38,633 bases of DNA from Elusimicrobiota bacterium (GTDB lineage: Bacteria > Elusimicrobiota > Elusimicrobia > UBA1565 > UBA9628): contig JACPFR010000062.1 in assembly GCA_016182905.1 (NCBI GenBank), positions 1 to 38,633 of the forward strand. Direction: 5' to 3'. Positions within the stretch are counted from its first letter, which is position 1, and every line of letters begins with the position of its first letter. The notes below the pieces were generated by a model, which did not search any database, was not told the origin of the DNA, and saw only the letters and a program-made list of their open reading frames with translations. Positions 1-38,633 of this stretch are shown one piece after another. The position numbers were made by a program, and so were the translations under genes.

Positions 1-1014
1 GTCGCCGCCGCGCTGATGTCGGCTTGCGGAGGAGCCTCGTCCCACAAGTCCTCTTCGGGCGGCGCGAGGCCGTCATGGGTCGAGGGCGAGAGCCCGCGCT
101 GGACTCGCGCGCAGAACGTCCTCGGCGTGGGCAGCGGCGACGACGAGGGTTCGGCCGCCGACCGCGCCCGCGGCGAGATCTCCCGCGTGTTCTCCAGCGC
201 CGTCAGCGTGGACACCACCGTCGACGAGAGCGAGACCACCGTGAACCAGGGCGACCGGACGAACACGTCGTTCTCCCAGTCCGTCGCCCAGAACGTGCGG
301 ACCGCGTCGAAGAAGATGCTCGAGGGCGCCGAGGTCGTCGAGCGCTGGAAGGACGCGGCGACGGGGCGCTATTACGCGCTCGCCGTCCTGAACAAGGGCA
401 AGGCCCTGTCCGCCGTCGCCGAGAAGACCTCGGCGCTCGACGCGGACGCCCTGCAGTGGAAGACCCGCCTCGACGCGGCCGAGGACAAGTTCGAGCGCGC
501 CAAGGCCGCCGCCAAGCTCTCCGCCGTGCTCAAGGGGCGCCTCGACCTCGAGAACGACCGCCGCGTGCTCGGCGGCGGCCCCCTGGCGTCGACGGTCGAC
601 GTCTCCGCGGCCAAGGCCGCCGCGTCGAAGGCCCTCGCGGCGCTCGACGTCGTCGTCATCGCGTCGGGCGACAACGCCGAGGAGGTCGAGACCGGGATCG
701 TGACCGGCCTCGTCGCCTCGGGGATGATGGCCAAGCGCGGCAACGCCGGCGACAAGGGCGACCTCGTCGTCGAGTCCCGGTCCGCCGCCGAGCCCGTCTC
801 CGGCGGCGACGCCCGCTGGAAATGGTCCCGCGCCACCGCGACCGTCACCCTCAAGGAGGGGCGCGAGGAGAAGACCTTCTCGCGCTTCGACGTCTCCGAG
901 CGCGAGGCCTCCGCCGACGCCGGCGAGGCCCGCCGCCGCGCCGCGGGCGGCCTGGCCCGGAAAGCCGCCGAGAAGACCGCCGCCGCGATCAGCGACTTCT
1001 TCGAGAACCTCTAG
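1..1014 (+). CDS. LPP20-like lipoprotein, 5' end cut by window edge
   Basis: The frame is open from base 1. It reads VAAALMSAC, the end of a signal peptide with a lipobox (LMSAC), so the true start lies upstream and the ATG at 16 is internal. After the acylated Cys comes PSWVEG...NVLGVGSG, then a stretch rich in ARGEISRVF-type residues. This fits the LPP20/FlgT_N-like lipoproteins, which open with a P.W..... GxGxG motif and a helix of AR.EI type. Later parts are Ala/Lys-rich helix, then a second alpha/beta-type part near residues 200-300. The protein is probably anchored in the outer membrane facing the periplasm. Its role is unknown. The family call rests on motif style only. Confidence 0.6.
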   Translation, partial: VAAALMSACGGASSHKSSSGGARPSWVEGESPRWTRAQNVLGVGSGDDEGSAADRARGEISRVFSSAVSVDTTVDESETTVNQGDRTNTSFSQSVAQNVRTASKKMLEGAEVVERWKDAATGRYYALAVLNKGKALSAVAEKTSALDADALQWKTRLDAAEDKFERAKAAAKLSAVLKGRLDLENDRRVLGGGPLASTVDVSAAKAAASKALAALDVVVIASGDNAEEVETGIVTGLVASGMMAKRGNAGDKGDLVVESRSAAEPVSGGDARWKWSRATATVTLKEGREEKTFSRFDVSEREASADAGEARRRAAGGLARKAAEKTAAAISDFFENL

Positions 1015-1020
1015 GATCCG

Positions 1021-2046
1021 GTGCCAGGCCCGACGATTCGACGGATCATCAGTGTCAGGCATACCGGTATTTGCAGTATTTGGCTGGCGGCGGCCGTCCT
1101 GGCGCACGCGCTCTGCGCTTGCTCGCCTCGCGCCAGGCTGAAAGTCCCGCCTCAATCCTTCGACAGCGCGAATCTCGGCATATCCGTCTCGCTGATCGCG
1201 CCGATCGGGATCCTCAGGCTTGAGCCGAGCGTCGTCTATTTCGCCAAGGTCGATGATGAGAACGGGCTGTTCCAACCGCGCCTCATCCCCTCCGATCGTT
1301 CGAAAGACGGCCACTTCTATGCCTTGAACGTGGTGCCGGGGACCTACGTGGCGGTCGGAGCTCAGATCGTCCAGGATAAAGCCCCCGGGTTCACCATCTA
1401 TTTCTCCACCGGCATCATGGAACGCACCAAGACGACCGTCGGCGGCCGGGAACTCGCGTTCATGGGCGATTTCTGGGTCTACATGCTCCCGGGGCTCTGG
1501 GGCGCCGACGCCGCCCAGCATCATTATGCGGGCCTGATCGCTCCCCCCCGCTTGAAGCCCGGCCTGATCCTGTCTCTGATCCGAGGCACTTACTATCGCG
1601 GCATCCTGATGCGGAGCCGGAACGATGGAGCGGCCCGGGACGAGTTCTTCCGATTCGCCAAGGAGGACCTGGATCGGCATGACGCGGCCGTTCCGGGCGT
1701 GCGCGTGGCGGACCGATTCTTCTGGACCGGGCCCGAAGGGAATCTGGGGCTCGAGATCAAGGCGCGCTTCCAGTCGCAAGCGATGCTCGAACGGGTGCTG
1801 CGCCCCGACATGGTCATCGGCAGCTACAAAGACAAGGATTCTTCGAAGTTCCGGGATTGGCCCTTAAGGGACGTTCTGGTCTCGGTGAACTTGAACGCCG
1901 CGGAGACGGCCGCCGTCTGGCGCGTGAGCGGCCCGCGGCCCCTGATCGCCGCATATGCCGAAGGACTGGCCCGCGTGTCGAAGAAATATCCCATCATGCA
2001 GGACGTCGACGTTCACGAGGTCAAGTTCAGGGCGACTGCGGAGTAG
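1021..2046 (+). CDS. Lipoprotein of unknown function
   Basis: This is a 341-residue protein starting at GTG 1021, the only usual start codon after the in-frame stop at 1012-1014. A hydrophobic stretch (WLAAAVLAHAL) is followed by CACS, a plausible lipobox, so a secreted lipoprotein is likely. I recognise no family. The middle is rich in aromatic and beta-type residues (FAKVDDENG, VPGTYVAVGAQ), like a periplasmic beta-domain with carboxypeptidase-regulatory style. Base composition is lower in GC than the neighbours. The first codons overlap a repeat-like sequence at 1052-1072, so the N-terminus may have been rebuilt by a repeat insertion. The 3' end overlaps the convergent AsmA gene by 20 bases. 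Confidence 0.65.
   Translation: MPGPTIRRIISVRHTGICSIWLAAAVLAHALCACSPRARLKVPPQSFDSANLGISVSLIAPIGILRLEPSVVYFAKVDDENGLFQPRLIPSDRSKDGHFYALNVVPGTYVAVGAQIVQDKAPGFTIYFSTGIMERTKTTVGGRELAFMGDFWVYMLPGLWGADAAQHHYAGLIAPPRLKPGLILSLIRGTYYRGILMRSRNDGAARDEFFRFAKEDLDRHDAAVPGVRVADRFFWTGPEGNLGLEIKARFQSQAMLERVLRPDMVIGSYKDKDSSKFRDWPLRDVLVSVNLNAAETAAVWRVSGPRPLIAAYAEGLARVSKKYPIMQDVDVHEVKFRATAE
1052..1072 (+). repeat. Partial copy of the intergenic repeat found at 24805
   Basis: The sequence GTGTCAGGCATACCGG followed by TATTT matches the left arm of the long inverted repeat at 24805-24833 (GTGACAGGCATTCCGG then TATTT) with two mismatches in 21 positions. Similarity continues weakly into the next bases. It lies inside the signal-peptide coding region of the gene starting at 1021. 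A related GGTGCCAGGC also occurs at 1020-1029. It is best read as a degenerate single arm of a dispersed palindromic repeat. Confidence 0.55.
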
Positions 2047-4813
2047 CTTCGTCGGAAGCCCTCCGAAGGATATCCCCGATGAACTTGACGTACTTGACCT
2101 TGGTCGTGGGTTTGGCCACCGTGCCGCCTACGGCTACGTCGATGGGCTTGATGGTTCCGACTTGAGCGGTCACGGTCAGGTCCAGGCCTTCGGTGGGCAG
2201 GTCGATCGTACCCACTGCGGAGACCTGGGCGGCGCTCGAGCCGAGTTCAGAGCGTCTCAGGGTCATCATCCCATCCTTGAACAGGTAGTCGCCTGCGATC
2301 CTGAGGTCCGATAGTCTGTTGAGGTCCACGCCGAAACTGAGCTTCTGGATGATCAGGATCGGGTAAAGCAGGACCTTCGCAACGGGCGACTGCAGGGCCA
2401 TGTCCCCGACGGCGCGGAGCTCACCGCCACCGACGTCGATCCTCGCGCTGCCGTTGAGCGTTTTCATGTCGGGGGTCACGCCCCACAGCTCCCAGATAGC
2501 CGAGACCTTCTGTACCTGCGCGTTCGGATGTATCAGGAATCCGATCTTCACCTCGCCGCTCGTTCGCAGCGGCCGAGCTGGCTTCGTCACGACCGCCTTG
2601 CCCGTCCTCTCCGCCTTGGCGGCCTTCGCCGCCAGGGCGTCCTTCTGCAGTTTCTTCTGGGCCGCCAGGAACTTGCCCAGGTCGAAACGATCGAGCTCCG
2701 CCGAAAGCTCGATCTTAGGGATCTTCGTATAGTCCGTGATGGTCATGAACATCGTCAGAGTGCCGCCGTCGACCTTGCCCTGCAGGTTCGGCAAGTTGAT
2801 CTTGTCCATATCGACCTTGACCCTGCCGCTGAAGTCCGACAGAGGCAGGTCCGCGATCGTGGCGCCGACGTTTCGGAACTGAAGATTGCCGGCGTAAACC
2901 GGATTTTCCTTGGTACCCGTGACGGCAACTTGAAAAACGCCGGAGCCCGAGAGCTTCAGATCGCGGGTACGCGGGGTCAGGCGCGTCAACTCCGCAAGGA
3001 CGAAGCGCTTGGCGACTATGTTGAGATCGAAAGCTCCTCGCCCCGCGGGGTCCGAGATCCCGCCGACCACGGACAACTCGTTGCTCCCGATCTTGACGTC
3101 GAATTTTCGCAGACGGATCGTGCGCGGGGTGTAGGACACGTCGGCCTCCCACCGCGATGCGGGGAGCTCGAGGCCAGGCGGGCCTCCCGGGAAGGGAAGG
3201 TCCTTGTCGGTGAGCGGGTCGAGCTCGAGGTTCGCCTGGATCTCCAGGTCCGGCAAGGGCTCTCCGGAAAAGGCCTTGGCCACGGTGCCGTCGACCTTGA
3301 CGGAGCCGCCCTTTCCCTTGATCTCGACCTTGTCGAGAACGAGGTCGTCTCCCCGGACCTTGGCGCCGCCCTCGACGCGCATCCCGGGCGCGGCGTAATC
3401 CTTGGGCAAGACCGGCAACGAGACCCACAGTTCCGAGACGTTGAAGGCGGGGAGGTCCACGGCGAAGCGCAGGGCCAGGTCGGGCACGGGCTTGGCCGAG
3501 CCGACCTTATGCACCGCGCCGGAGGCCGAGGCCGTGCCCTGCTTGAACTTGGCGGCGAGCGAGGCGAGCGTGAACTCCCCGCCGGCGAGGGCCGCCTCGC
3601 CGTCGAGGCGCATCGCGGGGATGAAGGACTTGGGCGGGAGCTTGATGAAGGGGTACTGGCCGGCGCGGATCTCGGGCACGTCGACGCCGAACTTCGCCCG
3701 GCCTTCGTAGACGGGAAACTTGCCGCCGAGCCCCTTGACCAGGCCCGAGCCGTCGATCTTGCCGCCGTCCCAGCCGACGCGCAGCGCCTTGATCGTGAGG
3801 GCGTTCCCTTCATAGCGGCCTGCCAGAGCGGCCTCGGCCGCCGGGATGGACAAGGCGGGCACGCCGGCCCCCGGCGCCCACTTCGCGATCGAGGTCGTGT
3901 CGAGTCCGGGGGTCTTGAGCTTCAGGTCCGCGTCCACGGCGCGCTCGCCGCCGGGGCCGGGGGCCGAGGCGCGCAGCGTCCCTTCCGCCTCGAGCACGGT
4001 CTTGCCCGCGGCGGAGAGCGTCGCCTCGAGGGCGGCGTCGGGCGCGTCGAGACCGGCGATCTTCCCCTTCGCCGAGAGCTTGAGCCCCTCCTGTTCGACG
4101 CTCAGGCGCTTGAACTCGAGCTTGAACTTGTCGCGCGCGCCGCGGCCCGGATAGACCGTCCCGGAAAAGGCGAGCTCCGCGTCGACGGGGCGCTCTCCCG
4201 CCTTGCCCTTGACGCGCGCGGAGGCGTCGAGGTCGAACGGCTCGGAGAGGCTGAGGCCGTCCAGCTTCACGGCCAGCTCCGTCGCCGACCAGGCGGCGCC
4301 GGTCGTCTTGTCCAGGTACAGCGCCTCGCCGCGGGACACCCTCAGGCGGCGGACGTTGAACTCCGGGGCCGGGCCCCCGGGGGACTTCGGCGCGGACGCC
4401 GGGGCGGGGCCCGAGGAGGCGAGCGTGTCGTAGTTGAAGGAGCCGTCGGCGCCGCGCACCACGCTGACCTTGAGGCCGTCGGCCGAGGCCGAGGCGACGA
4501 CGAGCTCCCGGCGCAGGAGGGCCTTCCAGCTCGGGCGCAGGCTGAAGGTCTCGACGCTGAGGAAGGTCCCGGCGGCGAAATCGGGGCGCTCCGAGACCTC
4601 CAGGCCCTGCAGGTGCAGGCCGGTCAGCCCCGCGTCGATGCGCTTGAGGCGCACCTCGCGGCCGAGCTGCTTGCCGGCCTTGCCCACGGCATAGGCGCGG
4701 GCCTTGGGCTCGGGGAAGAACGCCTTGAGCGCGACGAGGGCCGCCCCCGCGCCGAGCGCGGCGAGGAGGACGAGGGAGCCGGTGATCTTCAGCCACAGCC
4801 GGGCGCGTGCCAT
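2027..4813 (-). CDS. AsmA-family protein
   Basis: This is a 928-residue protein with one N-terminal membrane segment (about residues 10-30, ITGSLVLLAALGAGAALVAL) followed by a very long periplasmic beta-rich part. The start MARARLWLKITGS, the early segment GREVRLKRIDAGLTGLHLQG and the late segment AIWELWGVTPDMKTLNGSARIDVGGGEL are typical of AsmA-like/DUF748-like proteins, which belong to the bridge-like lipid-transfer superfamily. By family knowledge it would act between inner and outer membrane in lipid or envelope homeostasis. A -10 box lies 6 nt before the ATG. The 3' end overlaps the convergent lipoprotein gene by 20 bases. The last 1 kb is lower in GC than the 5' part. Confidence 0.85.
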   Translation of the reverse strand: MARARLWLKITGSLVLLAALGAGAALVALKAFFPEPKARAYAVGKAGKQLGREVRLKRIDAGLTGLHLQGLEVSERPDFAAGTFLSVETFSLRPSWKALLRRELVVASASADGLKVSVVRGADGSFNYDTLASSGPAPASAPKSPGGPAPEFNVRRLRVSRGEALYLDKTTGAAWSATELAVKLDGLSLSEPFDLDASARVKGKAGERPVDAELAFSGTVYPGRGARDKFKLEFKRLSVEQEGLKLSAKGKIAGLDAPDAALEATLSAAGKTVLEAEGTLRASAPGPGGERAVDADLKLKTPGLDTTSIAKWAPGAGVPALSIPAAEAALAGRYEGNALTIKALRVGWDGGKIDGSGLVKGLGGKFPVYEGRAKFGVDVPEIRAGQYPFIKLPPKSFIPAMRLDGEAALAGGEFTLASLAAKFKQGTASASGAVHKVGSAKPVPDLALRFAVDLPAFNVSELWVSLPVLPKDYAAPGMRVEGGAKVRGDDLVLDKVEIKGKGGSVKVDGTVAKAFSGEPLPDLEIQANLELDPLTDKDLPFPGGPPGLELPASRWEADVSYTPRTIRLRKFDVKIGSNELSVVGGISDPAGRGAFDLNIVAKRFVLAELTRLTPRTRDLKLSGSGVFQVAVTGTKENPVYAGNLQFRNVGATIADLPLSDFSGRVKVDMDKINLPNLQGKVDGGTLTMFMTITDYTKIPKIELSAELDRFDLGKFLAAQKKLQKDALAAKAAKAERTGKAVVTKPARPLRTSGEVKIGFLIHPNAQVQKVSAIWELWGVTPDMKTLNGSARIDVGGGELRAVGDMALQSPVAKVLLYPILIIQKLSFGVDLNRLSDLRIAGDYLFKDGMMTLRRSELGSSAAQVSAVGTIDLPTEGLDLTVTAQVGTIKPIDVAVGGTVAKPTTKVKYVKFIGDILRRASDEATPQSP

Positions 4814-4819
4814 GGGCCG

Positions 4820-4847
4820 ATTCTAACATTCTGCCGCGCCTTGACAA
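4820..4847 (-). promoter_or_regulatory. Promoter of the AsmA gene, predicted leaderless
   Basis: On the minus strand TTGTCA (4842-4847) is followed after 16 nt by TAGAAT (4820-4825), which lies 6 nt before the ATG at 4813. Transcription would start at or next to the start codon. No Shine-Dalgarno sequence fits in the gap. Confidence 0.6.
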
Positions 4848-4869
4848 GGGGGTCCTCCCGGGCCATAAT
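4841..4869 (+). promoter_or_regulatory. Promoter of the protease gene, predicted leaderless
   Basis: A perfect -35 box TTGACA (4841-4846) is followed by a 17-nt spacer and CATAAT (4864-4869). The ATG follows 6 nt later at 4876, so the transcript should begin at the start codon. The -35 box overlaps that of the divergent AsmA promoter in the near-palindrome CCTTGACAAGG. Confidence 0.75.
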
Positions 4870-4875
4870 CGGTTC

Positions 4876-6630
4876 ATGCGCCACCTCCTCGTCGCCGCCG
4901 TGCTGTCGGCCGCCGCCCTCCCCTCCGCCGCGGCCGAATCCTCCTCCTTTTCAGCGCTGTTCAAGCGCGTCTCGAGCTACCTGGGCGCCCCCGCGGTGCG
5001 CAACGCGCGGCGCCACGCCGCCGTCGCCGCCGTGCGCGGCGGCATCCCCACGGACCAGGGCGAGGACCTCGACCTGCTCCTCCTCGACCGCGCGCTCGCC
5101 CTGCGCGCCGCGCTCAAGCGCCCGGACGCCTCGGCCGCCGACGAGAAGGCCCTGCGCCCGGTCTACGCGGCGCTGGCCGCGTCCCAGTTCACGCAAGCCC
5201 TCTCCATCGTCGGCGCGCCCGAGGCGCGCGGCGAGGCCGCCGCCGCCCTCGAGGCCTGGGCCAAGGAGCCGCGCAAGCCCGCCCCGTCCCCGGCCGTCCT
5301 GGCGCTCCTCTCCGGCCCCGCCGCGCGCATCGACGACAAGGAGCTCGTGAAGGCCGGCTGGGGCGCCTACGCCCGCCTCCTGGCCGCCTCCCCCGCCCCC
5401 GCCCGCGCCGCCGCCCCCGGCTGGACCGCCGGCGCGGACGCCGCCAAGCTCGACGAGACTCTCAAGGGCCTCTCCGACTCCTGGCTTCAGAAGAAGCTCA
5501 CCCCGGAGGCGGAGGCCAAGGCGCATCTCCTCGCGGGCTACGTCTACGCCGCCCTGGCCAAGGCCGACCTCAAAGGCCGGGCCCCCGCCGCCGCCGCGCC
5601 CGCGGTCGCGGCCGCTCCGGTCGACGACGACGGCCCCGCGCCCGTCGAACCCGCCGTCCCGTTCGAGCCCAAGGCCATCTATCAGAAGGCCGCGAAGTCC
5701 GTCGTCCTCATCCTCTGCTCCGCCTCCGGCGGCACGGGAGAGCTCGGCACGGGCTCCCTCGTCGACGCCGGACGACGGCGCGTCCTCACCAACGCCCACG
5801 TCGTCGTCTCGGACTCCACGCGCAGGCCCTGGGCGCGCGTGCGCGTCTACTTCAAGCCCGCCAAGCTCACCGGCGACGCCCAGCGCGACCTCGTCGAGCC
5901 GATCGACGGGAAAGTCGTGGCCTGGGACTCGGCCCTCGACCTCGCCCTCGTCGAGTTGGACCGCCTCCCTCCCGGCGTCGAGGCGCTCGCCCTCGGCCAT
6001 CCCGACACGGTCTCGGTCGGCGACCGCGTCGCCGCCATCGGCCATCCCGAGCAGGGCGGCCTGTGGACCCTCACCACGGGCGTGATCAGCACCGTCCTCG
6101 CCGACCTCGGCGGCGTGAAGGGCAAGAACGCCTTCCAGACCGACACGAGCATCAACCGCGGCAACTCCGGCGGCCCCCTTCTCGACGCCTCGGGCCGGCT
6201 CGTCGGCGTGAACACCTCGATGTCGCGCAAGGCCGCCGACGGGCTGGCGATCACCTCGGTCAACTTCTCGGTGCAGGCCTCCGTCGCCCGGCGCTGGATG
6301 GCGGCCCAGGGCGAGAAGCTCGCCTACGGCGGCGCCGCGCCGATCGTCGCGGCCGCCGCCGCCATGGCCGCCGTGCCCGAGCCCGTGCGCGCGCCCATGC
6401 CCCCCGCCTCCATGCTCGTCCCCGCCGCGCCCGCCGTCTCCGCCCGGCGCGGCCCCGCGGCCGACTCCGTGCCGCGCACCTACCAGGTCGCGACTCCGGC
6501 CAAGCCGCGGCTGATGATCACCGAGAGCAAGCCCTTCTCTCCCGAGGAGCTCATCGAGGCCGAGATCTCCAAGATGGAGGAGATGGGCGACGAGATGCGC
6601 GACGAGATCCGCCGAAGGACCAAACGATGA
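4876..6630 (+). CDS. Secreted trypsin-like (HtrA-type) serine protease without PDZ domain
   Basis: This is a 584-residue protein with a signal peptide ([20 protein letters not shown]). Residues 20-250 form an Ala-rich helical region of unknown type. The protease domain spans about 270-480, with the triad His308 (VLTNAHVV), Asp355 ([11 protein letters not shown]) and Ser431 ([12 protein letters not shown]), all in HtrA/S1C-style motifs. No PDZ domain follows. The C-terminal 100 residues are Ala/Pro-rich and end in a charged helix. ATG 4876 is chosen because it begins the signal peptide and sits 6 nt after a strong -10 box; the longer in-frame opening at 4807 precedes the promoter. It overlaps the next gene by ATGA, so the two are probably co-translated. 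Confidence 0.85.
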
Positions 6631-7961
6631 AAGCGATCCTGCTGACGCTCGCCGCCCTTCTCGCCCTTCCCGCCGCGGCCCAGCCGCGCAAGAACGTGCT
6701 CGAGACCTTGGGCGAGGCCCTGGAGGCCGACACGGGCTACGAGCCCGCCGAGCGCGCGGCTTTGCTGTCCGCCATCAAGGACCGCTTCGCCGACTACGGC
6801 GTCCAGGTCGTCAACCCTCAGCGGGCCAAGGCGATCCCCGTGGTGCTCCACATCCTCACCGAGGGCTCCTTCGACCAGGCTCCCCCGGACCGCGTCGCCG
6901 ACGTCGCCTTCTCCGCCTACCAGGCCATGTCGCGCGGCGCCGACCCCGAGGTCGTCGAGGGCGTCGCCCTGTACGGCTACCGCAAGAAGATCTCCGCCGA
7001 CACCCTCTCCACCTGGGCCAACGGCTACAAGCACATGACCGACGGCAAGGTCCCCGGCGACGTCGCCGCCGACCTCGTGCGCCTCTCCATGGAGAAGAAC
7101 CTCCCCGACTCCGAGTTCACCACCCTGAAGTGGTCCCTCGTCGACGGCGTCAAGAACGGCTTCGATCCCAAGGACTACGCGAGCTACCTCTTCGGCACCT
7201 TGCTCGAGGGCAAGAAGGGGCCGGGCCGCATCAGCGCGGACGCCAAGGCCCTGTTCCTGAAGGCGCGCCGGATGAAGACCAAGCCCGTCATCCCCGACTA
7301 CAAGGGCGTGTTCACCAAGGTCCTGCCTCCCCCGCCCGTGTACGTCCCCCCGGCGGTGAAGACCGTGATCGAGGAGACCGTCGAGAAGCCCGTGGAGAAA
7401 GCCGTCGAGGAGAGCCCGATCGCCAAGGAAGCCCAGCGCAAGACCACCGACGCCCTCGGCCGCCTCGGCCTCGGCATCCCGCCGATGCCGCGCGTGACGA
7501 AGCCCAAGCCCTCGCCGCCGCCCGCCCCGAAGCCCGCGCCCCGCGTCGAGGAGACCCCCGCCGTGGTCGGCGCCTCCTCCCCCGAGATCAAGAAGCTGTG
7601 GCCCGGCCTCGACGCCTCCGCCCGCTCCTACCTCGGCACGCCCTACGTCTGGGGCGGCACCACGCACCAGGGCATCGACTGCTCCGCGCTCACGCAGAAC
7701 ACCTTCGGCGAGAACCGCGTCAAGATCCCCCGCGTCAGCCGCGACCAGTGGAAGACCGGCTCCAGGACCGAGACCTTGCGCGAGGGCGACCTCATCTTCT
7801 TCAACACCATGGGCGCCGGCGTCTCCCACGTGGCCATGGTCGTGGACCCGAAGGCCAAGACTTTCATCCACGCCTCCTCGTCCAAAGGCGTGATGGTCGC
7901 CGACCTCGACAATAAGTGGTTCGGCCGGCGCTACCTAGGCGCGCGCCGCGTCGTCCCTTAG
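6627..7961 (+). CDS. NlpC/P60-family peptidoglycan hydrolase
   Basis: This is a 444-residue secreted protein with signal peptide [20 protein letters not shown] helical N-terminal part (to about 230) is followed by a Pro/Lys/Glu-rich linker and a C-terminal NlpC/P60 domain beginning near [19 protein letters not shown]. The expected catalytic residues are visible: Cys352 (GIDCSALTQ), His401 (SHVAMVV) and His415 (FIHASS). The family cleaves peptide stems of peptidoglycan (gamma-D-Glu-diamino acid bonds). The start overlaps the stop of the upstream protease (ATGA), suggesting an operon in which the protease could process or control the hydrolase; that link is inference. The 3' end overlaps the convergent transporter gene by 27 bases. 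Confidence 0.88.
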
Positions 7962-9140
7962 CGCGTATCTCAGGCAGGGCCACGCCGCGACGGTCCCCGC
8001 GGTCCCGACCAAAGACAGCAGCGCCATCGCCGCGTAGGCGCCGTGGGACGCGGCCAGGGACTCGTACAGGGCTCCGCCGACGGTGTTCGACGACGCCGCC
8101 GCGATGTTGAACACCGCCATGTAGGCGGCGAACACGGTCGCCTCCGCCCCGTCGGGACAGGTCTTCGCCGCGAGGTCCATCCACGCCAGCCGGAACACGA
8201 CCCCGGTCAGGCCGAACAAGAGCGTCAGGATCACGATGGACAGCGGCCCGCGGTAGAACAAGTACAAGAGCGACAGCGGCGCGCCGAGCCAGATCGACGC
8301 CCGCGCGACCTTGTCCGTCCCGCCGGCGGTCAGGCGCCCGAACAGCGCCGCCCCCGCCATGCCCGCCAAACCGCCCGCGGTGGACAGTCCTCCGATGAAG
8401 AGCGGCGAAAGACGCAGCGCCTCGCTCTGGTAATAGAACTGGGCGGTGCCCAGGAACGGGCAGAAGCTCCACAGGAATATGCCCAGCGCGACGGCCCAGG
8501 CCTTCGGGTCGCGGAACATGCCGGACAAGCCGCCCCAGCCCCGCGCCGCGGTCTCCTTCACGTCGCCGACGCCGGCCTCGTCGATCCAGCGCGCCGACAG
8601 CGCGGTCAGCATGGGAAAGCAGGCGGTCAGCACGAACACCCAGCGGTACGGCGCGTGCTGGGACAGCCATCCTCCGCCGAACCCGGTCACGATGAGCGTC
8701 CCATAAAGCGTCCCGATGGACACCGCCTGGTACAGCCCGGTCTTGCCCCGCTCCTTGCCGCGCTCCACCATCACGCCGTCGCACACCACATCCGACAGCG
8801 CGAAGCCGACGTTGACCAGGATCAGCAGGGCCAGCGCGGAGACGTAGCTCGGCGCCTTCGATCCGGCCAGCAGCAGCCAGCCCAGCGAGGTGAGCAAGGA
8901 CACCGCCACGAGGTGCGGCGCCCTTCGCTTGCCCGCCCACGGCAGAAAGTCCGTCAGCACGCCGAACAGGGGCTTGATCGTGAGCGGCAAGGTCATCCAG
9001 GCCACGAACATCGCGGCCTGCGCCGGTCCGAGGCCGAGAGCGTCCTTCAGGTAATACGACACCGGCTCATAGGCGAGCCCGCCCATGCCCTGGGCGAAAT
9101 AGTTGACGGCGAAGAACAGGTAGATCCTGTCGCGTTTCAC
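7935..9140 (-). CDS. BT1 (folate-biopterin transporter) family MFS protein
   Basis: This 401-residue polytopic membrane protein has about 12 hydrophobic segments. The N-terminus [19 protein letters not shown]...[13 protein letters not shown], the segment [18 protein letters not shown] and [15 protein letters not shown] match the signature pattern of the BT1/FBT transporters better than ordinary drug-efflux MFS proteins. The substrate may be folate or a pterin; other small solutes cannot be excluded. GTG 9140 starts 9 nt after the stop of the upstream nucleotidyltransferase gene, so it is probably the third gene of a tatA operon. Confidence 0.75.
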
Positions 9141-9149
9141 GCGTCTCGC

Positions 9150-9542
9150 TCAGCCGCAGGACGACGAGGACTGGTCTTCCTTCCCGGGGAACCAGGGCAT
9201 CACGATCACGTCGACGCCCATGTCCTTGACGGCCTTCTCGGTCTCGGGGTCGGGCAGCTTCTGGTCGTAGCCGAGCACGAGGATGTCGGGATTCTCCCTT
9301 CGCATCGTCTCGGCGAAGCTTTCGGGATCCCCGATGACGACCTTGTCCGCGATGCCCAGGGCCTCGACCCACTTCTTGCGGGTCTTGGCGGGCACGGCGT
9401 TGGATTTCCGATTGTGAGCGTCGTTGGAGAGCACGACGACGAGGACGTCGCCGAGGACGCGGGCGGAGCGCAGCAGGCGCACATGCGCGGCGTGGACGCG
9501 GTTGAAGCAGCCCGCGGCGAAGACGGTGACGGGCTTGTTCAG
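9150..9542 (-). CDS. Cytidylyltransferase-like nucleotidyltransferase
   Basis: About 130 residues with the start of a Rossmann-like nucleotidyltransferase domain: VTVFAAGCFNRVHAAHVRLL carries the HxxH motif, here HAAH, after a GxF turn. This is the pattern of the RfaE C-terminal/TagD/FAD-synthase superfamily. LSNDAHNRKS and ILVLGYDQKL fit the later motifs. The C-terminus SSSSCG is unusual. The acceptor substrate is unknown. No ATG or GTG precedes the domain outside the tatA overlap. A CTG overlapping the tatA stop (CTGA, 9542-9539) is the most economical start, suggesting translational coupling. A longer N-terminal extension inside tatA is possible but unlikely. Confidence 0.7.
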   Translation of the reverse strand: MNKPVTVFAAGCFNRVHAAHVRLLRSARVLGDVLVVVLSNDAHNRKSNAVPAKTRKKWVEALGIADKVVIGDPESFAETMRRENPDILVLGYDQKLPDPETEKAVKDMGVDVIVMPWFPGKEDQSSSSCG

Positions 9543-9727
9543 GGCTTCTTGACCGTCTCGTCTTTCTTGGCGGCATCGTCGTCTTCGATGCCTTCCTTCA
9601 GGCCCTTCTTGAACATGTTCATGGCGCGGCCGCACTGCTTCGCGAACTCCGGGATCTTGCTGGGTCCGAAGAGGATCAGCGCGACGACGGCGATGATGAC
9701 GATTTCCGTGGTTCCGAGACCGCCCAT
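9539..9727 (-). CDS. tatA: Sec-independent protein translocase TatA
   Basis: This 62-residue protein has the TatA/E layout: a short N-terminus with a single membrane segment (TTEIVIIAVVALILFG), the hinge FGPSKIPEFAKQCGRAM, an amphipathic helix (MNMFKKGLKEG) and a charged tail (EDDDAAKKDETVKKP). TatA multimers form the pore for folded proteins in the Tat pathway. The ATG at 9727 is preceded by GGAGGAGC at a normal spacing, so unlike several neighbours it has a leader. No tatC lies in the window. Confidence 0.9.
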   Translation of the reverse strand: MGGLGTTEIVIIAVVALILFGPSKIPEFAKQCGRAMNMFKKGLKEGIEDDDAAKKDETVKKP

Positions 9728-9855
9728 AAGAAGCTCCTCCGAATACGGCGACATTTTACCATTTTTCCGGTTGGGGTGGCTTTCCGGGATATTCCGCTGC
9801 ATGCGAGTTCGACGGACGAAGCGCCGTAGACGGCAAAAGCATAAAGTTTGAACGG

Positions 9856-9877
9856 CAACTGTTTCCGGAAACAGTTG
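9856..9877. repeat. 22-bp perfect palindrome (CTGTTTCCGGAAACAG core)
   Basis: Eleven bases are followed directly by their exact complement, centred on TCCGGA. A shorter copy of the core (GTTTCCGGAAAC) occurs at 19112-19123 next to the second diheme cytochrome gene. It could be an operator for a dimeric regulator or a hairpin with a CCGG loop. Confidence 0.6.
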
Positions 9878-9882
9878 ATTTG

Positions 9883-9898
9883 CTCCCATCGATGGGAG
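9883..9898. repeat. 16-bp perfect palindrome CTCCCATCGATGGGAG
   Basis: This perfect inverted repeat is centred on ATCGAT, 5 nt after the previous palindrome. As RNA it would form a 6-bp stem with a UCGA loop. Confidence 0.55.
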
Positions 9899-9928
9899 TA
9901 AAGAAGGTTTCTCACGCAGCATCAAATG

Positions 9929-9944
9929 GTGTCGAAAACGACAC
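9929..9944. repeat. Hairpin GTGTCG-AAAA-CGACAC
   Basis: A perfect 6-bp inverted repeat flanks four A residues. It lies about 75 nt upstream of the -10 box of the cytochrome gene. It is not followed by a T-run, so a terminator is unlikely. Confidence 0.45.
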
Positions 9945-10017
9945 GCGAACTATTCCCGGGACGAGTGATTATCAGCCGTCGATTCCGGGACCTCTGGCCG
10001 GACTGAGAGCGGTTTAG

Positions 10018-10023
10018 TAGAAT
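10018..10023 (+). promoter_or_regulatory. -10 box TAGAAT, predicted leaderless start
   Basis: TAGAAT ends 6 nt before the GTG start at 10030. No clear -35 box is visible. The spacing predicts that transcription begins at the start codon. Confidence 0.55.
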
Positions 10024-10029
10024 CAGCGC

Positions 10030-10710
10030 GTGAAACGCCTACTCCTCGCCGCCTCCCTTTTCGCCGCCGCCTGCAACCAGCCCGCTCCCACCGGCCCCGC
10101 CGCCGGCAAGGCGTACTTCGTCCAGGCCGGCTGCGCGTCCTGCCATAAGGTCGGCGACCTCGGCTCCGCCGTGGGTCCGGACCTGACCATGGTCGGCATG
10201 CGCCACAACCCCGAGTGGCTCGATCTTTTCATCAAGGACCCCCAGGCCTGGAAGAAGGATACCCTCATGCCCAACCGGCGCATGTCCGACGACGCCCGCA
10301 AGGCCGTCGTGGCGTACATGGCCATGCTCAAGGGCCAGGACTGGGGCAAGGGCGCCCGCCCCTGGGACGCGCCCTCCCTTATTAAGGACCCGGTCGCCCG
10401 CGGGCGCGTGATCTACAACCGCGCCGGCTGCGTCGGCTGCCACGGCATCGACGGCGCGGGCGGCTATCCCAACAACAACGTCAAGGGCGGCCTCATCCCC
10501 CCGCTCAAGAAGGCGTCCGAGGGCTTCAGCAAGGCGGAGCTGACGGCCAAGATCAAGAAAGGCGTGCCCCAGTCGCAGAAGGCCGACGAGAATGGCCCCG
10601 CGCCGCTGATCCGGATGCCCGCCTGGGGTGAGGCGCTCGACGACAAGGAGATCGAGGCCGTCGCGGATTACCTGCTGAGCCTGTCCGGCAAGGAAAAAGC
10701 CGACTTCTAG
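10030..10710 (+). CDS. Diheme cytochrome c lipoprotein (copy 1)
   Basis: This 226-residue lipoprotein (MKRLLLAASLFAAAC, acylated Cys15) has two c-type heme sites: CASCH at 35-39 and CVGCH at 134-138. Met80 (TLMPN) and the Met of RMPAW near residue 196 are candidate axial ligands. The C-terminal half shares GYPNNNVxGGL and EGFSKAEL with the cytochrome at 18387, so the two are paralogues. It probably carries electrons in the periplasm to the nearby oxidase, or takes them from a quinol-oxidising complex. The start is GTG. The gene stands alone 1.9 kb upstream of coxB with its own promoter. Confidence 0.85.
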   Translation: MKRLLLAASLFAAACNQPAPTGPAAGKAYFVQAGCASCHKVGDLGSAVGPDLTMVGMRHNPEWLDLFIKDPQAWKKDTLMPNRRMSDDARKAVVAYMAMLKGQDWGKGARPWDAPSLIKDPVARGRVIYNRAGCVGCHGIDGAGGYPNNNVKGGLIPPLKKASEGFSKAELTAKIKKGVPQSQKADENGPAPLIRMPAWGEALDDKEIEAVADYLLSLSGKEKADF

Positions 10711-10761
10711 TCGTCGCCGTTCGGTGACCCGGCCGATATGGCCCCGCGCCGAGGCGGGCGC

Positions 10762-10767
10762 TAGAAT
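10762..10767 (+). promoter_or_regulatory. -10 box TAGAAT, predicted leaderless start
   Basis: TAGAAT ends 6 nt before the ATG at 10774. The -35 region is not obvious. The spacing is the same as at 10018 and 4820. Confidence 0.5.
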
Positions 10768-10773
10768 GCCGGC

Positions 10774-11589
10774 ATGCCGGGAGCGCTCCCCGTCGCCGTC
10801 CTCTTGTCGCTGCTCGCCGCGAACGCCGCGGCGAGCGCGCCCCTCGACGTTTTCCCCGAGTCGGAGAAGGTGTTCCGTCAGCTGACGGCCGACCCGAGGC
10901 GCATCCAGCTCGGGGCCGCGTACTACCGGCTCGACGGCAAGGACAGGGCCGACGCGGCGCTCGGTCATAGCTGGGGGATGACCCGCTGGCGGACGGAGGA
11001 CGACGCCTGGTCCTGGCAGTGGAACGTCGAGGCGATGGCGTACTCGAGGTTCACCTTGAGCGGCTCGCTCAACGCGTTCGAGACCGTGGATTTCGTCGGC
11101 AACCTGCCGGTGGCGGCGAGGCACGGCGGCTTCTCGGCCCGCGCGATGCTGTTCCACGAGAGCTCCCATCTCGGAGACGACTACATACGGAGGACGGGAG
11201 ACCAGGGGTTCCGGTATTCCATCGACGGCGCGCGGCTCACCTTCTCGGCGGAGCCGCTGGCCTGGCTGAGGGTCTACTGCGGCGCGACGTATCTGCTGCA
11301 CACCGTCCCCGATCCCGCGCGGCGCGTCGCGCAGGCCGGCGTCGAGCTGACCTCGCGGGCGTTCGGCCTGAGGCTCATGAAGGCGTTCGCCGCCCAGGAC
11401 GTCCAGTTCCGGGAGAACGCCTCCTATCGCGGGAACTGGCGGACGGTGGCCGGGATCATCGTCGGCATCGACGGGGCGCCGCGCTCGATGCGGGCGTTCG
11501 TCGGGAGGTTCGACGGCTATTCCCCCTTCGGCCAGCTGTACCGCCGGCGCGAGCGCTACACGGACGTCGGCCTCAGCTTCCACTTCTAG
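10774..11589 (+). CDS. DUF1207-family outer-membrane protein (copy 1)
   Basis: This 271-residue protein has a signal peptide (VAVLLSLLAANAAASA) followed by DVFPESEKVFRQLTADPRRIQLG. The FPE...F..L.ADPR opening is the hallmark of DUF1207. The rest alternates beta-type segments (LGHSWGMTRW, FSARAMLFHESSHLGDDY) and ends in SFHF, a C-terminal aromatic residue typical of outer-membrane beta-barrels. Function is unknown in this family. It is convergent with a second DUF1207 gene of exactly the same length (271 residues). The two stop codons share the bases CTAG at 11586-11589. Confidence 0.8.
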   Translation: MPGALPVAVLLSLLAANAAASAPLDVFPESEKVFRQLTADPRRIQLGAAYYRLDGKDRADAALGHSWGMTRWRTEDDAWSWQWNVEAMAYSRFTLSGSLNAFETVDFVGNLPVAARHGGFSARAMLFHESSHLGDDYIRRTGDQGFRYSIDGARLTFSAEPLAWLRVYCGATYLLHTVPDPARRVAQAGVELTSRAFGLRLMKAFAAQDVQFRENASYRGNWRTVAGIIVGIDGAPRSMRAFVGRFDGYSPFGQLYRRRERYTDVGLSFHF

Positions 11590-12401
11590 AAGTAGGCGTG
11601 CAGGCCGAGGCCGACCTCCTCGACGGCATCGCCGTAGAACTGGCCGTTGGGGTCGTGGCCGCGGTAGTACTGGACGAGGAGCTGGAGGCAGCGCGTGCGC
11701 AGGAGGAGGTTCTGCATCTGCACGCCCGCGCGCAGGGAGACGTTGGTGTTGGGCCAGCCGTGGTTCTGGATCTTCGAGAGGTCCGCGGCGGCCACCGGGC
11801 GGAGGATGTTCCGGGCGAAGAGCGGTCCCAGCCACTCCCCGCCGAGCTGGAAGAAGAGCGGCTTGACCTCGGGCGGGTACTTGCGGATCATGGAGCCGGC
11901 GCCGCCGTAGGCGCGCAGGCCGCGCTCGAAGTCGTAGGAGAGCTTGGCGTCGAGGGCCTCGTAGCTGAGGTTCACGCGCGGGACCCGCGTGTTGGCGAGG
12001 ACGAACTCGTCGCCTAAGTGCGTGCTGACGTGGAACAGCCGGAACATGCCCGACCAGGAGCCCCTCCGCCAGGAGTAGGGGAGGCCGACGATGAAGTCGG
12101 TGTTGATGAGCTCCTGGGACTCGGTCTGCACGTCCCAGATGGTGAAGACGGCGGCGTGCATGCCGAACTGCCAGCGCTCGTCGTCGCGGCTGCCGACGAA
12201 CGGGAGCGATTCGCCGAAGTTCGCGGCCCAGAGGACCTTCGAGCCGGGACGCCGGGAGTAGCTCTGCATCGCGCCGGAGAAGGCGGGCCAGCGCGGGTCG
12301 GCGAGCAGGGGCTGGAAGACGAGGGTCCTCGGGAACGCCTCGACGGCGCGCGCGGGGGCGGCGCAGACGAGCATCGCCAGCGTGAGGAGGAGCCGGAGCA
12401 T
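11586..12401 (-). CDS. DUF1207-family outer-membrane protein (copy 2)
   Basis: This 271-residue protein has signal peptide MLRLLLTLAMLVCAAPARA, then FPRTLVFQPLLADPRWPAF, the DUF1207 start motif. Shared features with copy 1 include RLFHVSTHLGDEF (copy 1: MLFHESSHLGDDY) and a terminal aromatic residue (HAYF). ATG 12401 is chosen because it begins the signal peptide; the open frame continues upstream without a signal-like start. A weak -10 (TATCCT) lies 8 nt before it. Sequence similarity to copy 1 is modest, so the duplication is old or the pair was brought together. Confidence 0.8.
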   Translation of the reverse strand: MLRLLLTLAMLVCAAPARAVEAFPRTLVFQPLLADPRWPAFSGAMQSYSRRPGSKVLWAANFGESLPFVGSRDDERWQFGMHAAVFTIWDVQTESQELINTDFIVGLPYSWRRGSWSGMFRLFHVSTHLGDEFVLANTRVPRVNLSYEALDAKLSYDFERGLRAYGGAGSMIRKYPPEVKPLFFQLGGEWLGPLFARNILRPVAAADLSKIQNHGWPNTNVSLRAGVQMQNLLLRTRCLQLLVQYYRGHDPNGQFYGDAVEEVGLGLHAYF

Positions 12402-12523
12402 CCACGCAGAGGATATCAGGAGGAGGCGAGCGGCGGCGTTGCGGCGAGGGGCCGGTTTTGTCGCTTTCTCATGAGCGAGGGCCGATCGCCGGTGATTTTT
12501 GTCGTTGTTAAATTTTGTAGCGC

Positions 12524-12539
12524 CAAAATGGACATTTTG
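12524..12539. promoter_or_regulatory. Operator-like inverted repeat CAAAATG-GA-CATTTTG
   Basis: A perfect 7-bp inverted repeat with a 2-bp spacer lies in an AT-rich patch upstream of the oxidase promoter, with its right end 10 nt before the -35 box. A further TTTTG half-site occurs just upstream (12513-12517). The position suits an activator or dual regulator. The factor is unknown. Confidence 0.5.
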
Positions 12540-12549
12540 TTGCATGTCT

Positions 12550-12578
12550 TTGCGCCTTTTCTTCGGGTTTGATAGAAT
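12550..12578 (+). promoter_or_regulatory. Promoter of the cytochrome oxidase operon
   Basis: TTGCGC (12550-12555), a 17-nt spacer and TAGAAT (12573-12578) form a sigma70-type promoter. The transcript would start near 12585 and carry a leader of about 30 nt with AGAGAGGA before the ATG at 12614, unlike the leaderless genes nearby. Confidence 0.65.
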
Positions 12579-12613
12579 CCAGCGTCGCTGATTTTTTCCT
12601 CAGAGAGGATCGA

Positions 12614-13471
12614 ATGGGAAAATACGGTTGGTCGCTGCCTGTCGCCGCATCGAGCTATGCCGGAAAGATCGACTTCGGCATCTGGCTGATCCACGCGGCG
12701 ATGCTCGGCATCTTCGTGCTGTGGGGCACCTTCTTCGTCTATCTCCTCGTGAAGTTCCGCGCGCGGCCCGGGCATAACGCGGTGCGCGAGGACCATGACG
12801 ACACCCCCGCGCGCATCTCGGTGCCCGACTCGATCTCCAAGTTCCCCTTCGCGCAGATGCTGTACAAGAACAAGGGCGAGCTGAAGTCGCTGATCCCCGA
12901 CATGGTCATCATGACGTTCGAGGTCGCGCTGATCGTGTTCTACGCCATCCCGGTCTGGAGCAGCATCAAGGCGAGCGTGCCCGAGGTCAAGGACCCGATC
13001 CGGGTCGAGATCGTCTCCGAGCAGTTCGGCTGGAACATCCACTACGCGGGCCCCGACGGCAAGCTCGGGCCGCGCAAGATGGAGCTCACGCACTTCAGCA
13101 ACCCGATCGGGCTGGACGTGGCGCACGCCGACTCGGCCGACGACGTGGTCATGGGCAACGAGATGCGCCTGCCCGTCGACCGGACCGTCGTCATCGACCT
13201 CCTGTCGAAGGACGTCATCCACAGCTTCTTCATCCCCGAGTTCCGCCTCAAGCAGGACGCGGTGCCGGGCCTCAACATCCCGATGTGGGTCACGCCGACG
13301 AAGACCGGCAAGTTCGAGATCACCTGCGCCCAGCTGTGCGGCTTCGCCCACAGCCTGATGCGCGGCGACGTGCACGTGCAGACCCAGGAGGAGTTCGACG
13401 CCTGGTACAAGAGCCGCCTCGCGACGATCCCCGCGTCGGCCCAGCCCACCAATCCCGCGGAGGAGTTCTAA
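12614..13471 (+). CDS. coxB: Cytochrome c oxidase subunit II
   Basis: This 285-residue protein has two membrane segments (about 21-47 and 93-115) and a periplasmic cupredoxin domain. The CuA ligands are visible: His203 (VIHSFFIPEFRLKQD), then Cys238, Gln240, Cys242, His246 and Met249 in CAQLCGFAHSLM. Gln replaces the more common Glu, whose backbone carbonyl binds copper, so function should be kept. EQFGWNIHYAGPDG is the conserved aromatic electron-entry region. No fused cytochrome c domain is present. ATG 12614 has the Shine-Dalgarno sequence AGAGAGGA. It is the first gene of the operon. Confidence 0.95.
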   Translation: MGKYGWSLPVAASSYAGKIDFGIWLIHAAMLGIFVLWGTFFVYLLVKFRARPGHNAVREDHDDTPARISVPDSISKFPFAQMLYKNKGELKSLIPDMVIMTFEVALIVFYAIPVWSSIKASVPEVKDPIRVEIVSEQFGWNIHYAGPDGKLGPRKMELTHFSNPIGLDVAHADSADDVVMGNEMRLPVDRTVVIDLLSKDVIHSFFIPEFRLKQDAVPGLNIPMWVTPTKTGKFEITCAQLCGFAHSLMRGDVHVQTQEEFDAWYKSRLATIPASAQPTNPAEEF

Positions 13472-13472
13472 C

Positions 13473-15203
13473 ATGGCTCACGACGAACACGCCCACGGCG
13501 GCCACGAGCTTTCCTTCATGGAGCGGTACGTCTTCTCCGTGGACCATAAGGTCATCGGCCTGCAGTACCTGATCACCTCGTTCATCTTCCTGCTCGTCGG
13601 CTTCGCGCTGATGGGCCTGATGCGCTGGCAGCTCGCGTTCCCGGGCACTCCGATCCCTTTCTTCGGGGGACTCTTTCCGAGCGACCTTGCTCCAAATGGC
13701 GTGATGAGCGGAGAGTTCTACAACTCGCTCGGCGCGATGCACGGCACCATCATGGTGTTCCTCGGCGTGGTGCCGCTGGCGGTGGGCGCCTACGGGAACT
13801 ACGTATTGCCCCTGCAGATCGGCGCGCCCGACATGGCCTTCCCGCGCATGAACATGATGTCGTACTGGACCTACCTCCCGGGCGGCATCCTGATGCTGGC
13901 GTCGTTCCTGATGCCCGGCGGCGCGGCGCAGTCCGGCTGGACCTCGTACCCCCCCCTGTCCATCATCAACCCCGGACAGACGGTGTGGCTGCTGTCGATG
14001 GTCATCCTGATCACGTCGTCCTTGCTCGGCGCAATCAACTTCCTGGTCACGACGATCAACATGCGCGCGCCGGGCATGAGCCTGTGGCGCCTGCCGGTGT
14101 TCGTGTGGGCGCAGTTCGTCACCTCGGTCCTGCTCCTGCTCGCCTTCCCCCCGCTGGAGGCGGCCTCGGTGCTCCAGTTGATGGACCGGGTGTTCCACAC
14201 GAGCTTCTACCTGCCCAAGGACCTCGTCATCCTGGGACAGGCGTACGCGGGCTCCGGCGGCGGCCAGCCGCTGCTGTGGCAGCACCTGTTCTGGTTCCTG
14301 GCGCACCCCGAGGTCTACGTCCTCGTGCTGCCGCCGATGGGCATCGTCGCCGAGATCATCGCCAACAACACGCGCAAGCCGCTGCACGGCTACAAGACGA
14401 TGGTGTTCTCGATGATCGCCATCGGCTTGATGAGCTTCATGGTCTGGGCGCACCACATGTTCATCTCCGGCATGAGCGCGTCGCTGAGCAACTTCTTCCT
14501 GGTCACGACGATGATCATCTCGGTGCCGTCGGTGGCGCTGATGACCTGCCTCGTGTTCAGCCTGAAGGGCGGCTCGATCCGCTTCAACGTGCCGATGCTC
14601 TTCGCGCTGGCCTTCATCCCGCTGTTCGCCATCGGCGGCCTGACCGGGCTGCCGCTGGGCCTGACGGTGACCGACATCTACCTGCACGACACTTATTACG
14701 TGATCGGCCATTTCCACTTCGTCGTCGTCTCCGGCTCGATCATCGCGCTGATGGGCGGGACCTACTACTGGTTCCCGAAGTGGTACGGCCGCAAGATGAA
14801 CGACACGCTCGGCCGGATCCACTTCTGGGGCACGACGACCACGATGGTCGGCATCTTCCTGCCGATGCTGTTCATGGGCCTCGGCGGCGCGTCGCGACGC
14901 CTGTACGACCCGACGGCGCAGCTGCACAACCTGCCGGTGCAGGGCTGGAACGTCGTGGCGACGTACTCGGCCTACCTCCTGGCCCTGTTCCAGATCCCGT
15001 TCATCTACAACTTCTTCAACAGCATGTGGAACGGGGAGAAGACGCCGGAGAACCCGTGGCAGGCCACGACGCTCGAGTGGGCCTGCCCGTCCCCTCCCCC
15101 GCACGGCAACTTCGAGAAGACGCCCACCGTGTACCGCGGGCCGTACGAGTACTCCGTCCCCGGCCGCAAGACCGACTTCTGGATGCAGACGGACAAGAAC
15201 TAA
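13473..15203 (+). CDS. coxA: Cytochrome c oxidase subunit I (heme-copper oxidase, A1-like)
   Basis: This 576-residue protein has about 12 membrane helices. Metal ligands are intact: heme a His90 and His415, heme a3 His413 (IGHFHF), CuB His278, His327 and His328, and the cross-link Tyr282 (HPEVY). D-channel residues are present: Asp120, Asn109, Asn127 and Glu280. In an ungapped alignment remembered from Rhodobacter sphaeroides, the K-channel Lys362 position holds Leu356 (VPSVALMT instead of VPTGIKVF). This is unusual for an otherwise A1-type enzyme. It reduces oxygen to water and pumps protons in the inner membrane. The ATG follows the coxB stop by 1 nt. Confidence 0.95.
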   Translation: MAHDEHAHGGHELSFMERYVFSVDHKVIGLQYLITSFIFLLVGFALMGLMRWQLAFPGTPIPFFGGLFPSDLAPNGVMSGEFYNSLGAMHGTIMVFLGVVPLAVGAYGNYVLPLQIGAPDMAFPRMNMMSYWTYLPGGILMLASFLMPGGAAQSGWTSYPPLSIINPGQTVWLLSMVILITSSLLGAINFLVTTINMRAPGMSLWRLPVFVWAQFVTSVLLLLAFPPLEAASVLQLMDRVFHTSFYLPKDLVILGQAYAGSGGGQPLLWQHLFWFLAHPEVYVLVLPPMGIVAEIIANNTRKPLHGYKTMVFSMIAIGLMSFMVWAHHMFISGMSASLSNFFLVTTMIISVPSVALMTCLVFSLKGGSIRFNVPMLFALAFIPLFAIGGLTGLPLGLTVTDIYLHDTYYVIGHFHFVVVSGSIIALMGGTYYWFPKWYGRKMNDTLGRIHFWGTTTTMVGIFLPMLFMGLGGASRRLYDPTAQLHNLPVQGWNVVATYSAYLLALFQIPFIYNFFNSMWNGEKTPENPWQATTLEWACPSPPPHGNFEKTPTVYRGPYEYSVPGRKTDFWMQTDKN

Positions 15204-15207
15204 TAAC

Positions 15208-15813
15208 ATGAGCCAAACCTTCAACCCCGCCGCGATCATGAACAACCCGGACACGCACAGCGGCGTCACGAACGCGAAGCTCGGCGTGTGGCTGTTCCTC
15301 GCCTCCGAGATCATGCTGTTCGCGACGCTGTTCACGAGCTACATCGTCCTGCGCATGGCCTCGACCTCCTGGCCCTGGGGCTGGGACGTCCTGAACGTGC
15401 CGCTGGCGACCTTGAACACGGTGATCCTCATCAGCTCGTCGGTGACCATCGTGATGGCCTACGCGAAGGCGTACGACAAGGACAAGGCCGGCTTCCAGAA
15501 GTGGATGGCGGCGACGATCCTGCTCTCGCTCGGCTTCCTCGTGGTCAAGGCCTTCGAGTACGGCGCGGAGTTCAAGCTCGGCATCGGGCCGCACACGAGC
15601 GTGTTCTACGCGATCTACTTCACGATGACCGGCCTGCACGGGATCCACATCCTGGGCGGGATCGCGGTCAACGCGGGCCTGCTGTACATGAGCTCCGTCG
15701 ACGAGCACTGGGCGAACCCGCTGTTCCTCGGCCGCGTCGAAGGCGCCGGCCTGTACTGGCACTTCGTCGACATCGTCTGGATCTTCCTGTTCCCGGCGCT
15801 CTACCTCCTCTAG
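15208..15813 (+). CDS. coxC: Cytochrome c oxidase subunit III
   Basis: This 201-residue protein has five membrane segments, the short form common in bacteria. KLGVWLFLASEIMLFATLFTSY is the typical first helix, and TGLHGIHILGG and YWHFVDIVWIFLFPALYL are the conserved later helices. It stabilises subunit I and helps proton entry into the D channel. It starts 4 nt after the coxA stop. Confidence 0.95.
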   Translation: MSQTFNPAAIMNNPDTHSGVTNAKLGVWLFLASEIMLFATLFTSYIVLRMASTSWPWGWDVLNVPLATLNTVILISSSVTIVMAYAKAYDKDKAGFQKWMAATILLSLGFLVVKAFEYGAEFKLGIGPHTSVFYAIYFTMTGLHGIHILGGIAVNAGLLYMSSVDEHWANPLFLGRVEGAGLYWHFVDIVWIFLFPALYLL

Positions 15814-15822
15814 GAGACGATC

Positions 15823-16248
15823 ATGTCCAAGAACAACGACGCGCAGCACGACGAGCACCGGCCGAACGTCGGCCTCTACGTCAAGGTCTTCCTCGCCCTC
15901 ATGGTCCTGACCTTGATCACGGTCGCCATCTCCAAGGTCCACCTCCCCCGCCCGCAGGCGGTCGCCCTCGGCCTCTTCGTCGCCGCGATCAAGGCGTCCC
16001 TCGTCGGGGCGCTGTTCATGCATCTGTGGGGCGAGAACAAGCTCATCCACCGGGCCCTGTGGCTCACCATCGGCGGCGCCCTGATCCTGGTCCTGCCGAT
16101 GCTCGACTTCGTCATGATCTCGAGCCGGATCACGAGCCCGGCCGACGTCGCCGCCCAGCACCCCGGCGGCCACGGCTCCGAGCACCCGGAGTCCGTCACC
16201 GAGTCGGTCGAGCTCGAGGCTCCCGCCGCCCCGAAGAAGGGCCGCTGA
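15823..16248 (+). CDS. Cytochrome c oxidase subunit IV (COX4_pro type)
   Basis: This 141-residue protein has three predicted membrane segments: YVKVFLALMVLTLITVAIS, AVALGLFVAAIKASLVGALFMHLWGE and ALWLTIGGALILVLPMLDFVMI. The AAIKASLVxxxFMHL motif is the hallmark of the prokaryotic subunit IV family. A charged tail follows. It is a small accessory subunit of the oxidase. It begins 9 nt after coxC with GGAGACGATC upstream. Confidence 0.9.
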   Translation: MSKNNDAQHDEHRPNVGLYVKVFLALMVLTLITVAISKVHLPRPQAVALGLFVAAIKASLVGALFMHLWGENKLIHRALWLTIGGALILVLPMLDFVMISSRITSPADVAAQHPGGHGSEHPESVTESVELEAPAAPKKGR

Positions 16249-16249
16249 C

Positions 16250-16444
16250 ATGTCCCTCAAGAACTTCCACCGCTTCTTCGTCGTCCTGTGCCTGGCCCTG
16301 TTCGCCTTCACCGGCTACTGGGCCTCGGGCGGGAACCCGACCGGGCTTAAGACGCCGTGGCTGCTGTACTCGAGCCTCGCCGGCGCGGCCGCCTCGATCG
16401 GCTACTTCGTCTGGCACGTCCGCTCGGTGAGGCTGCCCGCGTGA
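16250..16444 (+). CDS. Small two-helix membrane protein in the oxidase operon
   Basis: This 64-residue protein has two hydrophobic segments (FFVVLCLALFAFTGYWA and LLYSSLAGAAASIGYFVWHV) and short ends. I do not recognise a family. It begins 1 nt after the subunit IV stop and its stop overlaps the next gene (GTGA), so it is tightly built into the operon. It may be an assembly factor or a small structural subunit; that is inference. Confidence 0.65.
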   Translation: MSLKNFHRFFVVLCLALFAFTGYWASGGNPTGLKTPWLLYSSLAGAAASIGYFVWHVRSVRLPA

Positions 16445-16668
16445 GGCCGCTCGCCCTCGGCCTCGCCCTCCTTCCGGCGCTGATCCCCGGCGCCGCGTCG
16501 GCGTGCGCGGTGTGCTTCGGGGGCGCGAAGGCGAACAAGGGCCTGATCGACGGCTTCTGGTGGGGCATCATCGTGCTCCTGACGGTCACGATGAGCATGC
16601 TCGGCGGCATCGGCTGGCTCCTCTATAAGGTCGAGAAGGACCGCCCCGCCGACGAGACCGGCGGATGA
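16441..16668 (+). CDS. Small secreted or membrane CxxC protein in the oxidase operon
   Basis: This 75-residue protein starts at GTG 16441, overlapping the preceding stop. A signal-like segment (LALGLALLPALIPGAASA) leads to CAVCFGGAKAN, then one membrane helix (GFWWGIIVLLTVTMSMLGGIGWLLY). The CAVCFG motif resembles small uncharacterised proteins I recall in oxidase clusters of other phyla. A CxxC on the outer face could handle copper for CuA or a thiol exchange; no Sco or CtaG gene lies in the window, which makes this candidate more interesting. Its stop overlaps ctaA (ATGA). Confidence 0.65.
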   Translation: MRPLALGLALLPALIPGAASACAVCFGGAKANKGLIDGFWWGIIVLLTVTMSMLGGIGWLLYKVEKDRPADETGG

Positions 16669-17549
16669 ACACGATGGCCGCCCGCCCTCCGCGCCCCAGC
16701 CTCCGCCGCCCCGCCGGCGACGCGCCGTTCACCGCCTGTGCCAAGGCCACGGCGACGGCGGCCTTCTTCCTGCTGTTCGCGGGCGGGATGGTGACCTCGA
16801 CGGGCTCGGGCCTCGCGGTCCCGGACTGGCCTCTCTCCTTCGGCGGGATGAACCCGCCCATGATCGGCGGCATCTTCTACGAGCACGGCCACCGCCTGTT
16901 CGCCGGGACCGTCGCCGTGATGACCTTCGTCCTCCTGGTCCTCTCGCGCCGCCCCGGCGTGCCGTCCGGCGCCCGCACGGCGGCCCGGCTCGCCTCGGTC
17001 GGGATCGTCCTCCAGGCCTTGCTCGGCGGCCTGACCGTCCTGCTCAAGCTCCCTCCCGCCGTCTCCATGTCCCACGCCTGCCTCGGCCAAGGCGTGTTCT
17101 GCGTCCTGCTGGCCGCCGTGGCCCTTTCCGGGCCGGAGACCGCGTTCGGGCCCGGCTGGTCGCGCGTGTTCCGCTTCTCGGTCCTCGGCTTCGGCGCGGC
17201 CTACCTCCAGCTCGCTCTCGGCGCGCTCGTCAAGCACACCGGGCAGGGGCTGGGCTGGCACATCCTGTGGGCCTGCTCCGTGGTCGTCCTGGCGGCCCTG
17301 GCCTGCTTCACGGCCTTCCGCTCTCGCGCCGCCGTCCTGAAGCGCCCGGCTCTGCTCCTGGCCTTCGCCGTCCCCTTCCAGCTCGCCTTGGGCCTGTTCG
17401 CCCTGCTCGTGCGCGTGGACTCGACCATCGTCCTCGGCTTCCGCGAGGCCGCGCTGTGGCGCACCGCGCACCTCTCGGGCGGCGCGCTCACCTTGGCCGC
17501 CTTCCTCCTGCTCGCGCTCAAGTCCCGCCGCACCGCGGAGGCCTCGTGA
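16665..17549 (+). CDS. ctaA: Heme A synthase (CtaA/COX15)
   Basis: This 294-residue protein has about eight membrane helices. Conserved features are GGMVTSTGSGLAVPDWPLSFGG, the heme-ligand regions FYEHGHRLFAG and MSHACLGQ, and later VKHTGQGLGWHI and LWRTAHLSGG. It oxidises the C8 methyl group of heme O to a formyl group, giving heme A for subunit I. The start overlaps the preceding stop (ATGA) and the stop overlaps ctaB (GTGA). Confidence 0.92.
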   Translation: MNTMAARPPRPSLRRPAGDAPFTACAKATATAAFFLLFAGGMVTSTGSGLAVPDWPLSFGGMNPPMIGGIFYEHGHRLFAGTVAVMTFVLLVLSRRPGVPSGARTAARLASVGIVLQALLGGLTVLLKLPPAVSMSHACLGQGVFCVLLAAVALSGPETAFGPGWSRVFRFSVLGFGAAYLQLALGALVKHTGQGLGWHILWACSVVVLAALACFTAFRSRAAVLKRPALLLAFAVPFQLALGLFALLVRVDSTIVLGFREAALWRTAHLSGGALTLAAFLLLALKSRRTAEAS

Positions 17550-18385
17550 AGTCCTACGTCCAGCTCGCCAAGCCGCGCATCGCCTTGATGGTGGCGCTGA
17601 CCGTCTGGCTCGGCTGGGCGCTGGCCGGCGGGGCGGCGACGGCCTCCTTGTTCCTCGTCATGCTCGGGGCCTCCCTCGCCGCGGCCGCCTGCGGGGCCCT
17701 CAATCAGCGCCTGGAGATCGTCGAGGACGGCCTCATGAGCCGGACGAAGAACCGCCCCCTGCCGACGGGACGGATCGCGCCCCGGGCCGCCCTGGCCTTC
17801 GGCCTCGTCCTCGGCGCGGCCGGCACGGCGATCGTCTGGGCCGCGGGCGGGGCGACGGCCGCGCTCCTCACCTTCGCGACCATCGTGCTCTACGTGCTCG
17901 TCTACACGCCTCTGAAGAAGGTCACGCCTCAGACGACCTGGATCGGCGCGGCCGCCGGGGCCACCTCGCCGCTGATCGGCTGGGTCGCCGCCGGCGGCCC
18001 CCTCGACGCGCGCGCCGTCACCTTGTTCGCGATCCAGTTCCTGTGGCAGATCCCCCATTTCTTGGCGCTGTTCTGGATCTACCGCGAGGACTACGCGCGC
18101 GCCGGCTTCAAGGTGATGCCCGTCGTTCACCCCGGCGGCGGGACGACCGCCATCCAGATCGCCATCCACTCCTTCACCTTGCTGCCGGCGACCATCGCCC
18201 CCGCCTTGGTCGGCCTGGCCCGCCCCGGCTACGCCATCGGCGCGTTCGCCGTGTCCGGCTCGTTCCTGCTGCTCGGCCTGCGCGCCAGCTGGACGATGAC
18301 CGTCGCCGACAACCGCCGCCTGTTCCTGGCCTCGCTCGCTTTTCTTCCGCTCATCTTCGGCATGATACTCTTCGGAGGCGTTTGA
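17546..18385 (+). CDS. ctaB: Protoheme IX farnesyltransferase (heme O synthase)
   Basis: This 279-residue UbiA-family membrane protein has the motifs SYVQLAKPRIALMV at the start, ALNQRLEIVEDGLMSRTKNRPLPTGRI (the prenyl-diphosphate and heme region; the first Asp-rich motif is partly altered to NQRLEIVED) and YTPLKKVTPQTTWIGAAAGATSPLIGW. It adds a farnesyl group to heme b to form heme O, used by CtaA. GTG 17546 overlaps the ctaA stop (GTGA), implying coupled translation. Confidence 0.92.
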   Translation: MKSYVQLAKPRIALMVALTVWLGWALAGGAATASLFLVMLGASLAAAACGALNQRLEIVEDGLMSRTKNRPLPTGRIAPRAALAFGLVLGAAGTAIVWAAGGATAALLTFATIVLYVLVYTPLKKVTPQTTWIGAAAGATSPLIGWVAAGGPLDARAVTLFAIQFLWQIPHFLALFWIYREDYARAGFKVMPVVHPGGGTTAIQIAIHSFTLLPATIAPALVGLARPGYAIGAFAVSGSFLLLGLRASWTMTVADNRRLFLASLAFLPLIFGMILFGGV

Positions 18386-18386
18386 C

Positions 18387-19085
18387 ATGAACCGTTGGAT
18401 CCTACCCGCCCTGCTCCTCGCCGTGGCCGCCTGCTCGCCTCAGCCTCAGGAGTCCGACCCGATCGCCCGCGGACAACGCGACTTCAACGGCCTCGGCTGC
18501 GTGAAGTGCCACATGATCGGGGACAAGGGCCACGCCTGGGGCCCCGACCTGACGAACCTCGGCTTCCGCAAGTCCTCGGCCTGGATCGACCAATGGCTCA
18601 AGGACCCGCACGCCTGGAACCCGAAGACGGTCATGCCCAACTTCAACCTCAAGGACTCCACCCGCGCCGACCTCGTCGCCTACCTGTCCGCGCAGAAGAG
18701 CCAGGCCTGGAAGGTCAAGCCCTGGGAGACCGAGGCGGCGAAGGCCATGCCGGCCCATGAGCGCGGCAAGGTCATCTTCAACGCGGTCGGCTGCGTCTCC
18801 TGCCACGCCAAGGACGGCTACGGCGGCTACCCGAACAACAACGTCGCCGGCGGCCTCGTGAACTCCCTGACCAAGGTCACCGAGGGCTTCAGCAAGGCCG
18901 AGCTGCACGAGAAGATCAAGGGCGGCGCGGTGCCGATCCCCAACGACTCCAAGCTCCCCCCGCCCATGCTGCAGATGCCGAAGTGGGGCGAGCAGCTCAG
19001 CGCCAAGGAGATCGACGACGTCGTCGAGTACCTCTTCTCCCTCAAGCCCGCGGGCTCCGCGGCGCCGTCCAAGGACGACTTTTAA
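18387..19085 (+). CDS. Diheme cytochrome c lipoprotein (copy 2)
   Basis: This 232-residue lipoprotein (ILPALLLAVAAC, Cys16) has heme sites CVKCH (38-42) and CVSCH (136-140). Met83 (VMPNF) and the Met residues of MLQMPKWGE are possible ligands. It begins 1 nt after the ctaB stop, so it is the last gene of the oxidase operon and probably the direct electron donor. It is a paralogue of the cytochrome at 10030; both contain GYPNNNVxGGL, EGFSKAEL and a WxKDPxAW segment between the hemes. Confidence 0.88.
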   Translation: MNRWILPALLLAVAACSPQPQESDPIARGQRDFNGLGCVKCHMIGDKGHAWGPDLTNLGFRKSSAWIDQWLKDPHAWNPKTVMPNFNLKDSTRADLVAYLSAQKSQAWKVKPWETEAAKAMPAHERGKVIFNAVGCVSCHAKDGYGGYPNNNVAGGLVNSLTKVTEGFSKAELHEKIKGGAVPIPNDSKLPPPMLQMPKWGEQLSAKEIDDVVEYLFSLKPAGSAAPSKDDF

Positions 19086-19111
19086 CGACGGCGCCGGCGC
19101 GAGTCGCGACT

Positions 19112-19123
19112 GTTTCCGGAAAC
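19112..19123. repeat. 12-bp palindrome GTTTCCGGAAAC
   Basis: This copy of the core of the palindrome at 9856 lies in the 40-nt gap between the convergent copy 2 cytochrome gene and the DUF255-like gene. The flanks match the first copy on the left (ACTGTTTCC) but not fully on the right. There is no T-run, so it is not a classical terminator. Confidence 0.5.
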
Positions 19124-19125
19124 GG

Positions 19126-20349
19126 CTACTGTCGCGTCAACCGCTTGCGCAGCGCGTCGGCGTAGGCGTTGGGGCCCGGCGCGCGCAGCGCGGGCGTGTC
19201 CTGGCGCGCGAACACCTTGCGCGCGCGCTCGACGCGGCCCGCGGCGAGCTCGGCCTCGATGACGGCCCATTGGTCGGGCGGCCAGTCCTCGAGGCCCCCG
19301 GCGGCCCGCCGGACCCGGCCGTCGCGCACGAGGCGCGTCCAGACGAAGTCGAGCGTGCGCCGCGCGTGGGACTTCTGCGCGGGCGTCGCCTGCCGCGACA
19401 GGAGCACCGCGCGGGCCATGTCGGCGTTGGGGCCCGAGAAGATCCGGCGGTCCACGGCGGGCAGGCCCGAGGCGCGCCGGCCGGCGTCGTCCTTGGCGAA
19501 ATAGGACGAGCCTTCCTCGATCCGCCCGTCGGCGAGGACGACCTCGCCGCTCACGGAGGCGGCGTAGCCGCCCCCGGGCAAGGTCATGAAGGCCTCGACG
19601 AAGGCCAGGGCCGACTTCGCCCGCGCGGCGTCGGTCGACAGCACGACCAGGGCCTGGTCGGCCAAGGTCTTGGCGTGTTCGCCCGGGGCATGATGGGCGC
19701 CGCCCCACACGGCGTCGTCCGGGCCCGGCGCGGGCTCCGGACGGCGGCGCACCGCCTCGAGCCGCCGCCGCGCGTCGGCCGCGAAGCCGTCCGCCTTGGC
19801 CGGCTCGTCCTTGACGGTGCGCAGGATCAGCTCCGCCCAGGGCAGCAGCAGCTTCGGCGTGAGACGGGCCGCCCCGGCGAGGACGCGCCCGTCGGGGTGG
19901 ACCAGCGCCGTCGTCGGCCAGGCCCCGACGCCGTACAGGTACGCCAGGTCGGGGCGCTCGTCGGCGTCGGCCCGGACGGCGACGAGATTGGCCGCGATCC
20001 ACTCGGCGGTCTTCCGGTCGGCGTAGGTCGTCTCCTCCATCAGCCGCGCCTCGCGGGACCAGGACGGGGAGAGATGCAGCAGCACGAGCTTGCCCTGCGC
20101 CCTGGCCAGCGACAGCGCCCCCGGGTGGAATTCGCCGAAGGCCACCAGTGACCTGGCCGGCGTCCGGTACGCCGCGGAGGCGCGGCGGCCCCAGCCGCCC
20201 GTCATCCACGACGGGAACACGCCCGGGCTGATGGCGATGAGCCCGGCGGCCAAGGCGCAGAGCGACATGATGGCGCCGAGGATCATCATGACGAGAGCAT
20301 GAGTCCGTTTGGATTTGAGCTTTTGTTCTTCCGTTCGCTCGTCGGCCAT
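19126..20349 (-). CDS. Membrane-anchored DUF255/thioredoxin-like protein lacking CxxC
   Basis: This 407-residue protein has one N-terminal membrane anchor (about 18-42). Residues 85-165 align with the thioredoxin part of the neighbouring DUF255 protein: KLVLLHLSPSWSREARLMEETTYADRKTAEWI...VRADADERPDLAYLYGVGAWPTTALV. The CxxC of the neighbour (Cys50, Cys53) corresponds to Ser98 and Ala101, so redox chemistry is lost. The C-terminal half is helical and unlike the glycosidase-like part of DUF255 proteins. It starts 3 nt after the stop of the DUF255 gene, so the two are cotranscribed and may be partners. Confidence 0.7.
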   Translation of the reverse strand: MADERTEEQKLKSKRTHALVMMILGAIMSLCALAAGLIAISPGVFPSWMTGGWGRRASAAYRTPARSLVAFGEFHPGALSLARAQGKLVLLHLSPSWSREARLMEETTYADRKTAEWIAANLVAVRADADERPDLAYLYGVGAWPTTALVHPDGRVLAGAARLTPKLLLPWAELILRTVKDEPAKADGFAADARRRLEAVRRRPEPAPGPDDAVWGGAHHAPGEHAKTLADQALVVLSTDAARAKSALAFVEAFMTLPGGGYAASVSGEVVLADGRIEEGSSYFAKDDAGRRASGLPAVDRRIFSGPNADMARAVLLSRQATPAQKSHARRTLDFVWTRLVRDGRVRRAAGGLEDWPPDQWAVIEAELAAGRVERARKVFARQDTPALRAPGPNAYADALRKRLTRQ

Positions 20350-20352
20350 GAT

Positions 20353-22415
<2,063 letters not shown>

Positions 22416-22416
<1 letters not shown>

Positions 22417-22787
22417 CAGCGGCCGCCGAGGAAGGCGCCGGCCCGGAACAGGGCCAGCCCCGCCGCGACGCTGGCGACGAGGTAGCCCGCGCCGCGCAGC
22501 GGGGCGGCGCGCAGCAGCGAGTCGAGCTCGAGGATCAAGGACGAGAAGGTCGTGTAGCCGCCGCAGAAGCCCGTCATCAGCAGCATGCGGCCGTGGGGCC
22601 CGCCGAAGCCCCGCTTCGCGGCGGCGGCGTCGAAGAAGCCGATGAGCAGGCAGCCGCTCAGGTTGACCGCGAAGGTCCCCCACGGCAGCCAGCCCCCGAG
22701 GAAAGCCAGCGCCGAGACGGAAACGGCCCAGCGCGCCGCCACGCCCACGGTCCCGCCCGCGATCAGCGCCAGCAGAGTCTCGATCAT
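22416..22787 (-). CDS. crcB: Fluoride exporter CrcB
   Basis: This 123-residue protein has four membrane helices. [25 protein letters not shown] and [17 protein letters not shown] are the family signatures; the Asn of VNLSG and the Phe/Thr of TTFSS line the fluoride path. It acts as a dual-topology dimer. A TAGAAT box 6 nt before the ATG predicts a leaderless mRNA, so a fluoride riboswitch cannot fit in the 44-nt divergent gap. Confidence 0.9.
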
Positions 22788-22793
22788 GGAGGC

Positions 22794-22826
22794 ATTCTAC
22801 CATCCTCGACGGGCGAATGGTATAAT
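22794..22826. promoter_or_regulatory. Compact divergent promoters of crcB and the radical SAM gene
   Basis: On the minus strand TAGAAT (22794-22799) is 6 nt before the crcB ATG. On the plus strand TATAAT (22821-22826) is 5 nt before the radical SAM ATG. Both fit in 44 nt, so each promoter's -35 region overlaps the other's and polymerases may compete. Confidence 0.6.
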
Positions 22827-22831
22827 TCCCC

Positions 22832-23836
22832 ATGGCCGTCGACAAGCGATTCGTCCTCACCGGCGCGAAAAGAGTCCTCGACTCGCGCCCCATGTACGCC
22901 CAGGTCGTCGTCACCGACGACTGCAACCTGACGTGCTCCTACTGCGACGAGTACACCCCGGGCGCGCCCATCATCCCGCTCGAGACGATGAAGGCCCGCA
23001 TCGACAAGCTCGACGAGTTGGGCGTCCTCGTCTACGATTTCCTGGGCGGAGAGACGATGATGCACCCGCAGATCGCGGAGCTGGTCGCCCACGTGAAGTC
23101 CAAGCGCGGCGGCTCCAACCTCGCCACGATCATCACCAACGGTTTTCTCCTCACGAAGAAGAACATCCTCGACCTGAACGAGGCCGGCCTCGATTTCATG
23201 CAGGTCTCGGTCGATACCCTCCACCCCACCGACTGGTCCGACAAGTCGTTGAAGTCCGTTCTGCCGAAATTAAAGCTCTTGGCCGAAACGGCGAAGTTCC
23301 AAGTCGAGATCCAATCCGTTCTCAACGAGGAGAACCTCAACAACTACGACGAGTTCCGCGCCACCCTGAAGGAGCTCCCCTTCGCCTTCGGCTTCTCGAT
23401 CATGCACGGCAAGGGCGGCCAGATCGCCATCAAGGGCGAGAAGTACCTCCAGCTCCTCGACAAGTACGGCGTCTTCGAGGGCGTCAATTTCTACGGCGAG
23501 CACCTCAAGGAGATGCTCAACGGGGACTTCTCCCGCCCGTGGAAGTGCCTCGGCGGCTTCAAGTTCCTCTACGTGACCGCGGCCGGCTCGATCCAGTGGT
23601 GCGCCCAGCAGCGCGGCGTCTCCCTCGACCTGATGACGACCACGCCCGAGCGCCTGCGGACGAACGACGTGCACAAGCCCTGCGAGGCCGGCTGCTCCCT
23701 GGGCTGCGTGCGCATGGTGTCCCACACGCTCGGCGAGCCGCTGAAGACCTTCGGCGCGAGCGTCAAGCTCGCCATCGGCATGAGCAAGCCGAAGGCGAAG
23801 GCCTGCGCGCCCGACAAGACGCCCGCCGCGGCCTGA
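22832..23836 (+). CDS. Radical SAM protein with a C-terminal cysteine cluster
   Basis: This 334-residue protein has the [4Fe-4S]-SAM motif CNLTCSYC (Cys31, Cys35, Cys38) and LGGETMMHP for the SAM-binding GGE region. The C-terminal part holds Cys239, Cys257, Cys284, Cys288 and Cys292 ([21 protein letters not shown]), a twitch/SPASM-like pattern that could bind an auxiliary iron-sulfur cluster. Layout resembles HpnH/MoaA-like or peptide-modifying enzymes. The substrate is unknown; I saw no small precursor-peptide gene beside it. Predicted leaderless. Confidence 0.85.
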
Positions 23837-23844
23837 CGCCGGCG

Positions 23845-23868
23845 CGGAGCATCCTCGAGGATGCTCCG
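23845..23868. repeat. 24-bp perfect palindrome centred on CTCGAG
   Basis: The core GAGCATCCTCGAGGATGCTC is self-complementary; the whole element extends to 24 bp. It lies 8 nt after the radical SAM stop. An A-run follows on the plus strand, not a T-run, so it is not a standard terminator for that gene. As RNA it forms a strong stem with a UCGA loop. Confidence 0.6.
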
Positions 23869-23928
23869 AAGGCCGCCGCAAAAAAAGGTGTGGCGAATCC
23901 CGAGGCGACCTGTTAGACTAGTTCTCCC

Positions 23929-24801
23929 ATGATCCTGGCTCTCGCCGCCGTCATGATGTCCGCGTCCGCCCTCGCGGCGCCGGGCTTCGTCCCCCGTGCC
24001 GGCTACGGCGCCCCCGCCTCGCGCGCCGAGGAGTTCCCGCCGAACGCCAAGCTCCTCGGCGAGGCGGAGGATCCGCTCGAGGCGCTGACCGCCGAGGACG
24101 GCGACCTGCGCGACGCCCTGATCTCCCCGCCCTCTCCGGCCTGGCTGATGGCAGGCCTGCGCGCCTCCAATCCGGCCGACCGCCTCGCCGCGGTCCATTC
24201 CGCGGCCGTGCCCCGCCACGTCGCCGCGGTCCCCCCGCTGTCCGCCGTGATGCTCCGCCTCGACGAGAAGCCCGAGATCCGCGCCGCCGCGGCCACCGCG
24301 CTGGGCCGCATCGGCGACGCGGTCTCCGCCCCCGCCCTCGGCGAGGCGCTCAACGATCCCGTGCCCGACGTCCGCTACGCCGCCGCCCTGGCGCTCGGCC
24401 GCGTCCCCGCCGACGGGGCCGCCACGCGCCTGACCCGAGCGCTGCGCACCGACGCCTCCTGGTGGGTCCGCTACGCCGCCGTCCTGGCCCTCGGCCGCAC
24501 CAAGAAAGGCTTCGTCGTCGGCGCGCTGGAGGACGCGCTCCGCCTCGAGCCGAAATGGCAGGTCCGCATGCTCGCCGTGCGCTCCCTCCAGGACGTCGGA
24601 AGCCCCCGCGCCGCCGAGGCGATCGCCCAGGCCCTGCGCGACCCGGACAGCGGCGTGCGCACCGCCGCCGCCCTCGCCCTGGGCCGCATCGGCGACGACT
24701 CCCACCTCCATTCCCTGAGCGCCGCCCTCAAAGCCGAGACCGACCTCTCCGCGCGCTCCGCCCAGTCCTCCGCCTTCCGCCGCATCCTCTCGAAGCCTTA
24801 A
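23929..24801 (+). CDS. Secreted HEAT-repeat protein
   Basis: This 290-residue protein has a signal-like start (MILALAAVMMSASALAAPG), a linker, then about five HEAT/PBS-lyase-type repeats from about residue 85 (AAATALGRIGD, YAAALALGRVPAD, YAAVLALGRTKKG, MLAVRSLQDVGS, AALALGRIGDDS). Such repeats form a solenoid for protein binding. No enzyme motif is seen. A TAGACT box 9 nt before the ATG suggests a very short leader. The gene ends just before a large inverted repeat. Confidence 0.75.
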   Translation: MILALAAVMMSASALAAPGFVPRAGYGAPASRAEEFPPNAKLLGEAEDPLEALTAEDGDLRDALISPPSPAWLMAGLRASNPADRLAAVHSAAVPRHVAAVPPLSAVMLRLDEKPEIRAAAATALGRIGDAVSAPALGEALNDPVPDVRYAAALALGRVPADGAATRLTRALRTDASWWVRYAAVLALGRTKKGFVVGALEDALRLEPKWQVRMLAVRSLQDVGSPRAAEAIAQALRDPDSGVRTAAALALGRIGDDSHLHSLSAALKAETDLSARSAQSSAFRRILSKP

Positions 24802-24804
24802 AAA

Positions 24805-24881
24805 GGTGACAGGCATTCCGGTATTTTCACTTTGCTCCAGGCCTACGCCTGAAAAGTGAAAATACCGGAATGCCTGTCACC
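24805..24881. repeat. Long inverted repeat with 29-bp perfect arms
   Basis: The arms are 24805-24833 and 24853-24881, exact complements of each other, beginning GGTGACAGGCATTCCGG. The 19-nt centre itself contains CAGGC-CTAC-GCCTG, so the whole folds as one long hairpin. It fills the gap between two convergent genes. A related single arm occurs at 1052. It is probably a dispersed REP-like or mini-transposable element that could also end transcription from both sides. Confidence 0.75.
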
Positions 24882-24891
24882 TGATCGCCAC

Positions 24892-25722
24892 CTAATCCAG
24901 CACGCGGTCGAGCCAGGCGAGAAGGGGCGGGCGGTATTGGGAGGCGCGGGCGTAGAGGGCCTCGGTGTGGCCCGCGCTGTCGAGCTTCCAGAACTCCTTC
25001 GGGCCGGGGGCGAGGTCGAAGAGCCTGCGGCCCTGGGAGTAGGGGACGATGGGGTCGCCGACGGCGTGGATCATGAGCAGGGGCACGGGCTTGCGCCGGG
25101 CGACCATACGCTTGGGAGCGAAGCGGTCGCTGATGAGCAGGGCCGATAGGGGATACTGGAACAGCCAGGTCGGCCAGACGCTCCCGAGCTTGAGCCTCGC
25201 CGTCTCCCGGTAGGAAGCGAAGGTCGAGTCCAGGATCACGCCGCGCACGCCCTCCCCCCCGTCCCGGTCGAGCGCGGCGAGGGCGAGCGCGCCGCCCAGG
25301 CTTTGGCCCAGGACGATCAGCCGCTCGCGGGAGCCTCCCGCGCGTCCGCGCGCCACGCGCAGGGCCGCGACGGAGTCCTCGACCGCGCCGGACAGGGACT
25401 TCTTGCCCGCGGAGCCGCCGTAGCCCCGGTAATCGAAGGTGAACACGTCGTAACCCTGGGCCGCCAGCCAGTACACGAACAGGTAATGGCTCGTCATGTT
25501 CTCCCCGTTGCCGTGGAAGTGGACGACGACGCCCTTCGACGGGGTCTGGCGGGCGTTGAACCATATGCCGAGAAGTTCGGTGCCGTCCCCGGATTTAAAA
25601 CGGACCTCCTGCCAGTCCCCCTCCTCGCGGGTGGGAAGATAGCGGTGGACGTGGTCGGGCTGGAGGAAGACGTTCGTGCAGCCCGAGAGCGCCGCCGCCA
25701 GCAGGAGAGGGAGTATTCGCAT
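24892..25722 (-). CDS. Alpha/beta-hydrolase lipoprotein
   Basis: This 276-residue protein has lipobox LLAAALSGC. The hydrolase fold shows the oxyanion region VVHFHGNGENMTS, the nucleophile elbow GQSLGGALAL, the acid DPIVPY and the histidine SAGHTEALY. The layout resembles ABHD17/YfhR-like serine hydrolases. The substrate is unknown; an esterase or acyl-protein role is possible. ATG 25722 overlaps the stop of the DUF4105 gene (TGATG), so the two are coupled. Confidence 0.85.
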   Translation of the reverse strand: MRILPLLLAAALSGCTNVFLQPDHVHRYLPTREEGDWQEVRFKSGDGTELLGIWFNARQTPSKGVVVHFHGNGENMTSHYLFVYWLAAQGYDVFTFDYRGYGGSAGKKSLSGAVEDSVAALRVARGRAGGSRERLIVLGQSLGGALALAALDRDGGEGVRGVILDSTFASYRETARLKLGSVWPTWLFQYPLSALLISDRFAPKRMVARRKPVPLLMIHAVGDPIVPYSQGRRLFDLAPGPKEFWKLDSAGHTEALYARASQYRPPLLAWLDRVLD

Positions 25723-27608
25723 CAGAAGAAGAGAAAGAACATCGCGCCCGCCTCCTCGTGCGGCGTCCGCCGGTCGAGGACGAGCCGGATCTCCGTGTCC
25801 CGGGTCAGGCGCACGGAGCTCGTCAGCCGCATTCTTTGGCGCGCCGCGGAGCGCTGCGCGTACTCGATGTACGTCGCCTCGCCGAGCATCCGCCAGCGCG
25901 AGGTCAGGTCGACGATCACGCCGGCCGTGCCGCCGGCCCCGGCCCGCCAATCCTGCGCCAGGACCGGCCCGAAGCCGAAGTCGGTCTCGGCCAAAGCGTA
26001 ATACAGCTCCCGCCGCCATAGGCGGCTCTGCGCGGACAGGCCGCCCCCGGCGTTGAGGTCGTAGTACATGCAGGACGCCCCGGAGCAGCCCAGTTCCTTG
26101 GCCTGGTCCACGCCGGTGGACAGCTTCCAGGAGGGTTTGCGCACCCAAGGGTCCCACGGGGACATCGAGACGATGGCGGCGACGTCGAGACGCTCGATGT
26201 ACGCCTCGCGCGCGTCGTTGTCGAAGCGCAGGCGCAGAGCGCCCATCTCGAGCTGGCTGTCCGGGATGTAGCCCTCGTCGACCGAGGAGAGGTCGTGCAG
26301 GGAGGGCCGCCAGGCCAACTCCTCGAACGAGCCCCGGCTCGACGCGCCGCCTCCGAGGCCCAGGCGCGCGGTGTCGTGTCCTGACTCGAGCGGGACCGGC
26401 CGCTCGAGCGGCGCCGGGGCCGGCGGCAGGCCGAGGCGGCCCCGCGCCCGCTGCAGGGCGTGGACGGCGTCGACGGTCTCGGCGCTCTGCTCCAAGTAGT
26501 AGCCCTTGCGGTAGCGGAGGTAGTCGTTCGCGGACTCCAGGATCAGGGCTTGGCTCGCCTTCGGGAACGCCGTCACGCTCTGGAGGCCCTCCGCGGTGAC
26601 CTCGCGGCCCAGACGCGTGGCGAGCGCGAGCTCCGCGGCGCCCGCGCGCGCGCGCCGGGCCTTGATCTCGGAGACGAAGGACGGGCGGTACTGCGGCGGG
26701 TCCACGAAGCCGGGACGCTCCCGCAGGACGCGGACGGTGTCGGCCGGGATGACGCTCCAGAAGAAGCCCGAGCCGACGTCGAGTGTCTCGTCGGCCGCCT
26801 CGAGGAGGGTCAGCAGCTGGTAGGAGCAGTTCTTCGTGAAGAAGTAGTAGTTGAAGTGCGTGCTGCCCATCTCCCAGCCGTGGCGTATCAAGTCGTCGAT
26901 CTGGGCGGGCGTCAGGTTCAGCCGATAGTCCCAAAGATCGCGCATCTCGAGGCTGCCGTACTCCTGCGTCTTCATGTAGAACGGCAGGAGGGAGTATTCC
27001 CCCTTGAACGAGCCGTTGAGGCCCTTGAGGGTGTAGACGAGGGCGTTGCTGGTGTCCGGGGTCGCCGCGAAGTTGATCGTGTAGTCGAGCAGGGCGTCGC
27101 CGCCGCCCCGGCGGTGCAGCCGCAGGAAGGTGTGGCCGTACATCGAGGCGGGGTTGTTGAGGAAGGCGCTGGCGAAGACGACCGACACCGCGGACGCGTC
27201 GATGGCCCCCCTCCAGGCCTCGAAATCCGGGCAGGCGCGCTCGGGGAGCTTCGCGGGATCGAAGGCCAGCTTCCCCTTGAGCCAATGGTAGCGCGCCGGG
27301 AAGCGGCACTGGGGATGCTGGCCCTCGGCCGGCGCGGGCTCGAAGAAAGCGGCGAGATCGGCCTCGAGCTCGGCGCCGGGGTCCGTCCGGCCGTCCGGCG
27401 CGAGGAAGAAGCTCCCTCCGTCCGCCTCGCTGCGCCAGCCCTTGCCCTTGGGACGGTAGTGGAGCAGCTTGAGCCATTTTCGCTCGCCGGACAGGCTCAG
27501 GCCGCGCGCCCGGGCGGAGAGCTCCTCGCGATAGGAAGGCTCCGCGGCCGAAAGGCCGCGAGGGACGAGGAGCAGGGCGAGCGTCAGGAGGACGCGAGGG
27601 GTCGTCAC
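25722..27608 (-). CDS. DUF4105 (Lnb N-terminal periplasmic domain) protein
   Basis: This 628-residue protein has a signal peptide (VLLTLALLLVPRGLSAAE). The conserved DUF4105 core is near residues 150-290: SAFLNNPASMYGHTFLRLHR, INFAATPDTSNALVYTLKGL, GSFKGEYSLLPFYMKTQEYG and FTKNCSYQLLTLLE. His, Asn and Cys in these motifs look enzyme-like, as in cysteine-peptidase folds. The C-terminal 250 residues are beta-rich and end in MFFLFF, an outer-membrane barrel style. It starts with GTG 27608 downstream of the DUF3015 gene and its hairpin, and overlaps the hydrolase gene. Confidence 0.82.
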   Translation of the reverse strand: MTTPRVLLTLALLLVPRGLSAAEPSYREELSARARGLSLSGERKWLKLLHYRPKGKGWRSEADGGSFFLAPDGRTDPGAELEADLAAFFEPAPAEGQHPQCRFPARYHWLKGKLAFDPAKLPERACPDFEAWRGAIDASAVSVVFASAFLNNPASMYGHTFLRLHRRGGGDALLDYTINFAATPDTSNALVYTLKGLNGSFKGEYSLLPFYMKTQEYGSLEMRDLWDYRLNLTPAQIDDLIRHGWEMGSTHFNYYFFTKNCSYQLLTLLEAADETLDVGSGFFWSVIPADTVRVLRERPGFVDPPQYRPSFVSEIKARRARAGAAELALATRLGREVTAEGLQSVTAFPKASQALILESANDYLRYRKGYYLEQSAETVDAVHALQRARGRLGLPPAPAPLERPVPLESGHDTARLGLGGGASSRGSFEELAWRPSLHDLSSVDEGYIPDSQLEMGALRLRFDNDAREAYIERLDVAAIVSMSPWDPWVRKPSWKLSTGVDQAKELGCSGASCMYYDLNAGGGLSAQSRLWRRELYYALAETDFGFGPVLAQDWRAGAGGTAGVIVDLTSRWRMLGEATYIEYAQRSAARQRMRLTSSVRLTRDTEIRLVLDRRTPHEEAGAMFFLFF

Positions 27609-27613
27609 GCGGG

Positions 27614-27650
27614 AAAAGCGCGGGCGGGACGCCTGGGGCGTCCCGCCCGC
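27614..27650 (-). terminator. Rho-independent-like terminator after the DUF3015 gene
   Basis: A perfect 14-bp GC-rich stem (27620-27633 with 27637-27650) has a 3-nt loop and is followed on the minus strand by GCTTTTCCC. The T-run is short, so some read-through into the DUF4105 gene is likely, since that gene has no other visible promoter. Confidence 0.65.
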
Positions 27651-27669
27651 GGTCAGTGAGCCGTCTCGC

Positions 27670-28161
27670 TTAGAGGGTCGCGAGCTTGGGGTTGACGGCC
27701 ATCTGGGCGCGGAGGTTGCGCAGCATGGTCGCCGAGTCCGTGTTCGCCGTCGGGAACAGGACGTCGTACTTCTCCTGGGTCATCGAGATGAAGGCCTTCT
27801 TCGAGGCCTCGTCGTTGGCGCCCATGAGCGAGGCGAAGGCGTTCAGGTACTCGCCGCCGCCCTGAGCCATCTCGGTGGAGAGCTTCTGCAGGTTGACTTC
27901 CGCGTAAGCGGCCTGCTTCTTCTCGTTGCGCACCCAGCCGCCCTTGACGCTGCAGCCCGCGGTCTCGGAGCTGATGCCGAAGGTCTGCGTGTACGTCCCG
28001 TTGGTCGTCCCGCCGAGCAGGGCAAAGACCTTCTTGTCCAGCTTGCCCGCGAACAGCTCGGTCCCGAGACCACAGCCGATGTTCGGATCGCTGCCGCCGG
28101 CCGCGTGCGCCGCGGAAATGAATGACGTCAGAACCAACATCGCCAACAGTGCCTTTTTCAT
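27670..28161 (-). CDS. DUF3015-family secreted protein
   Basis: This 163-residue protein has signal peptide MKKALLAMLVLTSFISAAHA. Motifs IGCGLGTELFAG, ALLGGTTNGTYTQTFGISSETAGC are typical of DUF3015. Two conserved Cys could pair. Function is unknown. It has a strong TTGACA/TAGACT promoter and AAGGAGA before the ATG. It lies upstream of the DUF4105 gene on the same strand; I recall this neighbourhood in proteobacteria but have not verified it. Confidence 0.85.
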   Translation of the reverse strand: MKKALLAMLVLTSFISAAHAAGGSDPNIGCGLGTELFAGKLDKKVFALLGGTTNGTYTQTFGISSETAGCSVKGGWVRNEKKQAAYAEVNLQKLSTEMAQGGGEYLNAFASLMGANDEASKKAFISMTQEKYDVLFPTANTDSATMLRNLRAQMAVNPKLATL

Positions 28162-28203
28162 GATTTCTCCTTTTATGCCCGGACGAAGCTCACGGCCGGG
28201 TTA

Positions 28204-28232
28204 AGTCTAGCCCCGGTCCCGCGGCTTGTCAA
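28204..28232 (-). promoter_or_regulatory. Promoter of the DUF3015 gene
   Basis: On the minus strand TTGACA (28227-28232), a 17-nt spacer and TAGACT (28204-28209) form a near-consensus promoter. The leader of about 35 nt contains AAGGAGA at 28166-28172. Confidence 0.75.
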
Positions 28233-28243
28233 TAGCGGCGGCG

Positions 28244-28858
28244 TCACTTCTTCTCGGGGGCCTTGGCCGGAGCTTCCTTGGCCTTGAGGACGGACTCGAT
28301 GTCGAGGGAGACGGCGACTTCGTCGCCGAGCATGAGCCCGCCGGTGTCGAGGGTCTTGTTCCAGACGATGCCGAAGTCCTTGCGGTTGATCGTGCCGGCG
28401 GCCGTGAAGCCCGCGCGGGTGTTCCCCCACGGGTCCTTGGTCGTGCCGCCGAGCTCGAGGTCGAGGACGACGGGCTTGGTCACGCCGTGCATGGTCAGCT
28501 CGCCGTGCAGCTTGGCCGTCTCGCCCTTGACGTCCGAGACCTTCGTCGACTTGAAGGTCATCTCGGGGTACTTGGCGACGTCGAAGAAGTCCGGGGACTT
28601 CAGGTGGCCGTCGCGCTTCTCGTTGTCGGTGTTGATCGTCGCGGGGTCGATCTTCGCGGCGACCTTCCAGGACTCCGGCTTACCGGGCGTGAACTCGATG
28701 ACGCCGGAGAAGCCCGTGAAGCGGCCGGGGACCTTCCCGACGAGATGCTTGATGCGGAAGCCGACCTGCGAGTGGGCGGAGTCGATCTCGTAGGTTTCGG
28801 CGCGGACGGCGGGAGAGAGGACGGCGAGGACGGCGGCGACGACGAGCAGCTTGCGCAT
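28244..28858 (-). CDS. YceI-family periplasmic lipid-binding protein
   Basis: This 204-residue protein has signal peptide MRKLLVVAAVLAVLSPAVRA, then YEIDSAHSQVGFRIKHLVGKVPGRF, the YceI start. GKPESWKVAAKIDPATINTDNEKRDGHLKSPDFFDVAKYPEMTF is the central motif. The family forms a lipocalin-like barrel that binds polyisoprenoid or quinone-type lipids. A Lys/Pro-rich tail ends the protein. It has its own promoter and AGGAGG before the ATG. Confidence 0.92.
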   Translation of the reverse strand: MRKLLVVAAVLAVLSPAVRAETYEIDSAHSQVGFRIKHLVGKVPGRFTGFSGVIEFTPGKPESWKVAAKIDPATINTDNEKRDGHLKSPDFFDVAKYPEMTFKSTKVSDVKGETAKLHGELTMHGVTKPVVLDLELGGTTKDPWGNTRAGFTAAGTINRKDFGIVWNKTLDTGGLMLGDEVAVSLDIESVLKAKEAPAKAPEKK

Positions 28859-28887
28859 GGTATAGCCTCCTGTGCGGATATGGCTAT

Positions 28888-28916
28888 ATGTAACAGGTTT
28901 GATTACATCTTGTCAA
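28888..28916 (-). promoter_or_regulatory. Promoter of the YceI gene
   Basis: On the minus strand TTGACA (28911-28916), a 17-nt spacer and TTACAT (28888-28893) precede an AGGAGG site and the ATG at 28858. It sits in the 54-nt gap after the permease stop. Confidence 0.7.
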
Positions 28917-30184
28917 GCCGGGCGCCGGCGGGAAAGGAGCCGCGCGCCGGCGCGCAGGGCGAAGCCCGCCGCGAGCACGGCCGCCGAGGCCGCGACCTGC
29001 AGCCAGCCGCCCTGGGCGCCGAGCCACGCCGTGGCCCCGATGCCCGCGAGCGGCACGAGGGCGCCCGCGGCGAGGCCCAGCCGGCCCCGCGCGCGGCGGG
29101 AGCGGCGCGCGAGGACGACGGCGCAGGTGGACAGGAACTGCGCCCCGATGACGACGTTCGAGAAATCCACGAGGCCTTCGAAGTCGAGCAGCAACGCGGC
29201 CGCCAGCGCCGTGCCGGTGGACCAGAGGATCGAGGCCGAGGGCGTGCCGAAGCGGGGATGGACCGCGGAGAGGACCTTGGGAAGATGCCCCTCCTCGGAG
29301 AGAGCCACGAGATAGCGCGGGCCGCCCAGCGCCGAGCCGGCGACGTAGCCGGTCATCGAGATCACCGCCCCGGCGGTCACGAGCGCCCCGCCCCACGGGC
29401 CCATCAAGGCGGACGCGGCGTCGGCGAGCGGGCGCTCCGAGGCGGCGAGCCCCGGGACCAAGGCCAGCGCGGCGACCTGGACCAGGATATAGAGGACGGC
29501 GGAGCCGCCGAGGGCCGCCAGCACGGCGAAGGGCACGTCGCGCTTGGGGTCTCGGGCCTCGCCCGCGGGCACGGGCACGGTCTCGAAGCCCTGATAGGCG
29601 AAATACGCGAGGAAGCAGGCGGCCCCGAGAGGCTCCCCCCAGCCCTGCGGCGGCGCCTGCGGACGCCACGCCGGCAGGGCGTGCAGGCCGGCCAGCGCGA
29701 TCAGCGCGATCGGGATGAGCTTGGCGACGGTGAAGAAATCCGTGGTCCACGCCCCGAGGCGCACGCCGCGCCAGTTCAGCGCGCCGAAGCCGCCGATGGC
29801 GAGGCAGGCGACGGTCTTTCCGATATACGGGCGCTCCGCCGCCCACGGCAGGTACGACGCGATGCCGTTGGCCACGGCGGCCCAGCTCACGACCATCGTG
29901 ATCCAGCACAGCCAGCCGATGGCGAAGCCCCAATCCGGGCCGAACTCCGCGTGGGCGTACAGCGCCGGCCCGCCGGCGCGGTCGTGCTCCGCGGAGGCCT
30001 CCGCGAAGCACAGCGCCACGGGCGCCAGGAGCAGGGCGGTCAGCGCGTAGGCGAGCGGGGAGGCCGAGCCGAGGTGGCCGGCCAGGCGCCCGGGGAACAG
30101 GAACACGCTCGAGCCGACCACGGCGTTGATCCCGAGGCACAGCAGGTCGAAACGGGTGAGCAGGCGATGGGGAGGCGGCGTCAC
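28913..30184 (-). CDS. APC-superfamily amino acid permease
   Basis: This 423-residue protein has about 12 membrane helices. LLCLGINAVVGSSVFLFPG is the first helix with the GxG-type substrate motif of APC transporters, and FLAYFAYQGFETVPVPAGEARDPKRDVPFA is the conserved helix-6 to loop region. The substrate is unknown; an amino acid or amine is likely. GTG 30184 overlaps the upstream stop (GTGA), placing it last in the transpeptidase operon. The longer upstream opening is not used. Confidence 0.85.
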   Translation of the reverse strand: MTPPPHRLLTRFDLLCLGINAVVGSSVFLFPGRLAGHLGSASPLAYALTALLLAPVALCFAEASAEHDRAGGPALYAHAEFGPDWGFAIGWLCWITMVVSWAAVANGIASYLPWAAERPYIGKTVACLAIGGFGALNWRGVRLGAWTTDFFTVAKLIPIALIALAGLHALPAWRPQAPPQGWGEPLGAACFLAYFAYQGFETVPVPAGEARDPKRDVPFAVLAALGGSAVLYILVQVAALALVPGLAASERPLADAASALMGPWGGALVTAGAVISMTGYVAGSALGGPRYLVALSEEGHLPKVLSAVHPRFGTPSASILWSTGTALAAALLLDFEGLVDFSNVVIGAQFLSTCAVVLARRSRRARGRLGLAAGALVPLAGIGATAWLGAQGGWLQVAASAAVLAAGFALRAGARLLSRRRPA

Positions 30185-30963
30185 GGCTTCGTCTCGAGGG
30201 TCAGGAGGATCTTCGTGCCGACGAAACTCCGGCTGTAAAGGCGGGCCGCCACGGCCCGCGGCAGGGAGAGGCACAGGTGCGGGAAGGCCTCGTGCTCGGC
30301 CTCCTTCAGCGGCGGGCCGTGCAGCACGAGCCCCTCCTTCGTGAACAGGACGAACTCCCCGAGCGCGCTCGCGCGCAGCGAGGTGCCGACCTGCGGCGGC
30401 TCCCATTGGAGCTGGCCGCCGACCTGGTCGGACTTCGGCCGCTCGGTGCTCGCGAAGCGCTCCTTGCTGACGATCGCCGCGCTCCTCGGCGGCGGGCGCG
30501 TCTCCCCGCCGACGGCCCGCGGGCGCGCGCCGGCGAGCGGGAGGCTCTCGGCGATCTGGTCGCCGAGCATGAGATGGATCCTGTCGGCTCCGTCTTCGAC
30601 GCGGACCCAGAGGCTCATGATCTCGAGCTGCTTCTCGAGCAGGCGCTTCTCCTCGGAGAGCGCGAGCCCTCCCTCGAACAGGGCCTTGCGCGAGCGGGAC
30701 AAGGTCGCCGCGCTCGCCTTGGCGCGCGCGAAATCGCGGGACGCGAGGGCGCTCAGGGCCCGGCGCTCGGCCAGGTCCAGGTCGAGGTCCTCGCGCGCGA
30801 CCGCGAGGGCGGCGCGCTCGTCGGCGGCGCGCGCCGCGCTCTCCGACACCCAGCGCCCCGTCAGCCAGAGGCAGCCGATGATCGCGGCGCCGGCGGCGGA
30901 AAGCCCGAGGGCTCCGACGCGGCGGTCGAGGCTGTCGAGACGGCGCGCCAGCGTCATGCTCAT
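30181..30963 (-). CDS. Divergent L,D-transpeptidase-like membrane protein with altered active site
   Basis: This 260-residue protein has one membrane anchor (about 17-36), a coiled coil (about 42-115) and a C-terminal domain. By eye the C-terminal domain follows its upstream neighbour: SLWVRVEDGADRIHLMLGDQI against ALHLVIDAKANKLYVKKGAQL, and LVLHGPPL...PHLCLSLPRAVAARLYSRSFVGTK against YLIHGTKR...SHGCVRVGAADLEKLYASVPNGTK. His215, His229 and Cys231 are kept, but the Gly and Arg of the SHGCVR motif are Leu230 and Ser233. It may be inactive, a partner of the active enzyme, or changed in reaction. Start overlaps the upstream stop (ATGA). Confidence 0.6.
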   Translation of the reverse strand: MSMTLARRLDSLDRRVGALGLSAAGAAIIGCLWLTGRWVSESAARAADERAALAVAREDLDLDLAERRALSALASRDFARAKASAATLSRSRKALFEGGLALSEEKRLLEKQLEIMSLWVRVEDGADRIHLMLGDQIAESLPLAGARPRAVGGETRPPPRSAAIVSKERFASTERPKSDQVGGQLQWEPPQVGTSLRASALGEFVLFTKEGLVLHGPPLKEAEHEAFPHLCLSLPRAVAARLYSRSFVGTKILLTLETKP

Positions 30964-31736
30964 TCGAAGATCCACACCTTCGTCCCGTTCGGCACGGACG
31001 CGTACAGCTTCTCGAGGTCCGCGGCGCCGACGCGCACGCAGCCGTGCGAGGCCGGGCGCCCGAGCAGCTCCTCGCGCTTGGTGCCGTGGATCAGGTAGCC
31101 GTCGCCGAGGTTCATGACGAAGCCCCCGAGCTCGCCGGACACCATGCGGGACGGGTCCCCGGGAGGAGGCACCGGCTCGCCCGCCTCCACGTAGGCCCAG
31201 TCCGGCTTGCGCCACTGGGGATTGACCGCCTTGCCGATGACGCGGAACTCCCCGCGCGGCGTCACGAACTCCCACTTCCGTCCGCTCTTGGCGTCCTTGA
31301 GGACGCCGCCGCGGCCCACGGAGACGTCGGCCTGCCAAAGGAGCTGAGCTCCTTTCTTGACATAGAGCTTGTTGGCCTTCGCGTCGATGACCAAGTGCAG
31401 GGCGCCCTTCAGGCGCTTGGCGACCTTCGCGCGCAGCAGGCCGACCTCGCCCTCGATGGCCTTCTGGGTCCGCAGGTAGCCCTTGTCCTCGGGGAGTATG
31501 TTCGGGATGTCCTGGAGGAAGCGCGCGTCGCCCGCCCGCTCGCCGGCCTCGCGCGCCAGGGCCCGAAGGCTGCGCGCGCCCTCGTCGAGCGCGCGGGCCT
31601 CGTCCTCGAGGCGGCCCGCCTCGCGGGACAGCGCGGCCCCGTCCCGGGAGATCGCGCAGGCCCGCCAGCCGAACGCCGCGGTCCACAGCGCGAGCGCCAG
31701 GGGATAGACCGTCCGCCCGAACGGGTTCTCGCTCAC
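30960..31736 (-). CDS. L,D-transpeptidase (YkuD domain), membrane-anchored
   Basis: This 258-residue protein has an N-terminal anchor (about 9-28), a coiled coil (about 33-75) and a YkuD domain from about 112. The active-site motif is complete: His217 (IHGTK), Ser230-His231-Gly232-Cys233 and Arg235. The family forms 3-3 crosslinks in peptidoglycan or attaches proteins to it. GTG 31736 overlaps the stop of the upstream lipoprotein (GTGA) and the stop overlaps the next gene (ATGA). Confidence 0.9.
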   Translation of the reverse strand: MSENPFGRTVYPLALALWTAAFGWRACAISRDGAALSREAGRLEDEARALDEGARSLRALAREAGERAGDARFLQDIPNILPEDKGYLRTQKAIEGEVGLLRAKVAKRLKGALHLVIDAKANKLYVKKGAQLLWQADVSVGRGGVLKDAKSGRKWEFVTPRGEFRVIGKAVNPQWRKPDWAYVEAGEPVPPPGDPSRMVSGELGGFVMNLGDGYLIHGTKREELLGRPASHGCVRVGAADLEKLYASVPNGTKVWIFE

Positions 31737-32269
31737 GGGAGCGGGATCTCGTCGACGGGGTCGTCGGGGCGGGCGGCCCTCGCGGGGCGGCGCTCGCTGG
31801 CCAGGGGCGCGAGCGCGCGGGAGGCGGCGTCGGCGATCTCGGCGGCGTCCGCGAACGCCTCGCCGCGCGGATGGGCGACGGCGCGGAGGACCGCGTCCCC
31901 GGTCCGCGCGTCGAGCGCGGAGACCTCGAGCCCGCGCCAGGCCGGGTCCAGGGAGAGGAAGGCGACCGCGTCGGCGCCGGTCGCGCGGCGGATCTCGTCG
32001 AGCAGGCGCGGGTTGCGGGCCGCCTCGAGGCCGATCGCCGAGCCGGCCAGGACGCTGTCGGACTCCTCGAGAGCGGAGGCGGTCAGGCCCAGGGACTCGA
32101 GGCGACGCACGAGGGCCCGGGAGATCTCGACGCCCTTGCCGCGGGCCCCGCGCGTCGCGGCGACGGCCACCGTCCGGGCCCGGAACGAGGGAGCGCGGGA
32201 CAAGGTCTCCTGGCGCTCGGCGCCGCCGCACGCGGCGAGCAGGAGGAGCGCCGGCAGGAGGCGCCGCAC
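31733..32269 (-). CDS. Small lipoprotein, possibly LpoB/CsgG-like fold
   Basis: This 178-residue protein has lipobox LLLLAAC (MRRLLPALLLLAACGG). The body reads TVAVAATRGARGKGVEISRALVRRLESLGL, later LLDEIRRATGADAVAFLSLD, a beta-alpha pattern like TolB_N/LpoB/GNA1162-type lipoproteins with their GAD..v.g segment. The family call is weak. Its place directly before an L,D-transpeptidase suggests an activator or anchor for it. GTG 32269 begins 7 nt after the RRM gene stop. Confidence 0.6.
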   Translation of the reverse strand: MRRLLPALLLLAACGGAERQETLSRAPSFRARTVAVAATRGARGKGVEISRALVRRLESLGLTASALEESDSVLAGSAIGLEAARNPRLLDEIRRATGADAVAFLSLDPAWRGLEVSALDARTGDAVLRAVAHPRGEAFADAAEIADAASRALAPLASERRPARAARPDDPVDEIPLP

Positions 32270-32276
32270 CGGCGGC

Positions 32277-32789
32277 CTACCAGCCGTCGTTGTCGAAATC
32301 GTCGTCGTTCTTCCCCTTCTTCCCGCCCTTGCCGCCGAAGCCGCCCTTCTTCTCGAAGCCCTCGCCGCCGCGGCCCTTCTTCTTGTTGTCGTAGCGGTTC
32401 TTGCGGTCGGAGAAGGCCTTGCTGTCGGCGCCGAAGTTGGGGTTGCGCTCGCCGAAGCCGCCGGAGGGCCGGGGGGCGCCGCCGCCGGGCGCGCCGCCGC
32501 CGAAGGCGGGGCGGGGCGGGTAGCCGCCGGCCGGGCGCGGCTCCATCGGGCGCGCCTCGTTGACCATGATGCGGCGGGTGCCGAGGGTGAAGTTGTTGTA
32601 CTTCAGGAGAGCGGCCTGGGCCTGCTCGTCCGTGGACATCTCGACGAATCCGAAGCCCTTGGAGCGGTTGGTCATCTTGTCGATGATCACCTTCGCGCTC
32701 ACCACGGTCCCGCACGCGCCGAACAGCTCCTTCAACTGAGCGTCGTTCGTCTCGTACGGAAGGCCTCCCACGAACAGCTTCTTACCCAT
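32277..32789 (-). CDS. RRM-domain RNA-binding protein with Gly-rich tail
   Basis: This 170-residue protein has a single RNA recognition motif in the first 80 residues, with RNP2 KLFVGGLP and RNP1 KGFGFVEM. The tail is Gly/Pro-rich, then basic (KNRYDNKKKGRG), and ends in an acidic NDDDFDNDGW. Such short bacterial RRM proteins bind single-stranded RNA and often act in cold or stress. TATAAT at 32826-32831 and AAGGAGA at 32800-32806 give a leadered transcript. It is probably the first gene of the operon down to the permease, as no terminator is visible after it. Confidence 0.9.
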   Translation of the reverse strand: MGKKLFVGGLPYETNDAQLKELFGACGTVVSAKVIIDKMTNRSKGFGFVEMSTDEQAQAALLKYNNFTLGTRRIMVNEARPMEPRPAGGYPPRPAFGGGAPGGGAPRPSGGFGERNPNFGADSKAFSDRKNRYDNKKKGRGGEGFEKKGGFGGKGGKKGKNDDDFDNDGW

Positions 32790-32825
32790 TATCGGTTACT
32801 CTCCTTGCGTTTTTACCGTCGATAA

Positions 32826-32831
32826 ATTATA
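32826..32831 (-). promoter_or_regulatory. -10 box TATAAT of the RRM gene
   Basis: A consensus TATAAT lies on the minus strand about 36 nt before the ATG. A clear -35 box is not seen. A Shine-Dalgarno sequence AAGGAGA follows at 32800-32806. Confidence 0.6.
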
Positions 32832-32936
32832 CACCATAAGGCGCCGCCCGTCGTGAAGGGCGCCCGCGGGCGGCGGCGCGGCCTCGTGCATGCGTGGTTC
32901 GGACGCTCATCACCGCGGCGAGCCCATCCGGGACGC

Positions 32937-33389
32937 TTACTTCGGGCTCATGAGCCCCGGGACGACGGGGTTCTGCTTGCCGAAGACGCCGAGGACGGCG
33001 GGGTCGTCCTTCGGGGCCTTCGCGACGAAGCCGCGCAGCTCCTCGGGCACGAGCTCGGGCTTCTCGAAGACGGCGTGCTCATGGGTGAGCTGGGAGTCGA
33101 GGGAGGTCTGGTCCATCGCGACGGAGGCCGAGGGCACCATGCGGATGGTGTCCCACGGGCAGTCCTTCGCGCAGAGCTGGCAGCCGATGCAGATGTCGTA
33201 GTTGACGTAGACGCCCTTGGCCGCGGGCTCGTCGTCGCCGAACTTCTCGATGCAGGACGGGACGGGGCAGACGGCGATGCAGACCTCGCAGCCGGTGCAG
33301 GCGTCGAGGTTGATGAGCGCCTTGATCCGGGCTTTGGACGCGCCTTTGACGAGGGCGGCGCGGCGCGAGTCGTTCTGGGGAGCGGGCAT
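32937..33389 (-). CDS. 2[4Fe-4S] ferredoxin-type protein
   Basis: This 150-residue protein has two cluster motifs, CTGCEVCIAVCP and CIGCQLCAKDCP, with extra Cys in VPSC between them. The N-terminal 25 residues and the 65-residue C-terminal tail (AVFEKPELVPEELRGF) have no known match. It carries electrons; the partner is unknown. Its ATG follows the bcp stop directly (TAAATG), so it is cotranscribed and probably coupled. Confidence 0.88.
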   Translation of the reverse strand: MPAPQNDSRRAALVKGASKARIKALINLDACTGCEVCIAVCPVPSCIEKFGDDEPAAKGVYVNYDICIGCQLCAKDCPWDTIRMVPSASVAMDQTSLDSQLTHEHAVFEKPELVPEELRGFVAKAPKDDPAVLGVFGKQNPVVPGLMSPK

Positions 33390-33863
33390 TTAGACGGCCT
33401 CCAGGATGGCTTCGGCGTGGCCTGAGACGGACACCTTGCGCGCGGCCTGCAGGATCCGGCCGGTCGGCCCGATCACGAAGGTCGAGCGCACGACGCCCAT
33501 GAACTTGCGGCCGTAGAGGGACTTCTCCTGCCAGACGCCGTAGGCCTGGCAGATCTCCTTGTCCTCGTCGGCGAGGAGCGGGAACGGCAGGCCGTGCTTG
33601 GCCTTGAAGCCGGCGTGGGACTTCGCCGAGTCGGGGCTGACGCCGAGGATGCGCGCGCCTTTCTTGACGAAGGAGTCGTAGCGGTCGCGGAAGTCGCAGG
33701 CCTCGGTCGTGCAGCCGGAGGTGTTGTCCTTCGGGTAGAAATAGAGGACGACGGTCTTGCCCTTGAGCGCCTTGAGGGACCAGGTGCGGCCGGTCTCGTC
33801 GGCGGCGGAGAAGTTGGGGGCCTTGTCGCCGACGGCGACGGGCTTCGTTTTGCTCTCAGGCAC
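33390..33863 (-). CDS. bcp: Thioredoxin-dependent peroxiredoxin Bcp (PrxQ)
   Basis: This 157-residue protein has the Prx motif YPKDNTSGCTTEACDFRD with peroxidatic Cys51 and resolving Cys56, the PrxQ spacing. GVSPDSAKSHAGFKAKHGLPFPLLADED and RSTFVIGPTGRI are conserved. It reduces peroxides using thioredoxin. GTG 33863 is preferred over the upstream opening at 33899 because TACAAT lies 6 nt before it and the family starts there. Confidence 0.92.
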   Translation of the reverse strand: MPESKTKPVAVGDKAPNFSAADETGRTWSLKALKGKTVVLYFYPKDNTSGCTTEACDFRDRYDSFVKKGARILGVSPDSAKSHAGFKAKHGLPFPLLADEDKEICQAYGVWQEKSLYGRKFMGVVRSTFVIGPTGRILQAARKVSVSGHAEAILEAV

Positions 33864-33869
33864 CCGGCC

Positions 33870-33875
33870 ATTGTA
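33870..33875 (-). promoter_or_regulatory. -10 box TACAAT of bcp, predicted leaderless
   Basis: TACAAT on the minus strand ends 6 nt before the GTG at 33863. The spacing matches the other predicted leaderless genes of the window. Confidence 0.5.
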
Positions 33876-33882
33876 ACAGGAA

Positions 33883-36075
33883 TCAGCGGGGGCGGTCAAC
33901 GCCGGACGCCAGCAGGCGGCGCACGGCCTGGCGCAGATCGTCGATGTCGAAGGGCTTGGAGAGGTACTCCGAGCGCGTCTTGGAGAGGAACTCGAGGACG
34001 TTGGGATTGAGGATGTCCCCGGTCACGAAGAGAACCTTCGCCGCGGAGGTCCCTCCCCCCGCGACCGTCCTCTTGAAGATGTCCTGGCCCTTCACCTGCT
34101 CCATCTCCATGTCGGAGATGATCAGGTCGAACGTCCCGTTCTCCAGGAGCTTCAACGCCTCCACCCCGCCGTGGGCCACCGACACCTCGTCGCCCTCCTC
34201 CCGCAGCAGGCGGGAGACGACCTCGACGATGTCCGCCTCGTCGTCGGCGACCAGCACGCGCTTGCCCGGCACGGGCGGCAGGAGCGCGGGCGCCGTCCTG
34301 CTGTCGAGACGGGAGAACTCCGCCTCGTTCCCGGCGGGCAGCTCGAGGATGAAAGCGCAGCCCCGCCCGGGCCGGTTCTCGAGCGAGACGTCCCCTCCGT
34401 GCCCGCGGGCGATCTGGCGGCAGATCGACAGGCCGAGGCCCGTCCCGCGCCCCGGCTCCTTCGTGGTGAAGAACGGCTGGAACAGCCTCGCCTCCGCCTC
34501 GGGAGTCATGCCCGGGCCGTTGTCCTCCACGCGGATGAAGACCCGCCCGCCTTCGGCGCCGGTCCGGAGCAGAAGGCGCTTGCCCTCGGGGTAGCGCACC
34601 ACGCCCGCCATGGCGTCGCAGGCGTTGTTGATCAGATTGACCAGGATCTGGACGATCTGCTGATAGTCGCCGACGATCAGCGCAGCCTCCGCCGCGAGCT
34701 CCTTGATCACGAAGACGTCCTCGGTCTTCAGCAGACGGTACTCCAGGAGCTCGAGCGCCGAGGCGACGGCCCGGTTGAGGTCCACCTTTCCCCGCTCGTG
34801 GCGGCTCTGGCGGACGAAGAAGAGCAGGTTGTCGACGACCTTGCGGCAGCGCAGCACGTTCGCGTAGATCTGCTCGAGGTCCCGGCGCAGGGACGGAGGG
34901 CAGCCTTCGTGCTTCATGAGCTGGACGTACCCGGAGATCGCGCCGAGCGGGTTGTTGAGCTCGTGCGCCACCGCCGAGATCAGCTGCCCGACCGCCGAGA
35001 GCTTCTCGGCCTGGATCAGCTGGGACTGGAGCTCCGTGTTCCGGGCGCGGTTGCGCTCCAGGCGCTCGCCCATCTCGTTGAAGGCCCCGGACAGCGTCCC
35101 GAGCTCGTCCGTGCCCGCGTCGCGGATGCGGTGCTCGAGGTCGCCCGCGCCGAAGCGGCGCGCGGCGTCCACGAGCACCGCGATCGGCCGCGTGATCGTG
35201 CGCACGAGGAACAGCAGGATGGCGACGAGGCAGACGGTCCCGAAGAGCAAGGTCAGCAGCGCCGCGTTGCGCACGGTCTCGAGCGGCCCGAGGAAATCGT
35301 CGAGCGGCGCCTCGACGGTGACGGTCCAGGGACGGTCCCTGAGCGCGCTCCTCGCCGTCAGCAGCTCGAGGCCCCCGTCGATCGGGGGGCGGCCCTCGAC
35401 CCGCCGCCCGTTCTCGGCCAGGACGAAGGCGCGGCCGCGACGGCCGACGACGAGGCCGCGCAGCTTCTCGCGCAGGCCCGCCAGGTCGTAGACGAGTCCC
35501 AACGCTCCCTTGAACGTCCCGCGCTCGTCGAACACGGGCTTGAGGTAATACACGACGGGGCCGGTCCCGGGGCGCTCCTCGATCGACGAGGTCCAAAGCC
35601 CGCCCGGGCCGGCGGCGCGCGCCTTCAGGAACGCCGCGTCGCGGGCGCGGCCGCGCTCCGAGGGCGTCATCGGCGGGCCGACGGCCGCGACGACCTTCCC
35701 GTTCTCGTCGAGGTAGCAGATGCGCGCGTAGACGCCGGTGCGGGCGGAGAAGTTGTTGAGATAGCGCTCGAGCTCCTTGCGGTAGGCGCCGGCCTCGTCG
35801 AGCAGGCCGAACTCCACGTTCCGGTAGTAGTCCGCGATCAGCGGCGTCTCGGCCAAGGTGAGCAGGTCGCGCCGCCGCTGGGCGAGAAGCTCGTCGACGT
35901 CGGCGGACAGGCGGCGGGCCAGCGACGCGGTCTCCTTGTCGATCGCCCCGAGGATCTCGCGCCGCGCCAGGTGGTACTGCAGCCACACGATCGCGCTCAC
36001 CGCCAGGACCACGGGCGGGAGGATCGCGGCGAGCAGCCTCCACGACAGGCGCGACGGGGTGTGAAGTCGGATCAT
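33883..36075 (-). CDS. Hybrid sensor histidine kinase with Cache, HAMP and receiver domains
   Basis: This 730-residue protein has a membrane helix (about 12-33), an extracytoplasmic Cache-type domain (about 35-265, YARICYLDENGKVVAAVG; TFKGALGLVYDL), a second helix (about 268-290), HAMP (ITRPIAVLVDAARRFGAGDLEHRI), an H-box (SAVAHELNNPLGAISG), an HATPase domain (NLINNACDAM, VEDNGPGM, GTGLGLSI) and a C-terminal receiver (VLVADDEADIVEVV, phosphoacceptor Asp in DLIISDMEM, YLSKPF). No response regulator with an output domain is next to it. The ligand is unknown. The gene marks the last of the GC-rich region. Confidence 0.92.
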   Translation of the reverse strand: MIRLHTPSRLSWRLLAAILPPVVLAVSAIVWLQYHLARREILGAIDKETASLARRLSADVDELLAQRRRDLLTLAETPLIADYYRNVEFGLLDEAGAYRKELERYLNNFSARTGVYARICYLDENGKVVAAVGPPMTPSERGRARDAAFLKARAAGPGGLWTSSIEERPGTGPVVYYLKPVFDERGTFKGALGLVYDLAGLREKLRGLVVGRRGRAFVLAENGRRVEGRPPIDGGLELLTARSALRDRPWTVTVEAPLDDFLGPLETVRNAALLTLLFGTVCLVAILLFLVRTITRPIAVLVDAARRFGAGDLEHRIRDAGTDELGTLSGAFNEMGERLERNRARNTELQSQLIQAEKLSAVGQLISAVAHELNNPLGAISGYVQLMKHEGCPPSLRRDLEQIYANVLRCRKVVDNLLFFVRQSRHERGKVDLNRAVASALELLEYRLLKTEDVFVIKELAAEAALIVGDYQQIVQILVNLINNACDAMAGVVRYPEGKRLLLRTGAEGGRVFIRVEDNGPGMTPEAEARLFQPFFTTKEPGRGTGLGLSICRQIARGHGGDVSLENRPGRGCAFILELPAGNEAEFSRLDSRTAPALLPPVPGKRVLVADDEADIVEVVSRLLREEGDEVSVAHGGVEALKLLENGTFDLIISDMEMEQVKGQDIFKRTVAGGGTSAAKVLFVTGDILNPNVLEFLSKTRSEYLSKPFDIDDLRQAVRRLLASGVDRPR

Positions 36076-36111
36076 TCGCTAGGCGGCGTAAGATTTAATC
36101 CTTCGCATATG

Positions 36112-36462
36112 TTATCCCTCCACTAGAGACAGGTTCTTCCTTAAGTTCGGGCCAAGAAGTCGTTTCACCCCTTCATAGTCCTCCCCAGCCTGATGCAAGT
36201 TCTCCAGGAATGACACGACGACGAGTTCTTGAAGCTTGTCATCAGGTGACGAAACGGCCCGCTCAAGGAAATCCAGGAGTCTAGAGAGGAGTCCGGTGTT
36301 GGTCGTGCGGTAAGAATCGATAACGAATCTTGTGACGTCTCCCAGAAAAACATGCGGAAGAGCCTCGCCGTTGTCTTCCAAGTGCTTCTGATAAATACCC
36401 CGTGTTTCCGGCGCCGTGGCAAGCAATTCCTGGACAAAATTCTCGTAGGTATTGTTTTGCAT
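36112..36462 (-). CDS. DUF7674-like immunity-type protein
   Basis: This 116-residue protein starts at ATG 36462, 7 nt after the upstream stop. Motifs ENFVQELLATAPETRGIYQKHLEDNGEALPHVFLGDVTRFV and LLDFLERAVSSPDDKLQELVVVSFLENL match small all-helical proteins I associate with DUF7674, often found with toxin-immunity genes. No catalytic motif is seen. GC is well below the kinase gene on the left. It is the last gene of the island. Confidence 0.6.
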   Translation of the reverse strand: MQNNTYENFVQELLATAPETRGIYQKHLEDNGEALPHVFLGDVTRFVIDSYRTTNTGLLSRLLDFLERAVSSPDDKLQELVVVSFLENLHQAGEDYEGVKRLLGPNLRKNLSLVEG

Positions 36463-36469
36463 GACCTTG

Positions 36470-36922
36470 CTACCCTGTACGGAAGGTCCGAATAAGTTGA
36501 AGCACATCCTCATCTCCACTCTCGCATGCACGCCCATGAAGGTAAATCCGATTCTCATCCAGGCGCGTGATGATCAAAGACACGATACCCTGACGCTCGC
36601 CCCACTGGTAGAGAAACTCCGCTTCCAGGCAGAAATCGTTGCAGTATGCCGAACTACCCGCTGATTCCACCCCTTTGGATTTGAGCCATGACTCAAGCGC
36701 TGGTTCGATCCGACTCCACAGTTCAGCCGGAGTGGCCACGAGAGATGCTTGAATGGCGAACGTCAGGGCATGAAGGCGTTCCGTGGAAGGACCTGTGCCG
36801 GAATGCAGGAGTTTCATTTGGTTCATGTCAGTGATCAGAGGCCCAAGGAACCGCGGGATGCCGTCGTCGGCGCGGTCGCGGAATGCGTTCATGATGGGAC
36901 TTAGGGTGTGGCTAACGGTCAC
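36470..36922 (-). CDS. Hypothetical protein of the low-GC island
   Basis: This 150-residue protein starts at GTG 36922, with GGGGAA about 10 nt upstream; ATG 36889 is an alternative. It is soluble, with no signal peptide, and ends GIVSLIITRLDENRIYLHGRACESGDEDVLQLIRTFRTG. I recognise no family. Length, composition and position next to a DUF7674-like gene suggest another immunity-type or accessory gene. Confidence 0.55.
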   Translation of the reverse strand: MTVSHTLSPIMNAFRDRADDGIPRFLGPLITDMNQMKLLHSGTGPSTERLHALTFAIQASLVATPAELWSRIEPALESWLKSKGVESAGSSAYCNDFCLEAEFLYQWGERQGIVSLIITRLDENRIYLHGRACESGDEDVLQLIRTFRTG

Positions 36923-37048
36923 CGGCTAGTTCCCCTGCAAGGAAATTCCCGTTGATTGCCATTTAAGTGCTGAGATGATTGAAGTTCTCCCTTTTATCGG
37001 GCTGCATCAGCGGCGATGACTGCGCGAGCACAGTGTCCATAGAAGCCT

Positions 37049-37702
37049 TCAATACACTGTTCCTTCTCGCGCTGCTTCCGCGTACTCTTTCAAATCCGGA
37101 CCGATATTCGGGGTGCGACGGAGATAATCAGATATCATGTCTTCAATCTTCTCGGGGTAGGCATGCTGCCAATGGCCAAGACCATGCAAGGCGAGTTCTT
37201 GAACCACCGGCGACGATGACTGGAGTGCGTTCTCAAACAGCGAGAGGAAGGCAATGTCGAGCTCTCTCCTGGCAGGCTCATCGGAAGCGGGATGTGCTGG
37301 GAAAATATCCCACCAATCGAGGCCAAGCTTGTCTAGGGGGCTGAGTTTGGTCGCGCGATTGGCGTTGAGATTCCGCCCGCACTTCTTGCCAAAGAAATCG
37401 AGCACGCCAGCCAAGCTCTCAATTGCCCGAGCACGTTTATGGACAGGGATGTCTTTATCAAAGAGGAGGAATATTTCGTCGCTCCAGCCCGGATGGACAA
37501 ATTTCCGAAGTCCCTCTGCAACCTGCTTATCGGAATAGTGCGTCGAGCATCCCTCGAATTCACGGAATAGCTTCGAGATGAAATCGATGCGAGTATTCTT
37601 ATCCAGAAGCAAGCTGATATCGCTGTCATTCGCCGAAGTCGGCTGAAAGATTCCACGCGACCATGCCTCGAATTTCTCGTTTTTGTCTTCGGATCCAGTC
37701 AT
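37049..37702 (-). CDS. Conserved hypothetical protein with WWDIFP and LHGLGHW motifs
   Basis: This 217-residue protein starts at ATG 37702, with AAGGAAGAG just upstream; a longer frame from GTG 37801 overlaps the preceding small gene and is less likely. Residues 75-215 look like a helical solenoid, with DWWDIFPAHP and ELALHGLGHW, motifs I recall from an uncharacterised family of scattered distribution. Function is unknown. It overlaps the 61-residue gene upstream by 77 bases in another frame. Confidence 0.6.
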   Translation of the reverse strand: MTGSEDKNEKFEAWSRGIFQPTSANDSDISLLLDKNTRIDFISKLFREFEGCSTHYSDKQVAEGLRKFVHPGWSDEIFLLFDKDIPVHKRARAIESLAGVLDFFGKKCGRNLNANRATKLSPLDKLGLDWWDIFPAHPASDEPARRELDIAFLSLFENALQSSSPVVQELALHGLGHWQHAYPEKIEDMISDYLRRTPNIGPDLKEYAEAAREGTVY

Positions 37703-37811
37703 CGCACTCTTCCTTGAGCCGTTTCGCGCATTGGGATAAGACTTCGAACTCTTCGTCAAACACGCGTCGGTGGTTATCGTCGCCGCCTCGAAAACACTCA
37801 CCCATCATCAA
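37626..37811 (-). CDS. Small hypothetical protein, 61 residues
   Basis: It starts at ATG 37811 (three ATG codons in a row) with AAGGAAATT 6-7 nt upstream, 18 nt after the DUF4279 stop. It reads like a real charged helical protein (DEEFEVLSQCAKRLKEECDDWIRRQKREIRG). The end overlaps the next gene out of frame, which would couple their translation. No family is recognised. Confidence 0.45.
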   Translation of the reverse strand: MMMGECFRGGDDNHRRVFDEEFEVLSQCAKRLKEECDDWIRRQKREIRGMVAWNLSADFGE

Positions 37812-37829
37812 TTTCCTTGCTTGCTGTCA

Positions 37830-38318
37830 CTAGCTGAAGCGGCTTAGACCTTCTTCTGCATACGGAGGCAGATCATTCCATACGTACGTATCGACATCGA
37901 AGGAGGCCCCAAGACGCGTGAGCGCAGCCATCGTATCTATCGAAAGTCCGGCAGCGGCCGTGGCGGCATCCGTAAGGAGATCCAAGGAAACATCCATCGT
38001 GACATTGAATCGCCGACGATCCAGACTTGATATTTTTTCATCGACCCGCCGCAAGCGGTACAAGAGATCGTTTACATAATCCTCGACATTGTATGAGTAC
38101 TGTTTGAGTCGTGAATTCAATTTCCAGATGCTGGCCGCGTAGACGCGCGTTTTCTTTACCTTGTATTTGGCATCAGGCGGAATCGGAATCGGAGCTCCCC
38201 TGCGATAAGACTCATCCGGCTCCATGCCGAGAATACGGGTGATCTCCGCGGGGTCATCGCCGCCGCGAATGAGAAGCGCGACTCTGATGTAAGGACGTCG
38301 TTCATGGGAGCCGGTCAT
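37830..38318 (-). CDS. DUF4279-family protein
   Basis: This 162-residue protein reads RPYIRVALLIRGGDDPAEITRILGMEPDESYRRGAPIPI, the DUF4279 opening, followed by ASIWKLNS (Trp anchor), a helical VNDLLYRLRRVDEKISSL and a strand-rich end (FDVDTYVWNDLP). DUF4279 proteins are small and often lie among toxin-immunity genes, but activity is not known. Codon use and GC differ from the left 36 kb. Confidence 0.75.
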   Translation of the reverse strand: MTGSHERRPYIRVALLIRGGDDPAEITRILGMEPDESYRRGAPIPIPPDAKYKVKKTRVYAASIWKLNSRLKQYSYNVEDYVNDLLYRLRRVDEKISSLDRRRFNVTMDVSLDLLTDAATAAAGLSIDTMAALTRLGASFDVDTYVWNDLPPYAEEGLSRFS

Positions 38319-38340
38319 TTAGAGAGCCTCTTTTGAAAAA

Positions 38341-38523
38341 TCACAGGAATATCCCCGTACGCCGAGTGGGGCCTTTACAACCCTTGAATCGGATTGCGAT
38401 TTCACCATTCTTGCACCTGCACAACTCCCACAACTTGATCTCTGCTTTCCTTCCAAGTTCTTCGTATTTAATGGTGTGAGGATCCAATCCTTTTCGTCTT
38501 ATCTCATAGAAGTCATCCAACAA
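38341..38523 (-). pseudogene. Possible remnant of a RelE/HigB-like toxin at the IS edge
   Basis: A 60-residue frame (TTG start 38523) reads FYEIRRKGLDPHTIKYEELGRKAEIKLWELC, resembling the LWELR region of HigB/Gp49-type RelE toxins. The normal N-terminus is missing where the transposase begins (overlap 38513-38523), and a stop comes before the usual h.GF.KK end; after it the same frame continues FFKRGSL. This fits a gene broken by the insertion. The similarity is weak, and it could instead be an unrelated small gene. Confidence 0.3.
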
Positions 38524-38633
38524 CTCGCTTGAGCGCGATGAGCGCGCAGGCCATATGAACCAAACCCAAGAAGGTCAAAGCGGATCGCTCGTAGCGAACG
38601 ACGAGGCGTCGGAAGTTTTGGAGCCACGCGTTA
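38513..38633 (-). mobile_element. 3' end of an IS5-type transposase, cut by window edge
   Basis: The minus strand reads NAWLQNFRRLVVRYERSA and then LTFLGLVHMACALIALKRVVG before TGA at 38513-38515. WLxxFRRLxVRYER is the conserved C-terminal DDE-domain end of IS5/IS4-group transposases. Only 39 residues are inside the window; the upstream part and the far inverted repeat lie outside. The near inverted repeat should lie just left of 38513 but cannot be defined without the other end. Confidence 0.8.

Follow-up and report, generated by a model that had tools for sequence, protein, structure and literature searches.

A conserved gene pair in Elusimicrobiota couples a canonical L,D-transpeptidase with a YkuD-fold paralogue carrying an altered active site

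The window, that is the complete 38,633-nucleotide stretch analysed here (contig JACPFR010000062.1 of assembly GCA_016182905.1), contains a run of genes on the minus strand, transcribed in the order RRM protein, A, B, C, APC permease and YceI protein. The first gene (32789-32277) encodes an RRM RNA-binding protein with a Gly/Lys-rich tail. It ends 7 nt before the start of A and may share a transcript with it. A (31733..32269, GTG start) encodes a small lipoprotein recognized by its lipobox and its predicted PelC/GNA1162/LpoB-type fold. B (30960..31736, GTG start) encodes an inner-membrane-anchored canonical L,D-transpeptidase, assigned through the Pfam YkuD model. C (30181..30963, ATG start) encodes an anchored YkuD-fold paralogue of B, identified by profile comparison and predicted structure. 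An APC-superfamily amino acid permease (28913..30184) follows, with the YceI protein (28858-28244) downstream of it. Neighbouring genes overlap by 4 nt: A and B by GTGA, B and C by ATGA, and C and the permease again by GTGA. A first-pass annotation of this DNA had described three open reading frames, a lipoprotein preceding two related proteins and joined to them through GTGA or ATGA overlaps, and exactly this arrangement was found.

B comprises a transmembrane helix (residues about 10-30), a coiled coil and a YkuD domain (114-256). It matched Pfam YkuD (PF03734) with an E-value of 5.9e-22 and 79.3 bits, above the curated cut-off of 23.4, and was the sole YkuD protein that this model found in the whole genome. 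The complete HG...SHGCVR motif already noticed in the first-pass annotation is present (HGTKREELLGRPASHGCVR), and the active-site segment HGTKREELLGRPASHGC (H217-C233) is encoded at 31038..31088 on the minus strand. With residues numbered from the first catalytic His (position 0), H0, G1, S13, H14, G15 and C16 were invariant in 45/45 relatives; position 9 was Gly in all 45, and Arg18 occurred in 43. When the sequences were tested for coiled-coil heptads, B showed a signal (shuffle fraction 0.0015) and C no clear one (0.096).

C consists of a transmembrane helix (about 17-37), one long helix reaching to residue 117 and a YkuD-fold domain (118-256). Searches of Pfam (E up to 1) and NCBIfam returned no match, and the YkuD model never picked up C in the 22 genomes searched. 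BLASTP aligned 66 residues near the C-termini of B and C (E 3e-6), and a profile-profile comparison of the two families spanned 168 columns (E 1.2e-6). We also employed hhalign on C proteins from a divergent lineage of the same phylum (family code f16). They matched the B profile across 209 columns (E 7e-16) and the C profile across 226 (E 9e-17), and these alignments took in the helical stalk. Judged from these alignments, the resemblance between B and C goes beyond chance. The structure of C was predicted with a pLDDT of 87.5. When the model was compared with the PDB by Foldseek, the best 50 matches were all L,D-transpeptidases (E from 8.9e-6), and VIA-align superimposed it on B. subtilis YkuD with a Z score of 12.2 over 103 residues at 2.9 Å. 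By profile comparison and a confidently predicted structure, C is a YkuD-fold paralogue of B. The second protein had been called YkuD-like before, and structure prediction, Foldseek, VIA-align and profile comparison all agree with that assignment. Two checks had been suggested for it: the predicted fold turned out to be YkuD, while the PF03734 profile gave no hit at E 1. Any other known domain was ruled out for C, as Pfam and NCBIfam were empty and a profile search of PDB sequences returned coiled-coil noise only.

In a tree of 96 domains, built by a quick method and containing long branches, the C proteins formed one clade (SH-aLRT 96) and the B proteins another (75). Since all C proteins fall into one group and all B proteins into one group, a single old duplication is the simplest history. 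C has a longer stem branch than B and evolved about twice as fast. Against relatives, dN/dS was about 0.27-0.6 for C versus about 0.1-0.4 for B, indicating purifying selection on C that is weaker than on B. These ratios, together with the residue invariance described below, ruled out a chance reading frame or a decaying gene.

The active-site segment of C, HGPPLKEAEHEAFPHLC (30271..30321, minus strand), contains H215, H224, H229 and C231. These residues form the pattern H-x8-H-x4-H-x-C, and H0, H9, H14 and C16 were invariant in 46/46 sequences from two divergent Elusimicrobiota lineages. In the window, C keeps His215, Gly216, His229 and Cys231 and carries Leu230 and Ser233 at the Gly and Arg positions of B. 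The first-pass annotation had read these positions correctly and had overlooked His224 (position 9), which is new in C and stands where B has an invariant Gly. Ser13, Gly15 and Arg18 of B are replaced by varied residues, and the (S/T)HGC signature around the nucleophile is absent from C (PHLC in the window; Gly in 0/46 and Ser/Thr in 2/46 sequences). In LdtMt2 and Csd6, the catalytic set combines the first His with the main-chain carbonyl of the residue after it and with the Cys, and the oxyanion hole is formed by the backbone NH groups of three residues ending in the Cys, among them the NH of the Gly15 equivalent (PMC3605043, PMC4599014). Loss of Gly15 and Arg18 may abolish normal acylation in C, and the added His may take part in metal binding or alter the shape of the pocket.

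The published minimal motif of the catalytic set, H(S/G/D)X14-19C (PMC4599014), is kept in C, as H215-G216-x14-C231 in the window and in 43/46 sequences overall; in the remaining three, Ala follows the His. Because the motif is retained to this extent, 'pseudoenzyme' is not the natural reading of C. The first-pass annotation had proposed a pseudo-enzyme or variant partner. A catalytically dead C acting as scaffold or allosteric regulator of B would fit the loss of Ser, Gly and Arg from SHGCVR, the missing Pfam match, the constant occurrence of C together with B and the overlap of their genes, and the longer stem branch and faster evolution of C. However, a scaffold could do without the nucleophile, and H215, H229 and C231 are invariant in every sequence of both lineages. 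We therefore consider a dead C unlikely; as far as sequences can tell, its active site is altered, not lost, and C is not a drifting pseudoenzyme.

A different explanation starts from His224, which is as invariant as the catalytic residues (46/46) although catalysis by the standard route would not call for this. C could be a metal-binding YkuD derivative whose three His and one Cys bind zinc or a similar metal, and which senses, structures or activates without forming an acyl-enzyme. The H-x8-H-x4-H-x-C spacing would suit a metal site. On the other hand, three of the four residues are inherited from the catalytic site and are invariant in B too, H224 lies in a predicted short helix (221-226) of the C model, and the available sections of the literature examined describe no metal-binding YkuD protein. 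This explanation appears rather improbable to us.

B orthologues, defined by a score of over 150 bits, were encoded in 37/295 genomes of the phylum. The same 37 genomes encoded C, on the same contig and adjacent to B in every case (37/37). B was located directly upstream of C in 35/35 named loci, including two with a broken B frame (L034 and L036) and one in which C is cut by the contig end (L042), and the two genes usually overlapped by 4 or 1 nt. Conservation of the gene order in relatives, which the first-pass annotation had named as a check, is thereby borne out for the pair. No YkuD genes were found in 8 checked relatives that lack the pair. Beyond the phylum, where the pair may occur as well, the search comprised two short peptide patterns run over the genome collection. 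Transmission through plasmids or phages was ruled out, as tblastn gave no match in either collection. The literature covered, which was partial, contained nothing that joined YkuD with pseudoenzyme or Elusimicrobi- with D-transpeptidase.

These counts bear on whether B and C might be two independent enzymes, each with a substrate of its own, that share only their regulation and form no complex. B and C are separately anchored, each has a conserved lid region of its own, and both keep catalytic residues, as would suit such independence. But 0/37 genomes keep B or C alone, while the other neighbours change freely, and we judge a purely regulatory association to be very unlikely.

Two further loci carry related genes. 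A short C-like fragment (66-aa frame) lies at G296:C29:1681-1806 (L089), in one genome beyond the 37 that lacks a B orthologue; it is possibly a remnant of the pair. A same-genus genome (G007:C96) contains a second, separate YkuD tandem (L073:3256-4914), in which a degenerate YkuD protein with Ser at the Cys position (PGSF) directly precedes a canonical SHGCVR L,D-transpeptidase, so that the order is reversed relative to B and C.

The lipoprotein A has the lipobox LLAAC, with an invariant Cys14. Foldseek matched its predicted fold to PelC (E 3e-7), GNA1162 (3e-3) and LpoB (1.5e-2), and structure alignment gave Z scores of 11.4, 8.8 and 8.5, respectively, within a broad fold class in which the TolB N-terminal domain and FlgT score equally high. 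The Pfam families of PBP activators and CsgG-type proteins gave no hit at E 1. Because of the structural matches, the LpoB/CsgG-type fold suggested earlier for the lipoprotein was right at the superfamily level. A resembles the outer-membrane lipoproteins LpoB, PelC and GNA1162 in its predicted fold. However, LpoB has a long flexible linker of up to 145 Å and targets PBP1B, not L,D-transpeptidases (PMC4632607), whereas the first predicted strand of A begins at residue 20, six residues past the lipid-bearing Cys14, leaving A without a long linker. A also lacks a Pfam hit to LpoB, and it adjoins B only in the genus of the window. Weaker relatives of A sit elsewhere, including in genomes without the B-C pair. 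The idea of a three-gene unit with a lipoprotein activator was not supported: among relatives the order of B and C is kept, while the position of A beside B is confined to one genus. As a core member A was ruled out; it is a genus-level addition outside the B-C core. One might speculate that C reaches with its domain towards the outer membrane, where A would sit, by means of its stalk of about 77 residues, which would measure some 115 Å if straight.

We then looked at the genes surrounding the pair in relatives, whose loci, rather than the window alone, make a link to transporters visible. All 8 genomes of the divergent lineage, the one lineage with the Opp link, share the order oppB, oppC, oppD, B, C, oppF, and 4 of the 8 encode a family-5 solute-binding protein before oppB. 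In about ten loci from several genera of the window's family, the APC permease directly follows C. At some loci, the pair adjoins neither of these transporters. At one locus (L049:823-5184), the pair lies beside a sodium/solute symporter and a gene for a NamZ exo-beta-N-acetylmuramidase on the opposite strand. In one class-level relative, a BacA/UppP gene is located two genes downstream of C (L074:7526-8305). Such neighbourhoods suggest that wall peptides, or the amino acids in them, are turned over and taken up. We know of no described opp operon that contains L,D-transpeptidase genes. In E. coli, murein tripeptide is taken up by the Opp translocator together with MppA (PMC12136057), and the B-C pair of the divergent lineage lies inside an opp-type operon. 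Its position there offers a connection of wall remodelling with peptide uptake that can be tested.

Our best reading of the locus is that it encodes an L,D-transpeptidase system of two membrane-anchored proteins, with a link to the import of peptides or amino acids derived from the wall; C would contribute altered Cys/His chemistry or metal binding. An old tandem duplication would have produced B and C before the sampled Elusimicrobiota lineages separated. Both proteins would sit in the inner membrane through their N-terminal helix, with a helical stalk placing the YkuD-fold domain at the peptidoglycan layer; this layout of anchor, stalk and domain comes from the sequences and, for C, from structure prediction, and a periplasmic location is probable. 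By analogy with its family, B would perform ordinary Cys acyl-enzyme chemistry on stem peptides. C has kept the nucleophilic Cys and the catalytic His on a remodelled oxyanion loop without Ser, Gly and Arg, and with an extra invariant His. It would most likely carry out a second Cys/His-dependent step on wall peptides, for example hydrolysis of the L,D bond or of the products of B, acting as partner subunit of B. The released amino acids or short peptides would be imported by the transporter that is often co-encoded, Opp in the divergent lineage and the APC permease in the family of the window. We rate the chances of this scenario as a whole, with one system of common origin, a second step by C in partnership with B and import of the products, as about even. 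A bolder version holds that B is useless in the cell without C, so that the two would form an obligate two-subunit enzyme in which C, a YkuD derivative, has a new three-His-one-Cys active site; the pair would pass stem peptides or amino acids directly to the co-encoded importer, as a module of wall turnover and uptake. We offer this version tentatively and regard it as doubtful.

To our knowledge, an L,D-transpeptidase is usually described as consisting of a single chain. If throughout a phylum the enzyme is always accompanied by an altered twin with retained catalytic residues, this would represent a new way to build or regulate an L,D-transpeptidase. B and C form a real, conserved two-gene system in which the YkuD active site takes a new variant form; the role of C is putative, and the C proteins would make up a YkuD family that is missed by Pfam and NCBIfam. 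Compared with the YkuD L,D-transpeptidases (PF03734; LdtMt2, B. subtilis YkuD and the E. coli ErfK/YbiS group), B is a member, and C has the same fold, with the catalytic His...Cys residues equally spaced. In contrast to these enzymes, C escapes detection by Pfam, has neither (S/T)HGC nor the Arg, carries an extra invariant His, and in the genomes searched was found only beside B. The available sections of the papers on Csd6, Pgp2 and DpaA describe L,D-carboxypeptidases and an Lpp-releasing amidase, that is YkuD-fold hydrolases, in which the fold is able to hydrolyse rather than cross-link (PMC4599014, PMC10653827). Unlike the paired C, these hydrolases are not described with a transpeptidase twin in those sections. 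In its oxyanion loop Csd6 keeps the Gly before the Cys (Lys-Gly-Cys), whereas C has lost that Gly. Most closely, the catalytic residues of Csd6, as given in the same sections, read H-G-x14-C, with a spacing identical to that of C (PMC4599014, PMC10653827).
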